Assembly: GCA_029259175.1 (NCBI GenBank)
Contig: JAPDJH010000004.1
Coordinates: forward strand, 187,645-228,843
Direction of reading: 5' to 3'
Length of the DNA: 41,199 bases
From: Hadesarchaea archaeon
GTDB taxonomy: Archaea; Hadarchaeota; Hadarchaeia; Hadarchaeales; Hadarchaeaceae
Shown here: positions 1 to 41,199 of the stretch, one piece after another
How the letters are laid out: every line of letters starts with the position of its first letter
How positions within the stretch are numbered: the stretch's first letter is position 1
The notes under the pieces: generated by a model
Database searches by the model: none
Told to the model about the DNA's origin: nothing
The model's input: only the letters and a program-made list of their open reading frames with translations
Program-made: the position numbers and the translations under genes

Positions 1-74
1 ATCGTACTGACCGCCCGTTTTCCAGGACTTTGGTGCTAGAAAATCGAACTGCCGGTGGTAAGGATTGTCGTTGT

Positions 75-137
75 TGTCCCATATGGGACATCCCAAAAGG
101 AGAAGCTGTCAGTTATCGATGTGTCCCATATGGGACA
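75..137. promoter_or_regulatory. Pair of identical 16-bp palindromes (candidate operators)
   Basis: The perfect palindrome TGTCCCATATGGGACA occurs at 75-90 and again at 122-137, 47 bp apart, and both copies are followed by TC. They lie beyond the 3' end of the cofE-like gene, so they most likely control a leftward gene outside the window. A repeated perfect dyad of this length suggests a dimeric repressor or activator; which protein binds is not visible here. Confidence 0.6.
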
Positions 138-149
138 TCACCAAACCTG

Positions 150-174
150 AAAAACAATAAAAGAAAAATGTCTC
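150..174 (-). terminator. Poly-T tract downstream of the cofE-like gene
   Basis: Read on the minus strand, about 20-45 bases past the cofE stop, the sequence contains several T runs (TTTTTC, TTTTATTG, TTTTTCAGG). Oligo-T tracts are typical archaeal transcription terminators. No strong stem precedes it. Confidence 0.4.
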
Positions 175-193
175 TAATACTCTCGTCGCACAT

Positions 194-940
194 TCATTTC
201 ACTTTCAAAATTCGTGAGTAGAGATCCCTTTCTATTGGAATCCTTGGAGACGCTTCACCCCTCTTCGGAAGATTTAATCTCCGGATTATAACCACGGGAG
301 TTTGCTCCGCGCCTTCACCCATTATAAGCTGGGCCGCCGTCGCAAGCTGGTCTGCTATGGCCCTAAATGTCTGTTTTAGTGGTTTTCCGTACAAATCAGG
401 ATCTCCACGACAATCGATCACCGGGACTACGCCAGCCACGCCGATCGATTGCCCCACCGTCCCCACCCGCAACGGCTTCACATTGCTGTCGGAGATCACC
501 ACGCCAACGTCCGCTTTGACCCGCTTCTTTATTTCCATGCGAATTCTTCGCGCTGCTCTCTCGGGATTCTCCGGCATGAGAGCCACCCACCCCGGAGGCA
601 TGTTGGAAGAATCCACGCCCGCATTGGCACACAGGAGTCCGTTCTTTATGGTCAGAACAGCGCCACGTGTGACGCCCAACACTTTGTCCGCTTCACGCAA
701 AACGATCTCGACAAATCGCGGATCTTGGCCCGAAACCCTGGCGAGATTCATGGCCCGCTTTGAGGGCCTAATATCTGCAAGACGCGCAATCCTGTTCTCG
801 CATATCGCTACAACCTTTGAAGAAATCACCACTATGTCTCGATTCTTCAGTCCACCGATTTTCGAAGAATTCCTAACAATTAGTGAAACCAGATCTGCTC
901 CCGGTTTAACCACGGGGAACTTCAGACCAAAGATTTCCAT
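194..940 (-). CDS. cofE: CofE-family F420-0:gamma-L-glutamate ligase-like protein
   Basis: This 248-residue protein has the length and landmarks of the CofE family, which adds L-glutamate to the electron-carrier precursor F420-0 using GTP. Visible are VVISSKVVAICENR at 37-50, CANAGVDSSN at 104-113, SDSNVKPLRVG at 150-160 followed by GQSIGVAG, and a C-terminal segment resembling the family's AAxLIMGEGAE stretch at 201-212. The usual GRPxR element reads VKPLR, so a CofE-like paralogue with another acceptor is possible. The start is the ATG at 940, preceded by GAGGGGTGGGG; the frame stays open further upstream but would run into porC. No other F420 genes are in the window. The gene is divergent from the por operon. 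Confidence 0.7.
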   Translation of the reverse strand: MEIFGLKFPVVKPGADLVSLIVRNSSKIGGLKNRDIVVISSKVVAICENRIARLADIRPSKRAMNLARVSGQDPRFVEIVLREADKVLGVTRGAVLTIKNGLLCANAGVDSSNMPPGWVALMPENPERAARRIRMEIKKRVKADVGVVISDSNVKPLRVGTVGQSIGVAGVVPVIDCRGDPDLYGKPLKQTFRAIADQLATAAQLIMGEGAEQTPVVIIRRLNLPKRGEASPRIPIERDLYSRILKVK

Positions 941-1024
941 CCAAACCCCACCCCTCTTCTGAGTTCTCCCATATAAGAAAACAAGCGAAAGCATTATTTT
1001 CGCCCACTTGCAGTAGAATGTGAA

Positions 1025-1558
1025 ATGATCGAGATTACCATTCACGGGAGAGGCGGACTTGGCGCCGTAACTGCGGCACGCTTGCTCGCCGAAGCAGCTT
1101 TCCGGGAAGGCAAACACTGCCAAGCTTTTCCTTCTTTTGGAGCTGAGCGGAGAGGGGCTCCGGTTGCAGCGTTTGTCAGAATAAACGAAAAACCCATCCG
1201 GGCACGCGGCATGGTGTACGCGCCCGACCACGTTGTTGTTCTGGATCCGTCCCTGATCGACGCGGTGGAGATCACTCAAGGACTAAAAAGGGATGGGTGG
1301 GTGATCATAAACTCTAAAAACAAACCGAACCGGCTCTCTTGGCCGAAAATAGCATGGGTGGACGCCACCACCATAGCAAACGAAACTCTGGGCAGACCGA
1401 TCGTCAACACGGCAATGCTGGGGGCCCTGGTCAAGGTCACAGAGATCGTCAGCCTAACATCACTGACAAAAACCGTTGAGGAATACTTCAAAGGAAAGGG
1501 AGCGGTGGGGAATGTGAACGCCGTTAGACTGGCGTACGAGGGGGTACGAACCGAATGA
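1025..1558 (+). CDS. porC: Pyruvate/2-oxoacid:ferredoxin oxidoreductase, gamma subunit
   Basis: At 177 residues this is the gamma chain of an archaeal four-subunit 2-oxoacid:ferredoxin oxidoreductase. The N-terminus has the family's glycine-rich opening (GRGGLGAVTAARLLAEAA, residues 8-25), followed by AFPSFGAERRGAPV, where this subunit packs against the others and contacts CoA. It begins a tight operon: its stop overlaps the delta-subunit start by 4 bp (ATGA). The gamma-delta-alpha-beta order is the one usual for pyruvate synthase rather than for split vor or kor loci, so pyruvate is the preferred substrate, though sequence alone cannot exclude another 2-oxoacid. No strong ribosome binding site precedes the ATG. 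Confidence 0.9.
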   Translation: MIEITIHGRGGLGAVTAARLLAEAAFREGKHCQAFPSFGAERRGAPVAAFVRINEKPIRARGMVYAPDHVVVLDPSLIDAVEITQGLKRDGWVIINSKNKPNRLSWPKIAWVDATTIANETLGRPIVNTAMLGALVKVTEIVSLTSLTKTVEEYFKGKGAVGNVNAVRLAYEGVRTE

Positions 1559-1812
1559 AACTCCTGCCTGGCGCAGTCATAGACCGGCCCGGGAACTCTG
1601 AAGAGTACCAAACAGGAGGGTGGAGAACCAAGCGCCCGATCATCGATCCAGAAAAGTGTAAGGCATGCGGCACGTGCTGGGTCTACTGTCCAGACGCTGC
1701 CATCATCCCTGGAAATCCCTACACCATAGACTACCGGTATTGTAAGGGGTGCGGGATATGCGCCAACGAGTGCCCGTTTAAAGCCATCCGAATGGAGGAG
1801 GAAATCAAATGA
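1555..1812 (+). CDS. porD: Pyruvate:ferredoxin oxidoreductase, delta subunit (2x[4Fe-4S])
   Basis: This 85-residue ferredoxin-like chain carries two complete CxxCxxCxxxCP motifs, CKACGTCWVYCP and CKGCGICANECP, which bind two [4Fe-4S] clusters. They pass electrons from the thiamine-bound intermediate and the beta-subunit cluster to external ferredoxin. The length is normal for PorD. Four-base ATGA overlaps with both the gamma gene before it and the alpha gene after it point to translational coupling and equal subunit output. Confidence 0.93.
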   Translation: MKLLPGAVIDRPGNSEEYQTGGWRTKRPIIDPEKCKACGTCWVYCPDAAIIPGNPYTIDYRYCKGCGICANECPFKAIRMEEEIK

Positions 1813-2993
1813 AAATGATTCTTACCGGCAATGAGGCTGCCGCTTACGCCGCCAAGCTCGCTCGGGTTCAGGTTATATCAGCCTACCCCATCACCCCCCA
1901 GACAATAGTGGTAGAAAAGCTGTCAGAATTCATAGCCAACGGTGAGCTAAACGCAGAATTCATCAAGGTGGAGTCAGAACACAGCGCCATGAGTGCTTGC
2001 ATCGGAGCTGCAGCCGCTGGGGCAAGGGCGTTCACCGCAACCTCCTCCCAAGGCCTCATGCTGATGAGCGAAATGCTCTTCGTTGCAGCAGGTCTTCGTC
2101 TTCCCATAGTGATGACCAACGCCAATCGTTCTCTTTCCGCCCCCCTAAGCATATGGTGCGACCAACAGGACTCCATGGCAGTCCGCGACTCTGGCTGGAT
2201 TCAGATCTACTGCGAAAACAACCAAGAGATCTTGGACAGCACTCTCCAAGCATTCAAAATCGCCGAGTCCGAGCTGGTGCCTGTAATGGTGTGCTACGAC
2301 GGCTATATCCTCTCCCACACTGCCGAGCCAGTAGACGTGCCATCGCAGTCTGATGTCGACAAATTCCTTCCACCGTACCGCTACCCGTACACGCTGGATC
2401 CGGAAAAGCCTGTAACTCTTGGGTGTGTTGGAACCCCGCCGTATTACACCGAGTTCCGCTATATGCTGCAACAGGCTCTCTTGAAGGCCAAAGAGACTGT
2501 GAAAGAAGTCGGTGCAGAGTTCGGAAAATCCTTTGGAAGGCCATATTCCGTGCTGGACGCATATCATTGCAACGACGCTGATGTGGTCTTAATAACCTTG
2601 GGCTCCCTGGCCGGTCCACTGAAGGAGCTAATCGACGAAAAGCGAGAGCAAGGTGAAAAGATTGGGCTCGTCAGATTAAGACTGTTCAGACCATTCCCAG
2701 CAGAGGAACTGGTGTCCGCTGTCAAAAACGCCAAAGCAATAGGGGTGTTAGAAAAAGACGTTTCACTGGGATCCACAGGTGCGCTTTATTTAGACGTCAG
2801 CAACGCTCTCCTGTGTTATGGGATTGCTGTTCCTACCATCAACTTTATCTGTGGTTTGGCTGGACGGGACATCTCACCCGCAGATCTAGACTATGTCTTC
2901 AAAACCACCACCAAAGCCGCACAGGAGGGAAAAGCTGAACAGCGCGTGGTCTGGCTGGGGCTGAGAAAAGACCTGATAGGTGAGGGAACGTGA
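1809..2993 (+). CDS. porA: Pyruvate:ferredoxin oxidoreductase, alpha subunit
   Basis: The 394-residue alpha subunit opens with [20 protein letters not shown] followed by PITPQT, the signature of the pyrimidine-binding half of the thiamine diphosphate site. It continues with [20 protein letters not shown] and TATSSQGL, also hallmarks of this subunit. Together with PorB it decarboxylates pyruvate with CoA to acetyl-CoA, CO2 and reduced ferredoxin, or runs the reverse reaction in carbon fixation. Family members are about 380-400 residues, so it is full length. It overlaps porD and porB by 4 bp on either side. Confidence 0.93.
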
Positions 2994-3862
2994 AGGGATT
3001 TCCGGCTGAAGAGCTGATCGCCAGAGGACACAGGGCGTGTGCTGGCTGCGGGTGTATTCTCGCCCTGCGCCACATTATGAAAGCTCTCGGAAGGAACACG
3101 ATAGTGGTAGCGGTCACCGGCTGTATGGAAGTGGTCACCACGCCCTATCCGCACACGGCTTGGAGAGTCCCGTGGATTCACGCCGCATTCGAAAATGCTG
3201 CGTCGGTGGCTTCCGGTGTAGCGAGAGCGCTAAAGGTACGGGGTCGAGAGGACGTAAAAGTGGTTGCCATCGCTGGAGACGGAGGAACCGCAGACATCGG
3301 ACTTCAAGCGCTCTCCGGTGCGCTGGAACGGAACGAAAACATGCTTTACATCTGTTATGACAACGAGGCCTACGAAAACACAGGAATCCAGAGGAGTGGA
3401 TCTACTCCTCTCTATGCGTGGACCACGACTACTCCCGTGGGGAAGGTGTGGCGCGGAGAAGACAGACCAAAAAAGGACTTGCCCGCGATCGTTGCGGCCC
3501 ACGGTGCTCCGTATGTGGCCACTGCTTCGGTCGCATATCCGCTCGACCTCATCAAAAAGGTCAAGAAGGCGGCAGCGATCCGCGGTCCAACCTATATTCA
3601 CGTGCATGCCACGTGTGTGCCGGGATGGCGGATACCCGAGCATAAAAGCATAGAGGTGGCCAGAATGGCTGTGCTGACGGGTGTATGGATCCTCTATGAA
3701 ATAGAAAACGGAAAAATCCAAGTGACTTTCAAGCCGCCAAAGCGAAAACCTGTGGCAGAATATCTTCGGATGCAGGGACGCTTTAGGCACCTGAGCGACA
3801 AGGAGATCGCTGAAATCCAAAAAATGGTCGACGAACAATGCAAAAAATTCGGTATCGACTAA
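2990..3862 (+). CDS. porB: Pyruvate:ferredoxin oxidoreductase, beta subunit
   Basis: The beta subunit (290 residues) supplies the diphosphate/Mg half of the thiamine diphosphate site and one [4Fe-4S] cluster. Cluster ligands are seen in CAGCGC at 17-22, in TGCMEVV near 44 and in the C-terminal HATCVPGW. The ThDP/Mg motif is [14 protein letters not shown] from residue 95, followed by the usual [18 protein letters not shown]. It starts with GTG inside the alpha-subunit stop (4-bp overlap). Its 3' end overlaps the convergent PLD gene by 4 bp, so the two transcripts may interfere. Confidence 0.93.
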
Positions 3863-5565
3863 TCGATGTGCGCATCATCGATCTTTGTCCACTGGGGCAT
3901 GCCTGGTGTCCAAACAAGAGCGTTTGGCTTGATCCGGCCTTCCGATTTCCATTTCCTCAATACATCCAACGACACAGGCCCGTACTGAACACCGTCCTGA
4001 TACAGATACCAGAGGGAGGGAGTGCTCGGAGGTGAAGGACCCCGCTTTCTAGCACCTAGGTAGTAAAGGAAGAGACCAGTGCCCGCACCGAGCAGTGCCA
4101 CAAGGATCCACAAGTTCAAGAAAGAGGAGGGTGCCTCCAGCTCCCAAGCGTAAGGCGAGTTCCACGCTGTTTCGAAAATGTTTTCTAACTTCGACACTAT
4201 TTCCGGACTCTCAAAGACTATGCCCAGATCCCTGGTCGCTCCCGGAGTCCAACCGTCTACCGTCACCGAGTAGCCCATGTGGGGAGCAAACCAGTTGGCG
4301 CTTCCTACATATGCTCGCTCGCCGTCCACAAAGAGGGTTTTAGCGTGCAGCCACCCGCTTGTCTGGGAGTCCCCGATTTCCACTATGTCTATTATTTTGA
4401 CTTCCACATTCGGAACTCTCGATAACTCGTAGAGAGTCTCTCTGCAATGCTCCCACTCATCAAAATAATGCTGGTCAACCAGCACTTGGACAGGGACCCC
4501 CCGGGCTGCCGCCCTCCTCAGAGCATCGTCCAGGGTTGTGTAACCGCCTCCAGTCGAGTGCTTGTAAAGCATTGCACGAACTCTGGTGGTCGCGTTGTCT
4601 ATGAGGGCAACCAGCGCGCTCTCGGTGTTCGTTATCTTTGGATTGTCGAGTTCGGAAGTCGGAGCGGTTTCAGCAACTTCCATCTGGCGAATAGGCAGAG
4701 CGCCAAAAAATTCAGTCACCGGTACGAATGGATTGGGATCCACTGAATCAATCGCTCCATCATTGTCTGTGTCTTCGTTTTGCGGATCTGTGCCCAAAAG
4801 CGTCTCGATCTCGTTTGTCAATCCATCACCGTCCAGGTCATTTTCAGAGGGGGACCTGAGCGGAGTTCCTCCAGCTGCCACCCAGTCCCGCTCGAACACG
4901 CTCAGCAACACGCCAGTCAGCGCACGGCTCTTCACGTGCAAACCTACCTCCAAACTATCGTTCAATGCGGTCCAACTCCAGTTCTGACTTCCCACATAGG
5001 CTTGCCGATTATCGATTACGAAGTACTTGGCATGGAGCCATCCACCGCTCAGCTCTTTCACGGGCAGCAATTTCAATTCTATATTCTCATTGAGTGCTAG
5101 ATCCGCAGGAACTCGAGAGTAACTCGAACTCTTTTCGTACATTCCTTCATCTAAAATTATTTTTACTTGGACCCCCCTGCGAGCAGCGTTTTTTATTGCC
5201 TCGAGTATGTTTTCGGGAAAAGAACTGGAGATATAGTATGTTTCTACGCAAATCGTTTTTTGCGCCTCTTCGAAGAGACTGGGCCACAGCGAAACAGAGT
5301 TTGGAATATCTGCGCTGTCTAGCTCCGGAGGGGCGCTTTGGTACAGTTCCAGTTCCTTGGCCGAGAGGGGATCCCGATCGATTGGATCGCTGATTCCGTC
5401 CCCATCGGTATCGGTGCTTGTCGGATCCGTACCCAAAATTTGTTCCTGCACATCTGTCCACCCATCCCCGTCCGTGTCCACATTCCCCGGAGCGGCTTCA
5501 GCATTTGATGCAGTTAGTGCCACAAGCAAAACAAAGGCCATCAGTGCCGAGCTTGGTGCCTTCAT
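3859..5565 (-). CDS. Secreted, membrane-anchored two-HKD phospholipase-D-like protein with calcium repeats and GYF_2 domain
   Basis: The 568 residues form an unusual architecture. A signal peptide (about 1-25, cleavage near AEAAPG) is followed by a thrombospondin-3-type DxDGDG repeat block (30-65) and a PLD half with H178, K180 and D185 ([10 protein letters not shown]). A second DxDGDG block (243-278) precedes a second PLD half with H407, K409 and D414 ([10 protein letters not shown]). A transmembrane helix follows at about 483-504 with the basic stop ARKR, then a GYF_2/DUF4339 domain (519-562, [12 protein letters not shown]...WTPGMPQW). Two HKD motifs make a complete active site for phosphodiester or phosphatidyl transfer, predicted to lie outside the cell with the GYF_2 domain inside. 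The repeated layout suggests internal duplication. Substrate is unknown: lipid, nucleic acid and cardiolipin-type transfer are all possible. Confidence 0.85.
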
Positions 5566-5619
5566 ATTCTCAACTAGAAACGGTTATTAAAGCTAAGATA
5601 AAAGATATGTTGGAGGCTT

Positions 5620-5645
5620 GACCCGAGGGGTGGTCCCCGAGGGTC
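5620..5645 (+). promoter_or_regulatory. Hairpin covering the smc ribosome binding site
   Basis: GACCC-GA-GGGG-TGGT-CCCC-GA-GGGTC forms a 9-bp stem with a symmetric tandem G-A internal loop and a 4-base loop, ending 4 bases before the GTG start at 5650. The likely Shine-Dalgarno GAGGG (5639-5643) lies in its 3' arm, so folding would hide it. This would allow translational control by a protein, by temperature or by autoregulation; the mechanism is inference. Confidence 0.5.
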
Positions 5646-5649
5646 GAGA

Positions 5650-7848
5650 GTGCCGTGGATAACCAAAATCGAGCTTCGAGGCTTCAAGTCGTTTGGGAAT
5701 ACTAAGGTAGAAATCCCGTTAGCCAAGGGATTAACGGCAATTATTGGCAGAAACGGGCATGGTAAAAGCAACATTGTGGACGCCTTGTGCTTCGTTTTTG
5801 GCGGGAGAAGCGTCAAATCGATGAGGGGAGAGCGCTACACCGACTTCATATACACTCGAAACAATCGCATACTTGCCCCCTACGCTGAAGTCACGATTCA
5901 TATTAACAATCAAGACGGCAAGCTGCCCGTGGGCTCCAACACAGTGGTGATCTCCCGACGAGTTGATCGTACGGGCAGGTGCACGTACCGGATCAACGGA
6001 AAACGAGTGGATCAGAAAGACATCATCGACCTGTTGGCTCCGGTAATGGGAGGTCCCAACGACGTCAACTTTGTGATGCAGGGGCAGATAAAGAAGATTT
6101 TTGCCATGAACTCGGTGGAAAGGCGCCAGATAATCGACCAGCTGGCTGGGGTCTCCGAATACGACGACAGAAAGAAGGAGACCCAAGCTCAACTGGAGCA
6201 CGTAACCAATAATCTCCAGATCCTCCGAACAAGAGCGGAAGAAATCCAGCGGAGAGTCAATATCCTTCGCGAACAAGCCCGGGCCTACGTGACCCACCGG
6301 GACATCAAAAGAGAGCTCGAAAAGCTCGAGGCCGCCTACAATCACAAGAAGGAGAACGAGCTGAAACGACAGCTTCAAAAAATAAACACAAAACTCCGAA
6401 AGAAGAAAGCCGAAGCTGAAAAATGGAAGAACAAAGCCGAGGAGTTGAACAGAAAAGCTGATGTGTGCGAGCAAAAAGCGAATCGGCTTTGGGAGCTCAT
6501 TGCGAAAAAACAGCAAAGCGGAATTTTGACCAAGGTCCGGGGATGGGAAGCCAGTCTCCGGGTCTATCAACGGATGCTGAGAGAGGCCAAAGAAAAACAC
6601 TCGGAGTTGGAAAGAAAACTGGAACAGTTAAAGAACATTGCCCCGCAGGCGACGAGGGTTTCCAGCACAGTGGTCGAATTCCGAAAAACCAAAACGCGGC
6701 TCCAAACACTTCTTTCTCAGCTCTCAAACATCCAGAGCTTGGCCGAAGCCAGGCGTTTAGCGGAAGAGATCGCCCAGCTTTTGCAAGAAATAGAGCGACT
6801 GCTGGACTCCGCGCTATCGGAAATCGGAAAGCGACAGCTAAAAACCGCGGATATCGAAAAGGCCCAGTACGTGTTGCGGTTGACCGCAGAGCTGGAGCTC
6901 CACCAACAAAACATCCGGGAATTCGGGGTCAGAATCGAGGAATTGAAAACAAAACTCCAGCGGGTAAATGAGAAAAGGAAGACTCTCGAAACCGAAATCG
7001 ACTCGCTTAAGGAAAGAAATGAGAAGTTGCAGCAGAAAGCCCACGAGCTGCGCGTAAAAGCTCGCGAGCTGTACAACCGGGCTTTCGAGACAAACAATGC
7101 ACTGAGCGCGCTTGAGAGCAAACGTGCTCAAACGGAACAACGGCTTCGAGAGCTCTCTGAAAGGAAGACTGATGCCGATTATTCGTATTTCATTCGATTG
7201 CCGTTATCCCAGCTCTTGCGGCGAATCGAAGATCTCAATGCACGGCTTAAAGAGCTGGGCGAAGTGAATCCACACGCTTTGGAGGACTTGAAGGCGGAAG
7301 AAGAACGATTTTTGGAGGAAGAAAGAAAGGTGAAAAAGCTTGAAGAAGAACAGCAAAGTTTGTTGGAGAAGCTCCAGCTGTTGGACCAGAGAAAGAAAGA
7401 GGTCTTCATGAATGTGTTCAACGTGGTTGCTGAGAACTTCAGACAAATATTTTATGAGATCTCCGGGGGTTGTCGTGGAGAACTCGTGCTCGAGAATCCG
7501 GAGAACCCGTTCGAAGGCGGGCTGGACATCCGCGCAGACTTTGATGGGGGGCCATCGAGCGGGATCAGCGGCGGCCAAAAAACATTGATTGCGGTGGCAT
7601 TGCTGCTGGCTCTACAACAGTACAGGCCCTCCACCCTGTACGTGCTGGACGAAATGGACGAAAGTCTGGACCCACAAAATCGAAGGCTTGTAGCGAAGCT
7701 GTTGAAAGAGTACTCAAAGAAATCGCAAATTCTTGTTGTAACTCTGCACAACGCCCTAGCGGCTGTTGCGGATCGGGTATTCGGTGTGGTCAAGGACAAC
7801 GGGGTGTCGAAGATCTTCTCAGTCGAATTGACTGGAATGGGGGACTAA
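5650..7848 (+). CDS. smc: SMC-family chromosome ATPase, short and lacking a recognisable hinge
   Basis: The protein pairs with ScpA and ScpB encoded immediately downstream, so it should be the condensin ATPase that folds or loads onto DNA. Both half-heads are intact: Walker A GRNGHGKSN at 33-41, an FVMQGQIKKI Q-loop region near 150, signature SGISGGQK at 637-644, Walker B VLDEMDESLD at 665-674, and a VTLHN switch. The head resembles true SMC (EYDDRKKE, PFEGGLDI, FGVVKDNGVSKI). It has only 732 residues, whereas family members have about 1150-1200. The glycine-rich hinge is not recognisable. A break (NIAPQATRVSST, about 328-341) and a short helical segment (about 345-405) sit between the coiled-coil arms. 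No CxxC hook is present, arguing against Rad50. Start is GTG at 5650. Confidence 0.88.
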   Translation: MPWITKIELRGFKSFGNTKVEIPLAKGLTAIIGRNGHGKSNIVDALCFVFGGRSVKSMRGERYTDFIYTRNNRILAPYAEVTIHINNQDGKLPVGSNTVVISRRVDRTGRCTYRINGKRVDQKDIIDLLAPVMGGPNDVNFVMQGQIKKIFAMNSVERRQIIDQLAGVSEYDDRKKETQAQLEHVTNNLQILRTRAEEIQRRVNILREQARAYVTHRDIKRELEKLEAAYNHKKENELKRQLQKINTKLRKKKAEAEKWKNKAEELNRKADVCEQKANRLWELIAKKQQSGILTKVRGWEASLRVYQRMLREAKEKHSELERKLEQLKNIAPQATRVSSTVVEFRKTKTRLQTLLSQLSNIQSLAEARRLAEEIAQLLQEIERLLDSALSEIGKRQLKTADIEKAQYVLRLTAELELHQQNIREFGVRIEELKTKLQRVNEKRKTLETEIDSLKERNEKLQQKAHELRVKARELYNRAFETNNALSALESKRAQTEQRLRELSERKTDADYSYFIRLPLSQLLRRIEDLNARLKELGEVNPHALEDLKAEEERFLEEERKVKKLEEEQQSLLEKLQLLDQRKKEVFMNVFNVVAENFRQIFYEISGGCRGELVLENPENPFEGGLDIRADFDGGPSSGISGGQKTLIAVALLLALQQYRPSTLYVLDEMDESLDPQNRRLVAKLLKEYSKKSQILVVTLHNALAAVADRVFGVVKDNGVSKIFSVELTGMGD

Positions 7849-7851
7849 AAA

Positions 7852-8526
7852 ATGGAGGTAAACGAACAACCGATAATGGAGCTTGTTGAATTAGTACGAA
7901 ATCACAAGGTCGATCCATGGGAAATCGACATAAGGAAAATAGTGGACATTTACGGGGAAAAACTCCTTGTTGAACCCATCACCGATATCAGGACGCCCGC
8001 ACGAGTCCTTCACTCCGCAGCAACTTTGCTGCGAATCAAATCAGAGCATGCATTGAATGGAAATGGAAGCAAAGGGCTTGTCAGCGAAGAACTGGAGGAA
8101 CTGCTGGACCTGGATATTCCAAATCTCGGCGAATTGACCATCGAATACTTTGTTCCCCGGAAGCTCACCCTAGAGGATTTGCTTGGAGCCCTTCGCGAAG
8201 TGATCAAGGAAATGCCAAAAAGAAAGGAAAAGATACCAAAACGCTTGGACAAGCTCAGAATTGATGTTGCGAAAGATCCAGATGTCCGGCTCGAACAAAT
8301 GATGGAGGCGTTGCTGGAAAAGATTAGAGCCATCAAAAGAGAAGGAAAATCCGTTTCACTGTTCTCGCTTGTGAAAGAAAGGAAGCGAGGGGCTGTCGTT
8401 TTAACGTTTTACCTGCTCCTTTCCTTGTATGCTGAAAGAAAAGTTATCTTAGAACAGCCCGAGATGTTCGGAGACATCGTAGTGAAGACACCGGAGGAAA
8501 ACACTCATGGGAATGAGGGAGGATAG
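7852..8526 (+). CDS. scpA: Segregation and condensation protein ScpA (kleisin)
   Basis: This 224-residue kleisin bridges the two SMC heads. The N-terminal opening MELVELVRNHKVDPWEIDI and the ARVLHSAATLLRIKSEHAL helix are typical ScpA features for contacting the SMC neck. The C-terminal winged-helix segment (FSLVKERKRGAVVLTFYLLLSL) should bind the opposite head. It begins 3 bases after the smc stop and overlaps scpB by 20 bases, so all three subunits are likely translated from one message. Confidence 0.9.
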   Translation: MEVNEQPIMELVELVRNHKVDPWEIDIRKIVDIYGEKLLVEPITDIRTPARVLHSAATLLRIKSEHALNGNGSKGLVSEELEELLDLDIPNLGELTIEYFVPRKLTLEDLLGALREVIKEMPKRKEKIPKRLDKLRIDVAKDPDVRLEQMMEALLEKIRAIKREGKSVSLFSLVKERKRGAVVLTFYLLLSLYAERKVILEQPEMFGDIVVKTPEENTHGNEGG

Positions 8527-9016
8527 GAAACTGCTGGAAGCGGCGCTTTATGCTGCAGACCACCCCCTGACCATTCAAGAGCTCAGAGAAACGCTGGGGC
8601 TCAAATCCGAAACTTACGTAAAGCGATTGATTGAGGAGGTTCGGGAAAGCCTCCGGCGGCGACAAAGCCCTTTCGAACTGAGAGAAACGGGCGGTGAAGC
8701 GTATTCCATCCGGCTAAAACGTGAGATATCAGAGAGACTGGGCCGCTTGGTTCCAAAGCTGAAGATATCGAGAGGGGCGCTAAAGACCCTAGCATTCATC
8801 GCTTACAAGCAAAACATCACGCTGGCCCAACTGGCGGAGGTGCGGGGGAGCAGGACCTACGAGCACGTGCGGCAACTCATAGCTGCTGGCTTTGTGGAGG
8901 CAAAACGCTTCGGCAAGACCCGTGCACTCCGGACGTCGCCAAAATTTGCGAGTTATTTCGGATTTGAAGACGATATAGATTTGATCTCGGAGAAACTGGA
9001 AGAACTGTTGAAGTGA
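8507..9016 (+). CDS. scpB: Segregation and condensation protein ScpB
   Basis: A 169-residue protein of two winged-helix domains. [18 protein letters not shown] at the N-terminus and the [25 protein letters not shown] stretch from about residue 86 (quoted in part: [13 protein letters not shown]) are diagnostic of ScpB, which binds the centre of the ScpA kleisin as a dimer. It starts at the ATG of ATGGGAATGAGG inside the end of scpA. The following gene, rps8e, has its own TATA box, so the condensin operon probably ends here. Confidence 0.9.
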
Positions 9017-9025
9017 AAACCGTCG

Positions 9026-9036
9026 TTTTTATATTA
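9026..9036 (+). promoter_or_regulatory. TATA box of rps8e
   Basis: TTTTTATATT lies about 30-40 bases upstream of the GTG start at 9066, with GGTGATCC as ribosome binding site just before the start. It sits just after the scpB stop, which separates the ribosomal gene from the condensin operon. Confidence 0.5.
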
Positions 9037-9065
9037 GGAAAGTGCTTCTTTCCTGTGGTGATCCC

Positions 9066-9455
9066 GTGGCGAAATGGCAGGGCCGATCATTTCGGAAACC
9101 CACTGGCGGCAAAATCGTCCAAGCAAGGAAGAAGCGTAAACGGGAGATGGGACGCGAGTTTCTAGAAACAAGGATCGGGGAGCGAAAGGTCGTAAAGCTG
9201 AGGGTGAGGGGAGGGAACTACAAACTACGGCTTCTTAGTGCCTTGGAAGCTAATGTGACCGATCCGAAAACTGGAAGAACCGTGAAAACCAAAATCCTGG
9301 GAGTGGCGGAGAACCCAGCAAACAGACACTTCGTGCGGAGGAATGTTATCACCAAAGGGGCTGTGATCGAGACCGAAATCGGAAAAGCTAGAGTAACCAG
9401 CAGGCCAGGACAGGACGGGGTTGTCAACGCCCTCTTGGTGGAAGCGAAGACCTAA
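9066..9455 (+). CDS. rps8e: Ribosomal protein S8e
   Basis: Archaeal/eukaryotic-type small-subunit protein of 129 residues. The sequence beginning [15 protein letters not shown], then [38 protein letters not shown] and [14 protein letters not shown], is characteristic of the family throughout. The GTG at 9066 is chosen because the family starts at this WQGRS segment; a start 24 bases upstream would add unrelated residues. The 3' end overlaps the convergent DUF488 gene by 32 bp. Confidence 0.95.
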
Positions 9456-9867
9456 GAGAACCGTCTGCCAAAATGTGGTAAACTTTGAATCCTTGCTTTT
9501 TCATGGCTGAAGCGATGTATCTTCGGTGGCATGCGCGGGGGTTTTCCTCCAAACACATTATCACTGTGGGAGCGTGTTTTGCTATTCGAACGAGTTCTTG
9601 GAGAGCTTCTTTGAACTCTGGGGTTCGCATGTGTTTCACATATCCACCGCGATATCCTCCCAGCCCACTTAGGTGGTAGTACCGGATTCCGTGCTTTTTC
9701 AAAATTCTCCGAAGGGTTGCTTGCTGGAACTCCTTCCGCTTGGATGTCGGAAATCTTCGAACGTCTACGAGCGCCTCTATTCCGTTTTGCCGAAGATTCG
9801 TCAAAAAGTCGTCCAGTTTGCGAGTGCCGTATCCAATCGTGTACACACTCTTCTGCCGACCGCCCAT
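9424..9867 (-). CDS. DUF488 family protein
   Basis: The 147 residues match the DUF488 family: [20 protein letters not shown] near the N-terminus, then [14 protein letters not shown], a central YYHLSGLGG, and the late [16 protein letters not shown] containing the conserved CxExxPxxCHR cysteine/histidine cluster. Members are widespread in bacteria and archaea, and their biochemical role is not settled. The gene is convergent with rps8e (32-bp overlap) and divergent from the next gene with only 33 bp between them. Confidence 0.85.
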
Positions 9868-9870
9868 CCA

Positions 9871-9880
9871 TTTTATAAAT
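9871..9880 (+). promoter_or_regulatory. TATA box upstream of the gene at 9901
   Basis: TTTTATAAAT ends about 21 bases before the ATG at 9901. That spacing predicts transcription starting at or a few bases before the start codon, so the message may have almost no leader even though AGGGGT sits just upstream of the ATG. Confidence 0.45.
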
Positions 9881-9900
9881 TGGAGTCCAAAGGGGTATGA

Positions 9901-10704
9901 ATGTTAGCCCAGATCACTCTCACCCCTGCCGAGTCGAAGCGGCTGATAGCGAAGGCCGTTGCCGTTCTTCCAGAAGTACGACACGCCCTGAAACACGGAA
10001 TAATAGTGATTGGTCTTGGTTCCACTAATGCCCATGTGGTGGAAGAGATCCTCAAAAAACCCATAGATCGCAGCCGTTATGTGGCAGGGATGGTGACTCC
10101 AAAAGGGACGTGTGTGCTGCCAAGGGAGCGCAGGCTGAAGAGCGTAGTGATCCAAAAAGGAAAGGAGGTCAACAAGCCATTAGAGGAGATTCTAGAAAAA
10201 TTGAAATCCACGGATGTGGTGATCAAGGGAGCCAATGCCTTCGATGCCTATGGAAACGCCGGTGTGCTATTAGCATCGAAATCGGGGGGCACGGTGGGCA
10301 AAGTACTGGGCTATGTCAGGGCTCGGGGAGTGAACTTAATCATCCCAGTCGGATTGGAAAAATTTGTCCCCGGATTTCTTCCAAGTCTGGAGACCAAAGC
10401 TGGAATATTCAGAATCAAGGCTGCGACCGGTTGTCCAGTAGGGATCGGAATCATCCGAGGAAAAATCATCAACGAGATAGAGGCTGTTAAGATTCTGACC
10501 GGAGCGGAGGCGGAGGTAATGGCCGCCGGAGGAATAGCCGGAGCAGAAGGAAGCACCACCCTGTTGATCTCTGGTACAAAAACACAGGTTTCCGCGTTGC
10601 TCAAGATCGTGAAAAAAATAAAGGGGATCAGAGATCCGAAAATCGACGTTTCCTGCGCGTCCTGTAAGCATTCGGATTGCTTCTACGCGTCTCACTCTTC
10701 TTGA
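9901..10704 (+). CDS. Conserved archaeal protein of unknown function
   Basis: I do not recognise this 267-residue protein as a named enzyme. It looks globular and soluble, with Rossmann-like alternation: HGIIVIGLGSTNAHVVEEIL at 32-51, VVIKGANAFDAYGNAGVLLA near 107-126, and glycine-rich VMAAGGIAGAEGSTTLLISG near 210-229. The C-terminus has a CASCKHSDCF cluster of three cysteines and one histidine that could bind metal. It is divergent from DUF488 and overlaps DUF211 tail to tail by 13 bp. No function should be assigned from this context. Confidence 0.75.
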   Translation: MLAQITLTPAESKRLIAKAVAVLPEVRHALKHGIIVIGLGSTNAHVVEEILKKPIDRSRYVAGMVTPKGTCVLPRERRLKSVVIQKGKEVNKPLEEILEKLKSTDVVIKGANAFDAYGNAGVLLASKSGGTVGKVLGYVRARGVNLIIPVGLEKFVPGFLPSLETKAGIFRIKAATGCPVGIGIIRGKIINEIEAVKILTGAEAEVMAAGGIAGAEGSTTLLISGTKTQVSALLKIVKKIKGIRDPKIDVSCASCKHSDCFYASHSS

Positions 10705-11003
10705 GTGCTGACCCTGCCACGCTTTTCTTTCAGCAGCAGATCTCCGGCGGCCACCTCATCAACGCTGTGAATCACGCCGCCCCATTCCTCGATCGCGCTA
10801 CGAATCAAATCGTAATCAAGATCTCCTTCTAGGGTGACCTTGAGGGTCTCCGTGTCCTTGTCGATCTCCACCAGCGAAACGTTTACCCCCTTTACCCCGT
10901 CCAAGGAACCTAGGCGTGTGGCAAATTCTGGAAGAGAAGGAGAATGCGGTTTAAGGACATCTAAGACCAAACGTCGGAGTTTGGAACTGTTTCGTTTGCT
11001 CAT
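10692..11003 (-). CDS. DUF211 family protein
   Basis: A 103-residue member of the archaeal DUF211 family with a small ferredoxin-like alpha/beta fold. It shows RRLVLDVLKPHSPSLPEFA, VNVSLVEIDKDTETLKVTLE and the closing GGVIHSVDEVAAGD. The role of the family is unknown. Its promoter is probably the TTTTTAAAAA at 11025-11034, about 22-31 bases upstream on the minus strand. It is divergent from gar1. Confidence 0.85.
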   Translation of the reverse strand: MSKRNSSKLRRLVLDVLKPHSPSLPEFATRLGSLDGVKGVNVSLVEIDKDTETLKVTLEGDLDYDLIRSAIEEWGGVIHSVDEVAAGDLLLKEKRGRVSTQEE

Positions 11004-11024
11004 TCAATTTCACAACCGTCTTTC

Positions 11025-11084
11025 TTTTTAAAAATGCAATGCAACAAAAACAATTAAAAGAAATAAACCGAAAGGTTTTTATAC
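11025..11084. promoter_or_regulatory. Divergent promoters of DUF211 and gar1
   Basis: The symmetric TTTTTAAAAA at 11025-11034 is suitably placed for the leftward DUF211 gene. GTTTTTATACC at 11074-11084 lies about 26-36 bases upstream of the gar1 ATG, and gar1 also has the ribosome binding site GGGAGGA at 11094-11100. Confidence 0.5.
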
Positions 11085-11109
11085 CAGAAGCTTGGGAGGA
11101 AAAGGCGTT

Positions 11110-11352
11110 ATGAAACTTTTGGGAAAAGTCTTGCATTTGGGAGTCAAAGGGCCTATACTGAAGGCTTCTTTTCCCCCAAAAGTCGGTCAACCGGTGTTTA
11201 ATTCAAAAAAGAAGCGGATGGGAAACATTTATGACCTCTTCGGCCCCGTAAAGTCCCCGTATGTTATTATAAAACCGGCTTCCGGCGTCTCTGGGGAAAA
11301 GTTGGTAGGTGTTTCCCTATATATTATGGAAGAAGGAAAGAGGAGGAGATAA
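11110..11352 (+). CDS. gar1: H/ACA ribonucleoprotein subunit Gar1
   Basis: An 80-residue archaeal Gar1, the beta-barrel subunit that binds the Cbf5 pseudouridine synthase and helps load and release RNA in H/ACA particles. Typical elements are [19 protein letters not shown] and SPYVIIKP. The ATG at 11110, 9 bases after GGGAGGA, is preferred over an in-frame TTG at 11092 that overlaps the ribosome binding site. tfb begins 1 base after the gar1 stop, so they form one operon; gar1-tfb adjacency is common in euryarchaea. Confidence 0.9.
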
Positions 11353-11353
11353 A

Positions 11354-13771
11354 ATGGCAGAAGAAGAGACCAAATGCCCGATTTGCGGCGGGACGGTATT
11401 CATACGAGACTATGACAGAGGAGAGACGACCTGTAAGAAATGCGGGTACGTGATCGACGAGCGCATGATCGACCTCGGGCCCGAGTGGCGGGCTTTCGAT
11501 GAAGAGCAGCGGGAGCGCCGAGGAAGGACTGGAGCTCCAATGACGCTAAGTGTTGATTATTCTGAACCGGTGATGATCGAGAAGGACGGTTTAGTTAGAA
11601 TAGTAAAGATCGGTGAATTTGTTGATTCATTGCTAGCAAAAGCTAAGGAAGTAAAGAGAGAAGCCAATGTGGAGATCGCTAGAGTCACGGGTTACAAGAC
11701 GCTTGTGTTTGACGATAACTACAAGATCCGGTGGAAACCCATCGATTACGTCTCCAGACATGAAATCGAAGAAGAACTCTACGAAGTGGAGCTGGAAACG
11801 GGCCGCAAAGTCAGGGTAACGGCTTCTCACAGTCTTTACACGGTGAGAGACAACGAGGTGATCCCAATAGAGGCGAAAACGCTACGCCCGGGAGACTTCG
11901 TTGTGGCTCCCAGGACTTTGCCGCTTTCTCCGACTCCGCTGAGAGATCTGAATCTGGCTGAGGAGACGATGAAGATAAGTGGCTCCGAGTTTACTGTTTG
12001 CAAAATTCCGGCGCACGTTTTTGAGAAACTCAAACATATGCGGGGCCTCAAAGACTGGAAAAAGCGCGCGAGGTTGCCTCTGAGCCTGTTTCTCCAAGTA
12101 TATGATGGCGAAAACGGTGGGGAGATCTCAATAAAGCCACGGGGATCCCGAAACGGGCTTCCATTGAAAGTTGGAATCGACGAAAGACTCGCGGAATTCT
12201 TGGGCTTCTACGCAAGTGAGGGGTGTGTCGCCAACGACAGCATAAGGCTCACGTTTGGACCCGAGGAAGAAGAATGCGCGAGGAGGGTGGCGAAGCTAAT
12301 ACGAGATCTCTTCGAGCTTCGACCGCGTGTTACTCGAGAAAAACATTCGATTGTAGTAGAAGTGGACAGCAAGATGCTCGTGGTGTTTCTCACGGATATT
12401 CTCGGAGCAGGACGCAACGCCAGGGAGAAAAGAGTTCCACCGGTTGTTCTTTCGGCCTCGGAAGAAGTCAAGCGGGCCTTCTTAGACGCGTACATTCGGG
12501 GTGACGGTTGTCTCTATCAACACCCGGAGGAGAAAGAGGACTGGCGCCCCCTTGTACACCTATACACCAGTTCGGTGAGTCCGGAGCTCAGCAGCGACCT
12601 AATGTATCTCTATCTCCAGCTTGGGGTGATGGCCGGGTATTTCGAAGAAGAGATTCCGCCGCACACCATCCAGAGCACCGGGCAAAAAGTTGTTGGGTGC
12701 AAAGTCACCGGAACGCGAATAACAAGCCCGGATATGGTGGCGAAGCTGGATTTTGTTCAAGTAGAGCGAAGGAAAAGAAAAGCTCCGATTGAAAATTTGA
12801 TTCCGGCTCCTTGGAAGTACCGCAGGGAGTGGAAGGGAAGAAGGCGGTTGAGAATATCGCGAGAACTAGCGCTGCGTATAGCTGAGAAGTACGGGGATGA
12901 AAAACTAAAGCGGCTCGCGGAGAGCGACTTTGTATTCCTAAGAGTTAGAAAAATCCGTAAGGTGAAGCCAACCACCTCGCACACATACGATTTGACAATT
13001 CTGGGCCACGAGAATTTCGTCGGAGGGCGGGGCGGGGTGTGTCTGAGAGACACGATCCATGACAAAGGTTTGTCAACCATGATTGACTGGCGCGACCGGG
13101 ACTCCCACGGGAAGGACTTGACGCCCAAGCGGCGCGCACAGATCTACCGGTTGCGGAAGTGGCAGCGGCGGATTCGGGTGTCCGATGCGACCGAACGCAA
13201 CCTAGCCTTTGCACTCTCCGAAATCGACCGGATGGCCTCCCACCTATCGCTCCCGCGCAACGTCCGAGAAACGGCCTCGCTGATTTACAGAAAGGCTGTG
13301 GAGGAGAGGCTGATTCGCGGGCGATCGATCGAAGGGGTTGCGGCCGCGGCGCTGTACGCGGCCTGTCGGGAATGTAAGGTGCCGCGCACGCTGGATGAAA
13401 TCGCGGAGGTGGCGCGAGTCAGTAAGAAAGAGATCGGGCGGAGTTACCGGTTCATCGCGCGCGAACTGCTCATCCATCTGCGTCCGACTAGTCCCATCGA
13501 TTATATCCCGCGCTTCGCGTCGGAGCTTGGGCTGAGCGGAGAAGTGCAATCGAAAGCGATCGAGCTGTTAAAGGAGGCACAGGCGAGAGGGCTGACCTCT
13601 GGGCGTGGGCCAACGGGGGTGGCGGCCGCTGCGATTTACATCGCCAGCGTGCTGTGCGGAGAGCGGAGGACCCAGCGCGATGTGGCAGATGTGGCGAGGG
13701 TTACTGAGGTCACCGTGAGGAATCGCTATAAGGAACTTTGCGAGAAGCTGGGGCTGGACGTAGAGCTTTAG
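11354..13771 (+). CDS. tfb: Transcription initiation factor TFB, intein-containing precursor
   Basis: The 805-residue precursor comprises a 304-residue TFB split by a 501-residue intein. The N-extein has the zinc ribbon (C8, C11, C27, C30) and the B-finger ([12 protein letters not shown], to residue 65). The C-extein resumes [13 protein letters not shown] and carries the two cyclin-like repeats that bind TBP-DNA. The intein sits in the B-finger, the part that enters the RNA polymerase active-site cleft, so unspliced protein should be inactive. The ATG at 11354 follows GGAGGAGAT; the upstream extension of the frame lies within gar1. The two repeats are marked by [12 protein letters not shown] and [12 protein letters not shown]. 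Confidence 0.95.
11549..13051 (+). mobile_element. Intein with LAGLIDADG homing endonuclease in TFB
   Basis: A 501-residue intein runs from Ser1 (SVDYSEPV) to an Asp (GGVCLRD), followed by extein Thr. The block B splicing motif TASH lies at intein residues 91-94. The endonuclease blocks LGFYASEG (about 219-226) and [10 protein letters not shown] (about 311-320) retain their acidic catalytic residues, so it could still cut. The C-terminus reads Arg-Asp where His-Asn is usual; both the penultimate His and the cyclising Asn are changed. The boundaries are fixed by joining MTL directly to TIHDKG, which restores normal TFB. Confidence 0.9.
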
Positions 13772-13800
13772 AGCAAATTTTGTTTTTTTCTCGGAATAAC
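13772..13800 (+). terminator. Poly-T terminator after tfb
   Basis: The sequence AAATTTTGTTTTTTTCTC immediately follows the tfb stop and has runs of four and seven T, the usual archaeal termination signal. It would separate the gar1-tfb operon from the LAGLIDADG gene. Confidence 0.6.
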
Positions 13801-13829
13801 GCAATTCTTCGGTGCTTTTCTTGGCAAAC

Positions 13830-13955
13830 ACTTTCGGTGATTTCTTCTCCACAAATTCGTTAAACGCCGTTTCCAACCCAATTTGGGCGGGTTCACGGTT
13901 CACAGTCGTTTATAAGTTACTTTCGGTGGGCTCCCTCTCCCGAAGTCGTTTAAAG
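13830..13955 (+). promoter_or_regulatory. Promoter region with short direct repeats upstream of the LAGLIDADG-wHTH gene
   Basis: ACTTTCGGTG occurs at 13830-13839 and 13919-13928. AGTCGTTTA occurs at 13904-13912 and 13944-13952, exactly 40 bases apart, each running into an A/T-rich TATA-like stretch (TTTATAAG and TTTAAAGG). The second lies about 35 bases before the TTG start at 13990. The repeats could be binding sites for the winged-helix protein encoded next; this is inference. Confidence 0.4.
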
Positions 13956-13989
13956 GGAACTTTCAATCAGGCACTTGAGAGGTGAAAAG

Positions 13990-15054
13990 TTGATTCTCGA
14001 TCTCGCACAGATTGCACCCACAGAAACCTCCATCGGGCGAAGAATAGAGCTCACGGTTAGCTCAAACAATGTAGCAATGTATATACAACCTCCCCGTGGA
14101 TGGGGCGGAGGAAGAGAATCTAAAAAAGTAATCGTGAATCGGTTTATCCAGCTAGATGAACTGTTTCTCGAGGGATTGGGGCTCTGGCTAGGCGAAGGTG
14201 GCCGGAGAAAAGGCATCTATTTTGGCAATTCCAGTTCATTACTGTTACGGCGCTTCTTAGAATTTGTAGAGCAGAAGATTGGGCTCGCGAGGGAAGAATT
14301 TAAAGCTACAATCAATGCCTCCAATTCTTCGCCTTCAGAAGGCGCCGTAAAAGAAAAGTGGTCAAAAGAGCTTCAGCTTCCAGTACGAAACTTCACGCAT
14401 ATTTGCACCGATCCCAGAATCAGGAAAGAGTATGTGCAGGTCTACTTCAATTCGGTTGTTTTGGCAGAGTTGATGAGCACTTTGTATACAAGTTCGAAGG
14501 AGATTGTCTTGCGTTATCCAAAATTGTGCGTCCCCTTGCTACGCGGCCTTTTTGCAGCTGAGGGTTCCGTGCTGCTAAAAAAATCCGGGGTTCTACACCA
14601 CATAACTTTTTCATCAAAAGATAGGGAACTCATTCAATTCCTCGAACGATGTCTACACCGGCTCGGAGTGAAAGCAAGCAAATACGTGATCAACAAAATG
14701 AATCTCCAAATTTATGGTCTACCAAACTTTAGGCGGATCCGTGAACTGAACATCCACGCGCTGCATCCTGAGAAGCGCGCGAAGTTCGAACGAGGGTTCG
14801 CGAGCTACAAGCGCGTGAACGTGCTGCGGGGCGAGGAAGCCCGGGCACTCATCCTCGAGCAACTCGCCTCTGGCCCAAAAACCTACGACGACCTCGCAGC
14901 CGCGCTCGGTAAGGCACGTACTACGATCCAAGCCCATCACGTACCTATTCTCGAGCGCCAGGGACTCATCAAGCGCGCGGGCAAGCGCGGCCATGCCCAG
15001 CTCTGGACCCTCGCGGGAACCAAGGTTTCAGGAAAATGCCAAAAAGGAAGGTAA
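13990..15054 (+). CDS. Free-standing LAGLIDADG protein with C-terminal winged-helix domain
   Basis: At 354 residues the protein has two LAGLIDADG-type helices, EGLGLWLGEG at 61-70 and LLRGLFAAEGSV near 183-194, each with an acidic residue where a nuclease needs one. A C-terminal winged helix (about 280-345) has the YDDLAAALGKARTTIQAHHV recognition region. It could be a homing endonuclease, or a regulator that reuses the endonuclease fold as WhiA does. The TTG at 13990 follows GAGGTGA by 4 bases. Codons up to about 14745 are A/T-richer, while the rest is clearly GC-rich (GCGCGC, CTCGAG), suggesting a recent domain fusion. It shares no extein-like flanks, so it is not an intein. Confidence 0.75.
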   Translation: MILDLAQIAPTETSIGRRIELTVSSNNVAMYIQPPRGWGGGRESKKVIVNRFIQLDELFLEGLGLWLGEGGRRKGIYFGNSSSLLLRRFLEFVEQKIGLAREEFKATINASNSSPSEGAVKEKWSKELQLPVRNFTHICTDPRIRKEYVQVYFNSVVLAELMSTLYTSSKEIVLRYPKLCVPLLRGLFAAEGSVLLKKSGVLHHITFSSKDRELIQFLERCLHRLGVKASKYVINKMNLQIYGLPNFRRIRELNIHALHPEKRAKFERGFASYKRVNVLRGEEARALILEQLASGPKTYDDLAAALGKARTTIQAHHVPILERQGLIKRAGKRGHAQLWTLAGTKVSGKCQKGR

Positions 15055-15113
15055 TCGGGCTCGACGCAGAACTCTAAAGGCTAGCATTCGCCAATAGAAC
15101 CGGGGAACTGGTG

Positions 15114-16784
15114 ATGTCGTCCAAATTACGCTCAATTCTCAGAAAAATAGACGGGAGAGGGTACAAGGCATACAAACAAATCGAGGGAAGGTATCATTTT
15201 CCGGACTACCAGTTGATCATCGACCACGCGCAGGCCGACCCGTTCGCTCCTCCCAGTGCCGTGCGTGTTAAAGTGCCTCAAGAAAAAGCTAGGTTTCCGA
15301 GCGAACTCTCCGAGACCAAACCAAAGAAAACGGCGTTGGAAGATTATCTGACACGCCGGTTCTATCAGACCACGAGAACCTTCAGCAAAAGGTGTGGGAC
15401 GGGAAACAGCGGTCTTGTGACCATACTGAAGCCCAGCCAGCAAGTCCTCGAGCGCAGCAGCATGGAAATCAGCGGAGATGGTGTTGAGGCCCGGTTCTGG
15501 ATAGGACTGCCAGCCAGAGGCAGGAGAATTCTGGGACGCGAGGCTATGCACATCTTTGATAACGTGCTTCCAAAAATCGTGGAAAACTCTTTGATCTATC
15601 GAAATCTAGAACCGGAAAAGGTCAAAACCCATGTGGAAGTGGTAGAAGATACTGAATACATCCGGCAGCACCTTCGGAAGTCGGGCTTGGTCGCGTTTGT
15701 AGCCAATGGCGCGGTGCTACCGAGGAGAAGTGGTGTGGATGAACGACCGCTTCAAAACGCGGTGCGCTTCCAATCGCCGCCATCTTTAGAAGTCTGTTTC
15801 GAGTGCCCGAACCGTGCTATAAAAGGGATGGGGATTCCGGAGGGGGTAACGCTGATCGTTGGCGGAGGGTACCACGGAAAAACGACGCTTTTAAACGCGC
15901 TGGCCTTGGGAGTCTACAATCACATCCCAGGAGATGGCAGGGAATTCGTGGTAACCGTTTCGGACGCTGTCAAAATAAGGGCTGAGGACGGTCGTTATGT
16001 GGCAAACGTGGATATCTCGAGTTTCATATCAAATCTTCCCGACGGACGGGACACCGCTCACTTCAGTACCGAGAACGCTTCCGGTAGCACCTCGCAGGCG
16101 GCGAATATCGTGGAGGCCTTGGAAATGGGATGCAGGCTCCTTTTGATCGACGAGGACACCTCCGCGACCAATCTGATGATCCGGGATAGACGAATGCAGG
16201 AACTTGTGACCAAGGACAAGGAACCCATTACCCCGCTGATCGACCTGATTCCATCCCTGAAGCGAAAAGGGGTGTCTATCGTTATGGTGATGGGCGGGCT
16301 CGGGGAGTACTTCGACGTGGCTGATACGGTCATAATGATGGATGCCTACCGCCCCCAGGACGTGACGGACCGTGCAAGGGAAATCGCCCGCAAGCACGGA
16401 ATTAGGCCAAAGGCAACGCCCCAAGAAATCAAAATAAGGGATCGGGTTCCTGATCTGAAAAGCATCGATCCGGAATGGAGGGGCAAAGTGAGAATAAAGG
16501 CGCGGGGGATTTCCGGGATAACCTTTGGGAAAAGAACCATAGACCTGGGGAGGGTCGAACAGCTGGTTGAGACTGCCCAACTGACCGCCATTGGGGAACT
16601 CATCTACCTGATCTCAAAAAGTAGGAGAAGCAGGTGCTTGCGGGAAATGCTGGACGAAGTCGAAGAAAAGATGGAGCGGGAGGGGCTGACCTCGCTCCTC
16701 CCGCCGCGGGGGTGCTACGCAAAACCGAGAAAATTCGAAATCGCGGCGGCCATGAATCGGCTCCGGGGCTCGCTTTGGAGATAG
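15114..16784 (+). CDS. Predicted ABC-class ATPase (COG3044 type)
   Basis: A 556-residue soluble P-loop protein belonging to the COG3044/DUF2791-like predicted ABC-class ATPases, whose function is unknown. The Walker A GGGYHGKTTLLNAL starts near residue 250, a signature-like STENASGSTSQAANIVEAL follows near 323, and Walker B RLLLIDEDTSATN starts near 342. The N-terminal 200 residues are the family-specific part (ARFWIGLPARGRRILG). ATG at 15114 is adopted, although GTG at 15111 is equally possible. It ends 46 bases before tRNA-Pro. The ATPase is probably monocistronic. Confidence 0.85.
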   Translation: MSSKLRSILRKIDGRGYKAYKQIEGRYHFPDYQLIIDHAQADPFAPPSAVRVKVPQEKARFPSELSETKPKKTALEDYLTRRFYQTTRTFSKRCGTGNSGLVTILKPSQQVLERSSMEISGDGVEARFWIGLPARGRRILGREAMHIFDNVLPKIVENSLIYRNLEPEKVKTHVEVVEDTEYIRQHLRKSGLVAFVANGAVLPRRSGVDERPLQNAVRFQSPPSLEVCFECPNRAIKGMGIPEGVTLIVGGGYHGKTTLLNALALGVYNHIPGDGREFVVTVSDAVKIRAEDGRYVANVDISSFISNLPDGRDTAHFSTENASGSTSQAANIVEALEMGCRLLLIDEDTSATNLMIRDRRMQELVTKDKEPITPLIDLIPSLKRKGVSIVMVMGGLGEYFDVADTVIMMDAYRPQDVTDRAREIARKHGIRPKATPQEIKIRDRVPDLKSIDPEWRGKVRIKARGISGITFGKRTIDLGRVEQLVETAQLTAIGELIYLISKSRRSRCLREMLDEVEEKMEREGLTSLLPPRGCYAKPRKFEIAAAMNRLRGSLWR

Positions 16785-16801
16785 GTCCACCGTTCGAAGC
16801 C

Positions 16802-16809
16802 GATATAAC
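16802..16809 (+). promoter_or_regulatory. TATA box of tRNA-Pro
   Basis: GATATAAC centred about 26 bases before the tRNA 5' end matches the expected archaeal TATA position for a stable RNA gene. Confidence 0.55.
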
Positions 16810-16830
16810 CTAGGGCCATACAGATTCTTC

Positions 16831-16908
16831 GGGGCCGTGGGGTAGCTTGGTCTATCCTGCCGGCTTCGGGAGCCGGTGACTCGAGTTCAAATCTCGACGG
16901 CCCCACCA
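16831..16908 (+). tRNA. tRNA-Pro (CGG)
   Basis: The 7-bp acceptor GGGGCCG pairs with CGGCCCC. The anticodon stem CCGGC/GCCGG encloses the loop TTCGGGA with anticodon CGG, and the T arm is TCGAG-TTCAAAT-CTCGA. The discriminator is A at 16905 and CCA is encoded at 16906-16908. No intron is seen. A RelE-type toxin-antitoxin pair lies immediately downstream on the other strand. Confidence 0.95.
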
Positions 16909-16961
16909 CTCAGACTGTTTAATAACTCGCCCATGTGACATGTTTTGATAATAATCCGAGA

Positions 16962-17219
16962 TTAAAGTCCTCGATAAATCTTCTTTCGATGCCCCACTAC
17001 AACCACGATCAAGATCTTTGACTCTCTGTTGACGTCAAAAATTACCCTGTAGTCTCCGACCCTGAGCTTGTAGTACGGGTGGCCCCGAAGCGGTTCAAGA
17101 AAACGAAAAGGGGAATCGGTTATCGATTCAATTTTTCTTAAAACCCGCCTAGCGACTTCTTTGTCCAGGCTCAAAATGTCTTTTCTAGCACCGGAGGTCC
17201 ACTTGATGGTAAAGCTCAT
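16962..17219 (-). CDS. relE: RelE/ParE-family toxin
   Basis: An 85-residue protein with the RelE/ParE layout: KWTSGARKDILSLDKEVARR at the N-terminus, LEPLRGHPYYKLRVGDYRVI in the core and IVVVVGHRKKIYRGL at the end. RelE proteins cleave mRNA in the ribosomal A site, while ParE proteins poison gyrase. The core YKLRVGDYRVIFDV and terminal GHRKKIY favour the RelE branch. It overlaps the antitoxin gene by 4 bp (ATGA), the usual order with the antitoxin first. Local base composition is A/T-richer than neighbours, consistent with transfer. Confidence 0.85.
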   Translation of the reverse strand: MSFTIKWTSGARKDILSLDKEVARRVLRKIESITDSPFRFLEPLRGHPYYKLRVGDYRVIFDVNRESKILIVVVVGHRKKIYRGL

Positions 17220-17410
17220 TTGAGGACTTCTCTCCTTACCTCTTCATGATCCACGATTCGCTCTTTCCCTTTTTCATATCTCTCCAAGCGTTTTTTTGCC
17301 CAGTCAGATAGCTCAAGATTTTCAATCAAGTCACGCTTTATCTCTTCAATTTCTGCTTTGAGCTTTATTATCTCTTCTTGGAGATCTTGAAGAGTTAGGG
17401 ATTCAGCCAT
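17216..17410 (-). CDS. Antitoxin partner of the RelE-type toxin
   Basis: This 64-residue charged, mostly helical protein (MAESLTLQDLQEEIIKLKAE, then ELSDWAKKRLERYEKGKERI) has the size and position of a RelE-type antitoxin. The helical, basic C-terminal part probably wraps the toxin. I cannot assign a DNA-binding fold. The ATG at 17410 follows GAGGGG by 6 bases and is preferred over the longer in-frame starts at 17425 and 17470. Confidence 0.75.
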   Translation of the reverse strand: MAESLTLQDLQEEIIKLKAEIEEIKRDLIENLELSDWAKKRLERYEKGKERIVDHEEVRREVLK

Positions 17411-17572
17411 GTGTTTTCCCCTCATTACTTGGGACACTTTCCTTAAATTAGTGTCTTTGAGTGTTCGCAACTCATCCTAGCTGTGAACTCGGCTGCTTTT
17501 TCTATTGCGTTGAGAATGTCTCAGATAGTCCTCGATTTCACGTTTCAAGCATGAACCACCTCGAGCACCCCT

Positions 17573-17581
17573 TTTTTAAAC
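17573..17581 (+). promoter_or_regulatory. TATA box of the enolase operon
   Basis: TTTTTTAAAC lies about 30 bases before the eno start. The 140 bases between the antitoxin and eno otherwise hold nothing I can identify. This is the only clear promoter before the long run of same-strand genes that begins here. Confidence 0.5.
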
Positions 17582-17609
17582 TCCTGGTATGTTTAGGTAA
17601 GTGGTAAGA

Positions 17610-18869
17610 ATGGTACGAATCACAGATCTGCGCGCGCGTGAAATCTTGGACAGCCGCGGGAACGCCACCATAGAGATAGACTTGGTGGTTGAGCACGATG
17701 GAAAGAAAGGCCACGGAAGGGCGGCGGCACCCAGCGGTGCGAGCCGTGGTAAGCACGAGGTGGTGGACTTCCCGAGCGGAGGAGTCAAAGCCGCCATTCA
17801 ACGACTGGAGAAAATCGGTGCCGAGCTGAAGCGGAGAGAGTTTTCCGATCAATCCGCCTTCGACCTCGCACTCAGGGAGATCGACGGAACCGAAAATCTA
17901 TCTCGCATAGGCGGCAACACAACCGTGGCGCTGTCGATGGCGTTTGCGAAGGCGGTCGCTTCGCTAGCAAACAAACCCCTCTTCCAAAGTCTCAACCCGG
18001 AGGCCAAGGGTTTGCCATTCCCTCTCGGAAACGTGCTGGGGGGAGGTAAGCACGCGGGGATGCGGGCGCCGGATATTCAAGAATTTCTGGTTATCCCCGT
18101 GGGAGCAAAAAACGCTGTAGAAGCCGTTTTCACAAACTCGAAAGTGCACAAGCGCGTGAGAAAAACTCTCGAGAAACTAGATCCAACCTTTACGGGCGGT
18201 AAGGGAGACGAAGGGGCCTGGGCACCGAATCTGGACAGTCAAAAAGCTCTGGAAGTGGTCGCCCAAGTGTGTGAGGAGATCTCAAATGAAACCGGTGTCG
18301 AAGTGAGAGCCGGACTCGATGTGGCGGCGAGCAGTTTGTACGACCAGGAAAAAAACCTCTACCACTATAAGAGAGAAGGAAAAACCCGAAGCCCCGGCGA
18401 GCACTTGGATTTCATCGTGGAGTTAATCCGGACGTACAAACTGGCGTATGTGGAAGACCCCATTCAAGAGGAGGACTTCGAAGGGTTTGCCGAAATAACA
18501 GCAAAAGTAGGCAAAGAATGTCTGATCTGTGGTGATGATCTCTTTGTCACCAACGTGGAGCGTATAGAGCGTGGTCTCAAAATGAAAGCAGCGAACTCCG
18601 TTTTGATAAAACCGAACCAAATAGGAACGCTAACCGACACTTTAAAAGCCATCGTCGCCGCGAAAAACCATGACTGCGTCCCGGTTGTTTCTCACCGCTC
18701 AGGAGAAACCACGGACGAGACCATCGCCCACATAGCAGTCGCCTGGGGCTGCCCGTTAATAAAAACAGGGGTTGTGGGTGGTGAGCGAATAGCCAAACTG
18801 AACGAGCTAATCCGCATAGAAGAAATGCTGGGCGCTGAAGCTACCATGCAGCACTTGCCTCTGAAATGA
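17610..18869 (+). CDS. eno: Enolase (phosphopyruvate hydratase)
   Basis: At 419 residues this is a normal-length enolase, interconverting 2-phosphoglycerate and phosphoenolpyruvate. It shows the N-terminal [29 protein letters not shown]-like loop ([17 protein letters not shown]), the magnesium ligand region [26 protein letters not shown], the catalytic lysine in [16 protein letters not shown], and the C-terminal [23 protein letters not shown] at 17610 is used; GTG at 17601 would add three residues. It heads the conserved euryarchaeal eno-rps2-Memo cluster. Confidence 0.97.
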
Positions 18870-18909
18870 GCTTTAATGCTCCTAACAAAAAAAATAATGG
18901 GGAGGAAAA

Positions 18910-19533
18910 ATGAGCACAAGCGAGTTTGCCGAGGTCAAACTCATAGACTTCAGCACCTATCTGGTCAACGGCGTGCACATAGGAACTAGGCAGAAAACCG
19001 GCCACATGCAGAAATATATTTATCGGACCCGCCCCGATGGGCTCTACATCCTCGATGTCCGGAAGACCGATGCCCGCATAGAAATCGCTGCCAAGTTCAT
19101 CGCGCGGTACGATCCCTCTCAGGTAGTGGCCGTTTCGGCTAGACAATACGGACAGTTTCCGGTGAAAAAATTTGGAGAGGTCACGAGAATAAACACCATA
19201 ATTGGAAGGTTTATTCCCGGGACATTTACCAACCCCAAATATCCTGGCTTTATAGAGCCTGAACTTGTGATAATCTCCGACCCGCTCGCGGATGAACAGC
19301 CTCTGACCGAAGCGGCACAGGTGGGGATTCCCGTTATTGCTCTCTGCGACTCCGACAACGAAACCACAAATGTTGATCTCGTTATCCCCACCAACAACAA
19401 AGGACGGAAAGCGCTGGCATTGGTGTACTGGTTGCTGGCCAGACAAGTGCTCATGGCTCGAGGCGAGATCACATCGGATAAACCTTTCGAACTCACACCG
19501 CAGGATTTCGAGCCAAAACCTGGTGGTGGATAG
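18910..19533 (+). CDS. rps2: Ribosomal protein S2 (uS2)
   Basis: A 207-residue archaeal uS2. HIGTRQKTGHMQKYIYRTRP, GLYILDVRKTDARI, ARQYGQFPVKKFGE, GRFIPGTFTNP and the GIPVIALCDSDNETTNVDLV motif are diagnostic. GGGGAGG ends 7 bases before the ATG. The 40-base gap from eno contains an A run and no obvious terminator in the sense direction, so transcription likely continues from eno. It overlaps the Memo gene by one base. Confidence 0.97.
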   Translation: MSTSEFAEVKLIDFSTYLVNGVHIGTRQKTGHMQKYIYRTRPDGLYILDVRKTDARIEIAAKFIARYDPSQVVAVSARQYGQFPVKKFGEVTRINTIIGRFIPGTFTNPKYPGFIEPELVIISDPLADEQPLTEAAQVGIPVIALCDSDNETTNVDLVIPTNNKGRKALALVYWLLARQVLMARGEITSDKPFELTPQDFEPKPGGG

Positions 19534-20381
19534 TGCGCTACCCTTCTAGTTTCGAAAGCATGACGATTGTTCGCGAACGTTCCCAGCTGATTTCGCTCAT
19601 CGAAAGATGCTATTTGCATCCGCTGGGGCCCGGAGCTCTCCCGCAACTAAGCGAGAAAAGGAAGGGAAAGATCAAAGGAGCGATCGTCCCCCACGCAGGT
19701 TATGAATACTCGGGACCCGTAGCGGCCCACGTGTACAAAGCACTCGCCTCTGATGGATTTCCAAAAACATTCATAATTCTGGGTGGAGACCATGTCGGTT
19801 TTTCCCATGCGGTCACCACCACCGAAGACTTTGAAACGCCTCTCGGCGTCGTGAACGTTGATCGCGAACTCGCCGACAGAATGGGTCTAGAAGAAAATCT
19901 GGATGTCCACTCGGACGAGCACGCCATCGGTATGCAGTTGCCATTTTTGCTCCACATCTCTTCCACATTTAAATTCGTTCCAGTGTACGTGCCGTCTTCT
20001 AGCCTCCAGGTTGCGAAAACTGCCGGAGAAAAGATAGGTAGGGCCATCAAAGGGGAAGACGTGGTTCTCATCGCATCGACTGATTTTATGCACGCGGGGC
20101 CGAGCTACGGATACCCGCCGCCGCCAGGCGTGAAAGTGAACGAGTTCATCGAAAAACAGGACAAGCTGGCCATCGACGAAATCCTGAAACTGTCTCCAAA
20201 AACCTTGTGGGAAATTGTTCACAAAAACAACATCTCAGTGTGCGGAGTAGGGGCGGTCGCCTGTTTGCTTTACGCGCTCCGAGGCATTGCAAACACCGCA
20301 AGACTATTGAAGCATGCTTCGTCCTATGACGTGTCTCCTGCTCCAGATGCCGTGGGGTACGCGGCCATTGTTTTCGAGTGA
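19533..20381 (+). CDS. Memo family protein
   Basis: The 282-residue protein belongs to the MEMO1 family, structurally related to extradiol dioxygenases. Conserved metal-site histidines appear in VPHAGYEYSGPVAAHVY, in SDEHAIGMQLPFL and in DFMHAGPSYGYPP, and the CGVGAVACLLYALR motif near 230 is present. The archaeal role is unknown, though the gene is regularly found in this ribosomal/isoprenoid cluster. GTG at 19533 overlaps the rps2 stop; an internal ATG at 19560 is a possible alternative. Confidence 0.9.
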   Translation: MRYPSSFESMTIVRERSQLISLIERCYLHPLGPGALPQLSEKRKGKIKGAIVPHAGYEYSGPVAAHVYKALASDGFPKTFIILGGDHVGFSHAVTTTEDFETPLGVVNVDRELADRMGLEENLDVHSDEHAIGMQLPFLLHISSTFKFVPVYVPSSSLQVAKTAGEKIGRAIKGEDVVLIASTDFMHAGPSYGYPPPPGVKVNEFIEKQDKLAIDEILKLSPKTLWEIVHKNNISVCGVGAVACLLYALRGIANTARLLKHASSYDVSPAPDAVGYAAIVFE

Positions 20382-20390
20382 GGAGATCAA

Positions 20391-21185
20391 ATGGCATCGA
20401 AAAAACCTCTGATTGTGAAGCTCGGGGGAAGCGTTATTACAGATAAGAAAAGGCCCTTTACCATCAGAAAGCGAGAGCTAGCACGGCTCTCCCGCGAACT
20501 ATCCGGCTCTAGATATCCCCTCATTGTGGTCCACGGAGGCGGGTCGTTCGGGCACCCGGTCGCAGCCAAATACCAGTTAGAACAGGGATACAAACACCCT
20601 GCGCAGCGGATCGGCATCACGCTCACACGCTTGGCCATGAATCGTCTGAACACCGCTGTGGTATACTCCCTCTACTCGGCCGGTTTGCCCGCAGTTTCGA
20701 TACAACCATCGGCATGTATGACTTTAGACAACGGAAAGATAAAAACAGCAAATCTGTCTCCGATAAAAAAGATGTTGAAGCTGGAGATGGTTCCCGTGCT
20801 CTACGGAGATGTTGTTTTCGACGAAATGCGCGGCGTGGGGATTCTCTCAGGCGACCAGTTGGTGTCCTATCTCGCCCGAAGGCTGGCCGCTAGACGAGTG
20901 ATCGTGGGAGTCGATGTAAACGGTGTTTACACCTCCAATCCCAAACTTGACAAAAACGCGAGACTTCTCCCGCTCATCACTCCGAGCACTTGGAAGGAGC
21001 TCTCCTTCGGATTTGACGAAAAGACAAAAGACGTAACGGGAGGCATGGGATATAAAATCGAGGAGTTGCTGAAACTAGCAAAAGCTGGTATCGAATCTGA
21101 AATCGTGAATGCACTAAAACCAGGAACGATTCACCAACTAGTCACAGGAAAAAAAGGTTTAGGGACAATTATTAGGGGTAAGTGA
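20391..21185 (+). CDS. ipk: Isopentenyl phosphate kinase
   Basis: This 264-residue amino-acid-kinase-fold enzyme phosphorylates isopentenyl phosphate to isopentenyl diphosphate in the archaeal alternative mevalonate route. It has KLGGSVITDKKRPFTIR at the N-terminus, VHGGGSFGHPVAAKY with the family histidine, GILSGDQLVSYLARRL, and DVTGGMGYKIEELLKLAK. The presence of the KxxxPF-like loop and the next gene (IPP isomerase) supports IPK over other kinases of the fold. No mevalonate kinase is adjacent, although it often sits before ipk in related genomes. Confidence 0.93.
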   Translation: MASKKPLIVKLGGSVITDKKRPFTIRKRELARLSRELSGSRYPLIVVHGGGSFGHPVAAKYQLEQGYKHPAQRIGITLTRLAMNRLNTAVVYSLYSAGLPAVSIQPSACMTLDNGKIKTANLSPIKKMLKLEMVPVLYGDVVFDEMRGVGILSGDQLVSYLARRLAARRVIVGVDVNGVYTSNPKLDKNARLLPLITPSTWKELSFGFDEKTKDVTGGMGYKIEELLKLAKAGIESEIVNALKPGTIHQLVTGKKGLGTIIRGK

Positions 21186-21186
21186 G

Positions 21187-22263
21187 ATGCGGACTACTCG
21201 GATGAGAAAGAGTGAACATCTGGAAATCTGCTTACGCAGAGATGTGGAAGCCATTCTGAAGAGCACGGGATTTGAAGACGTTGAGTTGATCCACGATGCG
21301 CTACCAGAAGTGGATTTTGATGAGATTTCCCTCAAAACGACTTTTCTGGGTAAAAAGCTCCAGGCTCCCGTGATGATTTTGCCAATGACCGGAGGACACC
21401 CAAGGGGTGGTCGCCTCAATCTCCTGATGGCCTCAATCGCGCAGGAGTTCGGATTGGCCTTTGGAGTAGGAAGTCAACGTGCGGGTCTGGAAAACCCGCG
21501 CCTCATGTCCACCTACAAGGTGAGAAAGGTGGCCCCCGACGTGTTCCTGCTGGGCAACCTCGGGATTCCACAACTCTTGGGAAAGAAGGGCCCACAATTG
21601 GCTCGCTACGCAGTGGAAAGCATAGATGCCGATGCGCTATCCATTCACTTGAATCCCCTCCAAGAGGTCGTCCAGCCCGAGGGTCAGCCCACATTTCGTG
21701 GAGGGTTGCGAGCCATATCGAAGGTGTGCAACACATTGGATGTGCCAGTCATCGTTAAAGAAACGGGTGCCGGAATAAACCGCCGTGTGGCCAAAAAACT
21801 TGTGTCTGCTGGAGCCGCTGCAATCGATGTGAGCGGTGCTGGCGGAACGTCTTGGGCGGGTGTAGAACTCCACCGAGCCGGGAGAGGACTCGGGGCCACG
21901 TTTTGGGATTGGGGCATACCCACTGCTGTCGCCGTCATAGAAGTGGCGGAATCGGTTTCGGTTCCCGTTATAGCAAGCGGAGGAGTGCGCTCCGGTCTGG
22001 ACGCCGCAAAAGCTCTGGCACTCGGCGCCGATCTGGTTGGTTTGGCCCTGCCAGTACTAAAAGCGGCTGCAAAGGGGGAGAAATCCCTTAGACAATTTCT
22101 AACGTCCTTTTTGCTTGAGCTGAAAGCAGCCATGTTTCTATGCGGGTGCAAAAATCTGAAAGAGTTGTGCAACACCGAGGTGGTGATAACCGGCAGAACA
22201 GCCGAATGGCTCACAGCTAGAGGATTTTCGATCACCAAACTCTGCAGAGGTAAAAGAAGATGA
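21187..22263 (+). CDS. fni: Type 2 isopentenyl-diphosphate delta-isomerase
   Basis: A 358-residue FMN-dependent isomerase of the Idi-2 type, converting isopentenyl to dimethylallyl diphosphate. Key segments are R-K-S-E-H-L near the N-terminus, MILPMTGGHPRGGRLNLLMA, FGVGSQRAGLENP, HLNPLQEVVQPEGQPTFRG, VKETGAGINR and ASGGVRSGLDAAKALALGAD, the last two for FMN phosphate. It begins 1 base after ipk and overlaps rnj by 4 bp, which ties it to the lipid precursor operon. Confidence 0.95.
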   Translation: MRTTRMRKSEHLEICLRRDVEAILKSTGFEDVELIHDALPEVDFDEISLKTTFLGKKLQAPVMILPMTGGHPRGGRLNLLMASIAQEFGLAFGVGSQRAGLENPRLMSTYKVRKVAPDVFLLGNLGIPQLLGKKGPQLARYAVESIDADALSIHLNPLQEVVQPEGQPTFRGGLRAISKVCNTLDVPVIVKETGAGINRRVAKKLVSAGAAAIDVSGAGGTSWAGVELHRAGRGLGATFWDWGIPTAVAVIEVAESVSVPVIASGGVRSGLDAAKALALGADLVGLALPVLKAAAKGEKSLRQFLTSFLLELKAAMFLCGCKNLKELCNTEVVITGRTAEWLTARGFSITKLCRGKRR

Positions 22264-23588
22264 TCGAGATTTTGCCCATTGGTGGAATGAACGAGGTTGG
22301 ACGCAACATGACTGCCATCGGATTCGATGGGGAGTACATAGTTGTGGATATGGGGATACGACTGGATAGCATCATAGGGTTCGACGATGTGGACATCGGG
22401 CGAATGAGTCGTGCGGAGCTCATCAATCTCCAAGCAATACCCGACGATACGGATTTCAGAGGCAACAAAGTAAAAGCCATTCTTCTCTCACATGGACATC
22501 TAGATCACATCGGAGCTGTCGGAAAGCTGGCCACCAGCTACAATGCGCCGATCTACGGGACGCCATACACAATCCGGATATTAAAAAAATTGTTGCGGGA
22601 AGAACACTTTCCAACTCCTTCGCAGCACCTTATTCGGGCTGTGCTACCGAAAGCCACTCTGCGGTTTGATAACGTGAGAGTCGAATTCATTCCAGTCACT
22701 CACAGCATACTGCACACGGTCGCGATAGCAATACATCATGAAAACGAGACAGTTCTCGTCGCATCCGATTTCAAGCTAGACGAGCACCCATTGTTGGGTC
22801 CGCTCACGGATACGGAGGGTTTGTGCCGGCTCCGCAAGGACAACAATTGTTTAATCGCGCTTGTGGGCTCGGTGAGAGCCGACGAACCGGGAACGACCCC
22901 CTCGGAAGCAGAAGTGCGTGATATGCTCAAAAAAGTGATGGAGGAAAGCGCAGACAGCGGAGGACTGCTCTATATCAGCACTTTTTCGTCCCACATGGCC
23001 CGGCTGAAGTCGATCGTGGATCTCTCATATGAGCTCGGGCGAACTCCTGTAATGGTGGGGAGATCTCTGAAGAATTATTGTAGTGCCGCGACGGAGTTGG
23101 GATTGGTCGAATTTCCCCGCGAACTGGAGATATACGGACGCCCCAACACTGCAAAAAAGGTAATGAAGCGAATAGAAAATCGAAGGCAGGACTATGTGAT
23201 TATTTGCACCGGGCACCAGGGAGAACCCACTTCGGTTCTCACTCGCATTGCAGACGGCAAGCTGCCGCCTCGAGTCCGAAAGGGGGATCACGTCATCTTC
23301 TCGAGTAGCGTGATACCGAGTCCGATCAACCAAGCGAATCGGGCGGAGCTTGAAGCGAAACTGGAAGTTCAGGGGGCAGAGATTCACCGGGACGTGCACG
23401 CTTCGGGACACGCCAGGAGAGAGGATATCAAAAAGTTTCTCAAAATGGTGGCTCCAGATGTAGTGGTACCCTGTCATGGCACTCCAGAAAAACTCCACGC
23501 GATGGCAACTATCGCTGCTGAACTCGGATACACCAAAAACACCATCCATCTCTTGAAAAACGGGACGGCGATACATGTGGGGGGATGA
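22260..23588 (+). CDS. rnj: Archaeal ribonuclease J
   Basis: A metallo-beta-lactamase/beta-CASP nuclease of 442 residues. It has the metal motif LLSHGHLDHIGAVG (HxHxDH at 78-83), FIPVTHSILHTVAI, ASDFKLDEHP, the beta-CASP TFSSHMARLKSIVDL, GHQGEPTSVL, SGHARREDI and VVPCHGTPEKLHAMA. Archaeal RNase J is mainly a 5'-3' exonuclease in mRNA decay. It is about 100 residues shorter than bacterial RNase J, which has an extra C-terminal domain. It overlaps fni and idsA by 4 bp each. Confidence 0.93.
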   Translation: MIEILPIGGMNEVGRNMTAIGFDGEYIVVDMGIRLDSIIGFDDVDIGRMSRAELINLQAIPDDTDFRGNKVKAILLSHGHLDHIGAVGKLATSYNAPIYGTPYTIRILKKLLREEHFPTPSQHLIRAVLPKATLRFDNVRVEFIPVTHSILHTVAIAIHHENETVLVASDFKLDEHPLLGPLTDTEGLCRLRKDNNCLIALVGSVRADEPGTTPSEAEVRDMLKKVMEESADSGGLLYISTFSSHMARLKSIVDLSYELGRTPVMVGRSLKNYCSAATELGLVEFPRELEIYGRPNTAKKVMKRIENRRQDYVIICTGHQGEPTSVLTRIADGKLPPRVRKGDHVIFSSSVIPSPINQANRAELEAKLEVQGAEIHRDVHASGHARREDIKKFLKMVAPDVVVPCHGTPEKLHAMATIAAELGYTKNTIHLLKNGTAIHVGG

Positions 23589-24589
23589 GATTGGATGTCC
23601 TCAAATATCTGATGGATAGGGTAAAGATAGTAGATAAAGAACTCGACAGATGGGTTCCCAAGAACTTGAGGCCAAAAATTCTCGCCCAAGCAACGCGTCA
23701 CCTTCTAGAAGCAGGGGGAAAACGCCTACGGCCCTGCTTGGTGATTCTCTCCTGTGAAGCGGTGGGAGGAAAAACCAAAGACGCTCTGGAAGCCGCCGCA
23801 GCAATCGAGCTATTGCACACATTCACCCTCATCCACGACGACATCATGGATCACGACGAGATCAGGCGTAATGTCAAGACCGTTCACGTGCTGTGGGGAG
23901 AACCGATTGCGATCGTCGCCGGAGATGCCCTTTTCGCAAAAGTTTTCGAAGCTCTGGCTGCAAACATGCAACGGCTGGGGGTGGATGGAAGGAGAGCAGC
24001 AGAAGTCCTCGACATCGTGAGCAAAGCAAGTTTCGAGATCTGCCGAGGGCAGACTAAGGATTTGCTCATGGCGAAAAAACGGCGTGTAACAGAGGAGGAA
24101 TATCTAGATATGATCGCTGGTAAAACAGGGGCGCTGATAGAGGCGTCCATGAGAGTTGGTGCGCTGCTAGGTGGTGGGACCCGAAAGCAAGTAGACTTGC
24201 TCGGCAGATACGGAATGCTGATCGGTATGGCCTTCCAAATACGGGATGATGTGCTGGGAATAATCGGGGAAAAGCGCAAGTTCGGCAAGCCCATTGGCAG
24301 CGACATCCAAGAGGGGAAAAAGACGCTGCTCGTGGTCAAGGCTCTGGAGCGGCTGGATCCGAAAGACCGCAGGACTCTGTTGCGATTGTTGGGGAAGAAA
24401 GACATCACAAGAAAGGAGATGCGCAAAGCTATCGGCCTGCTGGAGAAGACGGGTGCCATTGAATACGCATCACGTAAAGCCGAGGCAATGGTGAACGAGG
24501 CAAAAAAGCTTTTGGGAGAGCTTCCGGAGTCCCGAGCAAAAAATGCTCTACTCAGGATTGCTGATTTCGTGATACACAGAGAGATTTAG
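23585..24589 (+). CDS. idsA: Short-chain isoprenyl diphosphate synthase, probably GGPP synthase
   Basis: The 334-residue prenyltransferase has the first aspartate-rich motif LIHDDIMDHDEIRR (near 82-95), the second QIRDDVLG (near 218) and GGKRLRPCLVIL for IPP binding. Phe sits five residues before the first Asp, as in archaeal type I GGPP synthases, so geranylgeranyl diphosphate for ether lipids is the expected product; farnesyl diphosphate is an alternative. ATG overlaps the rnj stop by 4 bp. With ipk and fni it forms a complete C5-to-C20 section. Confidence 0.93.
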   Translation: MRLDVLKYLMDRVKIVDKELDRWVPKNLRPKILAQATRHLLEAGGKRLRPCLVILSCEAVGGKTKDALEAAAAIELLHTFTLIHDDIMDHDEIRRNVKTVHVLWGEPIAIVAGDALFAKVFEALAANMQRLGVDGRRAAEVLDIVSKASFEICRGQTKDLLMAKKRRVTEEEYLDMIAGKTGALIEASMRVGALLGGGTRKQVDLLGRYGMLIGMAFQIRDDVLGIIGEKRKFGKPIGSDIQEGKKTLLVVKALERLDPKDRRTLLRLLGKKDITRKEMRKAIGLLEKTGAIEYASRKAEAMVNEAKKLLGELPESRAKNALLRIADFVIHREI

Positions 24590-24593
24590 ACAG

Positions 24594-26294
24594 GTGATGG
24601 CTCTGGAGGAAGAACGAGCAGAGATTATGAGATGGGTTCTGGCAAACGCCGTTGAACACGAAGGACGGGCCGACGTCAACGCCGTGGTGAAGAAAATACT
24701 GGCTGAACGACCGCAGTGGAAATCCAGAATAAAAGAGCTGCTCCCGCTCGTCCGTGGTGTAGTTCTCGAGGTGAACACCATGGGCGCCAACGAGCAGGAA
24801 AAAATGTTAAAAGAACTCGGTGGAGTGCCAGAAACCGCAAAGGAGGAGAAAAGAGGGCTTCCGGAGCTGCCCCGAGCGGAGGAGCTCAAATCAATAGTCA
24901 CCAGGTTTGCGCCCAATCCCAATGGGCCATTACACCTCGGTCATATCAGGGCCGCGATTTTGAGTCACGAATACGCCCGAAAATACAATGGGAAATTCAT
25001 ATTGCGATTCGAAGACACCAATCCCGAAAACGTTCGGCCCGAGATGTACGATCTGATAAAACAGGATTTGCGCTGGCTGGGCCTCAGCTGGGATGAAGAA
25101 TACGTGCAGTCTGATAGACTAAATGTTTACTACGACTTCGCTGAGCGGTTGCTCTCCGAGGGAAAGGCCTATGTGTGCACGTGTGCGGTGGAGCAGTTCC
25201 GATCTCTGCGCGATCGCGGTGGGGCTTGCGCGTGTCGCGGGCTCTCGCCAGCGGAAAACATGCAGCGCTGGAACCGAATGCTGGCCGGTGACTACAAGGC
25301 CGGAGAGGCCGTTCTCCGAATAAAAACAGATCTGAAACATCCGAATCCTGCCGTTCGTGAGTGGCCAGCGTTTAGAATCGTTGAAACACCGCACCCCCGG
25401 GTTGGCAGCAAATACCGTGTTTGGCCCCTCTACAACTTCGCGGTTTCGATCGACGACCACGAAATGGGAGTTACGCACATCTTCAGGGGAAAAGAACACG
25501 AGGTCAATGAAGAACGACAGCGCTTTCTCTACGCCCACTTGGGATGGGAGTATCCAGTAGCGATTCAGTACGGACGATTGAGCATTCCGGGAGGGGAGCT
25601 GAGCAAGACGGCCATAGTAGAGGCGGTTAAGAAAGGAGAGTTGTCCGGTTATAACGATGTGAGGCTGGCCACGCTGGCGGCGCTGAGACGTCGTGGCTTT
25701 CTTCCCGAGACCCTGAAAAAAGTGATTATGGATTTGGGAGCAACGCTCGTGGACTCCTCTCTCAGCTGGGAAACACTATACGCGTACAACCGGAAGTTTG
25801 CGGATCTGAAAGCCATGCGTCTCTTTTTTGTGCCAGATCCCATAGAAATCCTAGTTCGCAAAACCCCATCATTGAACGACGTACGACTGCGCAACCACCC
25901 CTCCAATCCGGAGGCTGGAGAAAGAATAGTACCAATCGACAGGCGAGGCAGCGAGGCGCGTTTCTGGATACCAAAGGCTGACGCGGTCAAGTGGAAGGAG
26001 GGAGACATCGTTCGCCTCAAGGATTTGATGAACGTGGTGATCAAAAGAAAAGGGGTAAGAATCGAGGCGGAGTTCTTCGGCTTCGGCCTTCTGGATGTGC
26101 CAAAGATTCAATGGGTCTCGCGCGGAGCACTCGAAATGGATGTGCTCATGCCGGATGCGACAACCATCTCCGGCTTGGTAGAACCCACTGTTGCCAGTTT
26201 GACGGTGCCTCTCATCGTACAATTCGAGAGATTTGGCTTCGCACGCATTGAACGAGTGAGTCCAAAACCTTTAGCCGTGTTCGCACACACGTGA
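24594..26294 (+). CDS. gltX: Glutamyl-tRNA synthetase, archaeal type
   Basis: The 566-residue class I synthetase charges tRNA-Glu and, in most archaea, also tRNA-Gln for later amidation. The HIGH signature appears as NGPLHLGHIRAAILSHEYA (near 110) and the KMSKS equivalent as GGELSKTAIVEA (near 335). A CTC...CACRG cysteine cluster near 195-222 suggests zinc binding. The beta-barrel C-terminal part is of the archaeal/GlnRS kind. The first 90 residues (ALEEERAEIMRWVLANAVEH) are the archaeal N-terminal extension. Start could be GTG 24594 or ATG 24597. Confidence 0.95.
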   Translation: MMALEEERAEIMRWVLANAVEHEGRADVNAVVKKILAERPQWKSRIKELLPLVRGVVLEVNTMGANEQEKMLKELGGVPETAKEEKRGLPELPRAEELKSIVTRFAPNPNGPLHLGHIRAAILSHEYARKYNGKFILRFEDTNPENVRPEMYDLIKQDLRWLGLSWDEEYVQSDRLNVYYDFAERLLSEGKAYVCTCAVEQFRSLRDRGGACACRGLSPAENMQRWNRMLAGDYKAGEAVLRIKTDLKHPNPAVREWPAFRIVETPHPRVGSKYRVWPLYNFAVSIDDHEMGVTHIFRGKEHEVNEERQRFLYAHLGWEYPVAIQYGRLSIPGGELSKTAIVEAVKKGELSGYNDVRLATLAALRRRGFLPETLKKVIMDLGATLVDSSLSWETLYAYNRKFADLKAMRLFFVPDPIEILVRKTPSLNDVRLRNHPSNPEAGERIVPIDRRGSEARFWIPKADAVKWKEGDIVRLKDLMNVVIKRKGVRIEAEFFGFGLLDVPKIQWVSRGALEMDVLMPDATTISGLVEPTVASLTVPLIVQFERFGFARIERVSPKPLAVFAHT

Positions 26295-26304
26295 GGTGAA
26301 AGCC

Positions 26305-26754
26305 GTGGAAGAAATCGACAGCGTTGATCTCAAGCTTTTGCGTGCGCTCGCGAAGAACTCCAGAGTGTCTCTGAAAGAACTGAGCAGGGAACTGGGGCTG
26401 AGCATTTCGGGAGTAAAGAGAAGGATAGACAAGCTTCGAAAAAAGGGCATAATAAAGGGTTTCTCGATAGTCATAGACTCCAAAAAATATGGATGGGAGA
26501 TAACTGCCTTCGTAAAAGTGGATGTGGAATCCAGATCCATAAAGGAGCTCGCAGACAGCTTGTTGAGAAAGCGCGAGGTGTGCGAAGTCCACAAAATCGC
26601 TGGAGGAGATTCGCTGCTGATAAAACTTCGAACGAGAACCATGGATGATCTAAACAAGTTCATTGAGGACAACATTGCTTCGCGGGACGGAGTGCGAAAC
26701 GTGTCCACCATGCTGTCGATGGAGTGTTTCAAGGAAACGCTGGCTGCCGTATAG
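26305..26754 (+). CDS. Lrp/AsnC-family transcriptional regulator
   Basis: A 149-residue protein with an N-terminal helix-turn-helix (DLKLLRALAKNSRVSLKELS, then ELGLSISGVKRRIDKLRKKG) and a C-terminal RAM/AsnC ligand domain (VCEVHKIAGGDSLLIKLRTR). GTG at 26305, 5 bases after GAGGTGA, is preferred over GTG at 26296. It follows gltX by 10 bases and precedes a small gene by 8, so it is probably co-transcribed. The effector and targets are unknown. Confidence 0.9.
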   Translation: MEEIDSVDLKLLRALAKNSRVSLKELSRELGLSISGVKRRIDKLRKKGIIKGFSIVIDSKKYGWEITAFVKVDVESRSIKELADSLLRKREVCEVHKIAGGDSLLIKLRTRTMDDLNKFIEDNIASRDGVRNVSTMLSMECFKETLAAV

Positions 26755-26762
26755 GGGAAAGC

Positions 26763-27005
26763 ATGCAAGGCGATGAACTCTCCCTGCTTCAGGAAGCCTA
26801 TCGGCGTGTTCTCCCCAATGTCGTTCATATTTCCGAACTGGAAAAACTGATAAAGGAGGCTAGCGACCTAGACGATATCCAGTCAGTGATAGAGTGGTTC
26901 AAACGCCGGATTTCGGACACCCCAGACATCGTCAGGAAAACGGATTATCGCATTTTGTTAAACGAGTTACAGCGCGAACTCGATCGGCAACAAAAGAGTA
27001 AATAA
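26763..27005 (+). CDS. Small acidic helical protein of unknown function
   Basis: An 80-residue protein (QGDELSLLQEAYRRVLPNVV... LQRELDRQQKSK) without cysteines or membrane segments, predicted to be all helical. The ATG at 26763 is preceded by GGGGAAAG; longer in-frame starts would overlap the Lrp gene. It lies between the Lrp regulator and ribose-1,5-bisphosphate isomerase in the same direction. I do not recognise it. Confidence 0.65.
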   Translation: MQGDELSLLQEAYRRVLPNVVHISELEKLIKEASDLDDIQSVIEWFKRRISDTPDIVRKTDYRILLNELQRELDRQQKSK

Positions 27006-27027
27006 CTCAGGCGGCGATGGAATAGCG

Positions 27028-27993
27028 ATGGTTCTTACGCAAGTCAAGAAGACGGCGGCTGACATCAAACACATGCGGATACGCGGCGCCGGCAGGATTG
27101 CTAGAGCGGTTGCCCGGGCACTGAAGACCGTGGCGGTAAAATCCAAAGCCAAGAGAACAAGCGATTTTGTAAAGGAAATCAAACAAGCGGCCGATCTGCT
27201 CTATCGGACGCGGCCAACAGCGGTTTCCCTGCCAAACGCTATACGGTACGTCCTACGAGATTTGCGAGCTGACAGAGACGTTAAGGAACTGCGCGAGCAG
27301 ATAGTCACGCGTGCTAACGAGTTCATTCAGAACTCGCTCCTAGCTGTCAAGCGCATCGGAGAGATTGGAGCCAGACGGATCTCAGACGGCGATGTGGTTT
27401 TAACCCACTGCAATAGCGAATGTGCGATCTCGGTTCTCACCGCTGCCTACAAACAGGGAAAAGACATCCGGGTGATCGTCACGGAATCGCGTCCTCGTTT
27501 GCAAGGTCATCTTACAGCCAGAGCCCTACTCAAGGAGAAAATACCCACCACCATGATAGTCGATTCGGCAGTCCGCTTTATCATGAAAGAGGTCGACAAG
27601 GTGATCGTGGGTGCTGATAGTATTGCGGCAAATGGTGCTGTAGTTAACAAAATCGGGACATCCCAGATCGCGCTTGCGGCGCATGAAGCCCGTGTGTTGT
27701 TCTACGTGGCGGCGGAGACGTACAAATTTCACCCTGGAACTCTGGTCGGACAGCTGGTGGAAATCGAAGAAAGAGATCCACAAGAAGTAGTCGATCTCCG
27801 GAAGTTTCCGGGGTTGAAGGTGAGAAATCCGAGTTTTGATGTGACACCGCCGGAGTATGTGGATCTCATTATAACGGAACAAGGAGTCATTCCTCCGTCG
27901 GCGGCTTTCACTATTATTCGGGAACTCTTTGGATGGGGGCCTCAGGAGCGCTCTAAGTTTCTCTCCTTGTCCGGCGGATCAGCCCTCGAATAG
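27028..27993 (+). CDS. Ribose-1,5-bisphosphate isomerase (eIF-2B alpha family)
   Basis: A 321-residue protein of the IF-2B-like isomerase family. It closely fits the archaeal ribose-1,5-bisphosphate isomerase that makes ribulose 1,5-bisphosphate in AMP salvage: C128 in VLTHCNSECAI and D197 in IVGADSIAANGAVVNKIGT are 69 residues apart, as in the characterised archaeal enzyme. The N-terminal helical region (IKHMRIRGAGRIARAVARAL) and the late FDVTPPEYVDLIITEQGVIP are also typical. AMP phosphorylase and RuBisCO are not in the window, so the pathway cannot be confirmed. An alternative is aIF2B-like. It overlaps the next convergent gene by 41 bp. Confidence 0.85.
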   Translation: MVLTQVKKTAADIKHMRIRGAGRIARAVARALKTVAVKSKAKRTSDFVKEIKQAADLLYRTRPTAVSLPNAIRYVLRDLRADRDVKELREQIVTRANEFIQNSLLAVKRIGEIGARRISDGDVVLTHCNSECAISVLTAAYKQGKDIRVIVTESRPRLQGHLTARALLKEKIPTTMIVDSAVRFIMKEVDKVIVGADSIAANGAVVNKIGTSQIALAAHEARVLFYVAAETYKFHPGTLVGQLVEIEERDPQEVVDLRKFPGLKVRNPSFDVTPPEYVDLIITEQGVIPPSAAFTIIRELFGWGPQERSKFLSLSGGSALE

Positions 27994-28588
27994 CTCCGAT
28001 TTCTGTTCGGCGTACCCGATCACTGATGAAGTCGATCCAGGGTTTTCCCGGATTGCCGATCTGCCAAAGGTCCACAAACAACTGACCCACGGGTGCGACA
28101 TTGTTCTGTGCCAGTTTGATGAGATGGGGATCCGAATTGAGGACGATTATCTCGGAGACTGGTTCTTGAACTTTGGCGAATGCTCTGCGAACGGGAGCGC
28201 TATCCCCGTAAACGAACACCTGATCGTATTCGCGCAGCACCTTTTTGAACCGGGCTTTGAATCCCGAAAAACACGTAAGAACATGGGTGGTGCTCAGGGT
28301 TCGCTCTACGTCGGTGATTGGAGACCCCGTTGGCCATCGAAGTGCAATATCGGCGTACAGATCTCGGTGGTTTGCCCAGTAAAGAAGAATTCTTTCAATA
28401 TCGATTACTCGAAAACCTTGGGGCTTGATCTCTACCGCGCCCAGACGCTCAAATTTTTTGAGCACACGGTTAACCGCTCCTATAGCGATATCACACTCCC
28501 TCGCCAGATCGAGCTGACACATAAACCGCAAGTCCTCTTCCAAATACGAATAGGCAATCTGACGCGGAATTCGCTCCCACTTCTTCAC
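27953..28588 (-). CDS. Winged-helix regulator-like protein with C-terminal domain of unknown function
   Basis: A 211-residue protein. The N-terminal 65 residues form a helix-turn-helix (FMCQLDLARECDIAIGAVNRV, of which residues 22-42, then LKKFERLGAVEIKPQGF). The rest resembles archaeal regulators that end in a VAPVGQLFVDLWQIGNPGKP motif, similar to proteins linked to AbiEi-type antitoxins; the match is from memory and weak. The start is GTG at 28588, inside a TTCACGTGAA palindrome. A TATA-like GTTATAAATC at 28612-28621 (minus strand) predicts a short leader. It is divergent from the membrane/MinD module. Confidence 0.65.
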   Translation of the reverse strand: MKKWERIPRQIAYSYLEEDLRFMCQLDLARECDIAIGAVNRVLKKFERLGAVEIKPQGFRVIDIERILLYWANHRDLYADIALRWPTGSPITDVERTLSTTHVLTCFSGFKARFKKVLREYDQVFVYGDSAPVRRAFAKVQEPVSEIIVLNSDPHLIKLAQNNVAPVGQLFVDLWQIGNPGKPWIDFISDRVRRTEIGAIRGLIRRTRRET

Positions 28589-28659
28589 GTGAAACTGGTG
28601 GATGGCTGTAGATTTATAACTTTCGCAAAAATGTGAAACATTTCAAAATTTAAAAATCA
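28584..28659. promoter_or_regulatory. Divergent promoter region with two dyads
   Basis: The palindrome TTCACGTGAA (28584-28593) covers the regulator's start codon. A second dyad, TGAAACATTTCA (28634-28645), lies just before TTTAAAAATC (28650-28659), the probable TATA element of the rightward membrane-protein gene. The two share TGAAA/TTTCA half-sites, so the regulator may control both directions. Confidence 0.45.
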
Positions 28660-28696
28660 CATAAATTTGGCGGACGAAAAAGATAGAGGTAGAGGG

Positions 28697-29404
28697 ATGC
28701 GAAGCGCCTTAGTGGTGGCACTCATGTTGTTGGGGGGAGCGCTGGGAGTATCGGCACAAACGGAAAACTACCAGTATTATCTATCGTTTCCGGGAGATCC
28801 CATTCTCAGAGAGGTTGTTCTTGTATTCAACACCCCGGTTGAAAACACTCCTGCAGTCATGAGGACTGATGAAAAACCCGTAGGAGTGCCAGCGCCAGCG
28901 CAAGTCGTGCTTTCCTATCTTACTATCACGGCTGATGAGCAGGCTCAGAGCATGGAGCTGAACTTCGCCATTTCTTGTCAGTGGTTGCAGCAAAACCACG
29001 CACTGGAAAATGAGGTGAAGGTGCTAAAATATGATAATGGGTGGATTCAATTCACTCCAGACCTGACGGGAAAAGATGAAAATTTCGTATACTATCACGC
29101 AGAGGTAGATTTCCCGCAGATTTTGGCCATAGTGGCTTCCCAGCAAGCTTCGAGCAATCCGTTCCTGCCAGCAGTGGTCATCATACTAGGGTTGGTGGCT
29201 TTCTCAGTGGCATACTGGTTCGTCATACGACCCCGAAAGCCCTTTGCCCCTCTAAAAAAGCTAAAGTCGGAGATGCGCGCGCCCGTGATTAAAGAAGAAC
29301 CGAAAGCGGAAGAGAGGATGGTTCACGCGCTAAGAAAATTGAGGGAAAGCGCGTCTGCACGCGAAAAACAAAAACACACAAAACAACACAAGAAGAGGGG
29401 TTGA
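28697..29404 (+). CDS. Secreted/membrane-anchored protein with PGF-pre-PGF-like domain
   Basis: The 235-residue protein has a signal peptide (1-20, LMLLGGALGVSA), an extracellular domain (about 21-150), one transmembrane helix (about 155-177) and a 55-residue strongly basic cytoplasmic tail ending KQHKKRG. The pattern ALENEVKVLKYDNGWIQFTP, with later YYHAEVDFPQILAIVA, resembles the archaeal surface PGF-pre-PGF domain. ATG at 28697, after AGAGG, fits the signal peptide; an upstream TTG at 28667 would put a charged stretch before it. Followed after 1 base by a winged-helix gene. Confidence 0.75.
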   Translation: MRSALVVALMLLGGALGVSAQTENYQYYLSFPGDPILREVVLVFNTPVENTPAVMRTDEKPVGVPAPAQVVLSYLTITADEQAQSMELNFAISCQWLQQNHALENEVKVLKYDNGWIQFTPDLTGKDENFVYYHAEVDFPQILAIVASQQASSNPFLPAVVIILGLVAFSVAYWFVIRPRKPFAPLKKLKSEMRAPVIKEEPKAEERMVHALRKLRESASAREKQKHTKQHKKRG

Positions 29405-29405
29405 G

Positions 29406-29702
29406 ATGGAGAGTAGCCGGCGATTAGATGTGGATACTATAATGGAAGCGGCCAAGAGACTGGATGAGCTGGTGCTGTGGGTGTTGCGATCGAGGGGAAA
29501 ACTCGGTCGCTCATCCATAATCCAGGAGATATTTGTGACACATGGGTTCTCCCCTCCCTCTGAAAAAATCGATGAAATACTCGAGCGAATGGAGCGAGAA
29601 GGATACGTGAAAAGGGAAAAGGAGGGACTGATTTCTGTTTATGCCCTGACGGAAAAAGGACAAGAGATCGTTAACGGAAAAACGAGCATATCGATCTGTT
29701 GA
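29406..29702 (+). CDS. Winged-helix DNA-binding protein
   Basis: A 98-residue small winged-helix protein. The helices LDELVLWVLRSRGKLGRSSI and EKIDEILERMEREGYVKREK are followed by a wing (GLISVYALTEKGQEI). The form is like PadR/MarR-type or replication-associated wHTH proteins, and no ligand domain is present. It sits one base after the membrane protein and 12 bases before the MinD-like ATPase, so all three are probably co-expressed. Confidence 0.75.
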   Translation: MESSRRLDVDTIMEAAKRLDELVLWVLRSRGKLGRSSIIQEIFVTHGFSPPSEKIDEILERMEREGYVKREKEGLISVYALTEKGQEIVNGKTSISIC

Positions 29703-29714
29703 GAGCTGAATGAA

Positions 29715-30512
29715 ATGCCAAAGACAAAACCTCTGAAGCGAATTCTGCACACCATGCAGCGGGGACAAAAGCCCCAGATTCGAGTCAAACGTGCAAAAAT
29801 TCTGGGGGTGTTTTCGTGCAAAGGGGGTGTGGGGAAAACGACCACCGCTGCCAATCTCGCCTCCTTCTTCGCGTCCCGGCTGGGGAAAGAGGTGCTGGTG
29901 GTGGACGCGAATCTTTCAGCACCGAATTTAGGACTCCACCTAGGAATCTTGGAGGTGGAGAACAGCATTCACGATGTGTTGGTGGGTGCTGTTCCAGCAG
30001 AAAGTGCGGTCCACGTTCACAACTCCGGGCTTCACGTGATCCCTGGATCGCTGGCTTATGAGGGAGACATTCCGCTGATAGATTTCAAGGCAAGTATCGA
30101 ACCACTAAGGCAGAAATACAAGCTCATCATTCTCGATTCGGCTCCCGGTCTGGGGACTGAAGCCGTCGCAGCTATAAAAGCTTGTGATCACATGCTCATC
30201 GTAACCAATCCAGAGATACCGACCATAGCCAGCACGATGAAAACGTTCAGGGCGGCCGAACGGTATCGCAAACCAATTCTGGGGGTAGTAGTAAACAAGG
30301 TAAGCGGGCGAAAGTTCGAGGTCCCGCTATCGGAGGTCAAGCGAACGCTCGGATGGCCGGTTCTGATGTCCGTGCCCGAAGATCTGAAAGTGAGGGAGAG
30401 TCTCACGGCGGGAGCTCCGGTAATCAACTTTGCTCCAAAATCTGCTGCCGCGCGGGCCTTTATGGAGCTTGGGGAGCGAGTTTGGGAAAAACTCGGATTC
30501 AAGTCTCGTTAG
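29715..30512 (+). CDS. minD: MinD/ParA-family ATPase
   Basis: The 265-residue deviant Walker ATPase has KGGVGKTTTAANLASFFASR (from residue 37), VVDANLSAPNLGLHLG for Walker A', and LIILDSAPGLGTEAVAAIKA for Walker B. Unlike most MinD proteins it has a basic extension of about 30 residues in front of the first strand (MPKTKPLKRILHTMQRGQK). No typical membrane-targeting amphipathic helix is clear at the C-terminus (ERVWEKLGFKSR). It may position the preceding membrane protein or a surface structure. Its 3' end overlaps the next convergent gene by 4 bp. Confidence 0.85.
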   Translation: MPKTKPLKRILHTMQRGQKPQIRVKRAKILGVFSCKGGVGKTTTAANLASFFASRLGKEVLVVDANLSAPNLGLHLGILEVENSIHDVLVGAVPAESAVHVHNSGLHVIPGSLAYEGDIPLIDFKASIEPLRQKYKLIILDSAPGLGTEAVAAIKACDHMLIVTNPEIPTIASTMKTFRAAERYRKPILGVVVNKVSGRKFEVPLSEVKRTLGWPVLMSVPEDLKVRESLTAGAPVINFAPKSAAARAFMELGERVWEKLGFKSR

Positions 30513-30772
30513 CTCAGCTTGTACACCAAGTCTCCTTCTCTCACTCGCTGTTCCACTTTGAGACCGATGGACTGTCCCGGACCAGCTTTTTCCACGTTTT
30601 GGTGCTCGATCTGCATCGATGTCACGGTCTGCTGGAAGTTCGTTGTGTGCCCCTCAATCGATATGCGATCTCCTATCTTGAGTTCGTCCGTTAGCTCCAC
30701 AACCGCCACGCTTATCTTCGTGAAGTAGTGGGTGACTTTTCCCACCAATTTCTTTTCTGGTTGAGGCTCCAT
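30509..30772 (-). CDS. EF-Tu domain-2-like small beta-barrel protein
   Basis: At 87 residues this is a single translation-factor barrel: KLVGKVTHYFTKISVAVVEL, GDRISIEGHTTNFQQTVTSM and GQSIGLKVEQRVREGDLVYK are the strands of EF-Tu/EF-1A domain 2. There is no GTPase domain. Family members often accompany U32 peptidases that modify rRNA or tRNA, but none is here. It begins 44 bases after the deoxyhypusine synthase stop, in the same direction, which suggests an operon linked to translation. The ATG at 30772 is preceded by GGTGGTGAGAG. Confidence 0.8.
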   Translation of the reverse strand: MEPQPEKKLVGKVTHYFTKISVAVVELTDELKIGDRISIEGHTTNFQQTVTSMQIEHQNVEKAGPGQSIGLKVEQRVREGDLVYKLS

Positions 30773-30816
30773 TTCTCTCACCACCTCACTATTAGACGGC
30801 GATCCTAAAAACGCTT

Positions 30817-31764
30817 TCAGAGAGAACGGCGAGATCGCTTTCGGGTTCGCTCCAACACGGCCGCAGCCATTAGGGGGAGCAACACCGTGGCGTCGCCTTC
30901 CACGGTAACACGCGGCGCAACCGGCTTCACTTTTTTCCAAGAGACCGCCTCTCGCGTGCGGGCGCCGCTCAAGCTCCCGTCCCATTCGACAGCAGTGGTC
31001 ATATAGACCACATAGTCGAGCCCGTTCTTGAATTGATTCCACCAAATGGTGTGGTGCTTGCTGATACCTCCACCAACGATCACCGCTCCCGTCTTCTTCG
31101 CGCTGAAGACGATATCAGCGAGCTTTTGCTGGTCCGCGAACTCGTCGATTCTGAATTCCCGGTGAGTCTGCCAAAACATCCAGAGCTGACTTCCGACTGC
31201 ACCATCGAATATGCCCGGGACAAAAACCGGGATACGGTTTTTCCAAGCCCAGTAGAGAATCGAGTCCGGCTTCAGCCGCTTTCCGAATTCCCAGATCAGC
31301 TCATGAACGGAGAATTCGCGTTTTCCCTCGCTCCACAGCTCTTCCAAAAACGACTGGACTTTTTTCTCCAAAAGCTGGCCGTAGCTCGAATCGGGAACAA
31401 AGATATTGCCCAAGCGATTGATTCCCTCCTTTCTCAGCTCCGCGTCGTCGGCCATGAAATCCCCATGGTAATAAGGTTTCCAAGTTCGCGCGATATCGTG
31501 GTCGAGGGTTCCGCAGGTGGTCACTATCACATCGATCAGTTTTTGCTTTGCGAGATCTGCGATTACTCCCCGGCATCCCGTGGCAACTATGCAGGCTGGA
31601 AAAGAGAAGAACTTCACACAGTCGGGATCCTCAACCATCCGTCTCCATATCTGTACGCCCTGCCACACTTTTTTCGCGACGAATCCTCCGGCATTGCCCA
31701 AAGCATCGACCATTTTTCCTACACTCATCTTGGGTGTGAGACGGATGTCCCGCACTTTCTTCAT
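30817..31764 (-). CDS. dys: Deoxyhypusine synthase
   Basis: A 315-residue enzyme that transfers the aminobutyl group of spermidine to a lysine of aIF5A using NAD. The catalytic lysine is K236 in VGGGISKHHTIWW, followed by the diagnostic GLDYVVYMTTAVEWDGSLSG and AREAVSW-like region. The N-terminal KVRDIRLTPKMSVGKMVDAL is also typical. ATG at 31764, 6 bases after GAGGT, is chosen over ATG at 31776. Upstream extension of the frame lies inside the divergent HD gene and is not real. aIF5A is not in the window. Confidence 0.92.
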   Translation of the reverse strand: MKKVRDIRLTPKMSVGKMVDALGNAGGFVAKKVWQGVQIWRRMVEDPDCVKFFSFPACIVATGCRGVIADLAKQKLIDVIVTTCGTLDHDIARTWKPYYHGDFMADDAELRKEGINRLGNIFVPDSSYGQLLEKKVQSFLEELWSEGKREFSVHELIWEFGKRLKPDSILYWAWKNRIPVFVPGIFDGAVGSQLWMFWQTHREFRIDEFADQQKLADIVFSAKKTGAVIVGGGISKHHTIWWNQFKNGLDYVVYMTTAVEWDGSLSGARTREAVSWKKVKPVAPRVTVEGDATVLLPLMAAAVLERTRKRSRRSL

Positions 31765-31834
31765 TCTCGACCTCATACTTATCTCGGGTGCTCGTGAAAA
31801 AGACTTATGTGAAAGCCGGGAAGTAAAATTTGTT

Positions 31835-32425
31835 ATGCGGCTGATGGATCTGCTGAGAAGAATAAATCTGCTAAAAAGTGTGCCGCGAGCCGGGTGGGCT
31901 CTGGCAAAAATAGAGCGCACGTCGATGGAGGATGTTGCGCAGCACTCCTTTGAAGTCGCGTCGATCTGTGCGGCTGTCGACGACGAATTGAAAAAGCGAG
32001 GAGTACAGCTCGATTTGCATAAAACGGTCTTGATGGCGCTAATCCACGACTGGAACGAAGCGTTGATTGGGGACATTCCGTGTCCCGCGCTGGAACACGC
32101 TGGCGATCGGGGTTTCAAAAGCGAAATGGAAGTGAACGCCACGGCCAAAATGTTGTCTGATCACCCAGAATTGTTGGCACTGTGGCAGGAATATCACGAA
32201 CAGTCAAGTCCGGAGGCGAGGTTGGTCCGAGCGGCTGACTATCTCTCCATGTTGTTGCAAGCGCTCACCTATATGGAGCGGGGGACACGGTGCGAAGAAA
32301 TGGAGGGGCTCTGGGCCGCTGTGCGCCAAGATATCGCTCCCTTTTTGTCCGAGTTTCCTCTTCTCTCCGGGCTGGTGGATGAGCTGGAGCAGAAAAAAGC
32401 TGAGATTCTATCCTCCGGTGGATGA
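31835..32425 (+). CDS. HD-domain 5'-nucleotidase (YfbR/HDDC2-like)
   Basis: A 196-residue HD hydrolase. R-x-E-R-T-S-M-E-D-V-A-Q-H-S-F-E gives the first metal histidine (WALAKIERTSMEDVAQHSF), LIHDWNEALIGDIPCPA supplies the HD pair, and VRAADYLSMLLQAL the last Asp. This pattern is typical of YfbR-type 5'-deoxynucleotidases that dephosphorylate (deoxy)nucleoside monophosphates. Start ATG 31835 or ATG 31844. It is divergent from dys with a 70-base gap, and its end overlaps acs tail to tail by 18 bp. Confidence 0.8.
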   Translation: MRLMDLLRRINLLKSVPRAGWALAKIERTSMEDVAQHSFEVASICAAVDDELKKRGVQLDLHKTVLMALIHDWNEALIGDIPCPALEHAGDRGFKSEMEVNATAKMLSDHPELLALWQEYHEQSSPEARLVRAADYLSMLLQALTYMERGTRCEEMEGLWAAVRQDIAPFLSEFPLLSGLVDELEQKKAEILSSGG

Positions 32426-34468
32426 AGAGGTCTTTTCGAGCGCGCTCCTCACCATCTCGTAGGCCTTCTTGGCCTCTTCCACCGCCACCTCGCTCTCTAG
32501 AGTGGTCACATCACCTAAGGGTTTGCCCTCAGCGACAGCGCGGAGCAGCCGTCTCATGATCTTTCCACTTCGGGTCTTCGGGAGGGTGTCCACGAAGGTG
32601 ATGAGAGCATCAGACGCGACCACTGGGCCCAAGGTGGTGCGGAGGTGTTTTTTGAGCTCGGTTGCGAGTTCTTGGCTTCCGCTGAATCCGGATCTCAGCG
32701 TCACATAGATCAGCGGGATTTCTCCCTTGATCGGGTCACTCTTTCCAACGCACGCGGCCTCCGCAACGGCCGGATGTTTGACCATGGCGGACTCCACCTC
32801 GGCCGTGCCGATCCGATGGCCAGCCACTTTCAGAACATCGTCTGCCCTCCCCAGCACCCAGATATATCCGTCGTCGTCCACCATGGCGAAGTCGCCGGTA
32901 TAATAGTGCCAGCCACGCTGCTTGTATTTCCCGAAATACACCTGAAGATAGCGTTCCGGCTCCTTGAAAAGGGTCATCAACATCCCGGGCCACGGGGTGC
33001 TGATAACCAGATATCCTCGCTGCCCTGGCTTGACCGGCTTGCCCTCTTCGTCGAACACCTGCATCTTAACAGCGGGGATGGGATACCCGTTGGTCCCCGG
33101 TTTGAGGGGGAAGATCTTACCCATGCCGGGGAAATGTCCTGTGAGCATTCCGCCCGTTTCGGTCATCCACCACGTGCTCGAACACACGCAGTCAGAATTG
33201 CCGAAGACCTCGTAGTACCACCTCCACGCCTCCGGATTTATGGGCTCGCCCACGCTGTGGATTATGCGGAGGGAAGAAAGATCGTGCTTTGTGTACTTTT
33301 CCTTGGAATGGCGCATGAGCATGCGGATGGCCGTGGGTGCCGTGTAGAATATGGTCACGCGGTGGCGCTCGATCATTGCCGCCCAGCGGTCCACATCCGG
33401 ATAATTCGGTGCCCCCTCATACATGAGAGTAGTCGCGCCGCAGATGAGGGGGCCATAAACGATGTAGCTGTGACCGGTGATCCATCCGATGTCGGCGGCG
33501 CACCAGTACACGTCCTCGTCCCGGATATCGAAAATGAGCTTCATGGTGGTGTAGAGATGGACGGCGTATCCCCCGACAGAGTGCTGCGCCCCCTTGGGTT
33601 TGCCGGTGGTGCCGGAGGTGTAGAGGATGAAACTGAAATCGTCGTGTCCCAAGGGCTCACAGGACACGGTGGCGTCGGAGGGGATTCCGCCTAGCAGATC
33701 CGAGTGCCACAGATCTCGGCTGGGATCCCAGGAAACATCGTTCCCCACTCGTTTGACGACCACGACTTTTTCTATTCGGTGGCCCTCGCGTTCACAGATC
33801 GCGATCGCCTCATCAACGATTTGCTTGAGGTTCAAAACCTTTCCTCTCCGGTACACACCGTCGGCGGTCACCACAATCCGAGCCCCGGCGTCCATTATCC
33901 TTATAGCCAGTGCTTGGGCGCTGAACCCGCTGAAGACTATGCTGTGCCCCGCTCCAAGACGTTGCACTGCCAGCATGTAGAGAGGGAGCTCGGGAATCAT
34001 AGGGAGGTAAAAAGTGAGTATTTCTCCCTTCTTCACTCCGAGTTTTTGTCTCAGAGCAAAAGCAATCCGGTTGGACAATCGACACAGCTCGCGGTAGGTG
34101 AACTTTCGGATCTCAACTGGTTTTCCGTTCTCGTCCACCGGTTCACTCTCCCATATCAGGGCCACTTTGTCCCCCCTTCCCTGACGCAGTTGCCAATCAG
34201 TGCAGAGATAGGCCAAATTCGTTTTGGCTCCCACAAACCAGCGGTAGAAAGGAGGGTTGCTATCGTCTAGAACTTTGGTCCACTTTTCGAACCAGTAGAG
34301 CTCGTTGGCCCATTTCTCCCACCACCGCTCGATTGCCTGCTTGTCTTTAATGGTCCGCTCGTGAAATTCTCGGTACTCCTCAATTTTCCAGATCTTGTCC
34401 TCCCAGCTCGGTGGAATGATGTACGACTCGAACTCCTTTTTCATCGCCTCCATGGGGTCGGGCATCAT
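32408..34468 (-). CDS. acs: Acetyl-CoA synthetase (AMP-forming)
   Basis: The 686-residue adenylate-forming enzyme makes acetyl-CoA from acetate, ATP and CoA. The nucleotide loop YTSGTTGKPKGAQHSVGGY lies near 280-297. WWMTETGGMLTGHFPG follows near 437, the hinge YYTGDFAMVDDDGYIWVLGR near 540 and the acetylatable lysine in KTRSGKIMRRLLRA near 632. Length and the N-terminal ACS domain (WFEKWTKVLDDSNPPFYRWF) fit acetyl-CoA synthetase, but propionate or other short acids are possible. It lies 40 bases after the small membrane-protein gene and also has its own promoter. Confidence 0.92.
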   Translation of the reverse strand: MMPDPMEAMKKEFESYIIPPSWEDKIWKIEEYREFHERTIKDKQAIERWWEKWANELYWFEKWTKVLDDSNPPFYRWFVGAKTNLAYLCTDWQLRQGRGDKVALIWESEPVDENGKPVEIRKFTYRELCRLSNRIAFALRQKLGVKKGEILTFYLPMIPELPLYMLAVQRLGAGHSIVFSGFSAQALAIRIMDAGARIVVTADGVYRRGKVLNLKQIVDEAIAICEREGHRIEKVVVVKRVGNDVSWDPSRDLWHSDLLGGIPSDATVSCEPLGHDDFSFILYTSGTTGKPKGAQHSVGGYAVHLYTTMKLIFDIRDEDVYWCAADIGWITGHSYIVYGPLICGATTLMYEGAPNYPDVDRWAAMIERHRVTIFYTAPTAIRMLMRHSKEKYTKHDLSSLRIIHSVGEPINPEAWRWYYEVFGNSDCVCSSTWWMTETGGMLTGHFPGMGKIFPLKPGTNGYPIPAVKMQVFDEEGKPVKPGQRGYLVISTPWPGMLMTLFKEPERYLQVYFGKYKQRGWHYYTGDFAMVDDDGYIWVLGRADDVLKVAGHRIGTAEVESAMVKHPAVAEAACVGKSDPIKGEIPLIYVTLRSGFSGSQELATELKKHLRTTLGPVVASDALITFVDTLPKTRSGKIMRRLLRAVAEGKPLGDVTTLESEVAVEEAKKAYEMVRSALEKTSSSTGG

Positions 34469-34489
34469 CTACTTTTAGAAATCTTTTCT

Positions 34490-34500
34490 CTTAAAACCAA
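34490..34500 (-). promoter_or_regulatory. TATA-like element for leaderless acs
   Basis: On the minus strand GGTTTTAAGAG lies about 24-30 bases before the acs ATG at 34468 and no Shine-Dalgarno precedes that ATG. Together these suggest transcription starting at the start codon, so acs could be expressed independently of the upstream nth operon. Confidence 0.45.
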
Positions 34501-34508
34501 TGGAAAAA

Positions 34509-34862
34509 TTATGTCCTGATGCCGCGCTGCTTCAACATCTGCTTGATTTTTCGATCGCTGATTTTTTCCGGGACTAGCTTGAACTCGCGAACTATGTGGG
34601 GTCTGATTCTCTCTACGACCTTTCCGAGCAGGACGGTGAAAACAAACGCCAAGACGCAAATGTGGAGAGCCTCGAGATCCAACAACACGCCAACTGAGAG
34701 CGAAAGGACAACGATGGAGAATCCCAACAGCACGCTCATTCCCAGCACGAAGAGTGGCCGCTTGCGGTAAAGGAGAACGATCTTTCCACCCATTCCCAGC
34801 ATCATGGCTTCGAAGCCCAAGCTCAGGGAGCCCACGAGCAACAACAAGTAGAGCACCAGCAT
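34509..34862 (-). CDS. Small multi-pass membrane protein
   Basis: A 117-residue protein with three or four hydrophobic segments (MLVLYLLLLVGSLSLGFEAM near 1-20; about 36-60 and 66-83) and a soluble basic tail (RIRPHIVREFKLVPEKISDR). I do not recognise the family. The frame is chosen because its hydrophobic periodicity is protein-like, whereas the overlapping alternative frame is basic and of low complexity. Its ATG is 12 bases beyond the nth stop, so it is likely co-transcribed with nth. Confidence 0.65.
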   Translation of the reverse strand: MLVLYLLLLVGSLSLGFEAMMLGMGGKIVLLYRKRPLFVLGMSVLLGFSIVVLSLSVGVLLDLEALHICVLAFVFTVLLGKVVERIRPHIVREFKLVPEKISDRKIKQMLKQRGIRT

Positions 34863-34874
34863 GCGTGCACATTC

Positions 34875-35531
34875 CTACTTTGTTTTCTTTGGTTTAAGCT
34901 TCTGCTTCCCCGTGGGGCAGAGATCGGAGAGAGGACATAAAGAACACTTTGGTCTGAGAGGTCTGCAGATCTCCCGGCCGAAGAGAACTAGCCCCCGGTT
35001 GAGCACGTGCCAGTAGCGGCGCGGAAAGATCTTGGAGAGGGCTGGAGCGACTTCCTCTATTTTTGCGTTAGGCGAAACAAGTCCGAGCCTGCGGCTGATG
35101 CGGTTGACGTGGGTATCGACTGGTATCGCCGGGATTCCAAATCCGTAGCACAGGACTACGTTGGCCGTTTTTGAACCCACACCGGGCAAGCGGGTCAGCT
35201 CATCGAAGTTCCGCGGGACTCTGCCCCCGTACTGCTCGAGCAAGATCTTGGAAATGGCTTGCAGGCGCCGAGCTTTCTGTTTCGGGAAGCCCGCGGGTCT
35301 TATCAGCTTCTCGAGTTTTCTGAGTGGGAGTCTCGCGAGCTCATGAGGGGTGGCAGCTACGGTGAAGAGGGCACGGCTGGCGGCTTCGGTGTTTTCTTCG
35401 CGCGTTCGCTGTGAGAGCACACACGAAACAAGCACTTTGAATGGGTCGTCGTGCCAGGGGTGCTCGAGTTCTCTCCGATAGCGTTTTCTCAAGAAGCTGA
35501 TGAGGCGAGATGCCAATTCGTGCTTTCTCAA
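34875..35531 (-). CDS. nth: Endonuclease III (DNA glycosylase/AP lyase)
   Basis: The 218-residue Nth removes oxidised pyrimidines and cleaves abasic sites. It has the helix-hairpin-helix LPGVGSKTANVVL with catalytic K121, D139 in VDTHVNRISRRLGL, and the [4Fe-4S] loop C189-x6-C196-x2-C199-x5-C205. The start is TTG at 35531, overlapping the stop of the upstream SWIM gene (TTGA); the family begins at this point, while the 44 residues in front of it are out-of-frame SWIM sequence. GGTGG upstream serves as the ribosome binding site. Confidence 0.92.
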   Translation of the reverse strand: MRKHELASRLISFLRKRYRRELEHPWHDDPFKVLVSCVLSQRTREENTEAASRALFTVAATPHELARLPLRKLEKLIRPAGFPKQKARRLQAISKILLEQYGGRVPRNFDELTRLPGVGSKTANVVLCYGFGIPAIPVDTHVNRISRRLGLVSPNAKIEEVAPALSKIFPRRYWHVLNRGLVLFGREICRPLRPKCSLCPLSDLCPTGKQKLKPKKTK

Positions 35532-35938
35532 GGTTCTTCCACCGGCTCTATCACGTAGTAGGCTTGGAGCTTTTCGCAGATGGTTTTGGCCAGCGCGTGA
35601 TAGCACATGTCGACGTCGGCTTTGCCGGGCGCGATGTTCATCACGTAATCCCGGCAGGTGCACATCGTTTTTACGACCTCGTACTCTCCTCCGCGGCCGC
35701 GCACAAACCAGTGGCGACCTCTCTTGATCACCCGGCGCTCTTTTACGGCTTCGAGGGCTCGCTTTCCGCGCCCCCCGTACACATCCATTATTTTTCTTTC
35801 TATTTCAGGGGTTAGGATCGCTCCGGGCTTGAGCATGCCGAACAGCTCTTCTTTTCCTTTGAGAAATGCCTCAGATGGCACGCGATCACCGTTTCCCTTA
35901 GCTAATCTCTCGTTCATTATAATTTCTGCGGTTTCCAT
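35528..35938 (-). CDS. SWIM zinc-finger protein
   Basis: A 136-residue protein ending in a SWIM finger, CxCx16CxH: C93, C95, C112, H114 (MCTCRDYV and DMCYHALA). The first 70 residues are helical and charged (FLKGKEELFGMLKPGAILTP). SWIM fingers bind DNA or protein, and in archaea free-standing versions accompany recombination proteins. The 4-base overlap with nth implies coupled translation and a shared DNA repair role. I start it at ATG 35938; an earlier ATG at 35971 would run into the divergent rsmA gene. Confidence 0.75.
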   Translation of the reverse strand: METAEIIMNERLAKGNGDRVPSEAFLKGKEELFGMLKPGAILTPEIERKIMDVYGGRGKRALEAVKERRVIKRGRHWFVRGRGGEYEVVKTMCTCRDYVMNIAPGKADVDMCYHALAKTICEKLQAYYVIEPVEEP

Positions 35939-35947
35939 AATAATTGC

Positions 35948-36781
35948 GTGGTGAGGGTGGAAGTTCTCCAAGACCTGAAAAAGTATGGGGTGTGGTTGCT
36001 AAAGAGACGAGGACAGCACGTGGTGGTATCCCCGGAGGTGCTCCACCGAATGGCCGAACACGCGGAGGTGGGAAAAAACGATGTGGTGCTGGAGGTCGGG
36101 ACGGGTCTCGGAAATCTCACCGCTGTGCTGGCCGAGCGAGCCAAACACGTCATATCGGTGGAGAAAGATGGCCGGATGCTCGAGCTGGCAAAGCGGAGGG
36201 TCCGGGCGTCCAATGTGACCTTCATTCATGGTGATATCTTCAGAGCAGAGATACCGCGGTTCAATAAGGTAGTGTCCAACATCCCGTACAACATCTCGTC
36301 AAAGCTCACCTTCTGGCTGCTCGAACATCCTTTCGACGTCGGCGTCCTCATGTTCCAGCTGGAGTTCGCGAAACGGCTGGTTGCGGCTCCCGGAACGGCT
36401 CAATACGGCCGACTAACGGTCAACTTTTGGTACAAAGCGGAGGCGGAGGTTCTGGAAGTTCTTCCCCCAGAAGTCTTCTTTCCGCGGCCACGCGTCATGT
36501 CCGCCATAGTGCGTATAAGACGGCGCGCACCGGGTGTGGAGATCAGTGATCAAGAGGTCTTTCAGCGGGTGGTTCGGGCGCTCTTCCAGCACCGGCAACA
36601 GAAAGTCCGGAATGCGCTGGAACACTCCTTTCACGAGATCTTTCCGAAAGCCCGCTTGGACAAACACGAGCGAAGAAAATTTCTGAATGAAAGAATTCAT
36701 CCGAAGCTGCTCGAGAAAAGAGTGTTGCACTTGACGCCGGAGGAAATCGCGGATGTTTCGAATGCCCTAAGCAGAGATTAG
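35948..36781 (+). CDS. rsmA: 16S rRNA dimethyladenosine transferase (KsgA/RsmA/Dim1)
   Basis: A 277-residue SAM-dependent methyltransferase that dimethylates two adjacent adenosines in the terminal 16S rRNA helix. It has the SAM motif VVLEVGTGLGNLTAVLAERA (46-65), acidic ISVEKDGRML, HGDIFRAEIP, and the catalytic NIPYNISSKL at 111-120. LEFAKRLVAAPGTAQYGRLT near 137 is also diagnostic. It begins with GTG at 35948, only 9 bases from the start of the leftward SWIM gene. It is convergent with the EF-2 gene, 5 bases away. Confidence 0.95.
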   Translation: MVRVEVLQDLKKYGVWLLKRRGQHVVVSPEVLHRMAEHAEVGKNDVVLEVGTGLGNLTAVLAERAKHVISVEKDGRMLELAKRRVRASNVTFIHGDIFRAEIPRFNKVVSNIPYNISSKLTFWLLEHPFDVGVLMFQLEFAKRLVAAPGTAQYGRLTVNFWYKAEAEVLEVLPPEVFFPRPRVMSAIVRIRRRAPGVEISDQEVFQRVVRALFQHRQQKVRNALEHSFHEIFPKARLDKHERRKFLNERIHPKLLEKRVLHLTPEEIADVSNALSRD

Positions 36782-36786
36782 TACCC

Positions 36787-38976
36787 CTATTTCTCCATGA
36801 ACTCCTCGGGCTTAGGAGGTTCTGGCTTCAGTCCTTTGCGCTTGCGGGTGTTCTGGATCACCTGCTGCTGGAGTTCGGGGGGCAGTTTCTCGAATTTTGC
36901 GAACTCGGTTGCCCATATGGCGCGGCCCTCGGTCTCGGATCTCAGATCGGCTGCTAGTCCAAAGGAGTTCGCCACCGGGAGGAGGGCCTGGAGCACTATG
37001 ATGTCCTCTTCGGTCTGCATGTCGATTATCCGGCCCCGCCGCCCTTGGATCACCTTGGTTGCTCCGCCCATGAACTCCTGGGGAACCTTGACCTCCAGCT
37101 TCAGCAGGGGTTCGAGCACGATGGGGTCTCCCAAGAGGACGCATGCCAAGATGGGTCTGCGGACAGCAGGGATGATCTGGGCTGGGCCGCGGTGGACCGA
37201 GTCCTCGTGAAGCATTGCGTCCTCTATTATGACCTTGAGGCCCCGGCAAGGCTCGCGCATGAGGGGCCCTTCCTCCACCACGTTCTTGAAGGCCTCGATT
37301 ATGTAGTCCTGAACGTCGCGCATGAACTGGACCCCCTTGGTAGCGTTGATGAGCACGTTGGGGCCGACCACGGCTATCACGTTTCGGGCCAGGTGCGTGT
37401 CCCATCCCAGTTCTCGCAGAAGCGCCGCCCGTTCTTTCCGATCTTGATCGTCCGTGATGCGCTTGTCCTCGATCGCCTTGATGACTTCGGGCTCGAGCGG
37501 TTCCACCGAGATCATGAACCGGTTGTGGCGGTTGGGAGATTTGCCCTCGACGGGTCCGGCGTGCTTGGTGACGGTCTCGCGGTAGACCACGATGGGCTCG
37601 GAAGTCTTTACCTCAAGTCCGGCTTCGCGCAGCTTGTATTCCACGATTTCGAGGTGCACCTCACCCATTCCGGACACCAGATACTCTCCGGTCTCCTCGT
37701 TGATCTTCACGCGGATGTTCGGATCCTCCTTCGCGATTTTGTTGAGACGGTCGACGAGCTTCGGTAGCTCCTGGAAGTTCTTCGGCTCGATTGCCACAGT
37801 GACCACTGGCTCGCTGATGTAGCGGAGCTCCTCGAAGCCCGGGGCGTCAACACCCTCTTCCATCAGGGTCTCTCCAACGACGGCCTCCTTCATCCCGATG
37901 AGGGCCGCGATGTTGCCAGCTGGGACTTTGTCCACTATCACACGATCGGGACCCATGTAGATGGAGACCTGCTGGATCTTGCTCGTTTGCTTGGCGTTCA
38001 ACAGCTTCACGGCTTTTCCTTTCTCGACGGTTCCAGAGAAAATGCGGCCCGTGGAGATGACCCCTGCCTGTTCGTCGACCACGATGTCGGTAATGACCAT
38101 GCACAGCTTGCCGTTCGGGTCGGCGCTGAGCATGGCCTTGCCTATCTCGCTCTCGATGTCACCCTTCCACAGGACGGGGACGCGCTTCTGCTGGGCGGCT
38201 TTTGGATCGGGCAGGTGGCGGATGACCATGTCGAGAACAACCTCGTAGAGTGGGGTGAGCTTGGCGAGTTCCGCTTGGCGGCCCTCTTGGTATGCTTGGT
38301 ATATGTCTTTGAACGAGATGTTCTTCTTTTTCATCTGGGGAATGGAAATCGCCCATTTCTCCTTCGCGGATCCGAAGGCCACGGATCCGTTCTCGACATT
38401 TACCATCCAGTCCGCGGCCACATCCTTGGGGGCAAAACGGCGGATGAGTTCGTTGAACTTGGTTATGAGCTTTGCGAAGCGGGCTTGGATCTCCTCCGGG
38501 GAGAGCTTCAGTTCGGTTATCAATCGGTCGACTTTGTTGATGAACAGAACGGGCTTAGTTCGTTCTTGAAGGGCCTGGCGTGTAACGGTTTCGGTCTGCG
38601 GCATTATTCCCTCCACCGCGTCCATCACGACGATCACGCCGTCGATGGCGCGGAGCGCGCGGGTCACGTCGCCACTGAAGTCCACGTGTCCGGGGGTGTC
38701 GAGCAGGTTGATGAGATATTCGTTTCCCTCATAGGTGTGTGCGAGACTAACGGCCGCGGTTTGGACCGTGATTCCGCGCTGCTGCTCGATGTCTAGGAAA
38801 TCCGTGAAGAGCTGCTCTCCGGCCAGATCGAAGCTGATAATTCCCGAAGCGGCGACGAGCGAGTCCGTGAGAGTGGTTTTTCCGTGGTCGACATGAGCCA
38901 CTATCCCGATGTTACGGATGCGCTCCGGTTTCCACATCAGCTTTATGATCTCCTCGACGTGCTTGTAGCGGCGCAT
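36787..38976 (-). CDS. fusA: Translation elongation factor 2 (aEF-2)
   Basis: The translocation GTPase has 729 residues, the usual archaeal length. GTP motifs are AHVDHGKTTL (27-36), DTPGHVDFSGDV and NKVDRLITEL, with RGITVQTAAVSL as switch 1. The diphthamide site is H595 in DSVHRGPAQIIPAVRRP, so the cell should make diphthamide. ATG at 38976 follows GAGGAGTGAG by 4 bases; the 17-residue upstream extension is noncoding. It lies 47 bases after DUF1512. Confidence 0.97.
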   Translation of the reverse strand: MRRYKHVEEIIKLMWKPERIRNIGIVAHVDHGKTTLTDSLVAASGIISFDLAGEQLFTDFLDIEQQRGITVQTAAVSLAHTYEGNEYLINLLDTPGHVDFSGDVTRALRAIDGVIVVMDAVEGIMPQTETVTRQALQERTKPVLFINKVDRLITELKLSPEEIQARFAKLITKFNELIRRFAPKDVAADWMVNVENGSVAFGSAKEKWAISIPQMKKKNISFKDIYQAYQEGRQAELAKLTPLYEVVLDMVIRHLPDPKAAQQKRVPVLWKGDIESEIGKAMLSADPNGKLCMVITDIVVDEQAGVISTGRIFSGTVEKGKAVKLLNAKQTSKIQQVSIYMGPDRVIVDKVPAGNIAALIGMKEAVVGETLMEEGVDAPGFEELRYISEPVVTVAIEPKNFQELPKLVDRLNKIAKEDPNIRVKINEETGEYLVSGMGEVHLEIVEYKLREAGLEVKTSEPIVVYRETVTKHAGPVEGKSPNRHNRFMISVEPLEPEVIKAIEDKRITDDQDRKERAALLRELGWDTHLARNVIAVVGPNVLINATKGVQFMRDVQDYIIEAFKNVVEEGPLMREPCRGLKVIIEDAMLHEDSVHRGPAQIIPAVRRPILACVLLGDPIVLEPLLKLEVKVPQEFMGGATKVIQGRRGRIIDMQTEEDIIVLQALLPVANSFGLAADLRSETEGRAIWATEFAKFEKLPPELQQQVIQNTRKRKGLKPEPPKPEEFMEK

Positions 38977-39023
38977 GGGACTCACTCCTCTATTGATGAG
39001 TGGTGGAGGCTTAAAAAAACTCC

Positions 39024-40214
39024 TCACCTCACGAGAAGCTGAGTTGACTCGATCGCTTCAGGGCGCCTCTCAGGAGGCAGCGGGAACTTCTTGGGGATTT
39101 GGTCGGGGCGCTGGCCGATGCCGATGGTGTTTCCGATGCCCGCCACGATCACAGTGTCGCCCCGCTTGGTGCGCTCGCGGATGGCCTTCCGAACGCGCTC
39201 CGCTGCAATGCGAGCCCCCTGGGCTAGGCGCTGGTGGAGAGGGGTAATGGCCTCGGTGAAGGACTCCTTGATGACGATGGCGTCGAGCGGGATTCGCAGT
39301 TTGGTGGCTATCTGTTCGATCTTGTACTTCTCGACGGGTGGGCCTCCGATGGCCGCCCCGACGCCCTCGACCACTTCTCCGCTGCGCTCGCCCTCGAGTT
39401 TCCCGGCCGCGTCGATCATGATGATTCGTGCGATTTTCCTGCGTCTCGCCAGCCATTGGACGAGTTCTCCGGGCTTGCCGACGCGGCCACCCGGACCCTT
39501 CGCCTTGATGAGCAGCGCCCTACGGCCCTCTATTTTCGTCTCCGCGTATACGGTATCCTCAACGGGTTCTTTCCATTGAGCCTTCCCGGCCAGCATGGTC
39601 ACGGTGAGGGGACCCACTCCGTCCCCGATGGGCTTGTTTTCAGCGAACGCTCGGGTTGCTTCGAGATATCCTTTTGCGAACTCCTTGAGAAACGGCAGGT
39701 TCATTTGGATGAGCATCGTCAGCTGCAAGTTCTTTGTCTTTTCGGCAAGCAGCATGTAGTGCTTCACCACTCGGTAGAGGACATTGCTTGCGATGGCGCC
39801 CTCCAGAACCATTTCAAGGGAAGCTGCTGCTTCTGGGTCTGCCTTTGGCGCCAGTTGCCGAACAGCATGCTCGAAGCGGCGCTTGCGGACGTCCAAGATG
39901 TGTTCCAGCCGGCGGAGCACGCCCGCGGGGTCGTCGCGCACGGGCTCGATGGCGAAGAACTCCAGCAGGCCGTCGAGCTCTTGGCGAACATCGCGCTTGG
40001 TCCGGCCGTGACGGGCGAAGGCGCGGAGGGCTATGGTCCGGCTCTCGCGGGCCCACTGCTCAAGAACGCGCACCGATTTGCGGAGCTGGCCGATACCGAC
40101 CCGGGCCTGGAGCCACAGCATATGAGGCGTCAGCAACGTGTAGATCAGGCTGAGCAAGATGATGAAGAGCAGGGTCGTGGCGATGTCGATGTCGGGCACG
40201 CCTATCGGATACAT
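39024..40214 (-). CDS. DUF1512 family membrane-associated protein
   Basis: A 396-residue archaeal DUF1512 protein. A single N-terminal transmembrane helix (about 11-34, IATTLLFIILLSLIYTLL) is followed by a long soluble helical region with basic stretches and an alpha/beta C-terminal part (ARIIMIDAAGKLEGERSGEV, GVGAAIGGPPVEKYKIEQIA, VIVAGIGNTIGIGQ). The function is unknown. It is positioned upstream of EF-2 in the same direction, and the pair likely forms an operon. A minus-strand TATA-like TTATATTTA at 40273-40281 is the probable promoter. Confidence 0.85.
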   Translation of the reverse strand: MYPIGVPDIDIATTLLFIILLSLIYTLLTPHMLWLQARVGIGQLRKSVRVLEQWARESRTIALRAFARHGRTKRDVRQELDGLLEFFAIEPVRDDPAGVLRRLEHILDVRKRRFEHAVRQLAPKADPEAAASLEMVLEGAIASNVLYRVVKHYMLLAEKTKNLQLTMLIQMNLPFLKEFAKGYLEATRAFAENKPIGDGVGPLTVTMLAGKAQWKEPVEDTVYAETKIEGRRALLIKAKGPGGRVGKPGELVQWLARRRKIARIIMIDAAGKLEGERSGEVVEGVGAAIGGPPVEKYKIEQIATKLRIPLDAIVIKESFTEAITPLHQRLAQGARIAAERVRKAIRERTKRGDTVIVAGIGNTIGIGQRPDQIPKKFPLPPERRPEAIESTQLLVR

Positions 40215-40255
40215 CTTGATGTGCCGGGTTCAAAAGTGTATCCGTGTGGCCCGAG

Positions 40256-40281
40256 GCTTTAAGGAGGAGCACTAAATATAA
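40256..40281. promoter_or_regulatory. Divergent promoters for DUF1512 and tRNA-Leu
   Basis: CTTTAAGG at 40256-40263 lies about 30 bases before the tRNA-Leu 5' end and is the likelier rightward TATA element. ATTATATTTAG on the minus strand (40272-40282) is placed about 25 bases before a start site suitable for DUF1512. The assignments rest only on spacing. Confidence 0.4.
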
Positions 40282-40291
40282 TTCATCTTGG

Positions 40292-40376
40292 GCGGGGGTG
40301 GCCGAGTCAGGTCAAAGGCGCAGGCTTCAGGAGCCTGTCCCGTAGGGGTTCGGGGGTTCGAATCCCCTCCCCCGCA
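40292..40376 (+). tRNA. tRNA-Leu (CAG)
   Basis: An 85-base class II tRNA. The acceptor GCGGGGG pairs with CCCCCGC. The anticodon stem CAGGC/GCCTG holds the loop TTCAGGA with anticodon CAG. A long variable arm (TCCCGTAGGGGTT region) is present, and the T arm is GGGGG-TTCGAAT-CCCCT. The discriminator is A at 40376 and CCA is not encoded. Confidence 0.95.
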
Positions 40377-40382
40377 CTATTT

Positions 40383-40395
40383 TACCGTTTTTTTC
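40383..40395 (+). terminator. Poly-T terminator after tRNA-Leu
   Basis: A run of seven T (40388-40394) follows the tRNA 3' end by about 12 bases, with an earlier TTTT. This is the usual archaeal terminator form. Confidence 0.6.
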
Positions 40396-40398
40396 AAC

Positions 40399-40440
40399 AT
40401 TGTGAAGTTAACTTTAAATATTTGAACTTGACTTCACAAT
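40399..40440 (+). promoter_or_regulatory. Promoter of the MNT-HEPN pair flanked by a perfect 10-bp inverted repeat
   Basis: ATTGTGAAGT (40399-40408) and its exact complement ACTTCACAAT (40431-40440) are separated by 22 bases containing the TATA-like ACTTTAAATATTTG. A second dyad, AAGTTAACTT, lies at 40405-40414. The arrangement suits autorepression by the winged-helix domain of the gene starting at 40449. Confidence 0.6.
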
Positions 40441-40448
40441 ATGGGAAA

Positions 40449-41027
40449 ATGAAATTTCACGACGTGCTCGAAGAAGTGTTTGGAACTCCGGAGCGGATAA
40501 AAATCCTACGGGTATTGGTAAGTTACCCTAAGGAGTTCACATCGAGAGAACTCTCCGCCCACACAGGTGTCTCCGTCCGCGGCGTCATCGACATCCTTAG
40601 CCTGTTCGAGCGGCACGAGTTTGTCAAGAGCCGTAGGGTTGGGAAGTCCATAGTCTGGAGAATCGACAGAGAACACTGCTTGGTCAAGTCACTCATCGAA
40701 CCGGTCTTCGAGGCAGAGAAAAACCTCATGCACGTCCTGAAGCGGGAGATCTCAGCTATTCTGAGAAAGTATTCGGTTCAAAAGGCGATCGTGTACGGCA
40801 GCATTGCCCGAGGCGACGAGAGGCCAGACAGCGACTTGGATCTGGCACTCTTGGTGAAGAGAAAGGGCAAGTGGGTTGAGCAACTGAAAGCTGAGCTAAG
40901 AGATCGGGTCTTGAGGCGGTTCGGAAACACGCTGTCGATCTTGGTCTACACAACCGCCGAGTTCAAGAAGGCGAAGGGCGCGCTGAAAAAGGAAATAGAG
41001 AGCGGTGTTGTGATGTTCGGTGATTGA
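40449..41027 (+). CDS. Winged-helix/minimal nucleotidyltransferase (MNT) antitoxin
   Basis: At 192 residues the protein fuses an N-terminal winged helix (about 10-75; ERIKILRVLVSYPKEFTSRE, VSVRGVIDILSLFERHEFVK) to an MNT domain. The nucleotidyltransferase signature is GSIARGDERPDSDLDLALLV, with G117-S118, D129 and D131. MNT proteins paired with HEPN toxins neutralise them, in some systems by adding AMP to a HEPN tyrosine. ATG at 40449 is used because an upstream in-frame start at 40422 lies within the promoter dyad. The downstream HEPN gene starts 1 base after the stop. Confidence 0.85.
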   Translation: MKFHDVLEEVFGTPERIKILRVLVSYPKEFTSRELSAHTGVSVRGVIDILSLFERHEFVKSRRVGKSIVWRIDREHCLVKSLIEPVFEAEKNLMHVLKREISAILRKYSVQKAIVYGSIARGDERPDSDLDLALLVKRKGKWVEQLKAELRDRVLRRFGNTLSILVYTTAEFKKAKGALKKEIESGVVMFGD

Positions 41028-41028
41028 G

Positions 41029-41199
41029 ATGGTTGAGGGACAACGGGTCGAAAAACATCTATACTGGAATTGCCTCAGAAAAGCCCGGGAGTACCTCGAA
41101 GGCATGAAGGCCGAGCTAGCAGGCGGGCGCTGGAACATGGCAGTGCTGGCCGGGGTTCACTGCGCGATCTCTGCGTGTGATGCTCTCACAATTTTTTAC
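41029..41199 (+). CDS. HEPN-domain protein, partial (cut by window end)
   Basis: The first 57 codons of an open frame that reaches the last base of the window. VEKHLYWNCLRKAREYLEGM and AVLAGVHCAISACDALTIFY give the two amphipathic helices of a HEPN domain. Its position right after an MNT gene marks it as the toxin of an MNT-HEPN pair. The catalytic R-x4-6-H motif, if present, lies beyond the window, so RNase activity cannot be judged. Confidence 0.75.
   Translation, partial: MVEGQRVEKHLYWNCLRKAREYLEGMKAELAGGRWNMAVLAGVHCAISACDALTIFY

Follow-up and report, generated by a model that had tools for sequence, protein, structure and literature searches.

The smc-scpA-scpB operon

The window, that is, the whole 41,199-nucleotide stretch of DNA that was analysed, carries an smc gene at positions 5650-7848 of the forward strand, with a GTG start and 732 codons that encode both halves of an ATPase head. 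The genes scpA and scpB lie directly 3ʹ of smc, and the fourth gene, after scpB, was assigned to ribosomal protein S8e with Pfam. The parts of the operon are as follows.

5650..6150, + strand: SMC N-terminal head half, residues 1-167, with Walker A GRNGHGKSN, inside the SMC_N match
6151..6639, + strand: SMC N-terminal arm, residues 168-330, about 160 residues, with AlphaFold2 helices 168-288 and 291-330
6643..6729, + strand: tip helix 1, residues 332-360, with F/L conserved at 344, 351, 354, and 358
6739..6831, + strand: tip helix 2, residues 364-394, a candidate dimerisation surface
6844..7374, + strand: SMC C-terminal arm, residues 399-575, from the AlphaFold2 secondary structure
7375..7848, + strand: SMC C-terminal head half, with signature SGGQ and Walker B YVLDEMDESLD, from Pfam and the alignment
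7852..8526, + strand: scpA, kleisin of 224 aa (PF02616, 2.1e-12; Rad21_Rec8, 3.6e-5)
8507..9016, + strand: scpB, kite protein of 169 aa (PF04079, 6.1e-34)

The Pfam family SMC_N matched residues 4-720 of the SMC with an E value of 6e-62, which, together with the open reading frame, bears out the first-pass annotation of an SMC that is short at 732 aa and has both head halves intact. Walker A, signature, and Walker B motifs were all present in the ATPase head. The N-terminal head half contained columns that were invariant in 22 orthologues, and its AlphaFold2 pLDDT was about 85-90 over most of its length. When the full SMC model was compared with known structures, it matched the Smc head of Pyrococcus yayanosii (5xei) with an E value of 8.3e-37. 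The best families of the protein were two NCBIfam SMC equivalogs (1.5e-141 and 1.5e-128), both scoring under the full-length cut-offs, as expected because the protein is short. The signature SGGQ had been taken as an altered ATP signature; this oddity was rejected, as SGGQ and SGGE alternate among the orthologues, and the classical signature of ABC ATPases is itself LSGGQ.

The genes for the kleisin ScpA and the kite protein ScpB were both found beside smc. ScpA matched archaeal ScpA-N (5.3e-10) and bacterial ScpA-C (7.4e-4) in the PDB, and ScpB matched archaeal ScpB (6juv, 4.2e-34). Short SMCs beside scpAB were also found in relatives, and the ORF lists of several of these (e.g., L047, L049, L050, and L053) repeated the gene order smc-scpA-scpB-rpS8e. 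The adjacent and co-directional smc, scpA, and scpB are the only SMC-ScpAB set of the genome, in agreement with their proposed identity as the chromosomal condensin.

A search of the genome for a second, full-length smc returned only an even shorter, SMC5/6-like SMC in an operon of its own. This hinge-less protein of about 630 aa is encoded about 20 kb upstream of the window (L036:4817-8164; G000:C2), and its family profile gave E values of 1.4e-44 for SMC5, 6e-39 for SMC6, and 2e-32 for archaeal Smc. The next gene was Nse4-like (Nse4B in the PDB, 2.6e-6; yeast Nse4, 1.9e-4), with Nse4_C detected in 15 of 16 members, and the third gene was weakly MAGE/Nse1-like (E 0.019). Fifteen of the sampled Hadarchaeales genomes yielded the three genes together (relatives of the operon: L055 and L138-L153). 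The operon is conserved across Hadarchaeales and resembles a prokaryotic version of the eukaryotic SMC5/6 complex; archaeal SMCs related to SMC5/6 have been described before (PMC9389158).

Absence of the hinge and structure of the arm tip

The SMC had been described as having neither a glycine-rich hinge nor a CxxC zinc hook, and both absences were confirmed. The SMC_hinge family (PF06470) was unmatched in the 732-aa protein at E ≤ 1, and the same Pfam library detected the hinge at 5.8e-26 in a hinge-bearing relative from the same phylum (L037:3477-6899), which served as a positive control. CxxC occurred in 0 of 22 aligned orthologues, indicating that there is no zinc hook. When whole genomes were searched in six frames, PF06470 was found nowhere in the window's own genome and in none of 27 Hadarchaeales genomes, that one included. 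It was present in 25 of 33 further archaea that were searched, and all three archaeal controls, namely Methanocaldococcus, Haloferax, and Methanosarcina, were positive. The single other Hadarchaeota genome examined (G027) encodes a hinge-bearing SMC of 1140 aa. The window's genome is a draft of 23 contigs that is about 91% complete, and a missed hinge was ruled out because the relatives share the trait. The middle region of the SMC likewise gave no hinge match in profile-profile comparison: the probability was only 0.1-0.4% against hinge alignments, and 59-94% against ordinary SMC arm segments. The Hadarchaeales SMC is truly without a hinge.

The AlphaFold2 model of the full protein (pLDDT 81.8) comprised a normal head, arms of residues 168-330 and 399-575, and two extra helices at the tip, spanning 332-358 and 364-393. 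Region 285-440 folded alone gave the same four helices with a pLDDT of 91.3, and tip helix 2 reached about 94 in this tip model. The models were single-chain and used an input alignment of 22 sequences. The break near residues 328-341 and the helical segment at 345-405 pointed out in the first-pass annotation match the predicted helices 332-360 and 364-394, and the shortened arms that it described are visible in the model, with the separate helical element at their tip. The arms in Hadarchaeales measure about 160 residues only when the tip helices are left out of the count, compared to 344 residues in B. subtilis, and counted in this way they are close to the minor mode of arm length at 163 residues (PMC5344682). 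In the model, a loop at residues 505-518 of the C-terminal arm may act as a joint.

Three conserved hydrophobic heptad positions were found in tip helix 2 (364-394), compared to 0-2 in all 46 arm segments. A two-stranded coiled coil requires two such positions; with three, tip helix 2 probably has more than one packing partner, and its wide conserved hydrophobic face suggests a replacement dimer interface. The mean sequence entropy of the tip was equal to that of the distal arms, with few positions standing out. A fold search with the tip returned nothing significant (best E 0.03), so the tip corresponds to no known hinge or hook, and the result was compatible with the plain end of an antiparallel hairpin. 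The PDB chains that the tip profile matched were designed or generic coiled coils, and these matches were discarded, as they showed no specific relationship.

Distribution and origin of hinge-less SMCs

Complete SMCs of 725-772 aa were found in 22 species of the order Hadarchaeales, which are small-genome archaea, and the 21 homologues other than the window's SMC were 34-42% identical to it. A single-protein query of named genomes found no relative, but an alignment query did return relatives, including Candidatus Hadarchaeum yellowstonense. In a maximum-likelihood tree of head sequences, the Hadarchaeales SMCs were monophyletic (100/99) and grouped within archaeal SMC, which places them in the SMC family by descent. 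They were nested with hinge-bearing archaeal SMCs, and a hinge-bearing SMC of the same phylum was among those around the clade. This nesting of short SMCs among hinge-bearing ones indicates descent from a canonical archaeal condensin that had a hinge and subsequently lost it. The short-armed archaeal SMCs L038-L044 (827-856 aa), whose hosts are probably DPANN, also have short arms but keep the hinge.

A cluster of hinge-less SMCs in oceanic Actinomycetes, known from sequences of an ocean gene catalogue, was reported in 2025 (PMC12153180). These proteins and the Hadarchaeales SMCs have in common SMC heads and the lack of both hinge and CxxC; however, the cluster is bacterial and ScpA is unmentioned in that report, whereas the Hadarchaeales SMCs are archaeal, genome-resolved, encoded beside scpAB, and fixed in the order. 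In the open-access literature searched, we found no report of an archaeal hinge-less SMC, none of one encoded next to scpAB, and none of a lost hinge in Patescibacteria.

Short hinge-less SMCs of 711-806 aa were also found in bacteria, with nine on one Patescibacteria branch, three in Pelagibacteraceae, and one in SAR86 (L057, L059, L061, L064, L066, L067, L069, L074, L110, L058, L060, L063, and L065). PF06470 was unmatched in the genomes of all 13, and ScpA and ScpB were both present in 12 of these genomes, the SAR86 genome having neither. All were located on the bacterial side of the head tree, with Patescibacteria and Pelagibacteraceae on separate branches, and the SAR86 protein paired with a 1171-aa SMC of Methylobacter. 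This placement points to at least three, and probably four, losses of the hinge. Homology of the Hadarchaeales tip to the bacterial hinge-less SMCs was considered and dropped: hhalign gave 81%, but arbitrary arm segments gave 59-94%, and the score was no evidence of a relationship.

The hinge scored above the cut-off in only 5 of 192 sampled Patescibacteria genomes, a hinge-lacking fraction that does not equal the fraction with a hinge-less SMC because, among 96 of those genomes, an SMC was clearly matched in only 32. PF06470 was found in 0 of 58 Pelagibacterales, which is weak alone, as the alphaproteobacterial control Caulobacter, whose SMC is full-length, was also negative; the Pelagibacterales case thus rests on short length and alignment. 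We give even chances to the broader proposal that SMC condensins lost the hinge repeatedly and independently in Hadarchaeales, Patescibacteria, Pelagibacteraceae, and SAR86, its place being taken each time by a minimal helical tip, which either dimerises or even works without dimerising. If this is true, condensin in nature could do without the hinge fold and the DNA-binding and gate functions proposed for it.

A possible tip-joined ring and its alternatives

The Hadarchaeales system resembles canonical SMC-ScpAB of B. subtilis and Pyrococcus in its ATPase heads, ScpA kleisin, ScpB kite protein, operon, and head phylogeny, and differs in having a two-helix tip instead of a hinge. We consider it fairly probable that it is an SMC-ScpAB condensin of canonical descent that has lost the hinge and forms a smaller ring that the two-helix element holds together at the tip. 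The hinge domain disappeared, and the arms became shorter, before Hadarchaeales diversified. In the homodimer, the arms would be joined through the two-helix element (332-394) by helical packing, and the joint would probably be a four-helix bundle made of two hairpins. The two heads would be bridged by ScpA, so that a smaller closed ring could still form, and ATP-driven head engagement would load and move DNA; in ATP-dependent head engagement as in bridging by ScpA, the complex is expected to behave like SMC-ScpAB because its heads, kleisin, and kite protein are those of that family. DNA would then be handled without the hinge DNA-binding surface or the hinge channel. The membership of ScpB in the complex is uncertain because six archaeal ScpA proteins were tested and none bound its own ScpB (PMC7055376).

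By analogy with engineered proteins, the simplest reading is a ring of reduced size in which a helical tip makes the closure. B. subtilis grew normally when the Rad50 zinc hook was put in place of the Smc hinge, and the authors regarded the fold of the dimerisation domain as irrelevant (PMC5344682); Rad50 was likewise functional with an SMC hinge (PMC6969161). The B. subtilis swap suggests that the particular fold used for dimerisation may be of little importance. The engineered B. subtilis Smc (PMC5344682) is similar to the Hadarchaeales SMC as a condensin with an unrelated dimerisation element, which is a candidate one here, but it is artificial and uses a zinc hook, whereas the Hadarchaeales SMC is without CxxC.

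The arm tips might instead never dimerise and form a plain coiled-coil turn, with the monomers held via ATP-engaged heads and ScpA/ScpB in an open clamp rather than a ring. A tip without a recognisable dimerisation fold, with an entropy not below that of the arms and with fold matches to generic coiled coils, agrees with such a clamp; we nevertheless regard it as unlikely, considering the conserved F/L pattern and, on tip helix 2, the unusually wide hydrophobic face, both seen across the order, and the fact that B. subtilis Smc becomes a non-functional protein when hinge dimerisation is abolished (PMC5344682). The tip face would be equally able to bind a partner as itself, so a hinge or other dimerisation partner could be supplied in trans by a separate tip-binding protein, which is improbable given the absence of PF06470 from six frames of the 27 genomes and of any gene after scpB, up to the ribosomal one, that might encode such a partner.

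It is highly improbable that the protein is a short SMC-like repair ATPase of the Rad50, RecN, or ClsN/ASRP kind that is merely located beside scpAB. RecN and ASRPs (ClsN and Sph) are similar to it in length and in lacking an SMC hinge, and there were weak RecN, Rad50, and ASRP family scores, all far under the cut-offs (NCBIfam: 89.2 bits for ASRP NF045487, which requires ≥300 bits, and 87.7 bits for RecN TIGR00634, which requires ≥407.85 bits). However, the best families were the two SMC equivalogs, the heads fell inside archaeal SMC in the tree, and the linkage to scpA and scpB was kept in relatives. Most ASRPs carry a zinc hook (PMC9389158), which is absent here, as the 22 sequences lacked CxxC, and no Mre11 was adjacent, the neighbours being ScpA, ScpB, and ribosomal protein S8e. 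That the gene is a normal smc distorted by an assembly or deletion error, conceivable in a draft of 23 contigs, is refuted by the 21 complete homologues of the same architecture and can practically be dismissed.

In models of SMC action, dimerisation, DNA binding, and the opening of a gate are all assigned to the hinge. In a lineage whose only SMC-ScpAB is hinge-less, these roles are limited to what a 60-residue helical tip can do. This condensin offers a small natural system for testing the essential parts of a loop-extruding machine, including the need for a hinge, and the laboratory swap of hook for hinge in B. subtilis is now matched by an evolutionary outcome.

Two other genes of the window were also noted. 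The TFIIB gene at 11309-13771 (+ strand, 820 aa) is split by an intein that carries LAGLIDADG motifs; at the corresponding place in a relative (L053:11903-12823) there is an apparent TFB of 306 aa, judged by position and first residues. The gene at 3859-5565 (− strand) encodes a secreted-looking protein of 568 aa, which, judged by eye, appears to consist of two phospholipase-D-like halves together with repeats of a calcium-binding type and, at the C-terminus, a GYF-like stretch.

Follow-up and report, generated by a model that had tools for sequence, protein, structure and literature searches.

A MinD-like ATPase paired with membrane proteins that carry long basic tails in Hadarchaeota: a candidate module for anchoring or positioning surface proteins

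Why should a MinD-like ATPase be encoded close behind a surface protein with a strongly basic inner tail? The question is raised by a three-gene unit in the stretch of 41,199 nucleotides analysed here (the window), which belongs to a Hadesarchaea archaeon with a genome of 1.3 Mb in 23 contigs. The original prediction had described a PGF-pre-PGF-like surface protein with a very basic tail, a small winged helix (wHTH) and a MinD-type ATPase with an added basic N-terminus, packed 1 and 12 bases apart and flanked by a divergent regulator with matching dyads, and had proposed that this three-gene module could place a surface structure or link DNA to the membrane. Coordinates and spacing hold, with 1 base between the surface protein and the winged helix and 12 bases between the winged helix and the ATPase. 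The features of the locus are as follows:

27953-28588, minus strand: divergent regulator gene (regR), with an N-terminal winged helix and a C-terminal domain without Pfam match (AlphaFold2 mean pLDDT 91.9)
28620-28639, no strand: dyad CTTTC-N10-GAAAC resembling an operator, in the divergent intergenic stretch, and also conserved ahead of regR copies
28649-28656, plus strand: TATA-like TTTAAAAA of the three-gene unit, picked by eye
28697-29404, plus strand: single-pass surface protein gene (N-terminal signal-like segment, PGF_pre_PGF beta-sandwich, transmembrane helix, 58-residue basic tail)
29162-29227, plus strand: transmembrane helix of the surface protein, model residues 156-177
29249-29266, plus strand: tail motif 1 of the surface protein, PLKKLK, residues 185-190
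29327-29344, plus strand: tail motif 2 of the surface protein, ALRKLR, residues 211-216, within modelled helix 204-234
29406-29702, plus strand: small winged-helix gene, adjoining this ATPase only here and in one relative (G002)
29715-30512, plus strand: MinD-like ATPase gene, whose subfamily numbers 33 copies spread over 20 of 28 phylum genomes
29715-29795, plus strand: basic N-terminal extension of the ATPase, 27 residues with 9 K/R and no D/E, typical of group A
29910-29912, plus strand: Asn66 of the ATPase, where MinD has its catalytic switch I Asp (D40)

The surface protein has a hydrophobic segment at its N-terminus and a single transmembrane (TM) helix towards its C-terminus, followed by the tail, which contains 20 K/R, 7 E and 0 D. 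Its match to the PGF_pre_PGF model TIGR04213 (E 6.4e-9, 36 bits) lies above the cut-off of 28, and four scanned partner proteins score 69 to 109 bits against the curated domain score of this model. The domain and the very basic tail of the original prediction are thus borne out. Substrates of archaeosortase A of the PGF-CTERM kind have a PGF motif ahead of the TM helix and a very short basic end; here the sequence ahead of the helix is SSNPFLPAVV, the tail is 58 residues long, and TIGR04213 is the sole match, with none to the PGF-CTERM models, so that the protein does not fit this kind of substrate. In the AlphaFold2 model (mean pLDDT 79.6) a beta-sandwich is followed by the TM helix and by two tail helices at the positions of the motifs. 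When 15 membrane proteins are aligned, of which two (both from locus L105) lack the motif and are not partners of the ATPase, the sole invariant column is the first motif leucine (leucine 186 in the window), and the second (leucine 189) is one of six near-invariant columns.

The ATPase carries the deviant Walker A motif KGGVGKT with its signature lysine (CKGGVGKTT in the window), and both lysines are present in all 33 subfamily copies. Its match to the archaeal MinD model TIGR01969 (E 5.2e-55, 186.3 bits) remains under the curated cut-off of 201.75 bits; this match and the composition of the extension agree with the MinD-type protein with an added basic N-terminus that had been described. The subfamily is sharply bounded, as its 33 copies score at least 377 bits while the next match in the 28 phylum genomes scores 214, and nothing in the other 366 of the 394 genomes searched exceeds 260.4 bits. 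The basic extension is N-terminal in group A and C-terminal in group B. With regard to the amphipathic membrane-targeting helix of MinD, which lies past the core, the C-terminus of group A approximately coincides with the end of the core in the alignment. The activation helix of FlhG/FleN is an N-terminal DQAxxLR; on reading, it is absent from the extension of the window ATPase.

At the switch I position corresponding to MinD D40, Asn is found in 33 of 33 subfamily copies, while the paralogues have Asp (16 of 23), Ser (6) or a gap (1). We rejected this Asn as a hallmark of the subfamily, because it is shared by 19 of 22 distant archaeal MinD-like sequences. According to the available part of one study, hydrolysis is negligible in the B. 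subtilis MinD mutant D40A, which behaves as a trapped dimer (PMC13246001). Since the catalytic Asp is replaced by Asn, a long-lived ATP dimer is expected here: by analogy, the ATPase may form long-lived ATP dimers with slow turnover, although Asn perhaps acts unlike Ala.

The original prediction was to fall if the genes were not kept together in relatives, and this check did not refute it: the block of regR, membrane protein, wHTH and ATPase recurs in G002 and, without the wHTH, in a second genome (G010). The three-gene module as a conserved unit had to be given up, because the wHTH adjoins the ATPase in 2 genomes only; at E < 1e-20 it is found in 2 of 41 genomes, each time within this block, 12 bases from the ATPase in the window and 6 in G002. 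Its identity comes from weak matches only (PadR, E 8.6e-4, below the cut-off of that model), and by comparison of genomes it appears as an accessory, not a constant part of the system. What stands, and is well supported over 33 copies, is the link between the ATPase and the membrane protein; the widely kept pair consists of this ATPase and a membrane protein whose tail is long and basic.

Three layouts of this pair can be recognized. Type I, by reading of the loci, is that of the window. In type II the ATPase gene converges on that of a surface protein, which can exceed 2,000 residues, and the window genome also contains such a pair (L080); since these pairs are convergent, the linkage between ATPase and membrane protein is not solely a matter of co-transcription. 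In type III the surface protein lies upstream in the same direction, and in five loci a 7TM-DUF835 cluster protein, an assignment checked against Pfam in two of the five, follows the ATPase. An automatic rule (C-terminal TM helix, tail of 25 to 240 residues, at most 1.5 kb and at most two genes away) finds a partner for 22 of the 33 subfamily copies. The same kind of neighbour occurs at 1 of 19 paralogue loci, where it lacks the motif, and at 9 of 19 loci in more distant archaea, one of which (L187) has a beta-propeller as outer domain; 20 loci were fetched in each set, and L195 and L218, without a called ATPase, are left out of these counts. The 11 misses of the rule comprise three copies for which the contig stops on the side of the partner (L084, L087, L099), four whose partner is seen by eye but is broken, cut or under the TM threshold (L081, L092, L093, L096), two in which regR separates the ATPase from a giant surface protein that runs beyond the sequence examined at these loci (L101, L102), and two plain exceptions (L085, L104), the contig edge near L085 being on the other side.

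Other neighbours recur less regularly. A signal-peptidase-I/SipW-like gene and a zinc-ribbon TM gene adjoin type II ATPases or diverge from regR at seven loci (L076, L079, L083, L086, L129, L130, L141); the former scores 62 bits against TIGR02228 in L130 and below the cut-off in L086, and was assigned by similarity or by eye in the other loci. These genes may represent a SipW-TasA-like fibre set. Since they stand beside four type II loci and not all, both the signal-peptidase-like (cl6) and the zinc-ribbon (cl8) families were placed outside the core. Housekeeping genes nearby, Trm1 among them, were treated as background.

The tails share a short motif. The pattern L[KR][KRS][LIM][KRED] occurs in 19 of 22 tails, compared with a mean of 1.7 and a maximum of 8 tails in 1000 rounds of shuffling, the motif and the tail classes having been defined on the very tails counted; the group A tails without it are those of L086, L090 and L091. 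Because the pattern was read off the same tails, a contrast within one domain family is a fairer test: among PGF-domain proteins of the phylum L[KR][KR]L is present in 14 of 14 beside the ATPase and in 2 of 14 elsewhere (Fisher p 6e-6, a value that overstates independence, since the loci are related by descent). This contrast covers 30 of 43 matches, namely those entered with a locus by hand, two of the 30 having been dropped, one cut and one with a broken frame. Away from the ATPase, 11 of the 14 proteins end 5 to 34 residues past the TM helix, and in the four PGF-domain proteins examined from genomes free of the subfamily (G001, G004, G012) the tail measures only 5 to 14 residues and has no motif. 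A second pattern, repeated [IV][SPT]L motifs, again picked after viewing the tails, separates the two ATPase groups, being found in 0 of 16 group A tails and 9 of 9 group B tails (22 tails found by the rule and three, L092, L093 and L096, added by hand). The match between tail class and ATPase group also holds within the four genomes that contain both groups (G006, G008, G011, G020). In distant archaea a loose form of the motif occurs in 3 of 12 tails, with 0.3 expected by chance and shuffles reaching 3, which is only suggestive of the same signal. At L105 (G000:C13, 1676-4938) tandem PGF-domain proteins have basic tails of 85 and 88 residues, which share Y[IL]KH and lack the motif; these are perhaps a further class of tail and partner.

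For the regulator on the other side of the intergenic stretch, 22 of 41 genomes yield 36 family matches, counting the regulator itself; at 9 of 18 loci (gene lists read by eye) the gene immediately divergent from it encodes a protein with a signal or TM segment. The dyad CTTTC-N10-GAAAC is kept in both relatives of the same layout, and its core TTTC-N10-GAAA lies upstream of 10 of 18 regR copies (mean 0.06 and maximum 2 in 2000 shuffles); other spacings from 4 to 16 are found in 0 copies, except for two at spacing 15. This count covers copies with a locus and a full upstream stretch, after removal of L135 (start misplaced), L137 (42 bases upstream) and duplicates. TTTC-N10-GAAA is thus a candidate regR operator, supported by comparison, through which regR would control both itself and the three-gene operon. 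The longest perfect inverted repeat of the intergenic stretch in the window is a different element and was rejected as operator, its arm length being reached by 25 of 300 shuffles; the divergent intergenic stretch of G002 contains no perfect inverted repeat. From the original prediction, then, the regulator and one dyad are real, while the longest perfect repeat is within chance. A relationship of regR to AbiEi was not retained beyond a weak lead (6y8q at Foldseek rank 5, E 9.5e-3, TM-score 0.23-0.25), and the VIA rows for regR are mostly confined to its wHTH.

The modelled outer domain of the surface protein resembles ZU5/FIIND/GAIN domains in 15 of the first 16 VIA rows, at best with Z 7.8, rmsd 4.0 and 125 aligned residues, so that the likeness to the ZU5/GAIN fold remains below Z 8; with Foldseek the best E (1.4e-3) is to a GAIN domain structure. 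Relatives of the surface protein have G-[FL]-S-x-F-A directly ahead of the last strand, which resembles the H-L-T-x-F-A of GAIN domains except that His is absent: G-[FL]-S occurs in 12 of 16 distinct pattern matches and His in none, and the window protein reads D-F-P. The rule for GAIN self-cleavage is H-x-S/T, according to the available part of PMC13062082; this motif is absent from the 16 distinct matches and from the window protein, and with no His in the motif and F-P in the window protein self-cleavage is not expected. The PGF_pre_PGF outer domain is possibly an archaeal relative of the juxtamembrane domains of adhesion GPCRs; bacterial surface proteins with ZU5 domains are described in the portion of PMC3482391 that was available.

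Other parts of the window hold features of separate interest. An SMC gene (5650-7848, plus strand, 732 aa) beside ScpA and ScpB matches SMC_N but, at E up to 0.001, no hinge model. Across its order, 22 genomes, the window genome among them, have the copy as a full-length open frame (726 to 781 aa), and five have fragments only. The hinge model exceeds its cut-off in 1 of 28 phylum genomes (G027, outside the order, in a frame of 1144 aa), has matches far below it in G010 and G012, and is positive in 10 of 14 control genomes; an SMC without hinge across a whole order would, if true, be very unusual. A transcription factor B gene (11309-13771, plus strand), one of the genes that mark the genome as archaeal by content, contains an intein (Intein_splicing and LAGLIDADG); behind it, a second LAGLIDADG protein is encoded separately and carries an ArsR-like HTH (13975-15054, plus strand), and one protein at 3859-5565 (minus strand) combines two PLD-like stretches, a TSP3 repeat, a hydrophobic segment and a C-terminal GYF_2 domain.

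How can the pairing be interpreted? The reading that we favour, with a probability of about one half, is that of an anchoring or positioning module, in which tail-docked ATPase dimers would gather or place the surface protein. The L[KR][KR]L helices of the tail would dock on the ATP-bound ATPase dimer in the way of the activator peptides of ParB, MinE and PomX; the dimer would collect surface proteins into a patch or move them to a place, while its basic extension would hold it to the nucleoid or to a membrane face. In general, the basic regions of the tail and the ATPase could bind lipid, DNA or the partner. Because a long-lived dimer is expected from the switch I Asn, rapid oscillation would be less likely than a stable scaffold or clamp. 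In the window, the accessory winged helix and regR at its dyad might bring expression of these genes under the surface-protein programme. A point against docking is that the switch I Asn is also frequent among distant archaeal MinD-like proteins and is thus not specific to this partner. As a rule, the activator peptides already described lie at or near the N-terminus, as is usual in ParB, MinE and PomX, while here the motifs are in the C-terminal tail of a membrane protein, are often repeated, and face an ATPase without the catalytic Asp. The likeness is that of a short, basic, partly hydrophobic peptide contacting the ATP dimer, a contact that is conjectural for the present pair; short and basic is also how the activator peptides of the ParA/MinD family appear in the accessible parts of PMC12462528 and PMC13170346.

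The main rival, possible but distinctly less probable, is a signalling switch of FleN/FlhG type, in which the membrane protein would act as a sensor of the outside and capture the ATPase with its tail, and the ATPase would in turn release or block a regulator, namely the wHTH in type I and the 7TM-DUF835 protein in part of type III. The close spacing of wHTH and ATPase in the window and in G002 would fit this scheme, as would the HisKA_7TM-DUF835 cluster protein that follows the ATPase in 5 of 13 group B loci and the link between the regulator arCOG01057 and the FleN/MinD-like ATPases of arCOG00589 that is drawn in the available text of PMC4858521; against it, the wHTH adjoins the ATPase in only 2 of 33 loci, and most loci have no regulator within the transcription unit of the ATPase. 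Amphipathic basic helices often bind lipid, and it is also conceivable, although unlikely, that the tail helices merely lie on the lipid face or serve as anchors, the ATPase being a general FleN/MinD-like regulator of surface structures that is adjacent by chance. Archaeal pilus loci do contain such ATPases, in some cases together with S-layer-like proteins (PMC4858521, available part), but this account is challenged by the short ends of most proteins of the same domain away from the ATPase and by the way in which the tail class tracks the ATPase group. A DNA-to-membrane tether or ParABS-like partition system, with the ATPase cycling between a basic tail and a wHTH that both bind DNA, is the least probable: the basic tail, basic extension and wHTH would suit it, but 27900-31100 contains no iterated centromere-like repeats, the scanned neighbours have no ParB model match, and the only counterpart of the centromere-binding partner of ParABS or type I par is the small wHTH, missing from most loci. 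Of the two functions first proposed, placement of a surface structure thus remains plausible, while the link between DNA and the membrane is not directly supported.

Among known systems, the likeness to Haloferax MinD2 lies in the P-loop ATPase with the deviant Walker A motif KGGVGKT, and the window ATPase differs from it and from archaeal MinD by the switch I Asn, the basic extension and the dedicated surface-protein partner. In the available part of PMC11588486 MinD2 affects shape and motility, not division, and its operon partner HVO_0596, of unknown function, shows no phenotype on deletion. The general idea is already known from archaeal type IV pilus loci, where the available text of PMC4858521 places FleN/MinD-like ATPases of arCOG00589 near surface genes, with a link to a regulator family; direct pairing with a motif-tailed TM protein is not described in that text. 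Pairing of such an ATPase with membrane-protein tails through a short motif was not found among the titles and abstract openings listed by searches of an open-licence library, and the word MinD does not occur in the main text of PMC8416519 or PMC5898192.

How archaeal surface proteins are placed and held is largely an open question. A broader proposal, for now improbable, would combine for each class an ATP-locked MinD-like scaffold, a linear motif in the inner tail and a mechanical readout through a juxtamembrane ZU5/GAIN-like domain, so that surface patterning in this order, and perhaps in many archaea, would be a prokaryotic counterpart of ankyrin-type anchoring. The present case offers a defined pair of ATPase and partner, with specificity classes that match on the two sides, a short motif open to mutation and an ATP state predicted to be long-lived, all of which can be tested in vitro on small pieces; it also hints at what archaeal MinD-like ATPases without the catalytic Asp, a broad group, may do.
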